DNA from: Inonotus obliquus
Lineage: Eukaryota > Basidiomycota > Agaricomycetes > Hymenochaetales > Hymenochaetaceae
Direction of reading: 5' to 3'
Length of the DNA: 64,000 nt
NCBI GenBank assembly: GCA_032164295.1
Contig: JAJHTX010000002.1
Location: forward strand, 3,224,001-3,288,000
Both the position numbers and the translations under genes were made by a program. Of the stretch, positions 1 through 64,000 are shown piece by piece. The notes below the pieces were generated by a model, which saw only the letters and a list, made by a program, of their open reading frames with translations, searched no databases and had not been told where the DNA came from. The stretch's first letter is position 1, and every line of letters starts with the position of its first letter.

Positions 1-1
1 G

Positions 2-163
2 TCACAGATGGAGAAGCTCATGCCAGAGATGAACAACGTCGCCGATTATATGCTTTACTCGACTTCAGATACAAACGAAACCGTGGATTTGGAAGCTTGC
101 AAGTTCTGGCTTACCTTTCGCAGAGGTGACAGATGGCCTACATCGCTTGATTCAATAAATTAG
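2..163 (+). pseudogene. KAP104: Transportin (Kap104/TNPO1) fragment
   Basis: From base 2 one frame reads a stretch matching the HEAT-repeat part of transportin-1/Kap104, the importin that carries PY-NLS cargo such as hnRNPs. The visible motifs are EKLMPEMNNVADYML and then LEACKFWLTF, where the family has LEAC-E-FWLT. After FWLTF the expected A-E continuation appears only in another frame, as if one base (C near 120) had been inserted. The open frame ends at TAG 161-163, and I found no further transportin sequence in the next 2 kb. A genuine donor (GAG|GTGACA near 125) could explain the end instead. I favour a broken or truncated copy, but the 5' part lies outside the window. Family assignment is firm; the pseudogene status is inferred. 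Confidence 0.7.
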
Positions 164-2130
164 CTACAAAAGCGGCCGAGAAGTATGAAAACCACCATAC
201 TTACACCTGTACAACTGAATTGCTAATATTAATCTCAGTTCTGCATCATTCATCATGAAACTTTGTGGTTACATATAATGACATATATACTAGCATAATA
301 TCCAAAAGTTGTATGTTTTTGTTCAGAGGTACAAATAATAAAAAATTGAAAAGTCGGATTGTATCCAGTTCTCACATGATCAGACTCCAAATTGAGCAGC
401 GTAAACGACATCCTGTAACTCGACACACAGCGAGTATTATGCTTTGAGATTTTGCACAATATTTCCACTGACCCATAGCTAGTGCTGTACAAAATTTCAG
501 CGCAGAAGCTGCACGTCTCATAATTGTACCAATAATACAATGCGTGAGAAAGTTCTCAGTTCACAAAAAGTAACTGATTTGGAAAGAATGCCGCACTGTG
601 CGCTCGAGATCTCAGCATATACTAGGTATTTCTACACCAAAATTTACAGGATAGTAGATGTCATCACTGGCTACCTGTGTACACGTTTGTAGGTCGAAAG
701 ATGAAGATTTGAGTGAGCTACGGCAAAAGTGTGCGTTAGGGGGTCACTGTGCATTGAGGGGTCACGCACAGTAAGCCTAACTAGGCAGAGGGTGACCTGT
801 CACCTCTCGGTGTTGGTTGGTTTTTAAAATACATTCCCTCATTTATAATTCCCTATCCACTTTGGGACCCTTGCAGGTAATTGTTAAACAATTCTTGGGG
901 CTTCGTTGGATGGGAGGGTTCAATCACATGGTCTCCCCCTGCTTACCTAAGGTGTGTGTAACCTTTCAGCAGCCGTGATAGTGTCCACTACACCACACGC
1001 CCACTGCATTAGTTAGCTACATTCTTGTCCGATCCTCAGGCTGAGGCGAAGAAAGCTAATCTTGGTGAGAATGACAGTTCGCATGGATGTATCGTGCAAT
1101 GATTCGACATTTGCTGCCAAGCCACCGAAAAATCAACCTTGTTTTCCCATGTCAGTTAGATCGTTTACCTATACCATGGCAAGATGTGACCAGCGGAATC
1201 GGACCACGTATAAATTGACAAGGTGATGCTTGGAGGACGCGGACCCACGTTGTCTACTCCTTGCTGGAATGATTGGAGGATCCGAACTCGAATGCGAATA
1301 GTGGTCTCGTGGAAGATTGAATTATAATTGAGATGGAATATGAAGCTGCGTGAATGTGGTCCAGTGATTCAAAGCATATTGGAAGCCAAGACGACCTTCG
1401 TAGATGCAGTACCGTCATATCCCGAATGGAAGGAGAGGAATACCTTCAACCCACCTTTTCACGATGTGAAGGTTTGAATCAGCCACAACCGTTTCAAACC
1501 GAATCGATGACGCATCTACGTTCGGTCCGCCAGCGGGTTAACCCTGTGTGCCAGGACATGTGGAACGTAGTGAAGCATAGACACCAGATTGGGTGTAGGA
1601 TAGTGCTTCCTATGTGCGCCAATCCAACTCTTCGGTAAAGTGTCCAAGAAGAGCACCCCGCGAGACGGTAAGAATGGGGTGGTACAAAGAGGGGATAATC
1701 CGTGACTTTGAAATTGCAAGATTACATAGTCAAGAGGAGCATGTCGTAGTGTCAGTTGTCGCGGTTGGTGTGAGAATTTTACTGTTTTGCAATCATCGTT
1801 TTATGTCGACCGTTGACGCATATAAGAGCCTGCCTCAGTAGATTTAGCGCTCCAGTATTTCAAAGAGTCGAGTCATCTCAACTGAGAGTAAGGAAAATAT
1901 GTAACTTCGAAACTTGAAGAATGCGTGCGTGGAATTTGTAAGCAGAATCGGACAAAGATGCCATGGATTCCCTAGAAAATCTATATTCAGCAAATGACGG
2001 GACTACGTCTACGTACGAGACTATGAAAAGTAAGGGTGTTAGCTCGAATAGTTCAGTACATGCAATATCTTGTAGAGGGAAGGGGGGTTTGAACGTACAC
2101 ACATGTACAGGACTATCCTACCGACCACCA
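164..2130. other. Intergenic, no convincing gene
   Basis: About 2 kb with only short, unconnected open frames that show no recognisable domain or splice-linked continuation. It holds the tRNA-like relic at 897-1002 and two nearby copies of a GGGGTCAC motif around 740-765. The 3' end of LCL3 closes it on the right. Confidence 0.6.
897..1002 (-). other. Degenerate tRNA-like sequence
   Basis: Read on the minus strand from 1002, the sequence starts GGGCGTG and then has TGGTGTAGTGG, a perfect A-box (D-arm) of a eukaryotic tRNA, followed by ATCAC as in many tRNAs. Further on is a possible stem CTGCT/AGCAG around a loop large enough for a loop plus intron. A damaged B-box follows (ATTGAACCC for TTCGAACCC), and a GCCCC end can partly pair with the start. 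The T-stem does not pair and the B-box lacks a base. I read it as a tRNA pseudogene or a tRNA-derived short element, not a working tRNA. Confidence 0.35.
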
Positions 2131-3322
2131 TCAAGAACCAAACAATCTCGACAGGAAACTTCGCGAACTATTTTTTTTTCTCGTTTCTGCCGCTGAGGTT
2201 GCATCAGAAACCTGTTCGGACTCTGCGGCCGCCTCCTCGACGGTGTTGGGCAAACGATGTCTTCGTTTGTATTCTGCAGGAGTTTCGAAGTTAGTGCCAT
2301 TCACCCATTGCCCTTGTCGTTGCTTTCTGAATAGGAATCAGACTTATCAGTGCATCGTTAAATGATTTCACGATTTTACTAACCTAGCTTTGGCTTCAAT
2401 AGCTAAATGACCTTCCACACCACCTCGTCCATAAACTGCTCCACTTTCCTTGTAAGTTACAGCCAATCCAGCGCGAAGCATTTCATCGGCAAGGGACGTT
2501 CCCCACCAGCGAGTTAGGAACCATCGACCAAATCCACCGGGTAGCATCACTGCTGCCACCTAAATGAACAGTGTCACCTTCTTAGAGAAGGCCGTACTTG
2601 AAATGACGCACAGCACGCCCATACTGATCACGCTTAAGAAGCTGACAGTAGACAATCTGACCCAGGATTTTGCTCTTCAACCATTCCAACGCCTCCTTGG
2701 CGAATGGCTGAGCCTCCTTATTGAAGTGTCCGTACTATAGATATTGTTACTTGTATTGATTCCGAGCACTGATTTAGAGCCGGTCTACCTCTGGAGCGTC
2801 GATACCAGCCAGGCGAATGGATATGGTCTTCAATCCTGTCCCGCCCAGTTAGCTCAGAAATCGATAAACATCATTCCGTTTAAGGACCTTTTGGGCTATT
2901 TGGACTTCCTACTCCTTTATAATGCTTCCAAAACACAGCAGAAACCGGTGTATGGTACAAGCGAAACCCATCCGGATCCCCAACACTGAAATTCCTGATT
3001 ATTATTGATGCACTTTATAAAAGGGAACTAATTACCTCGTGACTATTCCTTTGATCCATCGCTTCTCATCATAGAGGTTAGGAGTAATCCATTCATATGT
3101 CGGAAACCTTCTTAAAAAGCGATTGCGAAATTTAAGGATAGCCACCGTTGCAAGCGAACCAACAAGGCAGCCAACAGCTACTGTATAACAGAAGCGGTCT
3201 TTGACCGGATATTTCTCGTATTCTGCGAGCAATTCATCAAGCTCCGACTTTGGTGCGACCTTGGGTTTACTAGGGGTTGATCCTTTGGAGGACGAAGACG
3301 AAGACGACCATCCATAGGGCAT
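2131..3322 (-). CDS. LCL3: LCL3-type membrane-anchored endonuclease
   Basis: Staphylococcal-nuclease-fold (thermonuclease) protein of the LCL3 family, usually placed in the mitochondrial envelope. Six exons join in frame: 3322-3036, 2985-2888, 2835-2789, 2734-2612, 2559-2384 and 2326-2131, giving about 308 residues. The N-terminus is Ser/Lys-rich, then one membrane helix follows (VAVGCLVGSLATVAILKF) and RRFPTYEWITP. The nuclease core shows [30 protein letters not shown], the conserved AQPFAKEALEWL and KRDQYGRA. The C-terminal tail is charged and poorly conserved. An upstream in-frame ATG exists at 3463, but the family-like start is MPYGW at 3322. The gene is divergent from the TOG gene. Nuclease activity and targeting are inferred from the family. 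Confidence 0.85.
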
Positions 3323-3496
3323 GGTTGTTCGTTCCACACATGAGATTCGTGAGGCAGCAGCGCTGAGAGGAGGTTGCGGGACATGCCGAGACGCGAGCAT
3401 GGTCACGCTATCGAACGCGTCTCGTGTTGATTGACAAACCAATACGCCACTTGACTCTCTCATTATTACTATCCCTCACAGAGACGAGGCCAGTTC
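3323..3496. promoter_or_regulatory. Divergent promoter LCL3 / TOG protein
   Basis: Only 174 bp separate the chosen start codons of LCL3 (minus) and the TOG protein (plus), so the two must share a compact bidirectional promoter. I see no clear TATA box. Confidence 0.45.
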
Positions 3497-6400
3497 ATGG
3501 ACGGCCCACCGCCTCCAGAGGAGGACTTCTCCACACTTCCTGTCGCTGATCGCCTCGCTCACAAGAACTGGAAGGCAAGAGTCTCAGGATACGAAACCCT
3601 CATCAAAACATTCCAAAATACAGTCTCCGACTCTGATCCTGCTTTCAAACCTTATCTCAGCAATCCAGATACCCTCAAGAGGATCACAATAGATGCCAAT
3701 GCAGTCGCTCAGGAGAAGGGTGTCGAGGCAGTTGTAGCGTTCGTTAAGTTTGCTGGAGAAACCGCAGCGAAAACACGTGAAGTGGTCGTACCTGGTTTGG
3801 TCGATAAATGCTTTGGCTCTGCCCGTGCGGGGACGAGGAATCAAGCGATTGAACTCGCTTTGCAGTACGTCGAAGTTGAGAATGGTGGAACCGGTGTCGT
3901 GGTGCGTCCGCCTCGCCCTTTGTGTAACTGAATGCAACTCATGATACACGAACAGAACGATATACTTCCTGGTCTAGGCGCCAAACAGCCCAAAACAGTT
4001 GCGGGCTGTATTGTGGCTTTGAATGAATGTGTAAAGTGCGTCTACATGTAGCTCGAGCTGAAGTAGTACAATAACTCTCGCTTGCAGGGCATTCGGCTCG
4101 ACGGCCGTTCCTCCACCACCAATATTGAAAGTCTTACCGAAAATTTTCGGTCATACGGATAAGACGGTTCGCGCCGAAGGGAGTAATCTTGCCCAATCGT
4201 TGTATCAATGTATTGGACCGGCAATTGAGCCATGGCTAGCAGACCTCAAGCCGGTACAAGTGAAGGAATTGAAGGAAAGCTTTGAGAAGATGGACGGCGA
4301 GGGAAAGGGTAAAGGTTCTTTGAAACCGGAACGCTTCACGAGAGCACAGGCTCGAGAGATGGAAGCTGGTGTAGAGGATGAGGTTCCTCAGGAAGGTCCG
4401 TCCATATCGTGTTATTCCTTGTCGCTGCGCAGGACAATGCTGAGCATACTCTAGATCCTGTCGAGATGGACCCGCGCGCTTTCGCAGAGGAGGTGGATAT
4501 ATCTGATAAGGTGCCTTCAGGGTTCCAAGCTGCTCTTGGGTTGTCGAAGTGGAAGGAGAGGAAAGAAGCATTGGATGCGCTCTTAACGGTTCTTAACGCA
4601 ACGCCGCGAATAAAGGATGGTCCTGAAATTGCGGACGTGGTCAAAGCGCTGGCCGGGCGTATGTCTGATGCAAATATCAACTGCGTCATGACTGCAGCAA
4701 ACTGCTTGGAGGCGTTGGCGAAAGGAATGATGAAGAGCTTTGGAAGATTTCGCGATGTAGTCGTCCCGCCGATACTGGAACGACTCAAGGAAAGAAAACA
4801 AAACGTAACTGATGCCCTTGGCAATGCTCTTGACGCAGTTTTTGCGACGGTATGCCTTTTTTTCTCCGCATACTCAACGCGACTTATCTGTCTCTAGACA
4901 ACGTTACCTGATACACTCGAGAACATTCTCCCTGCGCTTTCGTCCAAAAATCCTCAGGTCAAGGAAGGGACGATGAAGTTTTTGTGTCGCTGCTTGACTA
5001 CGACCACTATACCCCCAGCAGCTCCGCAGGTAAAGCCTCTTTCAGAGGCTCTCGCAGGTCTTCTCGAAGATTCATTCGAAGGAGCACGAAATGAAGCTGC
5101 GACATGCTTGGGGACGCTCATGAAAATTGTTGGAGAGCGCCCGTTAAACGCCATCATGGATCAATTAGCGGATGTCCGAAAGGTCAAAGTCAAAGAAGCG
5201 TACGAGAAGGCTACCGTGAAATGCAAGGCAGGTGGTGGACCAGCCCCTCGTGGTGGAGCTCCTCCCGCCAAAGCGAAACCATCAGCAACAAAGCCTCCTG
5301 CTTCCGCTCCCGTTCCTAACGAGGACGCATTGACCAACGATATCGGCCCGCCAAGACCAAAAGCGAAGCCGCCCGCCCGCTTGCTAGCAAAGAAAGCCGC
5401 AACGGATGATGCTCCTAACGGAGAATCGCCTACATCAGAGCAACCAAAACCCGTCGCAAAGATCCCTGCTCGTCCAATGGTAGGTCTCCGATCGTCTAAC
5501 AAAAAGACAAGAAACCTGATCTGGATTGGTACAGCAAGCCAAGAAGCCCGCCCCTGCAGCTGCAGCTGTTGCAGCGTCTTCCAAATCTGCAAAGCCTTCT
5601 GCTCCAGCCCCTCCTGGTGCTCTGGACGCCTTCAAATTCAAGCATTCTTCGGAGGATGCCGAAGCTCTTGCAGCGGATCTTATTCCCAGCGAAATCGCTA
5701 CAAACCTCAGTGATTCGAACTGGAAGTTGCGATTGGGGGCCCTTGAAGAGATGACCACATGGATTGAAGGTGTTGTGGGTTCTGTGGAAAGTGAAGTCAT
5801 CGTTCGCTTCTTGATCAAGAAAGGAGGGAACGAGAAAAACTTTCAGGTATTAGTCACGTTGATTCCTGGCTCGTTAATACCTAACTTTCATTTGAAGGTC
5901 TCATCGAAGCTATATGGAATTCTTTCTATCTTAGCCGAACGGTGCCCGACATTCGGACGGTCCTCCGTGGCTTTGGCGAGCCCCCATCTGAGTGAGAAGC
6001 TGGGTGACATGAAGCTGAAGAAACCTGCTGGCGAGACGCTCTCACTCTTTGCAGAAAAGACTTCATTGCAGTTCGTATTAAATCATGGTAATAGTAGCCT
6101 TTACCCACCCCGGCTATCTTGTTATTGACATTAACACTACGCAGCGTACGAGACTCTGAACAAGCAGAAGGCGCCCAAAGTTCTTGCCGATTCCTTGGGC
6201 TGGATAGATACCGCCCTCACAGAATTCGGCGTATCCGGCATATCTCTCCGAAGTCTTATCGAATTTCTCAAGACCGCGCTAGGAAACTCAAACGCTGCTG
6301 TGAGGACAAGTGCTACTAAGACTCTGATAACCATCAAGCTCTTCGTCGGACCAAGTACGCCCACATTTCCCGCATAGTTCTCCGTTTAATTGCTGAACCT

Positions 6401-9400
6401 CGTTAATTAGGCGTAAAGGAGCTTCTAGGGGAGGTCAATCCTCAATTGCTCGCTACCATTCAGAGCGAATTTGATAAAGTTGAAGGAAAACCTGCTCCCG
6501 AACCTTCCAGGACATCTGTGGATGTGCAAAATATGGGATCGGGCAGCAGCTCCTCGAAGGGTCCCGCTGCTGTCGACGCCATGGATGATCTTTTCCCGCG
6601 CGTAGAGGTTGACGGGTTACTGAAGGGTACGACGATTTTGACAGGAGCAAAAAGTGATGCGTGGAAGGTTAAGAAGGAAGCCCTGGAAACTCTTCAGGCT
6701 ATCCTTGACCAAGGGCCCAATAAACGACTGAAGCCAAGCATGGGTTCGTTTGCAATATAATAACAGTAGCACCAGGTTCTCTGACATTCAGGATTTTACA
6801 GGCGAGATTGGGCAAATACTCAAGGCTCGAGTAACGGACACCAACAAAGCGGTACAGTTGCTGGCGTTGGATGTCGTTGCACGTATCGCTACCGGTATGG
6901 GCAGGCCATTTGAAAAGCACACTCGTTTCTTTGCATTACCGGTTGCGACAGTCCTTTCTGATCAAAAGGCGAACATCCGACAGGCGGGATTGGCGACGTT
7001 GACTGCCATCGCAGAAGCCTGCGAAGGTGTCGACAGTATGGTACATGGTTTCGCAACCGCACTCGAATCAGCCAACCCACTGCAACGGGCGACCCTTCTC
7101 AACTGGATTGCTGAATGGTTCAAAACGCATGAACCTAGCGCATCCCTCGACTTGAGCACATGGGCAGCTCCGATCGTGTCGTGTCTGGATGATCGAAGTG
7201 GCGACGTTCGAAAGGCTGCTCAAGCTGCCTTGCCCTTCGTAATTGCGCAGTGCGGTGTTGACTATGTATTGCAGCAGACGAACTCTTTGAAGCCTGCGTC
7301 CAGGACGAGCGTAATGCCCCTTGTCAGAGCCGCCGCTGCCGCTGCGCCAGAGAAATCAAGTAAGCCAGATTCCGTCCCCGCGCCAGCGCCTGTCAAGCCA
7401 CCAGCGCCAACCTCAGTCAGTCCACCTCCCCAGTCACCCCAGCCGACACGATCGGATTCTCCTGCTACCGCACAACCTTCTGCACCTGTTGCAAGCAAGC
7501 TCACTGGGGTACGCCGTAAGCTTCCGCAAGGTTCCATATCTAGGCCAGACTCAAGAGCAGGTGCTATTGAGGAGCCTTCCGCCGTTGCGGCTCCGTCACG
7601 CATAGCCTCAAAGCCTGGGCTAACCGGTTTAAAGAAACCTGTAGGTATATTCACTGCCAAACCGGCTGCAGCCGCTGCTCCTTCGCCGACTTTGTCTGCA
7701 CCGTTTATAACTAAGAACATCGAAGCTAAGAAGTCCAGACTGAACAAGGATGGTATTCGCTGGATAGTCGAGTCTGGTCCTATTCGAAAAGACCTCGTTG
7801 ATCTCCTCCAGGTTCAAATGGAACCGCACATTTCGAGAGATTTGCTATCTCAGCTGTTCAGTCGAGACCATAATGCGGTCAACGACTTCGTTTCAGGCAT
7901 GAATATGATTTGTGAATTCTACCAGGCATTGGTCACGGGTGACGACAAATATGGGTTTAGCGGGCAGGATCGTCATGATGTCGGAATTGCGAATACAGAC
8001 TTGGCCCTCAAATATGTGTCAGTTCGTGTTCACGAACCTCAGCCTAACCTTATAGGCAAATGCCTCGACGTTGTAGAGAACATCATGGCATTCCTTCGTG
8101 ATGTTAATTACCAGCTGAGCGATGCCGAAGCCTTGTGTTTTGTTCCGACTATCATAAACAAGGTCAGTCTTTATTTTGTCTTCTGTTGTGCAAAGCTGAC
8201 GTGCGTCATAGCTTGGAGACGCTCGTGAGGCAGTCCGTATTCGGGTCCAGCAGATCATCCAGTCCCTTCCTAAGGTCTATGCGTATAGTAGAGTCTTCCA
8301 ACTTCTGACGGACTACGGTCTGAAGTCCAAGGTAGCCAAGACGCGACAGGGGACTCTGGATGAGATGGCTGGTATAATAAAGCGTACAGGAGTAGCGGCT
8401 TGCGAACCGACAAAATCATTTCCAGTCCTGGCGTCCATGATTTCCGACAAAGATGCGTCAGTGCGCAAGTCAGCCCTGAATACCCTCGGGGAGGGATATG
8501 TATTAGTGGGCGAAACCATATGGTCGTATGTCGGACCTCTATCTCCCAAAGATAAGACTCAGCTCGAAGAACGATTACGACGCGTTGCGGGTCCTAGCAC
8601 TGCGGAGGTTCCGGAAACTGTCGCACCTCCCTCAGTACCAGGTCCTTCATCGCGGCTGGCTTCTGGAATCGCCAAACCAGGCCCCCGAGTCAGCGCCATA
8701 GGAGGGATACCTCGCCCGTCTTCCCCCGCTGTTGCAGCCAACTCCCGTTTTGCACGACCTGCTTCACCTGCTCTACCCGCACCTTCCACAGGACCTGCCG
8801 GTACACCCGCGGTATCCAGACTTCCAAAGAACGCAGCTTCAGACCTTGCTTCTCCACGCCTTGCCCGTCCAAAGAGTTTCTTGCCATCTCGTCTTGGTAA
8901 TTCGCGAATAGCAGGGCCGTCATTTGCCGCTCCGACTCAGGTCCAGACCGAGGAAACCGCACCTGGCTCAAGACCGCTTAATGGGCAGCATTATCGACAA
9001 TCATCCACAGCTACGATCAACGCAGCTGAGGACCTGGCGCCTGTCCCGGAACCAGAAGAGCCAGAGGGAGATGGTGTTTCTTTGACTATCTCAAAGATCT
9101 TGAGCAGTGATTCAGCTCGGAGCGTCGACGCGCTCAAACAAATTCAAAGGGTACTCGAAGTCAGTCCCGATGATGGATCATCTTCACCGGCTTACATGGA
9201 ACTATCGGATCACACGGAAGGATTGATCGAAACTATTACGCTGCAGATGAGCCATGTATTTGAGAATGCCTCAACCATCGTCGAACCGGAGAATTTCCGT
9301 CTCGCTAAGCACCTGATTCAAACTATCAACGCTTTCTGCGACCATCCCTTGCTGGCCGAATCGATCCAGGTTGAAAATCTGGTAGGCCTATTTGAGGAGT

Positions 9401-10761
9401 TGACTCTTCGTTTACTCCAGACGGACGAGAGTGAAAGTAGCAAAGTCAAGGATCTCTCTAGGTTTATAAACATGATCATTCTTCGACTATTCGCAACGTG
9501 CCGGCGAATGGCAGTGCTGAGGTAACGTCTTCCCTACACCCCTCTTCGTATACCTGGCTAACAAATTTATCAGGGCTCTGTTTTCACTGCTGCTACAGAT
9601 AGTCAAACCATTCCCGGTCAACGGAACAATGCCCGATACTAAAGAAGCAAAAGTCGCGGAATTAGTCTTGAAGTGCATATGGAAACTCGCCCGAAACATT
9701 CCGACAGATTTAGAGAAGGAGGACTTAGACCCTGTGGAATTATTCCCCGCTATAGAGCACTTCTTGCAATCCATCCCGCCGAACGAATGGAGAGCACGTG
9801 CAACGAATAAAGTTCCCAGCGGCGACATGCCACTCCGCACCATAAAAGTAATAATCCAGCATGTTGTTGGTAAGTAGTACTGTTCTTCCACGTTGGAACA
9901 CTGATTTAGGACCGTTGCTCCCTTCAGCTTTCTATGGGGATGATGTTTACGACCTACTTTCATCTTCTTTCGAGGATCCATCAGCAACTATTGTGTATCC
10001 TTATGTGTATCGCATTTTAAACACAAGCCGAGCAAACCAAGAGAATGGTGCTCAGCGACAGCCGACGAATGGATCTTCAAATGGTGCCGGTCGACCTGAA
10101 TCGCGTGCCTCAGCCAGTCAACCTGCGAGCCCACGAGCTAGATCGTCCGTTGCTTCAAACGATCGCCAAAGTTCAGTGCCGAGTCGACATACGTCTCACA
10201 GCGGTTTGTCGGCGAATGGTGGTGGTATGCTTCCCCCTCCCGTTGACGAGCCGGACCCGGATGATCAGCTGTTGACGATTATCAACCATATTTCGAGTGA
10301 AACGACGGGTGCCATGCACAAGGAAGGGATCACGGAGCTACATCACTTCCTCAAAGCCTATCCCCACAAGAAGCCACGCGTCGATAGGATGCTTGAAAAC
10401 ACTGGTCCCGCTTTCAGAAAGTACATAGCCCGTGCCTTGGCTAGCAGAGCTGCTGAGGACGAGGAGCGTAATGTAGCAGTTGCGGATACCCTTTCCAGTA
10501 TGCTGACTATCTCTCTTCCTTCTCTTCAATACTAACTTATTGCCAGAGCTTGAATCAAAGAGCCGTGAAGGTGTTTATCCCGCCCAGACGGAGCGCGAAT
10601 CTATGTCACCGAAGTCACCTACGTCGCCAAGGAGATCCAGTGGACCAACTGAGCTACCTCCTGCTGACGAGGAAAGGCTGCATCGGTTGCATGACTTGTT
10701 CCGATACCGAGCCAGCACGACGAGTAATGGCTCACGGACAAAGGATTCGGAGGGGAGCTGA
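3497..10761 (+). CDS. STU2: XMAP215/Stu2 family TOG-domain microtubule polymerase
   Basis: A large multi-exon gene (roughly 2,000 residues by estimate) for a Dis1/XMAP215 microtubule plus-end polymerase, which loads tubulin through TOG (HEAT-repeat) domains. TOG1 starts at once (ADRLAHKNWKARVSGYE, 3550-4370). TOG2 follows (ALGLSKWKERKEALDAL, 4530-5220), then a Lys/Ala/Pro linker (5220-5620). Three further TOG-like arrays begin near 5640 (SDSNWKLRLGALEEM), 6580 (SDAWKVKKEALETLQ) and 7720 (up to about 8570), separated by Ser/Pro/Ala-rich basic linkers. A helical C-terminal region covers 9060-10540. Introns are short, for example 5482-5533 before QAKKPAP. The last exon begins with ELESKSREG and stops at 10759-10761. 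Ascomycete Stu2/Alp14 have two TOGs; the longer layout resembles animal ch-TOG. Family certain, TOG count by eye. Confidence 0.88.
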
Positions 10762-11171
10762 GTAGATTGACCACCTGAGCGTATTGACATGTAGCTTTAC
10801 CTTCATTTTTTCCCCTCTTCTATTTTAGAGGTGTTTCAACATATTCATGATAAGAACAGTTTAGTTATTATTGATGCAGTGTAAATAAGAAATCCAACGC
10901 AGTTCACCGTAGACGATGACTGAAGTAATAAATAATCATGTCGTGCCGATCGTTTGGGGTCATGTGCCCTGTATGATTGGCGCGGCGCAAATTCCTCTTC
11001 AAAATTCTTGTACCTTCTGCTCTTCTGACCAGCCGATCAGTCCCAATTCATGTTTCTATAGCGTCGTTTATTACTCTCGGACGCTTACGGAGGAACACCC
11101 TACAAACGTGACGCAGAAAGCACGACCCCTCAACATTTGTACATTCGCCTTGCTCTTACGACTTGTCCGCC
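10762..11171. other. Intergenic spacer with acyltransferase promoter
   Basis: About 410 bp between the TOG gene stop and the ATG of the acyltransferase. It holds no conserved open frame. A pyrimidine-rich stretch near 10800-10830 probably belongs to the 3' UTR of the TOG gene. Confidence 0.5.
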
Positions 11172-13979
11172 ATGTCCGTGTCAATGCCTGCGAGGTCTCC
11201 GGACATCGTTTATGACCTTGTCCTTCAGTTCTGGCGTACAGTCATTAACTTATTCTTCAGAGAAATACGCCCGAGAGGTGCGTACCATATCCCGAGAGAT
11301 GGCCCCGTCATATTCGTTGCTGCACCTCACCACAACCAGGTGCGTGCTTTATTATGGCGGACTACCGACAGTAGCTCATTTTATAGTCTTTAATGTCTCG
11401 TAGTTCCTTGACCCTTTGATCTTAACCTCTGAAGTCCATAGGGAAACTCGTCGCAGGGTCGAATTTCTCATAGCTGCAAAAAGTATGAAGAGGAAAGTCA
11501 TTGGTTTTTTTGCGCGGCTCATGACCAGCAGTACGTGTTTCTGGGTCTTGGACATGTATTCGTAAACCATGCTTACGCGTTTCATAGTACCCGTGGCAAG
11601 AGCAGCGGACGAGGCGAAAGTAGGCTTGGGTTTCGTAGCGCTGTCTGAGGATGATCCGTGCCTGGTTATTGGGCACGGTACGAAATTTACGTCCCAGCTG
11701 AAGCCCAAATGCCAGATTATGCTTCCCAAGTCGCTAAACTCATTGATTGCGGAAGTGACGGAGGTCATCTCGGATACCCAGGTGCGAATTAAAAGGGAGT
11801 TTGGAGGTGAAAGTGGGAAGAGTACGGCTCGAGTCCGCGTCGCGCTTGAAGAGGCAAAAGCAAATGGCAAACCAGGGTTGGAATACAGAGCGCTGCCGTT
11901 CATTGACCAGCAGGAGATGTATCGCTTTGTCTACCAAAGGCTGAAAGACGGTGGCTGCATTGGCATATTTCCCGAAGGTGTGTATCGGTAATAATTTGGA
12001 TCGAAAATGCCTATTAATTAGCCAAAAGGGGGAAGTCACGATCGCACCGACTTGTTGCCCTTAAAAGCAGGGGTCGCGGTTATGGCCCTTGGTGCCATGG
12101 CAAATGATCCTTCTGTAAAGGTCAGGATAGTCCCAGTTGGATTATCCTACTTCCATGCCCACCGTTTCCGGTCAAGAGCTGTTGTTGAATTCGGTTCTGC
12201 CATGGACGTACCTCCGGAGTTGGTCAACATGTTCAAGGAGGGCGGCATCAAAAAGAGAGAAGCTTCTAGTAAACTTCTCGACTTAATCTACGAAGGCTTG
12301 AAAACCGTGACGTTGCGTGCTCCGGATTATGAAACGCTCATGGTATCACCGTCACTTTGCTGAGCGCTTCTAGTGTTCTCATGCATCTACTTTTCTCAGG
12401 TCATCCAAGCTGCTCGGCGGCTTTATGAGACACCCGGTCAACACCTTACCCTCGGGCAAGTGGTAGAGCTCAACAAGCGATTCCTTGAAGCATATATGCA
12501 CTTTAAAGATGAACCCCGGGTACAAAAACTCAAAGAGAATGTATTCAAATACAATCGGTCCGTCCGCGATTTGGGACTGCGGGACCATCAGGTGAATACT
12601 ATAGTCACCTCTATGACGTCTTCGTGGTTGATTAGGAGATAGGTTCCGCGTGCGAAACCCGCAAGCTGGAAAACATTAAGTCTACTCGTATATCGTCTAG
12701 GACTCCTTATCTTTTGGTCGCTGTTAGCACTTCCCGGAGTTATCCTTAATGCGCCCATCTTCATAGTTGCATCGATTATATCGAGACAGAAAGCAAAAGG
12801 TGTGGCACTCTATACATCTTCTGAGTATGGGGATGTGGCTGAGTAAGTGCGATCACAGAGGCACTGGCCGCATCGAATGTAAAAATTGCTGGTCGGGATG
12901 TGCTCGCAACATGGAAGGTTCTAATCTCGCTTGGTGCCGCACCTGTCCTGTACACGACATACGCCATCCTTGCGACTGTAATTGCCTTCAAAGCCAATGC
13001 ATCGTTCCGCTGGAAGATATTGACGCCGTGGCTAACCATGGTCTTCCTTCCGATAATGAGCTATGCGGCACTAAAGTTCGGCGAGGCCGGAACGGATATA
13101 CTAAAGTACGTGAGACGGCAAATTCTATTTCACTCAAACTCAAAATACTATCCAGGTCCTTACGGCCACTCGTCATCGCACTCTTTCCCGGCCAGCAACG
13201 TTCCTTGAACAAGCTGAAACGCATGCGAGAAGAGCTGTCCAATGAGCTTTCGGAGCTTATCGATGAGTTTGGTCCAAAATTATGGGACGATTTCAATCAG
13301 GTAGGATTGATGCTCTCGATTCTGTTAATGGATAGCTGCTTATGATACCGAAGTGGAAGATTATGGTGCCTTCGGCAAGTGTTCCGCCATCTTCTGGTAA
13401 GCCAGGTTTATGGCGGAGAAAGAGTGGAGTTGGAGCTGTCGATGCACAAGGAAACCTTCTTGTTCACCCAATGGTATTTCGTCTCACGGTTCCCGCCGGG
13501 AATGTTGATACTGATAATATATTGCGTAGACTTGGCTGGATGAGCGCTTGTTTGGATGGAGTAAGAGTGCTTCGCGTGGGACAAGTGCTTGGGCTGGGCA
13601 CCAGAGTACGGATGCGAGTAGAGCAGCCACTCCCGAACCATCGGATGATGAGGACCATGGAGACTATGAAGGCTTATTGGTCAATCTACCATTGGACGGT
13701 GACGGAGCTATATCTCGACATCGACCTCGGAGCGCGCGTAGCTCTTATGCGGACCTGCAGCAGCTGAAGATGACGCCTGCAATTGCGACCGGTGTGAATC
13801 CTCGGCGCGACGCTCGAGTTTCGCCAGTGAATGGGTCGTTTGAGCAGCATCGTGTCCGGAAAGGTAGCTTGACAGATGATGTGCCGGTTAAACGTATTGG
13901 CGACCTTAATCGGGATGAACCGTTCAAAGCGGCTACTGATGAAATCAACGAGGAGGTTGAACAGCATAAAAGGCGCTAG
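11172..13979 (+). CDS. GPT2: Glycerol-3-phosphate/DHAP acyltransferase (Gpt2/Sct1 type)
   Basis: First-step acyltransferase of phospholipid and triacylglycerol synthesis, acting in the ER membrane on glycerol-3-phosphate or DHAP. Spliced exons show the PlsC catalytic motif APHHNQFLDP (HX4D, interrupted by an intron at 11340-11402), then FPEGGSHDRTDLLPLKAG (motif III) and RIVPVGLSYFHAHRFRSRA. The segment between motifs I and II (QIMLPKSLNSLIAEVTEVI and a basic stretch) is the insertion typical of Sct1/Gpt2. At least two hydrophobic segments follow (around 12690-12770 and 12940-13060), then a Ser/Arg-rich regulatory-looking tail ending at 13979. The true ATG is 11172 (MSVSMPARSPDIVYDLV); the upstream reading starts at TTG. 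I did not fix all internal exon edges near 12640 and 13330. Confidence 0.87.
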
Positions 13980-15262
13980 TTGAACTTTTTTGTACTTTCT
14001 TATGCACTATATTCTCGGACAATTTGAATCAGATTGCATCGCACAAGGAGGAAAGTCAGTCTATGTAGTACATCCATCGGTCCAGATTATCGCAAGCCAG
14101 TGTACGAGAACCAAAGAAAGAAATGATACAGCTAGAGTCTAAGGTGTTCAAATGAGAAATAGGAGGCATTAACGGGATACGGTCCGGAAAGAAAGTCTAC
14201 GGATGTCTCAGGGAACAAATGCGTGGGCGAGTTTACGGGCTGGGTAATCCTTTTATGGCGATATACGGCTCACGACGCATCAAATACTTGCTGAACTCTG
14301 TACCACAGTTCGCGCAGCTACAAGGGAAAAAGAATAAAAATGAGGTTTTGAAAATATAATAAAAAAACGAAGCGGACCGAAGATCTGTGACGCCATTTAT
14401 GAACTGAAAGAAGATTAGCATCAGCGACTCAATCATTTCTAAAGTCTATCTCAGAAAAACACGCGCTAGAACCGACCGACCTGTGTATGTGAACATCCGC
14501 CCTCTTCAGCCTTGTAGTTTCCCAACGTCTCTTTACCCAGGTCCATACAACGAATAGATACCTATGGATTCATTGCATATTCTTGGCTGTGTCGGTTGCA
14601 GTTTGCAACTAAGACACTTACGGCTCTAGCTGAATGACTTCCCTTTGCCCTGTTCAGCATGGCCTAGCGTAAACATCGGGTGCCTTGCTATAGAATACAA
14701 AAAAGACTACTCACGGAACGTGTTTCGTTATAATATAAATAGGTTCGCCTCTTTGACAACCGCACTTTTCGACTTGCAAATAGGGATCAGTCGACATCGT
14801 AGCAAGAGTCAAAGACAACGAGCTTCAAGTGGGTGGGGGCTGTGTCAGAGGTAACAGGTAAAGAGGCTATAAGTTGAAGCGAGTAGAGGTGGGGAATCCT
14901 AGACAACCCGAGAGAGGATACTGTTTCTCTGCCATCGTCGACCACCTCTTATATCGCGATTTGAGGCCAAGGGTAGACGAATTTTTTGTCTGCAGCTCAC
15001 CCGCAGCGAATGATAAGGCATAAAGTTACCGAATCTCCGTGATAACCATCTATAGACCCCTTAGCTCAGATCCATTTCAGTCCACAACAAATTCCATATA
15101 CGCGTCATCGCACACATCGTCTTTACACTACGGAAAGGAAAGGCTAAGGCCGGAACTTTGTATTTGAAAGATCACGAATACAGAACACTTGATACTGTGT
15201 TTTAAAAGCTCCCGCGCCGTGCAATCGCTCTGACTTCACAGGGCACGAGGCGGAAGAAGTCA
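13980..15262. other. Convergent intergenic region, no gene seen
   Basis: About 1.3 kb between two convergent 3' ends. Open frames are short and unrelated to each other; I found no conserved motif, tRNA or repeat. The 14330-14370 stretch is A-rich (poly-A runs near 14360). Confidence 0.5.
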
Positions 15263-17212
15263 TCAAAGCTCTCGCTGCGTGCCTGCGGTGAGGACTTCGA
15301 CGCCCGTATCTGTTATCCTGTGAGTCATCGCCTCGTCATCACTTCTTCTTCTCACGCTTCTTGAATGTATTTGGAAATGGCTTACAGTAAGGTTTCCTCG
15401 AATTGCGCGCTCCTTTTCCCGTCGGCTGTCGTGCACGTCCAGTCATCTGGCCAGTGTAATCCATCCCAAGTTCCGAGATTGATCATCTGAAAGAAGAAAG
15501 GAGAAGCCTTCAGTCGCAGTCACCTGGTACTATGAGGTGATCGCGTACCGGCTCGATAGTAAATGTCTTCCAAAGCAGTAATATCAGCATCAGTACGAGA
15601 TTCAACTGATATGAAAGACTCGCCATCCCGGGTTTCATTGTCCCAACCGCTTTATTCTTGGCATAATGAGGTATGTTGGTGGGATTACCATGGAACAATT
15701 CATTGATACCGTGCGCAGTGTACTGGCGCACAACAGAACACCCGTTGCGCTTGGCTATTGGTTCACTGGGATGCAAAATCCAAACCAGTCAGAGATGTAG
15801 AATGATAAGGACTGAGAAACCGAGTTGTAAGTACGCACATAATTTTCCCAATATCCCGGAACAGGGCGCCAGGCTTGCAAATCTTGATAGCCTCGTCCAG
15901 ACACTCGCGAGTCGTTCGGATGAGCTTTTTCGACTCCTCATCGACGTCACCAACAGGATACATCGCGTTCAAATCTCCGTGGAACCCTAGAATCCAGCAT
16001 CGAGATCTCCATTAGACAATGCCAGCCAGGCAGCTGGATAAAATAGTACATGCCGTCATAATAAAGACTGACGTCTGAGGTGAAAAGTTTAAGACTTCCT
16101 GCGAGAAACAGAGATAGACTGAGCCAGACCAATGTTGATAATGTCACCGTTCAAGAGAGGCCGACGGTCTGGAATTCCATGGCAAATTACTTCGTTCACA
16201 GATCTAGCCCAATCGCGGAACAACGTCAAAGTTAGGAATATGTGTACGGTCAAATAAGACAACATACGTGCAAACTGATTTAGGGAAACGCCGATAGTTC
16301 AAGGGCGAGGGATATGCATCTCGCTCAATGGTGGCTTCATGGACTATTTCATCGATTTCATCGGTAGTTATACCAGGCTGTACGGCGGCACCCGCGATGT
16401 CCAGAATCTCTCGGCCAAGCTTGTCGAGTAGAGGAAGTATTAGAACAAGGACTGGGCACATACGAGTGGAGCGAGAAATACGTACCCTGCATACCGTTCG
16501 CATCTTTTCCTGCTCTTCTGGAGTCAATATGCGTGGCGGACTTCCCAATGCTAACCTTTCAGATTTCGATTCTCCTAGAACTTGAGATTCCAAGATGATA
16601 ATAAATATTAACAGGCTTGCCCTGAACGGAATGGAAAAAGGACTTAACCCTACCATCATCAGCGTAGTCTGGTCTAGGGATATGGCTTGGAACAGTTCGC
16701 CGAGGGGACAAGGGGTATGCTGGTCTCAAGGAACCAGAGAATTTGAAGTTGCCAAAGGGATTCTCTGGAGCTGGAACTATGTTTAGTCATTTAGCGTCAT
16801 GAAGAGAATTCATGTAACATCCACCTTTCCTTGTTAACGACGAGTTTACAAAGTCATGGATGATTTTATGTTGTTTCTTTCGCACGAGAATTAAGCCTGG
16901 CTGACCTACTAGATTGTGTAATTCTTGCTTACCCCTGCATGATGAACTTGTCAGCACTTTGCTTGTTGGTATATTATTTTACTCACAGTCCTTCTTGAAG
17001 CATTCTTGATTGCAAAAGAAAGATCCCTGGATACCGAGCCTACGTTAGAGGCCTAGATAAGCACCCGGAATTTTCCTGAGATCATGAAGGCTGGTCGAAG
17101 CAGTGAAAGGGGCTCACCTGTTGCAAGTAGGACATTCTAGACGCGAAGGAGGGTTTCCGTTGGTGCAATTTGTGCTTTGACATGGCACACTGGTAGTTTC
17201 AGTTGGGCCCAT
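15263..17212 (-). CDS. MAP1: Methionine aminopeptidase 1
   Basis: Cytosolic, ribosome-associated type 1 methionine aminopeptidase, which removes the initiator Met. The first exon (from 17212) opens [16 protein letters not shown] with Cys pairs, and the next reads [15 protein letters not shown]: together these form the N-terminal zinc finger typical of eukaryotic Map1. Later exons show the catalytic core: [17 protein letters not shown] [65 protein letters not shown] and TMKPGM|TFTIEP. The last exons read [20 protein letters not shown] and [17 protein letters not shown] before TGA at 15263-15265. The intron at 15567-15623 starts with GC, not GT. The gene is divergent from the first NYN gene, 294 bp away. 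Confidence 0.9.
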
Positions 17213-17506
17213 GACAATAAAAGACTAAGGGAAGGAAGGAAGAAGGACGGTTAGTGGCGGAATGCACGTGACTGATCCGAAGCTGAAAAAGGATCGATAA
17301 GTTGAAGTCATTGGGTGAGAAATACAGAACGTTCTGACTCACACCCATCAGCTCCCTCAGTAGTGAACGAGTCGCACCAACAGTGGGCAACGTAAGGGCG
17401 GGTACAAACGCACTATTACTTGTATCCCCCTCAGTGTTCGTCGTAATCTCCTCAAGTTGCTAACACTGCTGAATTCGTGTCTCTGGGGCGCCTTTCATCC
17501 ACTATA
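17213..17506. promoter_or_regulatory. Divergent promoter MAP1 / NYN gene 1, with E-box
   Basis: A 294 bp interval between divergent start codons. It contains a CACGTG palindrome at 17265-17270, the core site of bHLH factors such as Cbf1/Pho4. Function is inferred from the motif only. Confidence 0.4.
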
Positions 17507-19357
17507 ATGAGAATAACCGCCTCTAAAATCGGTGTATTCTGGGACTATGGTGGGTATTTGGTTCCCTTGGTCATTTTCTTGCCGTTGACAATGTCCTCCA
17601 ATTCATAGAGAACTGCCGACCGCCCCCCAACATCCCGGGGAGTAAGCTTGTCGCCAATATACGGCGCCGAGTTCAACCATTCGATCCGATCAAAGTGTTC
17701 AAGGCATACGTCGACTTGTCATTGGAAAGTACAAATCCAAGATCCGTGACTCTCCGTTCAGACCTTCAGTCATCAGGGTTAACGTTGGTACACTGCCCTC
17801 ACAATGGTGTGAAAGACGTCGTGGACAAGATGATGATAGGTAAACGCGACAGACGAGTATGCATATGATGATCTAATGATGGAGGTTTTCTTTAGTCGAC
17901 CTTATGACTTTCGCGTTGGACAATCCACCTCCGGCAACAATAGCGATCATCACTGGTGACCGTGACTTAACATACGCGGCAGCGGTGCTAAAGTTACGCG
18001 GGTATAGGATAACTGTGATAGCTCCGAGTTGGGCATGTCCGGGTTTGAAGATGCAGGCCGATGAGCTGTTCGACTGGCACAGGGACGTGACTGGTGCAGA
18101 CGAACAAGCGAGAAGTACAGCTGATCCATGCGAGTCGGTCAACGTATCGGCGGTAGACGTGCAGAGTCAGCAGCGTTTAGCTCCGCCGCCCAAATCCGAA
18201 TTGTCCCAGACATCACATAAACCTGCGAATGTAACAAATTCGAGCATGCCGGGAATCAATCGGACTGAGGACTCAATGAAACACGCGACATCAACTACTC
18301 CGCTTCCTGCGAATCCGCCAAATGGCGCGCTCGACCGAGTCTTGACAAGTACGTTCTCCCTTGTTCTAGCCCGACCAGACCTTGACATGATTTTGTATTG
18401 CAGGTCGGCACGGCTTTGAAGGGGCTTGTACCCTTGACTTCGAATCAGATGCAGATGAAGACGACGATGACTGCGGCTGCGCGATATGTACAAGGCCTAC
18501 TGGGGTAATTCGGCCCTCCCACGGGTCCACTAATAAAAAGGCGGGTGAGTAACAGCGTACTCTGTGAGCAATAACTCTTATTCATGTACTGTGAAGACGT
18601 GGCAATTCAAGCCAGCTTGCCCAAAGTTCCTCCTGATGGTAACGCAATCGACGTGGACCCTAAGTTAACAACGGCAGTACCTAGTAGTGTGTCGTCAAAC
18701 GTCTCTTCCACGAATACGGTGGAGGCATCGTCCATTGGGTCAGAACGAGAAAAGTTGAATGATGATTTACTCGATCTATGGAAAAACATTTACCGCCTCA
18801 AGCCGTTGATCGTTTGTTTCATCCAGCAACGGGATCTCTTGGGTACGAAACGATTGCGAGCTTCGGTTGTTGCCTCGGCAATGTTGAAGATGAAGCCAAA
18901 CGTGTACCAGATTGCTGGTGTGGCTGGGATGAAGCAGTACGTAGAACAAGCGAGGCAAGCAGAAGTTGTCTTGCCAGCGCAAGGCAACGAGGGCGATGAC
19001 TGGATCGAGCTAAATCCCGCCTTCGACAATTTGAACTGGGATTTCACGCAAAAGGAGCAAAGTGTAATGCCCGAGACACAAGCAGCAAAACCGAACCCAA
19101 TCACGTCAGGTGCTAAAATCACAGCAGATCCCATATTCAAGCCTCTTGTCGAACGTCTACGAGCAGAAAGTCCGTCCTACAAGGTGGAAAGGACTCTGCT
19201 CGGTACTTTTTTCAAGGAGAAACATCCGGATTTGTACAAACGCGCTGGCGCTAGTCGACTCGCAAAGTACCTCGAAATGGCTGAGAAGCGAGGGCTCGTA
19301 ATTCCTGATACGAAGAAGAAGTGGGTTAAGCTCGCACCAGCCCATCGGCACGGCTGA
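17507..19357 (+). CDS. NYN-domain RNase with LOTUS-like modules (copy 1, MARF1-like)
   Basis: Five exons (17507-17549, 17609-17839, 17896-18348, 18404-18544, 18597-19357) give 542 residues. The N-terminal NYN domain (PIN-like, Mg-dependent RNase fold) shows KIGVFWDYENC (Asp13, Asn16), LQSSGLTLVHCPHNGVKDVV and AIITGDRDLTYAAAVLKLRG, with all acidic positions kept. A Ser/Thr/Pro linker follows. Exon 4 adds an acidic run and Cys cluster (DADEDDDDCGCAIC) not found in the other copies. Two winged-helix modules resembling LOTUS/OST-HTH close the protein: LRASVVASAMLKMKPNVYQ (about 18763-19035) and FKPLVERLRAESPSYKVERT then LLGTFFKEKHPDLYKRAG (19123-19350). The layout recalls animal MARF1/limkain-b1, an oocyte mRNA-decay factor. 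The NYN call is strong, LOTUS moderate, the role unknown. Confidence 0.8.
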
Positions 19358-19789
19358 AGACCGATGCGGCGTCCACAACAACTGTTCACGCTTGCCCGAA
19401 GAATTACTGTCCTATCTGTCCATTTATCTGCTTTCGTCCTGCTATCATTGCAATCCTTTCTTGTATCTCCATCAACTGATTCGCGAAAACAATTTCGTGT
19501 GTGCACGAGTACTCTTGTAACTATGTGTTGTATTGTAATTCCAAAGAGCCGCTGCACCACAGCGTTGCGTATCGATTAGTGGCCAATTGAACCAGTCTTG
19601 AATGAAAGTATTTATATGCATTGTGTTACTATCAAAGAATACAAAGCAGAATACATCCTTGCTGAACGAGATGACATGATATGAGCTAGTATACAAATCC
19701 CAGTGAAGGACACAAGAAAGACAATTTAACCGTAATAGCAACTACACTATCATCCAATACATCAATACATCACTTCCGTTCGTAAGCAA
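19358..19789. other. Tail-to-tail spacer, duplicated at 23381-23867
   Basis: The spacer between NYN copy 1 and the decayed copy 2. It is clearly related to 23381-23867: both contain phrases such as GGACACAAGAAAGACAATTT and ATCATCCAATACATCAATA in the same order. Shared noncoding sequence shows that a whole two-gene unit was duplicated. Confidence 0.7.
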
Positions 19790-20330
19790 AGAGTGTCCTC
19801 TCCCTAGCCATTACCACCAAAAACAGTTCCACACTAAGCTGGCATGAGCTCAGCCCATTCACTCCCAGGTGACCAATCCGAATTATACCCAGCTTATAAG
19901 CTCTTTCAAGATAAGCTGGACCTGAGACTCCATCTCGTTCGCTTAAATCTGCATGTTCTATTCGGAAGAACGTTCCGAGTGTAGATTGGAGAAGTCTGTG
20001 ATTGGGGTGGTTGTGTTTGAGGACGATTAGATGGTTTTGCGGGTACGGGAGGATCAGAAGGGATGTCATTCTTCGCTACCGTGGTCGGAGGATACAGGGA
20101 AGGATTTATCTCTACGCATATGTTCCCCTGTTTATCCAAACAATGATTACACCTACTTTTTGCGCTTCTTCAACGTAAGCCTTCAGCTTTGTCACTCCCG
20201 CCCTCTGGTAGATTTGTGGATCCCGCTTTCGGATCGTTGTTACAGCTTCAGACGAGATAATGCGAGTGGATTGACTGTGCTATCGGAGTCTCGGGTGTTA
20301 CACTTTCCTCCTTTCGCGCTACACTCCAGT
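19606..20330. repeat. Direct repeat, copy A (with 23640-24410)
   Basis: This block resembles 23640-24410 in the same orientation across the tail-to-tail spacer and into the C-terminal coding part of the minus-strand gene (for example TTCCGTTCGTAAGCAAAGAG and CTCAGCCCATTCACTCCCAG in both). Identity is clearly lower than in the inverted arms, so this duplication looks older. Limits are approximate. Confidence 0.65.
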
Positions 20331-20815
20331 TCAAATCGTCGAAGGCGGGATTGAGCTCGCAAGACAAATCTTGCTTTCCTCGCTTGTTCTACGTACTGCT
20401 TCATTCCGGTCACACCAGCAATCTCGTACACATTTGGCTTCTTCAGCAGCATTGCTGAGGCAACAACTGGGGCTCGTAACCGTTTCGTACCTTAGCGATC
20501 CCGTTGCTGGATGAATCAAACGATCAGCGGCAAGAGAAGAATGGTTCGCCTGAGAAAGGTAGTCCACATCTTTCGTTCTGACAGGATCGACAACGCCACC
20601 GCCGTGGACGTGGAAGATACGATTGACAAATTAATACAAGTTGTTGCCGTTGTTGAGTCAGGATCCACGTCGAATGCATTACTACCAGGCGGGACTTGCC
20701 ACATCTTCGCAGCATTTGAATAAGAGTATCGTTCATAAAGTACATTGCTACTCACCTGTCCTGTTGTTTGGGGACTTGTGGGAGGCAGTAGCTTTGGTAC
20801 GTATCGCGCAAGCAC
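19790..20815 (-). pseudogene. Decayed NYN/LOTUS gene (copy 2), LOTUS part only
   Basis: No single frame is open, but the minus strand carries recognisable pieces in order. At 20740-20580 is a piece like the linker of copy 1 (PPGSNAFDVDP versus PPDGNAIDVDP), with remains of the preceding intron. At 20560-20340 is an A-type LOTUS module (KKPNVYEIAGVTGMKQYVEQ). At 20280-20120 is a B-type module (STRIISSEAVTTIRKRDPQ, then AGVTKLKAYVEEAQKVGV). At 20070-19850 is the terminal module (LGTFFRIEHADLSERDGVSG). Frameshifts and stops separate them, and I see no NYN domain upstream. It would be the only copy with three modules, and probably arose by inverted duplication of copy 1 plus fusion to a B-type end. 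Confidence 0.7.
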
Positions 20816-21225
20816 AGTCTCTTCATTTCCTTCAAGATCGTGTCGGGATAGAACACGTGGAACGTACTAGCCAAGACTCGGTCGAGTGCGCCATTAATAT
20901 ACAGCGGATTCATTGGACGCGGATGTACTCAGCCAAAGAGGACTCGGAGTCCAAGCTTGCGTGAGGGAAGGTCGAAAAGTCAACTGGAGATATATGCAAG
21001 CAAAGGCGACAATCATGGTTATCCTGAAAAGGAGATAATTTCGGAGTTGCATTGACGCACTTCAGTTCCAGTGCACGCTTCAATGGTGAGGATGCGGCGA
21101 GCCACCTCGTTGCCTCGGTCAACAGCAATATCCATCCTTGGCCATAGTCCAGTACGTGTCCCAAACCCTTCCATGCATACGGGCTCTACTTCTCCAACAT
21201 CAGAATTATCTTCTGGAATTCCGTA
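20816..21225. promoter_or_regulatory. Upstream region of NYN copy 3
   Basis: About 410 bp before the ATG of copy 3. From about 20925 on it belongs to the left inverted-repeat arm and is matched by sequence upstream of copy 4 (26094-26404), so the promoter was copied with the gene. A CACGTG site lies at 20854-20859, just outside the arm. Confidence 0.5.
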
Positions 21226-22689
21226 ATGCCTCCGACAACCTCAAGCCAAGTTGCCATTTTCTGGGATTATGGTGTGTTGATATCACGCTATAATCATACA
21301 TATACTTGAACTTTGACTCCGTTCAGAGAACTGCAGACTTTCTAACGACAGCGATGGGAACAAAGTCATTGACAGAATTCAATGCATCGCCCAGAGTTTC
21401 GGGAGTATCACAACTTTCAGAGCTTACCTTGACCTTTCTCTCGATTGTGCATATTCAAGATCAATAACATTGCATTCCGACCTTCAGTCCTCTGGGCTCA
21501 CTCTCGTCCACTGTCCTCACAATGGAAAAAAGGATGTTGCGGATAAGATGATGATAGGTATGCTGAGATATTCCTCATTCCAGAATATATCACTCAATCT
21601 TTGAATAGTGGACATGCTTGCCTTTGCGATTGACAGGCCTGCACCAGCGTGTATCGTCCTCATAACAGGGGACCGCGATTTTGCGTATGCCGCTGCAATT
21701 CTGAAACTACGAGGATACCATGTAATCGTCATCTCTCCCACATGCAACACGCATTCAAGTCTGAAAGTCCGGGCTCACGAGCTATACGACTGGCAGAATG
21801 ACGTGCTCGGTGGTACGGGCGGAGGCAGTCCTGTAATTAATTCTAGCGGACATAAGGTTGTCGGATCGGTCGCTTCGGCTTCTCAGATGAATGGAGGATC
21901 GATTTCTGAAGCCACCGGACCGATTGTTTCGCGGGACCGAAGTATACCCGCTCCCCTGAAGCTAGGCAGTGCCACTCAGACGCTGGCTTCCGTTTGTGAC
22001 TCACGCCCAGCATCCGTTGCGACACTCGATGTGAAATTGGACTCAGCGGCTCGAGCAGTGCAAGCAGATAGTACACCGGACTATCTTACAGGTTCATTGT
22101 GCGACAATAGGGCGACAGCTTTATCTTCGGATGAACGGTCGACGCTCGTCGGCATGACAGCAGAAGACGCCCAGTCTATGAGGACTACCGAGGGCAGTCA
22201 GCCATCATCGGGACCTAAAGTTATCGCTTGCCCGTCCCCCGTGAAACCAATAGGATCGAAGATCTCCTACTTCGGACGAGGGGCGACGTCACTGCCTTCC
22301 ACAACGGATACGAGCACTCCAAGCAACGAGTCGTCATTGGTTTCCGAACCAATCAGCTCATCCTTCTACGATAACTTATCATCAAGGGATGGTTACGGCA
22401 TCTCCAACACCCTGAACCCAGTCCTCAGTCAGTTTGGATTGGGTGCGGTAGAGAGGGCCGTGCGCCAGGACGAATACACTCCCTTCTTCGCGGGCGTTAA
22501 TGAAACGGAGAAACGAAAGGCTACAATAATATCTCGTAATAGTACAGACACGATCAACTCTATAACGACAGAAGCCAGTCAAATCCGTTCTGATACAGCC
22601 TCGTCATCCAGCAAGACGGTTCCCCTTAATCCACAGGCTGCTTCATTCTTGCCAACATTTCAGACTGAACAGACGAATTCTACCGAAAC
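20925..22689 (+). repeat. Inverted repeat, left arm (promoter, NYN and linker of copy 3)
   Basis: This block is repeated in inverted orientation at 24550-26404. Similarity starts in the promoter (GTACTC...GGAGTCCAAGCTTG), is very high through the three NYN exons and linker, and stops abruptly after GAATTCTACCGAAAC at 22689. In the encoded linker I count about a dozen residue differences plus one indel of about 24 residues. Confidence 0.85.
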
Positions 22690-23380
22690 TCCAACTACAC
22701 GAGTAGAAACATCAGAGCATGCATTTCCCCCACCTTCACCACGCGTTTCTTCCACGAATTCGACGGAATCACCATCTATTGAGTCAAAACAAGAGACGCA
22801 ACCCCCTCGATATCGATTGATCGGTCGCTTCTTCCCGCTAATCCTTTGCTTCATCGAGCAACACCAAGTCTCGGGCCTGACACGATTGCGTGCTTCATTC
22901 GTCGCCTCGGCAATGCTGAGGATGGACCCAAATGTGTACAGGAATGCCGGTGTGACTGGGATGAAACAGCTCATTAAAGAAGCGAGACTAGCAAATGTTT
23001 TGCTGCCGTCTGAAGGTGACGAAAATGATGAGTGGATTGAGATCAGTCCCAATTGCGACGGTTTCGACTTCAAAGCTTCCAGAAAGAAACACGATCAGGC
23101 ACAAGCAGTAAATTCGAAGCCAACCACGTCAGGGGCTCAAATCACTGTAGACCCCATATTCAAGCCTCTTGTCGAACGTTTACGGATGGCAAGTCCGTCA
23201 TACAAGGTGAAAAGGAGCAAGCTCGGTACGTTCTTCAAGGAAAATCATCCGGATTTGTACAGACGCGCCGGCGTTAGTGGACTCTTAAAGTACCTCAGAA
23301 AGGCTGAGAAGCAAGGCATTGTAGTTCCTTGTAGAAATGAGAAGTGTGCCGAACTTGTGCCAGCTCTTCGCGTTGGCTGA
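21226..23380 (+). CDS. NYN-domain RNase with LOTUS-like modules (copy 3)
   Basis: Three exons (21226-21271, 21327-21557, 21609-23380) join in frame to 682 residues. The NYN domain carries QVAIFWDYENC (Asp14, Asn17), LTLVHCPHNGKKDVADKMM and VLITGDRDFAYAAAILKLRG, so the putative metal-binding acids are present. A long Ser/Thr-rich, probably disordered linker (about residues 190-490) follows. Then come an A-type LOTUS-like module (LTRLRASFVASAMLRMDPN, VYRNAGVTGMKQ; about 22809-23062) and a terminal module (FKPLVERLRMASPSYKVKRS, then LGTFFKENHPDLYRRAGVSG; 23149-23370). The C-terminus pairs with copy 1, while the N-terminus is almost identical to copy 4. Intron positions match copies 1 and 4. A role in RNA decay or defence against selfish RNA is inferred, not shown. 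Confidence 0.82.
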
Positions 23381-23867
23381 AGACCGACGTGGCGTCCACA
23401 AGGACCACAACAACCGTTCACTCTTGCCCAAAGATCCATCTATCTATCCATGTATCTTGCTTTCTTTTTGCTATCCTCTTTGCAATCTTTTCTTGTATCT
23501 CCATCGACTGATTTGCAAAAACAATCTTGTATATATGTAACGATGCTTCGTTATCGACAGAGAGCTACTGCGCCACGGTATTGGTATTGCGCATTAATTA
23601 ACAGCCAATTGTAGTAAAATTCAAATGGACCTTGAATGGAAATATCAGTATTCATCTCATTACTACACGGTACAATCAAACTGATATTTAAGAATACAAA
23701 ATAGAATACATCTTCGCTAAATGACATGGCAAGATATAGCTGAGTTAGTATACAATTCCCAGTAAAGGACACAAGAAAGACAATTTAACCACGATAGCAA
23801 CTAGAAAACAATATCATCCAATACATCAATATATCATTTCCGTTCGTAAGCAAAGAGTATCCTCTCC
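23381..23867. other. Tail-to-tail spacer, second copy
   Basis: Spacer between the convergent stops of copies 3 and 4. It is homologous to 19358-19789 (see there) and shows no open frame of its own. Confidence 0.65.
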
Positions 23868-24410
23868 CTAGCCGTTACCACTAAAAACGGTCCCACGATA
23901 AGCTGGCATAAGCTCAGCCCATTCACTCCCAGGCGATACCCCTTTACCAATTCGAATTATACCCAACTTTTCAGCACTTTCAAGATAAGCTGAAAGACCT
24001 GAAACCCTAGCTCGTTCGTAGAGGTCTGCATGTTCTTTTCGGAAGAATGGTCCGAGTGTGGAATAGAGAAGTCTGTGAGATGATGTTTCTTGTCGGAGGC
24101 GATTTGTGAGAGGGGCGTAGATCCATTCCCATTCGGAAGGAGATGATTTAGAATTTTGGGTTGAAGGAGGGTTGGATGGTTTCGCAGGGGAGGGAGGATC
24201 GGGAGAGATATCATTCTTGGTTACCTGAGGTTTAGAATGTAGGGAAGGATACAGGGAAGGATTTATCTCTACCCAAGCAGTTCCTTGTTTGTCCAACCCA
24301 GGGCTGATGATTACACCCGCCTTCCTGGCCTCATCAATGTAAGCCTTCAGCTTCGTCACTCCCGCCTTCTGAAAGACTTGTGAATCCCGCTTTCGGATCG
24401 CTGACGCAAC
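23640..24410. repeat. Direct repeat, copy B (with 19606-20330)
   Basis: Second copy of the block described at 19606-20330. It covers the tail-to-tail spacer and the B-type/terminal LOTUS coding region of copy 4; here the coding frame is intact. Confidence 0.65.
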
Positions 24411-26093
24411 TTCGGATGAGATAATGCGAATCGATTGGCTGGAAGCCTTCCGTTCATTGAAGAAGATTATGAGTGTCTGGAAACGCTGTCTATCGTTCTT
24501 TGTAGGAGTTGGTGGGTCGAGCGTTGGACATGCTACCGGCGTAGATGATGTTTCGGTAGAATTCGTCTGTTCAGTCTGAAATGTTGGCAGGAATGAAGCA
24601 GCCTGTGGATTAAGGGGAACCGTCTTGCTGGATAACGAGGCTGTATCAGAACGGATTTGACTGGCTTCTGTTGTTATAGAATTGATCGTGTCTGTACTAT
24701 TACGAGATATTATCGTAGCCTTTCGTTTCTCCGTTTCATTAACGCCCGCGAAGAAGGGCGTGTATTCGTCCTGGTGCATGGCTCTCTCCACCGCACCCAA
24801 TCCAAACTGACTGAGGACTGGGTTCAGGGTGTTGGAGATGCCGTAACCATCCCTTGATGATAAGTTATCGTAGAAGGATGAGCTGATTGGTTCGGAAACT
24901 AATGACGTCTCGTTGCTTGGAGTGCTCGTATCCGTTGTGGAAGGCAGTGACGTCGCCCCTCGTCCGAAGTAGGAGATCTTCGATCCTATTGGTTTCACGG
25001 GGGACGGGCAAGCGATAACTTTAGGTCCCGATGATGGCTGACTGCCCTCGGTAGTCCTCATAGACTGGGCGTCTTCTGCTGTCATGCCGACGAGCGTCGA
25101 CCGTTCATCCGAAGATAAAGCTGTCGCCCTATTGTCGCACAATGAACCTGTCAGATAGTCCGGTGTACTATCCGCTTGTACTGCTCGAGCTGCTGCGTCC
25201 AGGTTTACATCGAGTGTCGCAACGGATGCTGAGCGTGAGTCACAGACAGAAGCTAGCGTTTGAGTGGCACGGCCTAACTTCAGGGGAGATGACTCGGGTA
25301 TACTTCGGCCCAGGGATAGAGAATGGTATTTGCCAGCTTGTCCTCCTATGGGTGTTATAGATTCTATGCAACCCTGTCCCTGAGAAACATTCGGCCCTGT
25401 GGCTTCAGGAATCGATCCTCCATTCATCTGAGAAGCCGAAGCGACCGATCCGACAACCTTATGTCCGCTAGAATTAATTACAGGACTGCCTCCGCCCGTA
25501 CCACCGAGCACGTCATTCTGCCAGTCGTATAGCTCGTGAGCCCGGACTTTCAGACTTGAATGCGTGTTGCATGTGGGAGAGATGACGATTACATGGTATC
25601 CTCGTAATTTCAGAATTGCAGCAGCATACGCAAAATCGCGGTCCCCTGTTATGAGGACGATACACGCTGGTGCAGGCCTGTCAATCGCAAAGGCAAGCAT
25701 GTCCACTATTCAAAGATTGAGTGATATATTCTGGAATGAGGAATATCTTAGCATACCTATCATCATCTTATCCGCAACATCCTTTTTTCCATTGTGAGGA
25801 CAGTGGACGAGAGTGAGCCCAGAGGACTGAAGGTCGGAATGCAATGTTATTGATCTTGAATATGCACAATCGAGAGAAAGGTCAAGGTAAGCTCTGAAAG
25901 TTGTGATACTCCCGAAACTCTGGACGATGCATTGAATTCTGTCAATGACTTTGTTCCCATCGCTGTCGTTAGAAAGTCTGCAGTTCTCTGAATGAAGTCA
26001 AGGTTCACGCATTTATGTATATTGATTATAGCGTGATATCAACACACCATAATCCCAGAAAATGGCAACTTGGCTTGAGGTTGTCGGAGGCAT
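23868..26093 (-). CDS. NYN-domain RNase with LOTUS-like modules (copy 4)
   Basis: Three exons on the minus strand (26093-26048, 25987-25757, 25705-23868) give 704 residues. The first two thirds are nearly identical to copy 3: the same NYN motifs (QVAIFWDYENC, ITGDRDFAYAA), the same intron phases and the same linker, except for an extra stretch of about 24 residues (GCIESITPIGGQAGKYHSL) and a dozen substitutions. After the linker the protein switches to a different B-type LOTUS-like module (SIRIISSEVASAIRKRDSQ, FQKAGVTKLKAYIDEARKAG). Its terminal module (LLYSTLGPFFRKEHADLYER, ARVSGLSAYLESAEKLGII) is homologous but divergent from that of copy 3. All catalytic acids are present. It is probably the product of recent gene conversion or duplication that put one NYN head on two kinds of LOTUS tail. 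Confidence 0.82.
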
Positions 26094-26404
26094 TACGGAA
26101 TTCTAGAAGATAAGACTGATGTTGAAGTAGAGCCCGTACGCATGGAGCGGCTTGGGACATGTACTGGACTATGGCCAAGGATGGATAATGATGTGCAATG
26201 AGGTGGCTGGCCGCATCCTCGCGGCCATTGAAGCGTGAGCAAGTGATCATGATGGCCGTTCGGACTCAGCACAACTCCGAAATCATCACCTTTTTCGGAT
26301 TCCTTTGTTTACATATGTTGTCTCCAATTGATCTTTGTACTTTTCGACTTCCCCTCAAGCTTGGACTCCAAGTCCTAAGCCCACTCGACTTCGGCCGAGT
26401 ACCA
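24550..26404 (-). repeat. Inverted repeat, right arm (promoter, NYN and linker of copy 4)
   Basis: The inverted partner of 20925-22689. Homology starts at GTTTCGGTAGAATTC (24550), right at the point where copies 3 and 4 switch tails, and runs through the NYN exons to the promoter near 26404. It is longer than the left arm, partly because of the linker insertion near 25290-25370. Confidence 0.85.
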
Positions 26405-26828
26405 CAGTGTACAGTTTTTATCGTGCCCTGTGAAGACCAAAGGAGTGCCCAGAGGCTTTGTCGAGCTGGGTGGAAAAGCATGTTTTGTCGTCCAACTGTT
26501 TCATGAAATTGGTGTGGCCCTTTTCTACTTCCTTCCTTCATGTCCAGCTTGGATTCAAGCCATGTATGCAGGTAAGTAAGCAGCATCCAGTCTGTTATCA
26601 ATCAGTCAGAAACATTGATAGGTGTAATAGTTGAATGGTCATTACGCGACGATCAATGGAAATTGCGTGCTATGGCACCAGAGATTACTATATGAAATGT
26701 AGATTTCAGCGCTATCATAAAATTATCATCCGTGAGAGTCGGTGCGGTGGTGCGGTGTGCTCCATCCCATACTTTCAACTTAAAAGAGCGGGAAAGCATG
26801 TGTCGATGTTCCTCAGGTGCTGCCCGTC
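26094..26828. other. Promoter side of NYN copy 4 and of the sulfate permease
   Basis: A 735 bp divergent interval. The left part, to about 26404, is the inverted copy of the region upstream of NYN copy 3. The rest shows no conserved frame and should hold the promoter of the SulP gene. Confidence 0.5.
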
Positions 26829-29614
26829 ATGGCTTCCTCAGTTAAAAACCACTTCAAGCGTACAATTGGCTATCCTGATCGTCATGTCGCTACCATTTCA
26901 ACCAAAGATTGGGCAAAGGATGCTACCTCTCAGAAGACCCCGGCAGCTATCGTTCGTTGTCTCCCGCTCTCTTTTACGACAAATTTACTAGTCTTTCCCA
27001 TATCAGGTTGCAGATTATCTGAAAAGTCTCTTCCCAATACTCGGATGGATTGGGCGTTACAGTCAGTGATTCCAATGGCTAGCGCGAGCTATGCTGAGCA
27101 TTGTTATTTGCAGATTTCGGTTGGTTGACGGGTGACCTCATTGCCGGCATCACTGTCGGTATTGTACTTGTTCCGCAGAGCATGTCATATGCGCAGCTCG
27201 CAACGCTGGAGCCGCAGTTTGGACTTTACTCTGCTTTCGTTGGAGTGTTCATCTACTGTGTGAGTGTCGGTTCCACGCTCTTGCTTATCACTCCGTTTGA
27301 CGCGACCACTGCAGTTCTTTGCAACGTCGAAGGATGTATCAATTGGACCCGTCGCAGTGATGTCCCTCACTGTCTCCCAAATCATTAGGCATGTCAACGA
27401 TTCGCACCCGGGTGTTTGGGAGGGGCATATAATCGCGACAGCAATCTCGTTTATCTGCGGGTTTATCGTCCTCGGAATTGGTTTGCTCAGGTTAGGATGG
27501 ATCGTGGAATTTATTCCCGCGCCAGCGGTCAGCGGTTTCATGACGGGTTCGGCTGTCAACATCGCTTCTGGTCAAGTTCCTGGTCTTATGGGAATTACTG
27601 GTTTCGAGTATGTATTATTCAATCATTCCCGGATATATATCTAACTCGTCCTCCAACCACCAGTACACGCGCTGCCACTTATAAGGTTATTATCAACTCT
27701 CTAAGAGGCTTGCCTCGTACGGACTTGAACGCCGCATTCGGGTTGCCTGCACTTGTTGCTCTTTACGCAATCCGCATTGTTCTCGACAAGTTAACGAAAC
27801 GCCATCCACATAGAGGTTCGTTACATACTGCATCGGAACTCTGGGGTGGCTAACCGTCTCCCTTCAGCCCGGCTGTACTTCTTCATATCAATTCTGCGTA
27901 ATGGTTTCGTTATCATTATCGTCACATTTGCTTCATGGCTTTCTATGCGTCGTCGGCGCGATGAAAATGGAGACTTCCCCATCAAGATCCTCAAGACAGT
28001 CCCGAGCGGGTTTAGAGTAAGCATCTTTTCCGTTCCAGGATCGCTATACTCCGCTAAGACTTCGTCTATGTAGCATGTGGGGCCGCCCACGATAACGGCT
28101 GAGCTCCTCTCCGGAATTGCTGGGCAACTTCCGGTTGCAACAATCATCTTACTTCTTGAACATATCGCAATCTCGAAATGTAAGCTTTTGCGTTGGTAGC
28201 TATACTTGAAACTCAAAATATCGTCTAGCGTTCGGACGTTTGAACGGTTACAAGATTGATCCCAACCAGGAACTTGTTGCCATTGGTGTCACCAATACGA
28301 TCGGTTCGGTGTTCTCGGCCTATCCTGCCACAGGCTCGTTCTCTCGATCAGCGTTGAAATCCAAGAGCGGGGTGCGGACGCCTATTGCGGGTGTTTTTAC
28401 TGGTATTGTGGTCATTGTCGCACTTTACGGTCTCACTCCCGCGTTCTACTGGATTCCGAATGCAGGTCTATCTGCTATTATCATACACGCAGTTGCGGAT
28501 CTTGTTGCACATCCATCGCAAGTATACGGCTTCTGGCGCGTTTCGCCCCTTGAATTCGTGATTTGGACTGCGACTGTCCTCGTTACAATTTTCTCTACTA
28601 TCGAGAACGGAATTTATACATCTATCATCGCTTCCCTCGTCCTGTTACTGATTCGAGTTGCCCGACCCCGCGGGTATTTCCTGGGAAGGGCCACTCTCGC
28701 TCGAGAGGGCGGTCAGGATCCCGTACACGAAATCTACCTCCCGCTGGAAGAGAAAGATGAGAAAGCTATAAAGCTTGGCGACATCAATGTACGACCTCCC
28801 GAACCAGGTGTCATCGTATATCGATACGAAGAGAGTGTGCTTTATCCAAACTGCTCGCTTCTCAATGATGCCCTAGTGGATTACGTCAAGGAGCGTACAC
28901 GTCGAGGAAGGGATATGACTGGGGTGAGGCTTAGCGACAGACCTTGGAATGATCCAGGTCCAAGAAGCGGGATAACGGAGGAAGAGGCAGCTGCAAACGA
29001 GAGGAAACCGTTGCTGAAGGCTGTTGTACTTGATTTCTCTGCAGTGTAAGTTTATCCACTCCATCATTTTACTGCTATCGATTCAAACCGCGGATTCAAT
29101 GCAGTTCTCATATTGATACTACGGGTGTGCAAGCACTTGTTGACACTCGAATGGAGGTGGAACGATGGGCGGATCGCAAGATAGAAGTATGTCTTTGTTT
29201 GCGTTCGTTCCATGTAGTGGAATATTGACTCCCCGCCGATAGTTCCATTTTGCCAGCGTACTTTCGCCATGGATACGACGTGGGCTGGTGGCCGCAGGTT
29301 TTGGTATTGGACGACCAGCGGTACTTCCAACCGAGATAGCTCCTGTCGTACCGGTCCGCGAGCTACCCAGCAGCACAGAGCCGGATGCGAGAGACGACAT
29401 CGAGAAACTAACGAGACGGAGATCGGGGAGGAGTGGGACGTCAGCAGAAGACCGTGCACACAGGACCGTAAACTCCCTCGCGTTTCCCGAGACACCGTTC
29501 TTCCACTTTGACCTCCCTAGTGCTGTAAGAGCGGCGGAGCTTGGAGTGTTGCGAGATGAGGAGACTCCTCGTCCTTCCGAGGACGATAGCGAGTCCGATG
29601 ATGTGAAAACATAG
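26829..29614 (+). CDS. SUL1: SulP-family sulfate permease
   Basis: Plasma-membrane proton/sulfate symporter of the SLC26/SulP family (fungal Sul1/Sul2, CYS-14). The start is ATG 26829 (MASSVKNHFKRTIGYPDRHV). Exons then give FPILGWIGRYNFGWLTGDLI and the SulP signature region AGITVGIVLVPQSMSYAQLA, followed by YSAFVGVFIYCFFATSKDVS and IGPVAVMSLTVSQII. Many membrane segments follow, up to about 28660, including GFMTGSAVNIASGQVPGLMG and VTNTIGSVFSAYPATGSFSR. The C-terminal half carries a STAS domain split by an insertion: KAVVLDFSAV|SHIDTTGVQAL across an intron at 29050-29103. A disordered acidic tail ends at 29614. About eight short introns are needed. The family is certain; sulfate is the expected substrate. 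Confidence 0.92.
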
Positions 29615-29880
29615 TAGACTTGTTCATTGCCGAGTCGATGATCCTTCTTGAACTACTTTCGGGGAAAAAACGACTTCGTATCAACTTGGCGGACGGGTTG
29701 CAGTCATGTCCGAGAAATATTGTACAACTGTTATTCACATGAATAGTTATAACAAAGCAGAAAAGTTTAGCATTGAGAGTATCGATCATCCGAAACTGAG
29801 TTCGTTGGTTGGAAGACGCTTGCCATATCGGGAGTACGCGTCGAACCCCAAAACGCGTCAAAAAGTTCCCAGGCATCTCA

Positions 29881-31203
29881 ATGCTCTGTGCACTCAGAAA
29901 CTCTCGTGCTGGTGCACTTGCCACTCGTCCATTCACCCTAGCGCGATGGATCACACAAACGCACGTCTGTGCAGCTGGTCATAACAAATGGTCCAAAATC
30001 AAAGACAAGAAAGGAGCGGTGGATGTGAGGAAATCTAGTGTTTACTCAAAGACTGCTCGGGTGTGAATTGTTCACTTCTGAAGGTTTACCGCGCTCATGC
30101 ATTTCACAGGACATAATGGTCGCTATCCGAAGTGTGTCTTAGCAGCATGATAGCCGGGATAAAGACTGACATGCGTTTAGCTGGAGGTTCAGCGGATCCC
30201 GCAGTAAACAACACTCTTGGTCCGACCGTTCGCAGTCAAAGACCTTTCGTTCACTGACCGTGTCCCTAGCAAATATTCTCAAAGCCGCCAAGTCCAGCGG
30301 AATACCGAAAGATAATATTGAAAAGGCTATAGCCCGAGTATGTGCATTACCAGCGTGTGTATAATATTCTTTTAATGGTAAATGAAGGCAACAGGCGAAG
30401 CCGGGAAGGAAGCTCATCATCTTCATGTAGTCCACGAAGCAATCGTGTCTGGAAGCGTTGCGGTCATAATGTGACTCATACCCCTTTTCCTATCTCTATC
30501 TTTACAACCTTCTGACCTGCCCTTACCCCTGAACGTCAGAGAGTCTGTTACAGACAACGGGAACCGGACCATACATCGACTTCGCGAAATACTAAATGAA
30601 TATGGGTGAGTGAACTGTTGTTCTCGTGTTATTTGGTCTGTTTTCCTCAGCGGCTTGATCATGACCCTGCTATCGATAGCGGACGCTTTGCACCTGTTAT
30701 GTTCATGTTTGACAAAGTGGGACGAGTGCAAGTCGCCGTGCCTGAGGGGACGGGGGACCGCGACTCGCGGATAGAAGCAATTTTGGAGGCAGCTAGCTCT
30801 GCCGGGGGAGAAGACTTTGAAGTCATAGAAGACTCCAACATCGTAGAGGTCTGTGTCCCTATTTTCCTCGGTTTTGCCTATCAAGACGATGAAGAACTAA
30901 CATTTTATTCGTCTGAAAGTATTTTTGCCCTCCGGAATCATTAGAAGGGATGACCAAAGCCATCACGGTAGCATCGGGAAATGAAAATGTCGTGTCGAGC
31001 GAGTATATCTACCGAGGGAAGGACGGAGCTGGGGAGATTGATGAAAGTTTGGAGGGAAGTGTTGCTGAGCTAAAGAACGCGCTGCTTGAGCGGCACGGAG
31101 ATTGTGTGCGAGTCTGGAGTAAGTGAAGAGTTGGTTCTGTGTGATGATTATTTATGTATTATTTACAGCTACGATTGATTCCCGTATACGAGGAACGGAA
31201 TAG
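29881..31203 (+). CDS. DPC29: YebC/TACO1-type mitochondrial translational activator
   Basis: Homologue of bacterial YebC and human TACO1 / yeast Dpc29, which bind mitochondrial ribosomes and help translate difficult stretches (COX1 in mammals). The start MLCALRNSRAGALATRPFTL looks like a mitochondrial presequence, followed by the family hallmark AGHNKWSKIKDKKGAVDVRK. Spliced exons give DIMVAIR, AGGSADPAVNNTLANILKAA, KSSGIPKDNIEKAIARATG, AVIIESVTDNGNRTIHRLRE and VAVPEGTGDRDSR. The last donor (TGGA|GTAAGT near 31120) joins to TTIDSRIRGTE, ending at TAG 31201-31203. Reading through that donor would end sooner at TGA, but the spliced form fits the family. Seven or so introns. Confident family call. 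Confidence 0.85.
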
Positions 31204-31441
31204 GAGTAGTGATAGTATATAGACGTACATAATAATTAGTACTACACGTGGTGGCTGAGATCAAGTGTTTGTCTGCCTCGTTGGTCATGATCTAATCCAA
31301 CCTACTCTCATCCCTCTCCTTCACCTTCTCCCATCCAGTCCGTCTCGTATCTCTGCGCAGTGCGCATCTTATTGCTTCCCTTCACGATCTCAACATTTCA
31401 CCATCTCTTGATCACCCGCTTCACTTCCCTCCCCTGCTGTC

Positions 31442-32706
31442 ATGTCCTACCCAGTCAAGTCGGTTCCTCTTGTCGCCCCAGGCCACACTCGTCCAGTCAC
31501 ACACCTCTCTTTCTCCGTGTTGGAAGATGATGGCACCTATCTACTCGTGTCTAGTTGTAAAGATGGTAACCCTATGGTCAGAGACTGGAAGGGTGACTGG
31601 ATAGGCACGTTCATTGGTCACAAGGGTGCAGTCTGGTCAACAAAACTATCTTTGGATTGCTCGAAAGCTGCTACTGGGAGTGCAGATTTCACCGCGTCAG
31701 TAGTTTTCAACCCATGTTCGCTGGCAAGCCTCTGACGTGTTTTTCAAATGCCGCTAGTAAAATTTGGGATGCGTTCACGGGTGACCCATTGCATTCCTTC
31801 CCACATAACCATATCGTCCGCAGCGTGGCTCTATCACCTTCAGCAGAGCATCTCCTCACAGGCGGTCAAGAAAAGAAGGCTCGCATTTTCAACCTTGCAC
31901 GACCAGACGCGGCTCCAGATTTCCTAGGCGGTGACGCGAATAGCCCCTGTCATGACGGAACGATAAAAAGTGTGGTTTGGACTGGAGAAAACGTATTATT
32001 GACTGCTGGTGAAGATGGCCTTTTAAAGTGAGCTTTGTTCTTGACTTCCTTACTTCCCGCATGCTTCGACTTCGCGGTGCCTTGCAAAGATCTAACTCGT
32101 CTGCTTAGATGGTGGGATTTCCGGACACGACAAACGATCACAAGTGTAAAGTTCCAAGATCCTATAACGTCAATGGAACACTCGATACAAACGCAGCGTA
32201 TCGTTCTTACGTCTGGGAGGACTGTGGCTTTCATACCTGCACTTCCTGCGCAGGCACAGACGCACAGTCTTGAATTAGCTTACTCTCCTTCCTCTGCTTC
32301 TCTTCATCCCATCTTGCAAGATCGTTTCGTGACTGGAAGTCTCGGGGACCAATGGATACGTGTACACGGAGCCGTGGAAGGTGAAGAGCGCGAAATTCTG
32401 AAGGGGCATCACGGACCTGTGCATTGTATTGAGTTCAGTCCGGATGGGGAGATGTTCGCGAGCGGTAGTGGTAAGTCTGGATGCCTTTTCAGTCGTATTC
32501 TCCCTCGCTGATTGCGAACTTTTTCCATCCAACCAAATGTCGTTCCCCACGACGTAGAGGATGGTAAGTGATGGTCATCCATTGAAAAGTGACGACGGCT
32601 GACAGAATCGATCGGTTTAGGCACCATTCGTCTGTGGCAAACTACTCCTGGTAAGACGTACGGGTTATGGCAAGGAACAAGCAATGGAAATGGGACTCTG
32701 CACTAA
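31442..32706 (+). CDS. STRAP: STRAP-like WD40 protein
   Basis: WD40 beta-propeller close to animal STRAP/unrip, an adaptor of the SMN complex and of signalling receptors; the fungal counterpart is less studied. The opening PGHTRPVTHLSFSVLEDDG, SCKDGNPMVRDWKGDWIGTF and GHKGAVWSTKLSLDCSKAAT are diagnostic, followed by TGSADFTAKIWDAFTGDPLH (across an intron), LLTGGQEKKARIF and LLKWWDFRTRQTITS. The last propeller blade reads MFASGSEDGTIRLWQTTPGK and is assembled through a 6-nt microexon at 32558-32563, before TYGLWQGTSNGNGTLH and TAA at 32704-32706. The neighbouring promoter (31204-31441) has a CACGTG at 31245-31250 and long CT-rich tracts before the ATG. Strong call. Confidence 0.9.
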
Positions 32707-33062
32707 TATCTGGGTACTACTTATTAATGACCATTTTATGCGCGTAATGTTTGTCGTGGGAGGGAATCACCATTGCTTTCATCGTTTGAGGGTTTTCTCT
32801 GTGAATTGCAAGGTAACACATATAATATTTTGCGGTGGGGGTGGGTTGATATGTATGTAAGTATGATGGTAGCTGTAACGGAAAGAATAATATGGGATAT
32901 ATGCGCAAGGAAATAATATTGTGAACGAGTCGGGCGTTCGGACGCGTAATGCACATGACGTTCGGAGTGAGTAAATCTACTCCAAATTTGAACCTAGTCA
33001 TACTTTGCTCTTTAACAACAACCTCCTATTCACCACAGCAATTCATCCTCCTTTCCCCCAAA
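32707..33062. other. Intergenic spacer
   Basis: A 356 bp AT-rich interval between two same-strand genes. It must contain the STRAP 3' UTR and the promoter of the NTF2-like gene; no other feature is visible. Confidence 0.45.
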
Positions 33063-34084
33063 ATGCAACTTCATCATTCACAAAGCTCACATTCCACAAG
33101 TATCGATGCGTCGGATCAACCGACACAAATATTTCATCCTTCATTCGTACCTAAACCAAGTGGTGGTCTTCTTGGATCAGCGGCGAGCGGTGCGCATTAT
33201 TCTGGAGCCAAAGTGCATCATAGGAGGACGGATATTCGGAGAGCTAGTGGATCGCGTGAGCTGGGTGAGATTAGTGAGGGACACAAGAGGGTGCTGGATG
33301 ATTTGAAGGAGGTTAGTGTGTTGGGCTTTCGACTGTGTGCTGCTGCTTATGAATGGATGCGTGGACGATTCTTTCTAGCTTTATTGCGGCAGACCGACAC
33401 CAGAGATATTCCAAAGGAGCTTTAGAGAGGATGCAGAATTCGACGTGCGTGTTTGAAGGATCTTTTGTCTTCCTAGTATACTAATGTCCGTGTCTGGCTT
33501 TAGGATGCCCTGACTTACTGTAAAGGCGTCAGCGAGATTGCATCGCAGGTGCGACCTCTTTCTCCCAACCACCTCCAAACTTCAACTTTGCTCTAATACT
33601 TACTCTAATATGTCCGTCTATAGTGGTATGCAACGGTCAGTCTCCAACTTCCTTATTGCAAACAAGTGCTAAATAAGATTCTTGACGTTGGACGTGGTTA
33701 TTGTGGACTGCGCTCCGCAGACGAAGATCTTCTCCAACTCGGAAAGGCTATCAAGTCGAGTTCTCACTGCGACACATCAACCGAACCAGATCATCTTCTC
33801 TCAAACCCAACAATATACGATGAGATTGATTGGAGTCAAGCGCGTGCGTTTGATTTCAGTTCACCTCATACCAATAATTGTCCTTCTCATATTCTCTTGA
33901 ATAGACAATTAAATCTGTAATCTTTGTCGACCTAGACGAAGATGACAAGATTGTTCGACTTCAAGATCAATGGAATGGAGAAGAACCCATGACTGCTTGG
34001 GGTATTGGTACTCTTCGACGGTTAAACGGAAAGGTTACACCGTGGCTTATTCGACCGCCGAAAGATCTTCAGAAGACGGAGTGA
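33063..34084 (+). CDS. NTF2/SnoaL-like protein of unknown function
   Basis: I do not recognise a characterised orthologue. The spliced reading is MQLHHSQSSHSTSIDASDQP, a low-complexity N-terminus, then SRELGEISEGHKRVLDDLKE|LYCGRPTPEIFQRSFREDAE, then a 12-nt candidate exon giving WYAT, then TKIFSNSERLSSRVLTATHQ, QIIFSQTQQYTMRLIGVKR and IKSVIFVDLDEDDKIVRLQD-QWNGEEPMTAWG, ending IRPPKDLQKTE at TGA 34082-34084. A helix-loop start (EIFQRSFREDAEF), a long curved sheet and a terminal DQWNG strand are what one expects of an NTF2/SnoaL-like fold. Exon joins at 33635/33720 are the weakest. Function unknown. Confidence 0.6.
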
Positions 34085-34951
34085 TGTAATGATAATGATC
34101 AAGGTCCGTGGTTTGCATTTCAAATAGTACGCAAAGGGTTGAAGTTCTGTGTTTATCTACTTGCAGATGTATTGGCGCAATTGTACCAGCATCCTGCTAG
34201 GCTAGGAGATCTAATTTTGTTGTATTTTTTCGTTCTTCTGTAATATGTTTCTCTTATTGCATTACTTTGTTTACCTGCCACATGCATCTATTACGAACAC
34301 TGACATCTATCACTCATATGAAGTCCCCGCTACTCTAATGTAATGACTACCTAGCTTCTACCCTTCTAACCATTATTGTTGTTGTACTAATTGATGTCGG
34401 ATAAATGTTGATTTTGATAGTATTATAATATAAACGAATCTCTCGTCGGTACTGTAGGATGATTTGCTAGTTCTGATTTGATTTGAAATGTATTGCAATT
34501 GCGGCAGGAGACTCGCCCGTTCGCCTCTTTAGCAATACACATAATTAACAAGCACACATAACCACCTCGGATCAAATACTTAGAATTCAGAAGCTCCGTC
34601 ATTCTTACTACGTTCACCGCTTAACTAGAGAGCTAGACAAGGTATTCGGCCCGTGTGAGGATAATTCAATGACGGTTAGATACGAGAGTTTGGGTAGAGG
34701 TAAGTAGATATTTGGGATGTCGCACTTTGTTTCACATATGACCCCCGGGTGTAGGTCAGCTGTTCATCCATATAGACTGCGGAGGTCGGGAGAAGAGTTG
34801 GAAAGAGTCACCTGTGTGGTTATCAATTACCTCAGAGATTATCGTAGGCTAGAGAGAGAATAGACGATATAAGAGCTATTTTGGGTCTGGGAACGGTTAA
34901 CCACCCACGCATCGACTCGACCTCGAGCTCAACTTGAACCGTTCATCTATA
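34085..34951. other. Intergenic region, no gene seen
   Basis: An 867 bp AT-rich interval between two genes on the same strand. Its open frames are short and without recognisable motifs. It should hold the 3' UTR of the NTF2-like gene and the SDR promoter. Confidence 0.45.
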
Positions 34952-36344
34952 ATGTCTATGTCTATGTCTGCTCTGCACCGCGCTACGAGAATCGCGAAGC
35001 CTACTGCTACGGCATGGCTAAGGAGTCCACTTCCAAAGCTAGTCTCACTCTCGCGTGGAGCAACAACTCTCCAATCAATCCGACCCTTCTCATCCACCAC
35101 CGCTTCTCGAACCCAATCCCAATCTCGTTCTCCAAAATTACCCTCCACATCTCCCTTAGGTCCCTTGGGCGTCGAAGCAGCTCTAAAAGCATCAACCGAT
35201 CCATCTTTCCAACCTCGTCCAACATTACAAAAAGAATTCGATCTTACAGGTCGAGTCGCAGTTGTTTCAGGAGCAAATAGGGGTTTAGGTCTTGAAATGG
35301 CTGAAACGTTGTGTGAAGCCGGTGCAACAGTTTATTGCCTTGACTTGCCTTCTCAACCCGGAAAAGAATGGATCGCAACAAGAGATTACGTCTCCCGTCT
35401 GGGTCTCAACGAAAACGCGAGATTGGAGTATAAAACTGTAGACGTAACGAACCAAAAAGCTATTTGGGACATCGTTGCAGAAATAGGTGATAAAGAGAAA
35501 AGGATGGATGTTTGTATTGCTGCTGCTGGTATTTTGGAAGGATATGATTGTCTTGAATATCCTGGAGAAGCGTTTCAGAAAGTTATGAACGTTAATGTTA
35601 ATGGCGTTTTGTTTACCGCTCAAGCTGCTGGTCGTCAGATGGAACGATTTGGTTCACCGGGGAGTATTATTCTTATTGCGTCTATGAGTGGGAGCATCAC
35701 CAATAGGGTCAGTACTATGATCCCAATTTTACCTCTATCAGTCACTCACCTGTTAAAATCCTCATTCGATTTGACTCATTCTGATTAATTCCGTTTTCCC
35801 GTTTTGTTTGTTTCAGGACCACGCGTGGGTTGCATATAACACAAGTAAATCCGCTGTTATCCAGGTAAGTCTAATATGAAACTTTTCGTTGTTAGATTAG
35901 ATGAACCGCGTTGAGGTCCCAAGGATGGTCTGCTGATGGTCTCAACATCTCAACAGATGGGTCGTAGTATGGCCTGTGAACTCGGTCCGAAACAAATTCG
36001 AGTGAATACATTGTCCCCTGGACATATATACACTGCGTACGTGATTTTGAAATTCGAAGAGAAACTGAGTTAATTGGTTTGGCTTTATGATTTTTTAAGG
36101 ATGACGGCAGCTTACCTTGATAAATATCCCGAATTGTACGACAAGTGGTCCAATCTAAATCCACTTGGACGTATTGGTAGACCAGATGAACTTAGAGGTG
36201 TAGTTGCTTGGTTAGCATCTGACGCATCCACATTTTGTACCGGAGGCGAGTAAGTAATACCAGTCTGGGCGAGGTGGCAGGGTACTGAATGGGACTGATT
36301 TCTTGTGTAGCATCCTCGTCAGTGGCGGTCATCATTCGTGGTAA
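34952..36344 (+). CDS. Short-chain dehydrogenase/reductase, probably mitochondrial
   Basis: Classical SDR. A long N-terminal extension rich in Ser, Arg and Ala (MSMSMSALHRATRIAKPTAT) resembles a mitochondrial presequence. The Rossmann fold follows, with the cofactor motif VAVVSGANRGLGLEMAETL, the NAG-like AAAGILEG, MNVNVNGVLFTAQAAG, the catalytic Ser in ILIASMSGSITN, and YNTSK (Tyr and Lys) after an intron at 35708-35816. The rest reads MGRSMACELGPKQIRVNTLS, PGHIYTA, NPLGRIGRPDELRGVVAWLA and finally ILVSGGHHSW with TAA at 36342-36344. The pattern resembles polyol/sorbose-type dehydrogenases (Sou1, arabinitol dehydrogenase), but the substrate cannot be named. Start at 34952 because the frame upstream opens only at TTG. 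Four introns. Confidence 0.85.
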
Positions 36345-36803
36345 TAGAAGGGGAAAATAGGCGAATGGACGAATGAATAGCAGTGAAGGCATCCATATGG
36401 CACACATGCTCGAGACAACTTTCATCGTTCCACCGCGCTCGTATATTCTTGTATCCTTGTCCCTGTAGTATTCTTCCTGGGTCCGGGTCTGGGTCGTTTC
36501 GTTTCGATTGTGACTCGTTCCATTACTTTCAAACTTCCCCGCAACTCGAAATCGGTCTTGGCGTGGCGAGATTTGAAAATTGACACAGTACTGTCCTTAT
36601 GGCTCGTGGTATGGGCGGCACCTCCCATGTGCCTAGTGTATGATATGATACATGGCGCATGAAATTTTGCTCGCTCGAAAAGTATGAGCATGAAAGTAGA
36701 GTTCAAGTTGAGCCGTTCGGAATGAACGAAAAACTTTCAATCAACCGCACGTGATGTATAAATTACTCCAAGTCACTAGCAGGCTGACTGGTGGTACCAA
36801 TTA
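36345..36803. promoter_or_regulatory. ALKBH1-like gene promoter: E-box and TATA
   Basis: The interval before the ALKBH1-like gene. CACGTG occurs at 36748-36753 and TATAAAT at 36757-36763, only 41 bases before the ATG at 36804. The remaining sequence (36345-36740) shows no gene. Confidence 0.45.
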
Positions 36804-38487
36804 ATGTCCTCAAACATGGTTGAAACAGATCCTTCAGCCTCGGGGATCTCATACAGCAAAGCTCGTAAAAAACAATATCTCAAGAGTAATCGCAATAGAC
36901 AGACACCATCCAGTACCTCATCAACTTGGACTCCGTTTCGAGCGGCCGAGAAGAAGTACATGACTAAATTCCCACCTCCAGACTTATCTGAAGTTTTGGA
37001 CCTTGCTTTGATTGATGAAAATAGGGAGGAAGAAGTGGATAGATGTGAATGGAAGGGAAGAGCAGATGCCACTGAGATTCGGGAGATTGGTTTGAAGGGA
37101 GAAGTGGATGGTAAAGGAAAAGGGAAGAGAAATGCTTATTGTGTATCTCAGATTCCTGGTAAGCTCCCTTCGATGCATTCGTTCCACCTTCTCAAACGGT
37201 GTGACTCAGGTCTAGTAATCCTTCCGGGATATCTAACCCATGAAACGCAAAGACGGTTGGTCCGCTGGAGTCTCGCAGAACACGCACGGAAACCAAACGG
37301 AACGAACCTTGATGCACATTACAACATACCTACTGAGGGACTCTGGAATATGCATATTCGTAATGATAAAACAATCATTCCGCGCAGCGATAGTGACTCA
37401 TTCTCGGCCAAACCATCAACGGACTATTCGGACGAGACCTCAAAGTTAAAGCCACAAATACTCGATGATCCTCAAACGGGTCAAACGGGTGGCGTAAAGC
37501 ACAGCGAACAGTATGAGTCGGTTCGACCGACAACACCGAGTGCGCAGTCGGCAGTGACTCACGATTCAGCCACTGCGACTGAACTGCTTCCAAAATTACG
37601 CTGGGCGAACATTGGGTGGTTCTACAACTGGGGAACGAAAGAGTACGAATTCAACAGGGGAAAGCCAGATGTTGGAGAGCTTGTGGAATCAATATGTAAA
37701 GAAATTGTAGCTTCAGTCGATTGGAAGGCGGTCTTCGGTGCAAACCAGCATGACTTGCATGACCACAACGCACAGACTGAGATAGATTTAGACTGGCAGA
37801 GCTGGGACACAAGTTATGGTACGATACTTCGTTTTGCCATTCTTGGAAGCCATCCTCCGACACGATCATTCACGTAGCGCCAGATGCTGGCATAGTCAAT
37901 TTTTACCAATACAAAGTCAGATATTTTGGAAGTCTGCCGATCGGCGCCATAGTAATGACTTTGTTCTGCGTTCCTAACAGGACACATTGATGGGACACGT
38001 TGATCGAGCCGAAGTTTGCGCAACCTCACCGCTGGTATCTCTGTCGTGCGTTTTGATCCGCTCGGCCAGTGTCTTTTTTTGTTAACGAAGCTTGGTAGTC
38101 TGGGAAACATCGCTGTGTTCCTGATCGGAGGGCCAACAAGAGATGATGAACCGGTGGCAATTTTGTTAAGATCCGGAGATGCTGTCGTGATGGCTGGACC
38201 CAGCTGTAGAAAGGCCTACCACGGTAAACGATCACAAGCGACATCGGCGGCTTAGGAAACTAACTGTACTATTCGTAGGTGTTCCAAGAGTATTGGAAGG
38301 ATCACTTCCGGTGCATTTTGACGTAGATGCGGAAAACGACGCTGGCTGGGAAGCCTATAGCCATTACCTTCAAACAACACGAATCAATGTGAACGTCCGG
38401 CAAGTATTTCCGAAGGACTATGACCTATGGCGATCGAAACGAACGCATGTGAAGTCCTCGGTGCAAATCAACTTTTCATCACGCTGA
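36804..38487 (+). CDS. ALKBH1: AlkB-like 2-oxoglutarate/Fe(II) dioxygenase (ALKBH1 type)
   Basis: Fe(II)/2-oxoglutarate dioxygenase that by family removes methyl groups from nucleic acids (ALKBH1 acts on tRNA and DNA). The N-terminus has a basic helix and a conserved FRAAEKKYMTKFPPPDLSEV motif. Next come LVILPGYLTHETQRRLVRWS, HYNIPTEGLWNMH, LRWANIGWFYNWGTKEYEF and APDAGIVNFYQYKDTLMGHV, running into HVDRAEV (His and Asp ligands). After SLSLGNIAVFLIGG come GDAVVMAGPSCRKAYHGVPR (the second His) and RINVNVRQVFP (the Arg that holds 2-oxoglutarate). The acceptor at 38096 (GGTAG|TCTGG) is chosen because it keeps SLSLGNIAVF in frame. Stop at 38485-38487; CMC2 lies convergent, 183 bp away. All catalytic residues are present. 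Confidence 0.88.
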
Positions 38488-38670
38488 TGTGGACACTGTG
38501 AAGATGCTCTGGGGCATCAAAATGCGGTGTCTTTGGTTGCATCCATATTGTACAACTAGGTCCAAAACACGTATAATGCAGGACATCCCATTGTTATCAG
38601 TACAGGGTGGTAAAACATCATTTGGAGTGAATCGGTACTTACATGCCGACCTAGTATGGATCTATAGAGA

Positions 38671-39016
38671 TTAGTCATCCTTGTGGAGTTCCTCCAGCGC
38701 CTTTCTCCTGCGTTCCGCCCGAACCTTCGACTCTTGGGCGTTGCGTTTTGTGCGTTCCGTACGCTGGGCGAAACAACAATCATTCATCCAATCTTTTACC
38801 TATCAATGAGCGAAAAAAACACCGACCTCGTTCCGCAGACACAAATTTAGCTCGTTCTTGATGTCATTGCAGCCTCCAAAGTACTTTGCCCATTGGCTGG
38901 TGTGGCATTGTTCTAATGCCTCAATGAGTTCCTTGCAAACTGTGTAGCGTTAGATTCGGATCAGGCCAGAGCATGAAACGCGTACCAATATTCTTACTTG
39001 TGAGCTGCTGGTGCAT
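38671..39016 (-). CDS. CMC2: Cmc2-like twin CX9C mitochondrial protein
   Basis: Three exons on the minus strand assemble a 78-residue protein, close to the size of yeast Cmc2, which works in cytochrome c oxidase biogenesis in the intermembrane space. Exon 1 encodes MHQQLTSKNI; the family start is MHPQL. The joined protein then has VCKELIEALEQC and GGCNDIKNELNLC, two perfect CX9C motifs in a helix hairpin, followed by a charged C-terminal helix (ESKVRAERRRKALEELHKDD) and TAA at 38671-38673. It is easily missed because no exon is long. Such proteins are imported through Mia40 disulfide relay. Intron between LRNE and RTERT carries a long T tract. Confidence 0.82.
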
Positions 39017-40319
39017 GGCACAGCGTGTTTGCGTACTCGGGACTCGCAGGAACCAGTACTGGCAGACAGAAGATGGCCAGGCTGTGACTGACCAGACGCG
39101 GTGGTGATGATCACATAAGCAACGATCACGGGGGACGGACGCGACGCGTCCATCCCGTCCCATTTCCGATTTCGGGTGATCACATACGGTATCACTGGTA
39201 CGTCCGTCACGGCTGAGCCAAACACGCTATGCGCAGCTGGTGTCAGTGCCTTGTTGTATTCCTCTCGAGCCCAATCAACGATCAGCCTCTGTTCGCAGTA
39301 GGAAACAACTGTGCTGGACAACTACTCTCGAGGAGATCGGCAAACAGTGGCTCAGCCAAGCTGATAGGGTTGGAGTCATAATTGATCTGACTATGGATCA
39401 AGAATTTCACTCTGTGTTTGCGGTTGCTTTGGGACGACCGCCGATGAAGGTCCTCGGAACTTGTTGCTAATAATCTCAGTGGACTTACTGAGCTAACCTC
39501 AATCGTCCTACTTGTACTGGTTTCGGACTTCGGCCTAATTCTGATAGTGTCGGCGGTTTTCTGCTTGCGATACCTTCCTCGCGCTCTTAGTTATGGGCGG
39601 AAAAAGCAGCTTTCCCCCCCGTGCTATCATTAACGGCCCGTATAAGCTTTTATGGTCACCGCCTGCTTGCGGTAAACAGGACGACTATCTCCGTCTTATG
39701 AAAAAGGATAATTCCATAGTTTCTCCAGCGAATCTTGGTGCTGTGTGGTTTTCCGACACGATCATGTCGGAGCCTTATGAACGAGTTCTCTTACAGGAAG
39801 CTCTCCTCGTTGCTCCATTGTTATGTGCTTATTGTGCTTGGTGGCTGGCAATTTATACCTTCTTAGCCGTTACCTTATCCTGCCGCTTTTTGGGTCCCTA
39901 TCCTCACAACCACCAGGCCACCCGACACATGTATGAGCGCATGATGCCGTCGCGTCACCAGCTACCCAAGAAGGGAATTCCCGACGGGCGCCAGCCGGAA
40001 TCACGATAGACGCCGCGACCCACTCCGGTCTCAACGCAAAGAACGTCACACAATCTTCTGACCGGTCTCTTCACTGGAAAGTACGCAGTATGGACATCGC
40101 CTCAGCTCAACCGCGCTAGGATCACGGTGTTACCAAGTACTGGCTCCTGCACGTATTGATGCTGGTTCCACTTATGCTCAGGACAGGCGATGCCCTCTTC
40201 AGACAATTTCCGAAGTCCACTACAGTATAAAAGTTGCTCGTCTCTCGTCCTCAGAATGCACAAAGCATACAATTGCCAACTCCCGATTACCGAGCTATCT
40301 AGTTTTCTCCGCATTAACA
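39017..40319. other. Intergenic region with an unassigned 138-codon ORF
   Basis: About 1.3 kb without a recognised gene. The longest open frame is 39593-40009 (+, MGGKSSFPPRAII...), which contains a hydrophobic stretch (LLCAYCAWWLAIYTFLAVTL) but no known domain; it may be chance or a relic. On the right, TATAAAA at 40226-40232 stands 88 bp before the zinc-cluster ATG. Confidence 0.4.
40226..40232 (+). promoter_or_regulatory. TATA box of the zinc-cluster mini-gene
   Basis: TATAAAA, 88 bp upstream of the ATG at 40320, a plausible distance for a fungal core promoter. It supports transcription of the short gene that follows. Confidence 0.4.
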
Positions 40320-40618
40320 ATGGCAACAACATCGACTTTCACAATCCACACTCCCAGGACGGTTCAGGCGCAGGGCGGTACCGTAGGCCGCGTTCGAGCC
40401 TGCCGCAACTGTAAGGAAAAGAAGTTAAAAGTAGGTCTATATCTCCTCTCCATCCACCGTTCTAAAAGGTTTCTCAACGCTGTATAGTGTGACAGGGACC
40501 AGACGTTGGCATCGTGTACGAACTGTGCTAAGCGCGAAGTTCAGTGTGTCGAACCTCAGGTAGGCTCAAGTTGAGAAATAGCTAATAGAACTGCGTCTGA
40601 TTATTGGCCTTTCAGTGA
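40320..40618 (+). CDS. Stand-alone Zn2Cys6 zinc-cluster peptide
   Basis: Two exons give about 62 residues, starting MATTSTFTIHTPRTVQAQGG. They contain a complete fungal binuclear zinc cluster: RACRNCKEKKLKCD, then SCTNCAKREVQCVEP, spaced CX2CX6CX8CX2CX6C. Basic residues between Cys2 and Cys3 match the DNA-contacting loop. The join at 40431/40490 is well supported because the third Cys (LK|CDRD) comes from exon 2. Directly after CVEPQ a donor-like GTAGGC occurs, but both read-through (TGA near 40572) and splicing to the next acceptor (TGA 40616-40618) end the protein at once. No linker, coiled coil or fungal transcription-factor domain follows. It could be a truncated regulator or a small competing DNA-binding peptide. 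Confidence 0.6.
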
Positions 40619-40858
40619 GCAAACCGTAGCTTTGACGGTTCTCTCCTGTTACTGGACTGTTTCGCGACCACATGTGCCTTACTCCTATGCAATTGTTTGC
40701 GATAGAAGCCATTGTTCTAATACCTGCCCGTAGTCGCTATGAATACCTTTTCTTTTCTTTCTGCCCGGAAGTGGATACCGAGGTTAAAATGATAACTCGA
40801 AGGATGCCATTTGACATTTAATATCTAAGACAGGGAGCGCAAGGGTAAAGAGGTACAA

Positions 40859-41421
40859 TTATCGCTTCCTCTGAACATGAACATTGTCCCACTTGGCCCT
40901 CTCCAGGTCCTCCTTCCAAACTTCCTCGACATGAGGTCTGAGGTAACGAACATCCTAGAAGACGTCATACAATTTCACAAACATGAATCCCTCGGACGGC
41001 AAAGTCTACGCACCTCTTCAGGCTTGGTCCACTGTTCTTTTGGAAGATTCTTGTGAGTGACGCTTGCTTGAGACGCAACACGGAAGCGGTGGATGCGGTC
41101 GTATGCCTCGCGCTCAGAGAGACGACCGAGTGCCTTGAGGGGGAACGTCATAAACTAAGTATGGAATAGAAGAACGAGATACTCTACCTTTTGCACATCG
41201 TCACGTTCCTCGACGACTGATCATGGGAAACAGCTCAAGCAAACACCTTAAGAAAGAAGTAGAACGCAGCACATACGAAGGTCGTCGTACTTGAGGCCCA
41301 TCTGCCTGTAGCCAGCAATTTGCGCATACCAGTCCGCGAATGGCTTGAACCAGCGGTACAAAGTGGTCGACCTTTTGATTTGAGGCGCGAAAGAAAGACC
41401 GAGCGGACCAAAGATGGTCAT
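40859..41421 (-). CDS. QCR7: Cytochrome bc1 complex subunit 7
   Basis: Four exons give 136 residues, near the 127 of yeast Qcr7, the 14 kDa matrix-side subunit of respiratory complex III needed for assembly with cytochrome b. It reads MTIFGPLGLSFAPQIKRSTT, LYRWFKPFADWYAQIAGYRQ, MGLKYDDLLVEERDDVQKFM, then RLSEREAYDRIHRFRVASQA, LPKEQWTKPEEDVRYLRPHV and a basic end KWDNVHVQRKR. The motifs Y-R-x-M-G-L-x-Y-D-D-L and EAYDRxxRxxRAxQ are family hallmarks. No cleavable presequence is expected. It is divergent from the NDK gene with a 221 bp promoter (41422-41642). Confidence 0.92.
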
Positions 41422-41642
41422 TTTGGCAGTGGTCGAGTGTCGATGGAGTTGGAAATGCTTGAAGTACGATTGGAATGGGAGAAGTCGGGTTGTGATCTGT
41501 TTGGCTGATTATATAATATGTTGACTGGTGATTGGGAATTGGCAACTCGTATAAATCTGCCATCCTGGTACCCTCAAAGTTTTTGCATCTCTTCCTCTTC
41601 CTCTTCGCACTCCTCGTCCATCCTTGCAATCCTTCATACAGC
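41422..41642. promoter_or_regulatory. Divergent promoter QCR7 / NDK
   Basis: A 221 bp interval between two highly expressed-type housekeeping genes. On the NDK side it is strongly CT-rich (CTTCCTCTTCCTCTTCG at 41590-41607), as is usual upstream of fungal starts. Confidence 0.45.
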
Positions 41643-42327
41643 ATGTCCAAACAAGAGCAAACCTATATCATGGTCAAGGCAGGGCAATCATACTCAATCT
41701 CACAGACTGGTTGTTAACACTTCAATGCACATACAGCCTGACGGCGTCCAACGCAACCTCGTTGGCGCTATCATTTCACGTTTCGAGCAACGCGGCTTCA
41801 AGCTTGTTGCACTTAAGCTAGTCCATGCGACTCCAGACCACCTTGAAAAGCGTGAGTCTGTCCGTTGTCCTTAGCCGATTCTTTAATCGATGCAATCGAT
41901 GGACATAGACTATGAGGACCTCAAGGGCAAACCCTTCTTCCCGGGGTTGATTAAGTACATGGCTTCTGGACCTGTCGTGGCCATGGTCTGGGAGGGTCTG
42001 GATGCCGTCAAGACAGGTCGTGCAATGCTCGGTGCTACTAATCCACTGGCGTCTGCCCCAGGTCTGTACTTGTACCTAGTGAGCTAACTTGAAACATTCC
42101 TGAACGGTATTTCTGCAGGAACTATTCGTGGTGATTACGCGCTCGCCGTCGGTCGTAACATTGCTCATGGATCCGACTCTGTCGAAAATGCGAAGAAGGA
42201 GATTGTACTGTAAGTCTTCTGATTTTAATGCATATATGCGTTATATTCAAAGATTTTCGTTTTAAGCTGGTTCCCGGAGGGCATCGTCCAGTATAGGCTT
42301 CTCGCCGAGGACATGATCTTCGAGTAG
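41643..42327 (+). CDS. YNK1: Nucleoside diphosphate kinase
   Basis: Exchanges the gamma phosphate between nucleoside triphosphates and diphosphates through a phosphohistidine. Five exons give 151 residues, the standard length. Motifs: [79 protein letters not shown] and the active-site [17 protein letters not shown] with the catalytic His118, then [20 protein letters not shown] before TAG 42325-42327. The invariant MVKPDG spans the first intron (41679-41736), which must start with GC (GTCAAG|GCAGGG). All key residues are intact. Confidence 0.93.
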
Positions 42328-43054
42328 ACGACTAACTGACGAGAAGGCAATACCCCATAGGCTCTTCAGAAAATGTGTACTTGTGTCAACCTGAGTATGT
42401 ACGTCCAAGCATGATGCGCTAGAACGGAGCAAATAGAAGATGAAATATTGCATGTTACCTTATCCTTCGGTCAGAGTTCAAGCTTACTGCCACCGAGTAC
42501 CAGGACAATCTAATCAAGCTCCTCTGTCCTATGTCTCCGAAGCTCAAGTTGATCAAGAACGCCGATCTTATTGTGTAAACATTCCCATTCCTCGGGAGGA
42601 TGATGTCAGCGCTCGATACCCTGGTCTCACGAGTCTATTCTACAGGCTCAACAAACATGAGAGTTGGGTGGGATGCCGCAGCATGGGAAGCCCATGAATA
42701 TAAAGGGAAGTACTATTGGACGCCAACTGGACCGTGGAAGTGACACACACCAATCGCAGCAATCGACCCAGTGTACATCGAATTACTTCTCTCCACTGGC
42801 GGAGATCCCGTGCTCTCGTTAAGCTAATTCCACACTGAATAACGAGCGCCGCCCACAGCCGCCATGTGCAAGATTAATCTTCTCGGCCGACGGTGTGATC
42901 CTATTTCTCAAGACTCGGCTCTTGTTATAAAGGTAACTATCGGCGCGCTCTCGCGAAAGGGCTCACTGCGAACCTCCCCACGGCCTGAATGAATCCGACT
43001 TGTTATTGTTGATGTTCGCCTGTCAACTCTGTTTGTCCTCCTGACGACTTCGTT
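42328..43054. other. Intergenic region with an unidentified coding-like relic
   Basis: Between NDK and the DOMON gene. At 42478-42745 two consecutive frames read like protein (LTATEYQDNLIKLLCPMSPK and, after a stop, VGWDAAAWEAHEYKGKYYW). I cannot name a family. It may be a gene fragment or chance; nothing else is seen. Confidence 0.3.
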
Positions 43055-44812
43055 ATGTCGCTGTTCTTGTTGTCTACCCCCCTTTGGTTCTTTTCCCTTT
43101 CCCTACAGTCTCGAGCAGAAGTCGCACAGGGAGACAATTTCTGTAGCGAATTAATGTGTGTGACAGCCTTCGTCAACTCGAGTGCAATAACTTGTAAGTC
43201 TCCCATACTAGTAGTAACGTAGCCGAAACTGACGCACTTGATACCAGATCGAATGACCGCATTGAACCAGTTAGGATGGATGGCTATGCAAGTACATTAT
43301 TGTATCAGTTTCCTGAGTTCTGGTGGCTCATCGTTAGGTCCGTACAGGGGTTTTGGTACCCAAATGGCGGATGCAAAAATGGTCATCATGTGGCCCAACT
43401 CCGATGGAAGTGTTACCCTATCGCAAAGGACAGCTCCGGGATTGGTAGAACCAGTTACGGATCCTAACCCTCCAAGGAAAGCTACGCTCTACAATCCATT
43501 GACAAATGTAGATGAACCAGACAATTCTAGCCGCGCAATGCTTCCCTACTGACGTTATGTCTACCAGCTTTCATCCAGTGCTCTACCGAGTCGTTTCCAA
43601 GGATGATACCATCCAACAGAATGTCATCTGGGCTTTAGGCGTTTCAAACCCATTGTCAAGTTCTCCAGATGTGAATTTAGAACTACATCTCGACTCCGGG
43701 AACTTCACCTTAAACCTGACGAATTTTATTGACACGGACGATATCCCGTCACTGAACCCTCTTCCAATCCCTACGAGTACTTCAAGCTCTTCTTCAACAT
43801 CCCTGACCTCGCCCAGTGACGCACCCTCGGATGACGAACCGCTATTGGAAACTTTCGAGAAACTCATAATCGCTCATGCTGTCCTTTCGGTGGCCGGATT
43901 CCTGGTCCTATTGCCAATAGGAGCGCTGATTGCTCGATGGGCGAGAACCTTCTGGGATAATTGGATGTATCATCACTGGATGGCGCAGGTAATCTTTGGC
44001 ATTCCGGTGGTTGTTACAGGGTGGGCACTAGGTCCTCTGGCTGTTGCCGCTCAAGGAACAACCCATGTCAATGACTCCCACAAGGTATTCATCAAAGTAC
44101 TGAGCTTCTTTGACTTCCAGCTGAATATGATTTCAAGGTTCTTGGAATTCTACTTCTCCCTTTATATTTAATCCAGCTGAGTCTGGGAACGTTTGTGCAC
44201 TTGCGAAGACCTACGTATCCTCGGCGGCATCCACCTCGAAATATTACTCATGGTTTGCTGGGAATGGTGATTGTCGGGCTTGCGTTTTACCAGGTGAGAA
44301 GGCCAAGTACATGATCATTTCACTTGATTTATGAATGATTAGGTTCGGACGGGTTTGACGGTCGACTGGACTACTGCTACATCACGACCTATTGACCTCA
44401 ACATTTTTTCAAATATATGGGTAGCATGGGTCGTCGTGAGCTTGATTTATGCACTTGCATGCCTATATCCGCTGATTCTTCGCTTCATTAGTTCATACCT
44501 GCTGTGTACTTTATTGGCTTCATGCTATTACCTCGACAACTCGCGTTTGAACGAGAGCTTCCACCACCATATTCTCCCGGCGCATCTGAACAAGAAGGCA
44601 GTAATGGCGCTGGAGTGAGGCAGCTTTTGGGATTGGAGCCTGGAGATGTTGACGATGGGACGCATGATATTTTCTCGGAAAGTGTCTCGCGCGGTCGAGG
44701 AAGGAGAATATCGAATAACGAGCCTCCGGAAGACATTGAAATGCGAGAGGTTCCGTCTGAACGTAGGACGCCTCTTTCTCTTACTAGCTCTGTTTTGGCT
44801 TTACCTTCATAG
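43055..44812 (+). CDS. Secreted-type DOMON plus cytochrome b561 membrane protein
   Basis: Starts with a signal peptide (MSLFLLSTPLWFFSLSLQSR, then AEVAQGDNF), followed by a DOMON haem- or sugar-binding domain: YRMTALNQLGWMAMGFGTQM, ADAKMVIMWPNSDGSVTLSQ, QNVIWALGVSNP. A Ser/Thr linker precedes a cytochrome b561-like domain with four to five membrane helices: IIAHAVLSVAGFLVLLPIGA, HHWMAQVIFGIPVVVTGWAL, then NITHGLLGMVIVGLAFYQVR and WVAWVV. Conserved His residues in helices (IAHAVL, YHHWM, THGLLG) would bind haem. The tail is cytosolic and charged. Family members move electrons across membranes with ascorbate or as ferric reductases; the exact role is unknown. The second intron (43288-43347) is a GC-AG intron. 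Confidence 0.82.
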
Positions 44813-45545
44813 AACGCTAGTTACGCAACCGGGTTTGCTTTGACTGGTCATTTTTCGTCGTTTTCTTTGCAAATTTTCGGTACCCAATCAATAAAGCCAC
44901 TGCAGTTGAACTACCCAAGGCGATATGAATGAGTAATTGTAGGTAATTGTTTGATGCAGACCGGCTCGGGATTGGCTAAGGAGACGTGGACCATCGGCAT
45001 TCCGCGGCATTCGCGTGAGCTTATGACGCGCTCCGTAGCCGACGGGTCACAAAACTTTCTTTTTCTGCTTGACCTCGTACTACTGTACGCATCTGTACGG
45101 GTGCAACCGTAACGGTAACGCAGCCTTGGTTGCGTTGCTTGGTGTAACGTGTAACGCAAGGGTCGGGTTGCTTCATAAAGGGCGTAACGCAGAAAAATCT
45201 TCCGAATTTCCTCTGGGGTAGCTCAGTTTGCCTATATTTGGTATGTTCTTGGGCGGGAAGTAAATCGCGATTCCAGAAAAGGTGTTTCCCGGCGTGTGAC
45301 ATCCCTCTTTCGGAAGTCATTTCGGACCTATCGTCTCCATCCGGTTGTTTTAGTTGCCTGGAATAGGCTCTGTAACGCGTAACCCTGCCCTGGTTGGCAG
45401 TTTCGTTGCTGTAACGCAGTCGTCTCGGTTGCACCCGTACAGATGCGTACAGTACACTAAATCGTCTACTATTGCCTACCGCTACCCACTTCAGAAAAAA
45501 TATTAGTTAGCTCGTCGATGACTGCCTGTCTGCTTTCTTGAACGG
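44813..45545. other. Intergenic region carrying the MITE
   Basis: The 733 bp interval between the DOMON and LETM1 genes. Half of it is the 370 bp element at 45083-45452; the rest shows nothing recognisable. Confidence 0.6.
45083..45452. mobile_element. MITE with 27-bp perfect terminal inverted repeats
   Basis: A 370 bp noncoding element. Its first 27 bases (45083-45109, starting CTGTACGCATCTGTACGGG) are repeated exactly, inverted, at the other end (45426-45452). It is flanked on both sides by TA (45081-45082 and 45453-45454), the target duplication left by Tc1/mariner-type transposases. The interior has many GTAACG/GTAACGC motifs near both ends, possibly transposase subterminal sites. No transposase is encoded, so it would be mobilised in trans. 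It sits about 94 bp before the LETM1 start codon and may affect its promoter. Confidence 0.82.
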
Positions 45546-47858
<2,313 letters not shown>

Positions 47859-48656
47859 ACATTAACATTGAAAGATGCATAGACATATTTACACTCATAT
47901 ATGTTACTCCTTTAGACCAATTAATCCAGATTCCGACACGCTCCTTCCATCAACCGTGAATTTGCGATTCTACACGATCAAGGCGATCTCTGGGGAATAG
48001 TGAAGATAAGTTCAGAAAGCGTATGTTCACAAGACCTACGATTATCTGCACGTCAGTGATCACATGAGGGTCCATTTGAATGCAATCTCATTCAGTTTCT
48101 GTCTTCTTTTCTTGCTTCTGTGCTATTCTAAATTTACCGAACCGACTTCGGAGGCCCCCAATGTCCTATTTCTGACTTCTTACTGTTAATACTACGCATC
48201 ACAGCATTATCGTGTAGAACATTGAACCGCATTCAGGTGCCCCATGGGGTCCCCGCATCCGAGAGCGGCAACAACACTTTTACTTTGAGGCATGCGAAGT
48301 AAACGGGCCATGATACCCGGATTGACTGGCCAGCGTGTGCGGACATCTGCAAATTGGGATTCTACCGCGTAATAGTAAAGAATCGTTTGTCTTGAATATT
48401 TCTGAGGTTTAAAAAAGAGCGAGACGGAACGCCGTAGTTCCCTCTGAGCTGCTCTCCCCGCGGCGTTTGACCCCAAGTATCCCCCCCAAGGCTCTCCTTT
48501 CGTCGCTGCTCCTACTGCCTCTTTCCCCGCAGCCGTAGTGTCTAACTCCGCGCTTTTGATCCTTCCCTTCTGTAAAGGTAGCCCGCTGCTCCGCTATTAC
48601 CACGCCGAAAACATCGACGGGAATAATACCCGACGCACGAGCTGTATTAATTAATT
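47859..48656. other. Intergenic region, no gene seen
   Basis: An 800 bp interval between same-strand genes, with short open frames only. The end before the transporter ATG is AT-rich (TTAATTAATT at 48646-48656). Confidence 0.45.
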
Positions 48657-49944
48657 ATGTCGGACTCGAAGCACGCAGATTATGAACATATCTCGCACGG
48701 TCATTCTCAGGTACCGAGGCAGTTAACGACGGTAACTTTGACAGCCGAGCAATTCGAGAGCTTGTACCTGCAACCTCGGTCCAGTGCAGGCTCTCAGAAT
48801 GCACTTGTTGGTAAAGTCGGAAATCCCACGCCTTTGTAAGCATGTCTTTAGAGTCTGGTTGTCATAAAGAATAAGAATAAAACAAACTGACTGTTATTTT
48901 ATTAATGCTTGAAGGGGTGTTTCTGCATTTTTGTTAGCGCATATGCCATTATCAATGGATATGATGAATTTCCAAGGAGCGACTGCAGCCTCCAGTGTGG
49001 CAATGCTCGGTGTATGTATCGGTGATCAAAAGCAACTTCAGAAATAGAAATAATCGGACTTTCCGACTCTAGGCTTTCTATGCGTGCGCGGGGATAGGAC
49101 TTTACCTGGCTTGCATAATGGAGTGGCTCATTGGTAATACATTCCCGTGTGTCGTCTTTGGCACTTTCGGTAAGTGGGTTTCTCATCGACGAGCTCGAAA
49201 AGGATGATATTCAACGCTTAATGTTAGGTGGTTTCTGGATCACCTACGGAATAACCATCCAACCAGCATTCGGAGTTGCTGCGAGTTTCGCATCTGCAGA
49301 AGATGCGACCAACAGTATCACTGCGACTGCTGCTGGATCGGCAACTCCTCAGTATAACGCTGGACTAGGGCTGTACTTTGTTGTTTGGGGTATCTTGTGC
49401 TCAATCTACTTTCTGGCATCGCTGCGAACGTACGCTGATTTCAATTCCCTGCGCGTGGTTTCTGAAACTGAACATTACTGTTCGTTTAGGAATGTCCCAT
49501 TTGCTGGTATATTCTTCTGTAAGGCGCTCGCAAGTCAGATCACTGCGCCACTTATTGATACAGCATACATCTGCTAGGCCTAGTATTCGCCTTTGAGTTC
49601 ATTGCTGCGGCATACTGTCAGTAGCGATTATTTGTGATTCACTAAGATACTGACTAGTTACGTAGTCCATACTGGACAAGGCCGACTCGCACTCGCTGCG
49701 CGAGAATTCAAAATCGGCGGAGCTTTTGCCTTTGTTGTCGCATTGGTGAGTCATATTGCGTTCGGAGCATGTCCACAGTATCCTTCGAGGAAGCTGACTG
49801 GAATTTGGTGGAACTGCACAGCTCGGTATTTATATCGATGTATCCCTCTTATGCGCTGCAGTAGGGATGCCCTTTACGATTCCATTGTTCGACCTATCTC
49901 ATCTGGGCAAGCGCGATTCGATGAACGAGAAGGGCGACGCGTAG
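48657..49944 (+). CDS. GPR1/FUN34/YaaH-family acetate transporter
   Basis: Membrane transporter of the AceTr family (yeast Ady2/Ato, bacterial SatP), which carries acetate or related anions and ammonium. The signature GNPTPLGVSAFLLAHMPLSM includes the conserved NPxPLG and is assembled over the first intron. Six membrane helices follow: NFQGATAASSVAMLG, FYACAGIGLYLACIMEWLIG, TFPCVVFGTFGGFWITYGIT, GLGLYFVVWGILCSIYFLAS, NVPFAGIFFCLGLVFAFELI and FAFVVALAGFYIDVS. A short cytosolic tail ends LFDLSHLGKRDSMNEKGDA at TAG 49942-49944. Several short introns break the helices, so no single frame shows the protein. Substrate is inferred from the family. Confidence 0.87.
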
Positions 49945-50414
49945 CTAGCGATGGTTCAATGGTTGCGGACTGCGCAGTAGATTTCAATCGAGGGGAGCTT
50001 TGAGCACGTGTTCGAGAAGCACCGAGAAGTCCGAGATGTCACATGACCTCGTAATTTTTTCCGGCTACAACGAATAAGGAAGGACGATCATTGCATAGTT
50101 TGTACTTTTCATGCCTTGGCATTGAATAAACATGACGAAATTCGAGTCAAATAACGTCGAGATTGCGACCTGGCAGAGTCAGAGAACTGAACATGGATTT
50201 TGTAGAAATTTTCTCCGAATTTAGAAAGGCAAATAGTTGCACAAATGGGTGGTCAGGGATAGAGACGGAGTCTGCCGAGCCGGCGTGTTGTAATGCATTC
50301 CGCAGCAGTGCACTGCTCGAATAGTACACGGACCGCAGCGCTTCTCGACATGCTCTCCTCCACCCTTTCTCTCTCTTGAACCACTATCTCGCTGAGCTAC
50401 AGTCCATCAGAACA
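49945..50414. other. Intergenic spacer with CACGTG site
   Basis: A 470 bp interval between the transporter and the EST1-like gene. It contains a CACGTG at 50005-50010 and a CT-rich tract just before the next ATG (50355-50375). No gene seen. Confidence 0.45.
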
Positions 50415-53400
50415 ATGTCCGACTGTCTTCAGCCCCCAAAATCTCGCAAGGGAAAGGAGCGCGAGCCTGCTCAACCTGACCTCTTTGACAGGCTCATTGC
50501 TATCCAGCGAAGCAAGGCTGCGTGAGTTATCTCCCCTTTCCCACTTTGCTCATGTATTCAAATTTTTCTTTTCTTTCAGAGCATCCCGCCCAAGAGAGAA
50601 AGCAGATCGGCCTCCACAACGTCCGGTTTCTCCACCGGCACCTGGCTCTCCCACTCGAAGACAGCAGCCAGCTTCACCTCAAGTTGTAGTCTCACGCACT
50701 GATATTCAGGAACCATCTGACGAGCTTCAACGACGAAGAAGACAAGCAGCGTCTTCCCCGAGAATTCATCATGTCTCGAAGGCGCAGCCCAAGCTTTTCA
50801 ATCCCGACACCGATCCAGTCCCTATGCGTCGAACTGCCGAGCCGGAGGTTATCTCTGATACTGCCAGTAGTTCTTACGCTCCCAGGAACGCATTAGCCTC
50901 GCCTGAAAGAGGCGCCCACCATGGCCGCCTGTTTGATTATCGCAAGGACGACCCTGTTCGCTTTCATGTGCTAAAGGGAACACCTGTCAACGGAAACAAG
51001 CCAACTCCCACACCCAAGTCGTCTGGCGACTACGTCTCTGCTTCTTCAACATCATCATACGCGCATTCTATCACTTCATCAAGCTTCACTCTCAATTCGA
51101 CCACCGACTCATCGGCGTCATCTGCTCTGTTCGATGGCCAACAACCTCGGGAACATGCTAGCTCGAGCGCTTTCGCACAGCAGCTAAAGAAGCTGTATAG
51201 GGTGATATCAAATTTGGAAGCGCGTCTGCTCAGAGAGGATGTAAAGGAAGCATCAGACGAAGGGCGTGTAACACTCAAACGCCCTAACGAAGCAATGACT
51301 GATCCTGACGATCCTGAGAAAAAGAAATGGTCGAAGTTTGTGTTAGACCACAAGGAGTGCGTACTATACATTCCCACATCTATTCTTGGCATTACTGACA
51401 TTCATTTAGACTTGCTGAGTCTATGCACAACCTTTTGCAACTCACTTTGGGTCCGCAAGTTCCAGCATCGCTCAGGAATATACCGACAAAGTATAACATC
51501 ATCATTCGTTTATGGACCCACGCCTTTAACAAGCCCCTTGAATCCCTCCGACGCGCTTCGTTCCACTCGGCCATCGCTTTAGAACATCTGCAGGAATTCA
51601 TCGTATATGCGTACACGTTCTATGGTATGCTCTTGGAGGAAAAGAATCTTGATAGCTTCAAGTCTGGCTGGCTTGAAGCACTTGGTGATCTCGCCCGCTA
51701 CCGAATGGCCATTGCTGCGATGACGACCCCCTCAGCTTCTATCTCCAACACTGGCGAGTTTATGCCCGTAAATCAGCAAGCGTTAGCTGCGCAGACGCAG
51801 CCAGATGAGTCGATAGCGCAGATTGATGACTCACCCGGCCCGAGCGTAGGCGTTGCTGCGGCGCGTGCGCTAGAACTCGAACCTGAGAAGGATCGGTGGA
51901 GGTGTATTGCACGCGATTGGTATGCTGCGGGTCTTGCAGACATGCCGGGTACCGGAAAACTTCACCACCATCTCGGTCTCCTCAGTCGAGATATGGAGAC
52001 GGAAGAATTGCGGGCTGTGTATCATTTCTGCAAAAGGTGAGTTGCTACTCTCATATGCAGCAGTGATGATTACTGACATGAGCGTCCATGAGTATGACCA
52101 CTCTTCACCCGTTCCCAACTTCTCGAGAGTCTGTTCTACAGATCTGGTCGGTATCTGCGCAAACGAAGCGTTCAATGCCAGATTCGAGTGTGGATGATCT
52201 TTTCGTGCTTCTCCATGGCATGCTCTTCACGAATGTGCAACTGGATGATTTCTTGCCAACTCTGGCGCGCTTTATGGAAAGGCTTCAGTTAGAAGGTGCG
52301 GAAGAGCGTGATTGGATCATGATGGCAGTGATCAATATCACTGCTCTACTCGAGTATGGAAAAGCAACAGGCGTGTTACGGAGCACTGGAGGTATTGGGA
52401 GCGGTACAGGATCCGGGAAGGACACATCTTCGGCTGCCCAAGCTGCGGCAGCAAGCGCAAAGGTCAATATGCTGGTCAAGAAGGTAGACGAAATGGAGGT
52501 CGATGACGCAGAAGATGCTGGCGGATCAGCCTCAGTGATGAGAGACGACGAAATCGACGTGAAGGGCAACGGTGTTCTGAACGTATCTCCAATGCTAATA
52601 CAAGCTCAGGCGGCGATTTCAGAACAGAATGAACCACCTCTGGCCTTCCGATTCGCGCTCCAGCTGACTTTTGAGATGCTGGCTTTCACAATCCGCAATC
52701 CGATGCGCAAGGCAACGCGCTTCGCTCGGCCCTCACTGAATCCATACAATACTATTTTGCTCACATTCTTGGCAACCGTCATGAAACATTCCGCCGTCCA
52801 GCGAGCTCTCGAGCGTGCCATTCCTTGGGAGGATCTTGCCGCTTTCTTCAACACAATTCCTCGCGCCGGGTCAGTGCAGATAGAAAGTGGTGCTCGATTG
52901 ACCAGTGGATGCACCCCGCTACCGGAAGACTGGTGCTTACGTGGAATGGAATGGGGCGGTCGTCGCGTTTATGAGCGAGGATTCTGGAAGGGTGGTGAAG
53001 ATCGTCACATGGAAATTGAAGTCCTCGACGCGTGGGAGGACCAAGACACCATTACGGACGGAATTATCGAGAGCGAAGATGAGGCGAACAGGCGACAGGA
53101 TGGCGGAGGAACGACTGGAAGATGGATCAGGATCGCTCGTGCCGCAGGTATGGTCGCAAAGATTATCCCCGGCTTTAGTTGGGACAGTACTTCCCGAACA
53201 TTTGCCGTCACTGGTGCCTTGGAAGAGAAAGTGAGCAAGTGGAGGGAGGAAGACCGACTTCAGCGTGAAGAGGAGGAGCGTAGACGGACTAGACGGCCAT
53301 GGAGAGCTGACGATATGGATGTTGATGATGAGGATGATGGTTTTGCTGATGACCTTTCCGACGATGAAAGCGAGAACTCTGGCGATGAAGAAGAGAGTGT

Positions 53401-54180
53401 AGAGGTGAAGGCCCTTAAGGTAAGAGAAACTCATATCCATTATGGTTGTCAGATTCTAAGTCTAGTTGCTAACAGGCTAAGCGTCGCGAGCTACTTCGTA
53501 TGCTTCGGACGGCAAAAGAAACTCCGAAACACCGCCCCCGTCCGCGGCGTCCTCGATCATCTCGTACTCCACAGCGTCATGCTCTACGCGTTGTGCCGGG
53601 GTACACGGTTCTCGTTATTGACACCAATATCCTCCTATCGGCTCTAACCATGTTCGCCTCTCTTGTCGAGTCTTTGAAATGGACTATTCTCGTTCCTCTT
53701 GCCGTGATAACGGAACTCGACGGCATTGCGACGAACTCATCTCCCCTTGGTGAAGCTGCAGCTAGCGCAGTTCAATACATCTCGACGCATATTCGATCAC
53801 ACTCACGGTCATTGAAGGTTCAAACGTCCAAGGGTAACTACTTGGCAAACCTGAATGTGCGCAGCGAGCAAATCGATTTCGCTGCGGATTCTTGGGAACG
53901 ATGTATGGATGATCTGATTCTCCGTGCAACCGTTTGGCAAGACGATTACTGGGTAGATCGCTCAGCTATTCTTGACGCTCCGAACCGGGATACAACCAAT
54001 GCTGCAAAGGTAGTTCTTATCAGCTTCGACCGTAATCGTAAGTTGTTTACTGCCATTTCTTTCGTGCGTGCACGAGTTGATTGGTTTTATCCTTTTTCAG
54101 TGCGTCTCAAAGCTCGCGCCAGGCAGATCTTCGCCGCCGACGAACGTGACATGGCTGAGATATTGAAGGCCGGTTCTTAA
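50415..54180 (+). CDS. EST1: EST1/SMG6-like TPR and PIN-domain protein
   Basis: Large protein with the layout of EST1A/SMG6, which takes part in nonsense-mediated decay and telomere maintenance. Residue 1 is MSDCLQPPKSRKGKEREPAQ, then a disordered Ser/Pro-rich part. From about 51180 follows the 14-3-3-like TPR region (KKLYRVISNLEARLLRED, LWTHAFNKPLESLRRASFHS, GLLSRDMETEELRAVYHFCK|SMTTLHPFPTSRESV). The EST1 second domain runs to about 53230, then a highly acidic stretch (MDVDDEDDGFADDLSDDESE). A C-terminal PIN nuclease domain follows: YTVLVIDTNILLSAL, VPLAVITELDGIA, RCMDDLILRA and VLISFDRNLRLKARA. The acidic catalytic positions (DTN, ELD, DD, FDRN) are all visible. Stop 54178-54180. The fused PIN domain separates it from yeast Est1 and Ebs1. 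Confidence 0.87.
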
Positions 54181-54283
54181 CTTCGCAGCTGCGCATTGTC
54201 CATATGGTACAATTCGCTTCTGCTGCGAACCTCCTGAAACCTGCGAAGGAGCAAGTAAAACCACCTGGCTCTGCTCAGCAAGA

Positions 54284-54401
54284 ACCCTTTTGACAAGGGT
54301 CGAGCATTAAACAAACCTGAGAGCAATCAGGTTTGCTTGATCGCCAGCTGCTCCCGTCGCTGGTAGCTTCATCGACCAACTCGCATCACCTGGCTGATGC
54401 G
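54284..54401. repeat. Group of three short perfect hairpins
   Basis: Three inverted repeats in 118 bases: ACCCTT-TTGAC-AAGGGT (54284-54300), CAAACCTGA-GAGCAA-TCAGGTTTG (54312-54335, 9 bp stem) and CGCATCA-CCTGGC-TGATGCG (54382-54401, 7 bp stem). They lie 104-221 bases after the EST1-like stop codon, so probably in its 3' UTR. Confidence 0.6.
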
Positions 54402-54620
54402 CTCTCTTCTCGATAGCTGTTTTTTCTTTCCTGTATAACAAGGGATGGATTTTTTTATCTTCATTCATTCGTATGCATCGTCGCTTTGAAGTGACATCCA
54501 CTCATTTTCGCATGTTTCTTTCTGATACCAAAAACACAGTCATTATGGACTTTTTTCTCTTGCTCTTTTTCTCGCTGTCACTGTCAAATATCCACATAAT
54601 ATCTATTCTTTGCATTTTTG

Positions 54621-54659
<39 letters not shown>
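54621..54659. repeat. CTTT microsatellite
   Basis: Nearly ten perfect copies of CTTT (39 bases) in the 3' region between two convergent genes. Likely polymorphic between strains. Confidence 0.9.
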
Positions 54660-54881
54660 GTCTCTTTACTGCTTGCTTATTGCCTTGTTGTATCTTCTAG
54701 TACCGTTTTGTTATAAAAAGTAATCGGATGATACGATTGCAGTCTTCGACTGTATAAAGCGGGAACAATTATGTATGTGACAGCAAAACAAGAAACATTG
54801 TGAACACCAGCAAACCAGGAAAGATTGTGAAGATGAAAGTAGAAGCGACTGGAGAGAAAGACCCAGTAAGTTGGAATTGTC

Positions 54882-57800
54882 TCATGAGAGCGCGTTCTCG
54901 ATGAACGTCTTGATTTCTGGGAGGGCGCGATTGAGAATCTTTATGGCTTTCCTTTCATCTAAGAGGTCCAGAGTTATTAGTACGAGAATAAAGTATCAGA
55001 GATAAATGTCAAGCCTTACTGTAGACGCGCACTTTTCCGTGCTTCTTGCGAATCCGGTCTTCTATGCAGAAAATATGGTCTTCTGGAACTGCGACGAACG
55101 AATGCTAGATGATAATACACAGAGCCAAAAGGATGCAGGTTAGTGGAGGGGGCTTCAGTAGAAAGTGAGTAAATCGTACGGACCTTTATGTACCAATCCC
55201 TGAGCTCGTTCTCGTGCCTTGGAATTGCAGGTATATCTTCACGCCCGACGACAAGTGCAACGGCCTTGACATTCTTCATCACAGTTCTTACTATGGAACA
55301 TTGAGCGCTTTAAAATCAAGAGTTGAATTATCGGGGCGACGAACCTCGCGCAGACAGTAGATCCATCACAGCCGAACAACCTGGACCATGTCCTATCAAG
55401 ACGATCTTCTTCGCGCTGGAGAGCCTAACAGATGTAAATGTGTAAGTGTACATACAGAAAGCGATTGGAACGGTTGAAAGTACATTATATAGTTGTCCCA
55501 AACGTAAGAGACGACCTCGCGAGCAAGCTCCGACCAGCCGCGTTTCTACAAAACGCTTCAGGATGATGAACTATCAAGCATGGGAAAAGAGGGAACTACA
55601 TACGTGGTTTGGCTCTGCGGGTCTCGGGTGTGTATTTACCTCAACGTATGCGTAGTCTTTACTGAACACCCAGTCTACAAGACCTTTCGTTACGTCCAGC
55701 TAAGAAGTATGCGATATATTTTTGTTAGTTCAGCACTGATGAACTAGACTGGACAAGCGCACAAGATACGAATGCTCGAGCTGGACATCGCAAGTCATGG
55801 CACCCGCGAGTTCGACTTTGAGATTGCCACTGAAGACCAAGTTAATATAGCCCCAGTGATTAGTAAAGTTAACTAGGTTCTTACAACTGATGGACAAGTA
55901 GAACAAGCGTCTCTCGCTCCAGTACGTCTTTTCTTTTATATAATTAGTCAACCAGCGTAGTGTATCAACCCATGATCACTTACGAGCATAAAACTTGTGT
56001 TTGGAATCGCTCGTCTACTTCTGAGTCAAGCAGTGGAATCTGGCACATTTGATACTCTCGATAGAGGTATTCTTGTCGATGTCGTTTGAGTAGTTCTGCA
56101 ATGTTACTGGTGTTAGCACTATGTTTGAGGACCCCTCGGGATAGAAAGGAATAGGCATTATCAACAAAAAAAAACTGGGAAAAGAATAGTCCGATAGCTG
56201 AGCCAGCAGACGTACCGGGTATTGAGAGCGTCTGTTCAGGGTACTCTGAACGGGAAAAATGTCAATTAGTACGCGTCTATAAGTCAAGATATTGAAGGAG
56301 TTAGTACCTTCTTTCGACTCGCAAGAAATCACATCAATGCTCTTCCAGTACTGACTCTGATGCTTAGCAACGAGATAAACGGTTTCAACCGCAGCTTCGT
56401 TTGCGATTAGTCGTTTCAACTCGGGCGGCGAGTCTCCCAAAAGGACTCGCGTTACGGCGAGTGCGGACTTTGAGATGGATTCAACGTTGTAGCCACCCTA
56501 TATACAAGGTGAGAATATGTTCTAGCGCGGAGGATCGGCGAATAATCCCACCTCGAGAGCAACGACAAGCCTCCCACCAGCCAATGATGAGAGCATGTGA
56601 GTCATGTGGGCGAAGCCAGCAGGAGTTACGTGACATTCTCCAAGCTCATCTCCATCTGCGGCGTCAAACCCTGCAGAGACTGTAATTCGAGTTTCGTGAG
56701 CAACGGAGTAAGTCTGTTTCACGACTAGGAGGACTCACTCATGACAAGATCTGGTGCGAATTCCATTGCTATAGGCATGACGATTTTCATGAACGTATAG
56801 ATGTACTCGGCATCGCCCATGCCCTTTTCAGGCCACGGAACATTCACCGAACTAGAAAATTCAGAGCGAGGACAAGGAGACTACAATGAGAATCTAGTGA
56901 TATGTTTTGCAAATTGACACAGCTTACGTTCCCTCCCCAGCACCTACGCCACAGGAGTCTAGACCTCCGAATGGGCCACAAGGATAGAATTTTCCCTCAT
57001 CATAGCGATGTATTGATATGTACAGGACACTAGGGTCGTCGTTAAAGGCTCTCTGAGTCCCATTTCCTAACAAGAGTTAATACGGTTGACAGAGTGTTGC
57101 TGGCCACATACCATGATGTACATCCCTGGAGTATGTAAAAAGGAGGTTAGAAAGATAGTGAATCTTGGTCAGAGAAACCTCACCAGTCTATGATCATGAC
57201 ACGCTTTCTTGGCGTTAGTTGTTGAACGACGCGCGTGGCTACAGCAACATTGTTAAAAAAGCAGAAGCCCATGTGTTCTTCTGGCTCGGCATGATGGCCC
57301 GGGGGCCGAACAATAGCAAACGACTTCTCTAGTTCGCCACGCGCGACGGCAAGAGCGGCTTCGATGACGCCGCCACAGCTAAGCAAGGCCGCCATTGTGG
57401 TTTTCGGGCAAACGTAGAGTGATAGATAGTCGTAGTAGCTCTCCGACAGCACGATTTGTTCGAAATCCATGTCTGCAAAACGCGTATTCCACGTGTTTGG
57501 TCAGTATCTTCAAAGATAAATGACGATAAGTATTCACGCGCTATCATCTGGACTTTCTCCCAGTGGTCCTCGCTGTGAACAAGGACGACTTCTGATTTAC
57601 GCGCCATACGAATCGGAATCAGCTGCATGCGAGTAATACAGCCACCATCTCGAAGTCTGTTATAAATGCCGGCGATGCGGGTTGGTTGTTCCGGATGGTC
57701 GTGGTTATCGCTTATAGATAGAGGAGAGTGGCTCATCATTCGAACGTCGTAAACGTATCCATATCGTGCCCTTTGCGGAATTGCTCGACTTAGAGGAACT

Positions 57801-58138
57801 GAGCTCGCTCGACGTACATCCAAATGTCGATACACATCGGTAGTTGCGGATACATTGGCGCCAGAAGATTCAGCCTCAGGAACAGCGACCCCAACAGTAC
57901 TTATAGCAACTCCCGCGTCCTCGTTAGCCGTTTCCCCGTCTACATCCATGACTTCAGAGGCGATAGTAGGTTCTTCCGTGGTTACGACCTCTTGGGCCAC
58001 AACTTCCTCTATCCTCGCTGTTTGCCGTTCCGCAGTCACGGGTACTGCGGGTTGAGAGCCTACCCTCATCAATCCACTGACTCCGCTGGCCACAGCACTG
58101 AAAAAGGACATGTGAAGAGAGGTACTCCCAAATTTCAC
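54882..58138 (-). CDS. HDA1: Class II histone deacetylase (Hda1) with Arb2-like tail
   Basis: Zinc-dependent lysine deacetylase of the yeast Hda1 / S. pombe Clr3 group, acting on histone H3/H2B tails in gene silencing. A variable N-terminus ([20 protein letters not shown]; a second Met at 58111 is possible) precedes [30 protein letters not shown] and the catalytic core: [64 protein letters not shown] and [18 protein letters not shown]. The His pair and the Asp/His/Asp zinc ligands are all present. A 14-nt exon (57112-57125) encodes part of DVHHG. The C-terminus has an Arb2-like alpha/beta domain ([40 protein letters not shown]) and ends [11 protein letters not shown] at TGA 54882-54884. Many short introns. 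Divergent from PRE2. Confidence 0.9.
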
Positions 58139-58436
58139 TTGAAAAGATCAAACTTGACTATCCAGGCTCCAGAAAGTGTTCTACTCGTCAAACTACGTCA
58201 ATATAAAGAAGGCATGAAATGGAGTCTCTAGAAGTGATGGTCAGCAGTAAGGAAAGAAAGCAGCTCGTTTAAGCACCCAGACAGATGAAAGTGGTAGTAA
58301 GCCAAGTTAAAGCAGTGCGAGTCTTCTATAAATGTTTAGCACGTGATCTTGCCTTACGTACGCGTGTCGCGCTTTCTTTGTTGAATATCGAGCCGCGTCA
58401 CCGCGTACAGCTACCTCAGTTACTCACCAAATAATC
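58139..58436. promoter_or_regulatory. Divergent promoter HDA1 / PRE2: TATA and E-box
   Basis: A 298 bp shared promoter. TATAAAT lies at 58327-58333 and CACGTG at 58340-58345, about 100 bases before the PRE2 ATG. I see no copy of the yeast proteasome element GGTGGCAAA. Confidence 0.5.
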
Positions 58437-59666
58437 ATGAACAGTCTCGTGCGCAAGCTCTCCACCACAGGATACGAGAATGAGCTACGGAGTGCTCAAG
58501 AGGAACTGGAGGCAGAAGGCTTCACTGATGCTATGTGGGGTTCTTCCGCCGGTTTTGGAAACCTAGGTCAGGGTGTACCACGGTTCAACTTACCTGCTGT
58601 TCCAGATGTTCGTCCTAACATCTATGGAGTGTCTTCTCAGCGAATTGACGTAACCTTTAGCCAGCAGCTTTCTTGCGATTGCATACAGATGACCGTGCTG
58701 ACCCCTCATGTCCGATCAAGATCCAGCACGGGACGACTACACTTGCATTCCGCTTCAAGGGCGGTGTCATTGTGGCAGTAGATTCTCGTGCTACAGCTGG
58801 ATCCTATATAGGTGCTTTAATATCTCTACTCTGTTGCGTGCCACGTCCTGAGTAGCTTGTATAGCTTCTGGGACGGTGAAGAAGGTCATCGAGATTAATA
58901 AATTCTTGCTCGGAACCATGGCCGGAGGTGCAGGTATGTATGCTCTCCAGTCTGTTTATATGGTTCGAGTATCCTAAATATTAGTTTTGATACTCAGCTG
59001 ATTGTCAATATTGGGAGACGTACCTTGGAATTCGATGCAGACTGTACGAGCTCCGCAATAGAGAACGGATATCTGTTGCTGCCGCTAGCAAATACTTGGC
59101 CAATCTCGTCTACTCTTACAAGGGTATGGGTCTCAGCATGGTACGTTCAACCCGGTCTCTCCATCCCTTGATTTACTCTGCCAGTCCGCGATTACTGAAC
59201 ACGTTTGTTCAACATTGTTCAGGGAACGATGATTTGTGGGTGGGACAAGACTGGCCCAACAGTTTTCTACGTCGACAGTGACGGCACCCGTTTAAAGGGT
59301 GACCTATTCTCAGTGGGCTCGGGGTCAACGTTCGCATACGGTGTGCTTGACCAAGGGTATCACTGGGACCTCACAGACGAGGAAGCTCAGGAACTCGGTC
59401 GTAGAAGTATCTATGCTGCTGGACACCGAGACGCGTACTCTGGTAACACGATCAATCTCTATCACATCAAAGAAGATGGCTGGAGATTTATTGGTATATT
59501 TATTCGCTTATTGTGGGTCATATGTGTAACTGACGGGATGCCGTAATTAGGAAATTACGACGTCTCGAAAATGCATTACGAAGGTCCAGGCAATATTCCA
59601 GGCTCAACTGGCGAAGCATACGGCTACGACGTGAGAACTGGCCCATCAACAGTCGTTGTATCCTGA
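58437..59666 (+). CDS. PRE2: 20S proteasome subunit beta5 (chymotrypsin-like)
   Basis: Catalytic beta5 subunit of the 20S proteasome, made as a precursor that cuts off its own propeptide. The propeptide runs [20 protein letters not shown] to KIQHG. The mature N-terminus is [20 protein letters not shown], giving Thr1, Asp17 and, after splicing, Lys33 in [14 protein letters not shown], exactly at family positions. Further: [60 protein letters not shown] and [20 protein letters not shown]. The C-terminus reads [12 protein letters not shown] with TGA at 59664-59666. About five to six introns. All active-site residues are present, so this is a working subunit. Confidence 0.94.
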
Positions 59667-60753
59667 TTTCTCGGATCCATGTGTTATTACTACGTAGAAT
59701 TGAAACACTTTTCCCATTCGACTCGCATCACACACAGAAGAAGGTATTGGCGCACCCATTGTCTTATTCTGTTTCCACAAACCAGATTATCACCAACGTT
59801 TTTGGTGAGAAAACGGTAAAACGTTAGGACAAAAAATATAACCATGAGCGGTAAAAACTACTCGTGAGACGTAGGCAAATCAAACCGCAAAAATCAGTAA
59901 AATGATAACATGAATGAAATGGAGTAAGAATGGAGTGAAAAATGATACTACAATACAACCTTTGAGAGGTAAGGTAAAGCTAGGAAGGGGGGAGGAGATT
60001 ATAAGCTACGCAATCCAGAAACTCCAACAAGTCCAATTCCAAGAGGTCCATCATCCGAGGAAAAGACATGAAAAAGAAGGGGGAAAAATCCAGGTCCCAG
60101 GTCCGCATCCAGGACCTTCGGGTATACATTGTGTCGCGGTATCCACATGAGTAAGAATATAAATGCATACGAAATGATAAGAAAATAGGCGAGTGAAGAT
60201 GAAAGGATATCAATAAGCGGAATGAAGAATGAATGGATGTGTGGGAGGTAGGGACGCGGAGTACTCGAAATGAATCGAGAAAAAAATGAGAAAAGTGCGC
60301 TGTGCAATGAGAGTCTGGAATTAGAGAGAAGGGTAAGTAAATTGCAAAATTGCACATCCGATAATCGAAGTAGTATTCAATATTCAAGTATTTCTTATCC
60401 GAGAGCCTCTCGTGGAGGTGCGGTGTATGTTTGAATGCGTAAATGAAAGCGAAACATGAAGTAAGAAGCGAAATTGAGGGAAGGATATCGGGGGCAGAAG
60501 ATGATAGGAAGGCATATTGGGTGGGTGACGCAGAGGGGAAGCATGCAGACTGGCGAATAAGCCGGAATGGGCGGAGGAGAGGCGGGATATGAGAAAAAGA
60601 GCGTTGAGTCGACATTCCGTCATGTTCGTCGCTGATTCTGCGAGCTGGTATGTGTCCACCGACTTGAGGGTAAGGATAGAAAGCACGGATAAGGAGCGTA
60701 AACACCGGGGGGGAAAGAGAGAGGGAAAGGGTGAGGGAGGGGGATTGCACAAC
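59667..60753. other. Convergent intergenic region, purine-rich on plus strand
   Basis: About 1.1 kb between the PRE2 and LIM gene stops. The plus strand is strongly purine-rich from 59900 to 60740 (many GAAAAG/GGGAGG runs), which leaves a long stop-poor frame (59980-60750) on the minus strand. That frame is Ser/Leu/Pro/Phe-rich with no domain, so I treat it as compositional. Confidence 0.5.
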
Positions 60754-63401
60754 CTATCGTAAATCAATGAACTGTGTCTTCCGTCTGTGTGCACGTAGGT
60801 CGACATCACTATCACGGTCACGTTGCGGGGTTCGTAGCATTTCTGAACCATCTCGTAGCCCGCTCACAAGATCAGCGAGCACATCATCTTTTTCCATCTT
60901 GTCCTCGTCAGGTGCCATAATATCCATCTCCATTTTCATGTTCGCGTGACGTTCGCAGTACATCAAACCATCGATTTCCCAGTACTCTTCTAGTCTCTCT
61001 GTACAGCGTCTTTTACCGCCTGGAGCACCAGAGAGAGAGCCAATGGAACCCATAGAAGCGGTATATCGGAATTGGCAAACAAGGTGTTCGGGATGATACC
61101 TCTCGCCTGTATGCGCAACTGCGCAAGGACCTTCGATCGGTTGCCCGCATTCCGGGGAAGCGCAGAGTGAGTCGTTTGCTTCATGGTAGTGATATCGACA
61201 AAACGGCTTCCCGTCAAAGACATAGAATTCTTTATCAGGGAAAGGTCGCTATACAAGCGGTTCATTAAGTACATTAGCAGGGAAGTGAAACTCGAACAAC
61301 ATACCTGGCACTTATGGCAATTGAAGCACTCCCGGTGGTACTTGCCCTTGAGTTGACCATCTGCGGATGATACCGCATGTTTTTCAATCGGTCGGTTACA
61401 CCTCCGGCACTGTGTAACTTGATTTTTAACCCCAGCAAACTCGAAAGTTAGAGAGTCTTCGCGTACCTTTGGCAAATACATGGTTTTCCAACACCTTTCG
61501 CATAGAACTCCTGCACCCTCTGCGCGTATCCATCGTCCATCATCAATGCTCTTGTTGCATTTTGTGCATTGCCTCGGTCGACGTTTCGCCGCCGCTTCTT
61601 CCTTGCTCTCCTTCCCGCCCATGGCTGGAGTTGTGCGTGAACGGTGGGGCAGCTTTGGTGATCGGGTACCGACCGTCGGTGAGAGCGGTAGCGGGACACC
61701 CGGAGCAGAAGTCGGAGATGCATGCTCTTCAAAGAGCGTATCAAGAGCTCGTTCTCGTTCGAGCGCACCGGTCGATTTAGCGGTGGTCCGAGAAGCATAG
61801 CTATAAGCCGACGAAGACGAGACTGAACGTGTCGGAAGACCTTTCAGTGATTGCTGGGGTGACGAGCCTGGGAAAGGTACTCGATCCCGAGTCTTGCTTT
61901 TTGTGCTCGCGGGAGGGGAAGTGGGTGAAAGCGCAGACTCCGTTTCCTGGTCATATGCAAGTCCAGTCCCGCTATAGTCAGATTCGCATGGTGACGTAGG
62001 CAGCGCACTACGTGGAATAGTAATCTCCACTTTTGTGGTGTCGATCTCAAGTTCTTTGTTTTTGAACCTATTGGAAAAGGTTGAACCGGCAGGAGACGTT
62101 GGGCGTGCGCTGCCAGGAGGTACTGTATCAGGCGAACGAGGGGATATGGTGTGAGCGACGCCAGGAACTGCAGCACTTAAAGGTGATGGCGTGCGGGAGG
62201 TTACGATACCTGGTTGTGGGAAAGCATTGGGCGAGTGAGGGGATGGCGAAAGAGGGGAGTGAGAAGAGAGAGGGGTATTTGGAGATAAGGACGAGTTCGC
62301 TTTAAGTCGTACTTGATTAGCTACTGCTTGCTTCACAGGCCAGACATTCTACTCACATAGATGCGTTACACCGGCATTGATGCTCAATTGTCCGGGAATG
62401 TTTACTCTTCTTCCATCCATTCCACCAGAGGGCAACCGCAGGTCCCGATTCATGGATGCCGCTAGCATTGCCGCGTTTGCGACTGCCTGGAATCCACGTC
62501 TTCCCACGCCAGCCATATTCACCTCACCTTCAGGCAGCCTATTCCCTCCCGACTTCCCAAACGGCGGTTGAGGTGCACGTTGCGTTCCAGGGCTTGGAAA
62601 ACGATTTCCGTCTAGCGATGGGCGCGTATCTAACGAAGGACGCGCCGAACTTGGTCTATCCACCGACATCCCAGGCAGAGGTATATCTACCGAAGGGCGT
62701 GGAGAGAATGCGGACGGTCCAGGTGCGGAACGTGGAAGTCCTGGCATTCCGCTTTGGTTGCTGTTCGGCAACGGTGGCTGGTTGACTCCAGGTCCAGATG
62801 GTCCTCGCATACGAATGTCCCGCATAGAGCTTACACTCGGCCTCCGACTACTAGTGATGTCGGCACCCGGCGTATTAGATCGTGGGAGTATCTCCGAACG
62901 TCCTGCTGGCGACAATGGCTGCGCACGGGGAGTACCAACTCGCAAAGGAGCCTCTAATCTTGGACCAGCACTCACAGAAGTAGGAAGAGGTGGAGACATC
63001 TGATCCGATAGAGGTATTTGTACCTGGGGGCGACGCGATATTGACGAGCTACGCGACCGCATAGGTACCGGAGTGGTTGATACGGGAGGAGGGGTGCGAG
63101 TTGGCTGCGGGGTTTTCGAACGGCGAAAGGGTAAACCACCACTATCACTCATACTCGTTCTGGTATTAGAGCTGAGGTTAGTCGTTCCTGATGCCCGTGG
63201 ACTCTGGCTAGGAGAGGCTTGCGACGCTTGGCGGATTTTGGCCAAGATGGCAGAAGGGCGGGGTGTAGAAGACGGGAGAGGCGGGCAGACATGGTCACCA
63301 AGCTCTGAAAGCTTTACAGGTTGGCCACAGTTAGAGCACTTTACGGTAGGCAATAGTTGAGAGATGCGTTCTGCAGGCTTTTGCGGCAGTTTAAGGGCCA
63401 T
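60754..63401 (-). CDS. PXL1: Paxillin-like LIM-domain protein
   Basis: Protein with a long disordered N-terminus and three zinc-binding LIM-type units, as in fungal paxillin-like Pxl1, which works in actin ring and polarity control. The chosen start (63401) gives MALKLPQKPAERISQLLPTV, followed by a small Cys/His motif KCSNCGQPVKLSELGDHVC. About 500 residues of Ser/Pro/Arg-rich sequence follow. LIM1: QCTKCNKSIDDGRWIRAEGA to LCERCWKTMYLPKC. LIM2: CRRCNRPIEKHAVSSADGQL, ECFNCHKCQRPFPDKEFYVF, GKPFCRYHYHE. LIM3: SLCASPECGQPIEGPCAVAH, RYHPEHLVCQF, then YWEIDGLMYCERH. The acidic tail ends RRKTQFIDLR at TAG. An ATG at 63611 extends the frame by 70 residues but looks like upstream sequence. Confidence 0.82.
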
Positions 63402-64000
63402 ACCAGGGGCGATAGAATGGGCGAAGGAGACGACGTTTGGTAAAGTACAGATAGGCAAGAGAGTGGAGCCGTGTAGGTCGTGGAAGGGAGCGTGCTCGTC
63501 GCCGTCACAGACGACGAGAGGATGATGGAAGGAGAGAAGAGGCGGGAAGGGGGATGAATTAGCGAGGTTAATGAATAGAGGGACTAAAGAGAAAGAAATG
63601 AAGAAAAACAAAACAAGTGATCACACACATACAACGCTAGTTACCACTTAGCATCCCCAAAAAGGAAATACACGTCGATCGTCCGAGTCCCACCTCCTTC
63701 TTCCGCTTCTCCGTCACAGTCTCCGGGCGTCGCTTGCTTGAAAATCTCATTGACAACGTTCATTGCCAGCTCGTCGTTCACTTAGTCGCCCATCTCACTT
63801 TGCACAACTTGTCGGGTATTTCAAAGACGGTTTCTTATCTGTTTTGGTGACTTGCTGGGCAAATCATAAATGCCTACGCTAAGCGAACGATCAGGTCCTC
63901 AGCGTACCCATCTCATCAACCCAGATTTTTTCTCGAAACATCGCGCTAAACCCTGATAGATGTTACACATTCATTTGTGACAGCGGTTGTAGCACATGCC
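63402..64000. other. Right edge: upstream of LIM gene, possible foreign exons
   Basis: No firm gene. On the minus strand 63787-63650 reads like protein (NDELAMNVVNEIFKQATPGD, RTIDVYFLFGDAKW, then TAA). It could be the last exon of a gene entering from the right, or a 36-codon upstream ORF of the LIM gene. On the plus strand a short frame starts at 63871 (MPTLSERSGPQRTHLINPDF). Neither can be named from this window. Confidence 0.3.

What the first reader, a model, noticed from the sequence alone, without database searches (positions are those of the whole stretch)
17507..26093. Clustered NYN-LOTUS (MARF1-like) RNase genes in a fungus
Three intact genes and one relic encode an N-terminal NYN nuclease (FWDYEN, PHNGxKDV, TGDRDxxYAA) joined to C-terminal winged-helix modules of LOTUS/OST-HTH type. 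In animals this pairing defines MARF1, which degrades mRNAs in oocytes and controls retrotransposons. Here the genes form a local, fast-evolving, partly palindromic cluster, as defence or self/non-self loci often do. A working idea is a family of RNA-targeting nucleases in which exchangeable LOTUS tails choose the RNA or protein partner. Seen: domains, copies, intact acids. Known: NYN/LOTUS roles in animals. Inferred: defence or germ-line-like role in the fungus.
Basis: partly seen in the sequence, partly recalled or inferred. Interest (0 to 1): 0.88.

Follow-up and report, generated by a model that had tools for sequence, protein, structure and literature searches.

The report
Shuffled MARF1-like RNase gene cluster
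A fungus carries a small cluster of related genes that each join a likely RNA-cutting head (like animal MARF1 and plant DNE1) to LOTUS-like tail modules, and DNA exchange inside the cluster has put the same head on different tails.

The parts
17507..19357 (+). Gene A, 542 aa, exons 17507-17549, 17609-17839, 17896-18348, 18404-18544, 18597-19357; NYN head, long linker, two winged-helix modules
17507..18089 (+). NYN head of A (residues 1-156, introns included; D13, D87, D113)
18797..19024 (+). LOTUS-like module 1 of A (residues 357-432)
19127..19354 (+). LOTUS-like module 2 of A (residues 467-542)
19807..20922 (-). Relic B: A-type linker end and first module, then D-type modules, several frames and in-frame stops; no NYN head found
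21226..23380 (+). Gene C, 682 aa, exons 21226-21271, 21327-21557, 21609-23380; D-type head and linker on an A/E-type tail
21226..21805 (+). NYN head of C, dS 0.019 from D
22829..23056 (+). LOTUS-like module 1 of C (groups with the middle module of E)
23150..23377 (+). LOTUS-like module 2 of C
23868..26093 (-). Gene D, 704 aa, exons 26093-26048, 25987-25757, 25705-23868; head and tail both group with the same Sanghuangporus genes
25509..26093 (-). NYN head of D
24252..24482 (-). LOTUS-like module 1 of D
23901..24128 (-). LOTUS-like module 2 of D (residues 619-694)
21134..22653 (+). Tract shared by C and D (promoter region, NYN, linker), 88-100% by windows; identity is 74% at 22654-22753 and about 43-56% beyond
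24533..26376 (-). The D arm of that inverted repeat
15073..19073 (.). Arm of an inverted repeat (90-91%) with C2:3218178-3222348 left of the window; holds a methionine-aminopeptidase-like piece (label recalled) and most of gene A; the partner holds the other piece and most of gene E

Best explanation
The locus is a local expansion of a MARF1/DNE1-type endoribonuclease gene. Each protein has an N-terminal NYN domain that cuts RNA with a metal ion held by conserved aspartates, a long linker, and two or three C-terminal LOTUS-like winged helices that bind the RNA target or a decay partner. Most likely they act in cytoplasmic mRNA decay on selected transcripts, as MARF1 and DNE1 do. Exchange between inverted copies keeps heads alike while tails diverge or move between genes, which yields nucleases with the same cutter and different recognisers. 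Shown here: domains, copies, inverted arms, head/tail recombination, purifying selection on parts of the proteins. Inferred: RNA cleavage, tail binding, target choice, cytoplasmic decay role.
Against: No RNase, RNA-binding or expression data. The MARF1 Asp427 position is Lys in all four genes. Pfam OST-HTH matches no module; hhalign probability is only 46.9%; the bacterial reference protein P0049 is itself under the OST-HTH cut-off (16 against 23.8 bits). In the fold list the single-domain LOTUS rows fall on module 2 only, module 1 is matched by ORC1-type and other winged helices, and such rows tie with 5yad within 1 Z; Foldseek alone put JetABC first, with no hit at E <= 0.001; no LOTUS chain is among the 50 rows for P0006. 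No RRM was seen, unlike MARF1. Four of nine modules have low or negative net charge (C module 1 -2, E middle -1, E last +1, D module 2 +1), so not every module need bind RNA.
Confidence: 0.6

Rival explanations
1. RNA-based defence or retrotransposon control: the copies diversify because tails recognise changing foreign RNA (mycoviruses, transposons).
For: Clustered, recombining copies with relics. Between two Sanghuangporus proteins (P0001/P0002) NYN is 97% identical, module 1 65%, linker 55%, module 2 89%. MARF1-null mouse oocytes accumulate retrotransposon RNAs (PMC6294520 passages).
Against: Positive selection in the tails could not be shown (A/E module 1 dN/dS 0.62, not distinguishable from 1, p 0.48). 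Relatives with one to four modules occur in several Agaricomycete genera, as expected of a housekeeping gene too. Recognised neighbours are ordinary.
Confidence: 0.15
2. The tails are DNA- or protein-binding winged helices unrelated to LOTUS, and the NYN head acts on another substrate.
For: Pfam does not find OST-HTH; ORC1 and MarR-type winged helices are close in Z to MARF1 LOTUS (ORC1 within 1), and ORC1-type rows cover module 1.
Against: The profile match is to OST-HTH and not to five decoys; NYN heads are joined to OST-HTH in the bacterial family and to LOTUS in animals and plants (PMC10226599 passages).
Confidence: 0.13
3. A killer or self/non-self locus: nuclease copies act as toxin and modified copies as antidote, inherited together.
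For: Both killer proteins of the Arabidopsis pollen killer PK3 carry limkain-b1-type NYN domains and share sequence with the antidote (PMC11761171 passages). Chimeric paralogues and relics in inverted repeats look similar.
Against: D-type genes, and with less support A-type genes, have counterparts in several Sanghuangporus species, not an obviously patchy pattern. No strain data. All four genes keep the same aspartates, so none looks like a catalytically dead antidote.
Confidence: 0.06
4. A decaying gene family: copies are unexpressed and drifting.
For: Two relics; no detectable constraint on the A/E linker (dN/dS 0.69, p 0.20) or module 1 (0.62, p 0.48).
Against: Four uninterrupted spliced frames; purifying selection on A/E NYN (p 9e-5), A/E module 2 (4e-5) and C/D linker (6e-7).
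Confidence: 0.06

Closest known systems
Arabidopsis DNE1 (NYN + two C-terminal LOTUS domains)
   Same: Same order and number of domains as A, C and D (PMC10226599 passages; no RRM named in the passages seen).
   Different: Here four intact copies with swapped heads and tails, one with three modules; fungal modules are not matched by Pfam's OST-HTH model. Binding to DCP1 untested.
Animal MARF1 (limkain b1)
   [quoted passage not shown] here no RRM was found and there are 2-3 modules; Asp427 position is Lys.
Bacterial NYN (LabA/DUF88) + OST-HTH proteins (P0049 family)
   Same: NYN head with a C-terminal OST-HTH stretch (39 of 40 scanned); profile similarity of that stretch to the fungal modules.
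   Different: One OST-HTH stretch in P0049; only distant similarity in NYN (25.8% to the Boletus homologue P0014, E 0.06).
NYN proteins of the Arabidopsis pollen killer PK3
   Same: Limkain-b1-type NYN domains in proteins that share parts with a neighbouring gene product (PMC11761171 passages).
   Different: No LOTUS modules named in the passages seen; mitochondrial association there; no killing shown here.

Membership tests
NYN (PF01936), MARF1 type | Curated Pfam match and MARF1-like fold | tested here: met
NYN (PF01936), MARF1 type | Acidic patch Asp358, Asp426, Asp427, Asp452 (PMC6294520) | tested here: inconclusive
   Three of four positions Asp in A, C, D, E; Asp427 position is Lys; a further Asp in TGDRD
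NYN (PF01936), MARF1 type | RNase activity | not testable with these tools
   No assay
LOTUS/OST-HTH | Pfam PF12872 match over cut-off | tested here: not met
   0 of 16 proteins, 0 of 21 modules, none over cut-off in the genome; hence 'LOTUS-like', not filed as a member
LOTUS/OST-HTH | Winged-helix fold closest to LOTUS chains | tested here: inconclusive
LOTUS/OST-HTH | Profile similarity to known OST-HTH beyond decoys | tested here: met
   Score 25.3, P 2e-4, probability 46.9%; 100 of 100 shuffles lower; five decoys 10.0-13.8; reference family OST-HTH in 39 of 40 at E <= 0.1
LOTUS/OST-HTH | Minimal LOTUS: no C-terminal extension as in Vasa-binding eLOTUS | tested here: inconclusive
   In the A model each module ends in two strands and a three-residue helix; published view is that fungal LOTUS lack the extension (PMC5458760 passages)
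MARF1 orthologue | RRM domains | tested here: not met
   No RRM by Pfam in 16 homologues or in the exon pieces of A, C and D
DNE1-type (NYN + two LOTUS) | N-terminal NYN, two C-terminal LOTUS | tested here: inconclusive
   NYN plus two modules in A, C and D, three in E; the LOTUS label carries the doubt above
DNE1-type (NYN + two LOTUS) | Binding to DCP1 / mRNA decay role | not testable with these tools
   No interaction data
Gamete killer locus | Segregation distortion with toxin and antidote | not testable with these tools
   No crosses or strain data

The most novel reading that the evidence does not exclude
The cluster is a recombination device that mixes one RNA-cutting head with exchangeable, fast-diverging LOTUS-like recognition tails, serving a conflict function: a repertoire against mycoviral or transposon RNA, or a killer/self-recognition locus comparable to the NYN killers of the Arabidopsis pollen killer. 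The convergent C and D genes, alike in their heads and 488 bp apart at their ends, might in addition make double-stranded RNA from read-through and so tie the locus to RNA interference.
Probability: 0.12. Interest if true: 0.85.

Novelty: new variant of a known kind. Interest (0 to 1): 0.52.

Why it matters
LOTUS domains are said in print to occur in fungi, with their function there open (PMC5458760 and PMC6168497 passages). In the held library, 'NYN domain' with Agaricomycetes gave 0 papers, with Basidiomycota 4, with LOTUS and fungi 2, OST-HTH with NYN and fungal 3, limkain with fungi 4; by title none is about such fungal genes, and most were seen as listings only. If the reading is right, mushroom-forming fungi hold a MARF1/DNE1-type family whose tails Pfam does not label, and this locus offers natural head/tail chimeras. 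C and D, with nearly the same head on different tails, are ready-made material for asking whether LOTUS tails set the target of an NYN nuclease.

Tried and rejected
Pfam, NCBIfam and PDB sequence searches gave no LOTUS hit for the tails. Foldseek on A's two-module tail gave no hit at E <= 0.001 and listed JetABC and Egalitarian chains first; the VIA second look was used. Whole-gene recent duplication for C and D was rejected: identity stops at the linker/tail junction and the modules are saturated at synonymous sites. Pseudogenes throughout: rejected. A mating-type or het locus found no support in Pfam hits of neighbours, but only 15 window open frames were scanned and 8 had no match. Adjacency in Sanghuangporus rests on near-consecutive locus tags and equal longest-contig lengths; no coding DNA of those genomes was at hand, so no dN/dS between species. 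Selection tests are Nei-Gojobori counts with Fisher tests on rounded numbers for segments that I chose; C/D NYN has three changes only (p 0.13). One paper search returned 5,237 papers through common words and told nothing. No LOTUS chain is listed for the P0006 model; its list is filled mostly by the NYN domain. The bacterial profile came from 120 close relatives of one protein (best 120 of 8000), so the comparison is narrow, and hhalign used 90 of the 100 fungal rows.
Full report
What is there. The window lies in contig C2 (3224001-3288000) of a 36.07 Mb genome in 30 contigs. The nearest homologues are from Sanghuangporus, Fomitiporia and Coniferiporia, so the host is most likely a hymenochaetoid fungus; this is inferred from similarity. 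Searching the genome with PF01936 and with proteins A and D finds one more intact gene, E (C2:3219811-3217489, minus, five exons, 700 aa), a truncated head relic at C2:3216591-3216428, and one distant NYN gene with a module-like stretch at C7. Such genome searches give lower bounds.

How common it is. Two protein searches gave 48 homologues; 24 carry organism names, all fungi (Agaricomycetes by my recall of the names). With an iterated module profile, 34 have two modules, 8 one, 1 three, 3 four and 2 none. The second search used a tail as query, which favours tails. In Sanghuangporus the hits carry near-consecutive locus tags (ACEPAI_5205, 5207, 5208; ACEPAF_4847, 4848, 4850) and equal longest-contig lengths, which suggests that the cluster is shared.

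Anatomy of the exchange. C and D are convergent. In windows of about 100 columns their identity is 92% in the promoter and start region, 95-100% through NYN and linker with a dip to 88% at 21929-22053, 74% at 22654-22753, and 43-56% beyond. Synonymous distance is 0.019 in NYN, 0.157 in the linker, and saturated in both modules. C's head pairs with D (100/99) beside Sanghuangporus D-type genes, whereas C's tail groups with A and E (98/99); D's head and tail both group with the same Sanghuangporus genes. So C is a recombinant with a D-type front half; the direction of copying is inferred. Relic B's match ends at about 20.92 kb, and the D-like stretch begins at about 20.94 kb, so the same event may have beheaded B (inference). 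The stretch across that junction (20693-21387) recurs beside E, 76% alike. A and E lie on inverted arms: 3228 columns at 91% and 884 at 90%, with a methionine-aminopeptidase-like piece on each arm (label recalled) and a gene with CLASP/TOG-type matches between. E has three modules: the first groups with A's first (dS 0.07), the second with C's first (dS 0.31), the third with A's second (98/90), though its dS to A (0.68) and to C (0.65) is about the same.

Selection. A/E NYN dN/dS 0.26 (Fisher p 9e-5), A/E module 2 0.26 (4e-5), C/D linker 0.28 (6e-7), C module 1 against E's middle module 0.36 (0.01); A/E linker 0.69 (0.20) and module 1 0.62 (0.48) are not distinguishable from 1; C/D NYN has three changes only (0.13). 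Between two Sanghuangporus proteins, NYN is 97% identical, module 2 89%, module 1 65%, linker 55%. Whether the faster parts are under positive selection cannot be told without coding DNA of those species.

How it most likely works. NYN cuts RNA, and LOTUS-type tails bind RNA or decay partners. MARF1's NYN is an endoribonuclease (PMC6294520); DNE1 has NYN plus two LOTUS domains and interacts with decay factors (PMC10226599 passages). That paper cites G-rich RNA binding by LOTUS from a work that is not held. In this locus near-identical heads are paired with different tails, so copies should share chemistry and differ in targets. This is inference from anatomy.

Against my reading. Lys at the Asp427 position, no Pfam support for the tails, tied fold matches, a narrow bacterial reference, modules with negative net charge (C module 1 -2, E middle -1), and no functional data. 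The conflict readings stay open: Arabidopsis pollen-killer proteins carry NYN domains (PMC11761171 passages). The spread of the family and the ordinary look of recognised neighbours make a decay enzyme with local expansion the simpler view.

Verdict. A new variant of the NYN-LOTUS kind.

Noticed in passing
window 15838-16548 (-) and C2:3220876-3221586 (+), L018: Two methionine-aminopeptidase-like gene pieces (label recalled; Pfam gave no match to the one open frame scanned) lie on the inverted arms beside A and E, 91-98% like the query by exon; the only other match in the genome search is 47% on C4.
   Followed up: partly
P0008 (Sanghuangporus baumii) and P0011 (S. sanghuang): D-type NYN heads joined to a lysine-rich stretch; in P0008 Pfam sees linker histone over its cut-off, followed by one module. 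Either a histone H1 copy landed in the gene or the annotation fused two genes.
   Followed up: partly
G000:C7:1655872-1656120, L019: A separate NYN gene with one C-terminal stretch that matches the fungal module profile (hhalign probability 93.9); perhaps an older family member.
   Followed up: partly
window 23380-23868: C and D end tail to tail 488 bp apart with nearly the same heads in inverted orientation, so read-through could give double-stranded RNA.
   Followed up: no
window 4898-9525 (+): Open frames with CLASP (over cut-off) and sub-cut-off XMAP215 TOG and HEAT matches, lying in the loop between the inverted arms.
   Followed up: partly
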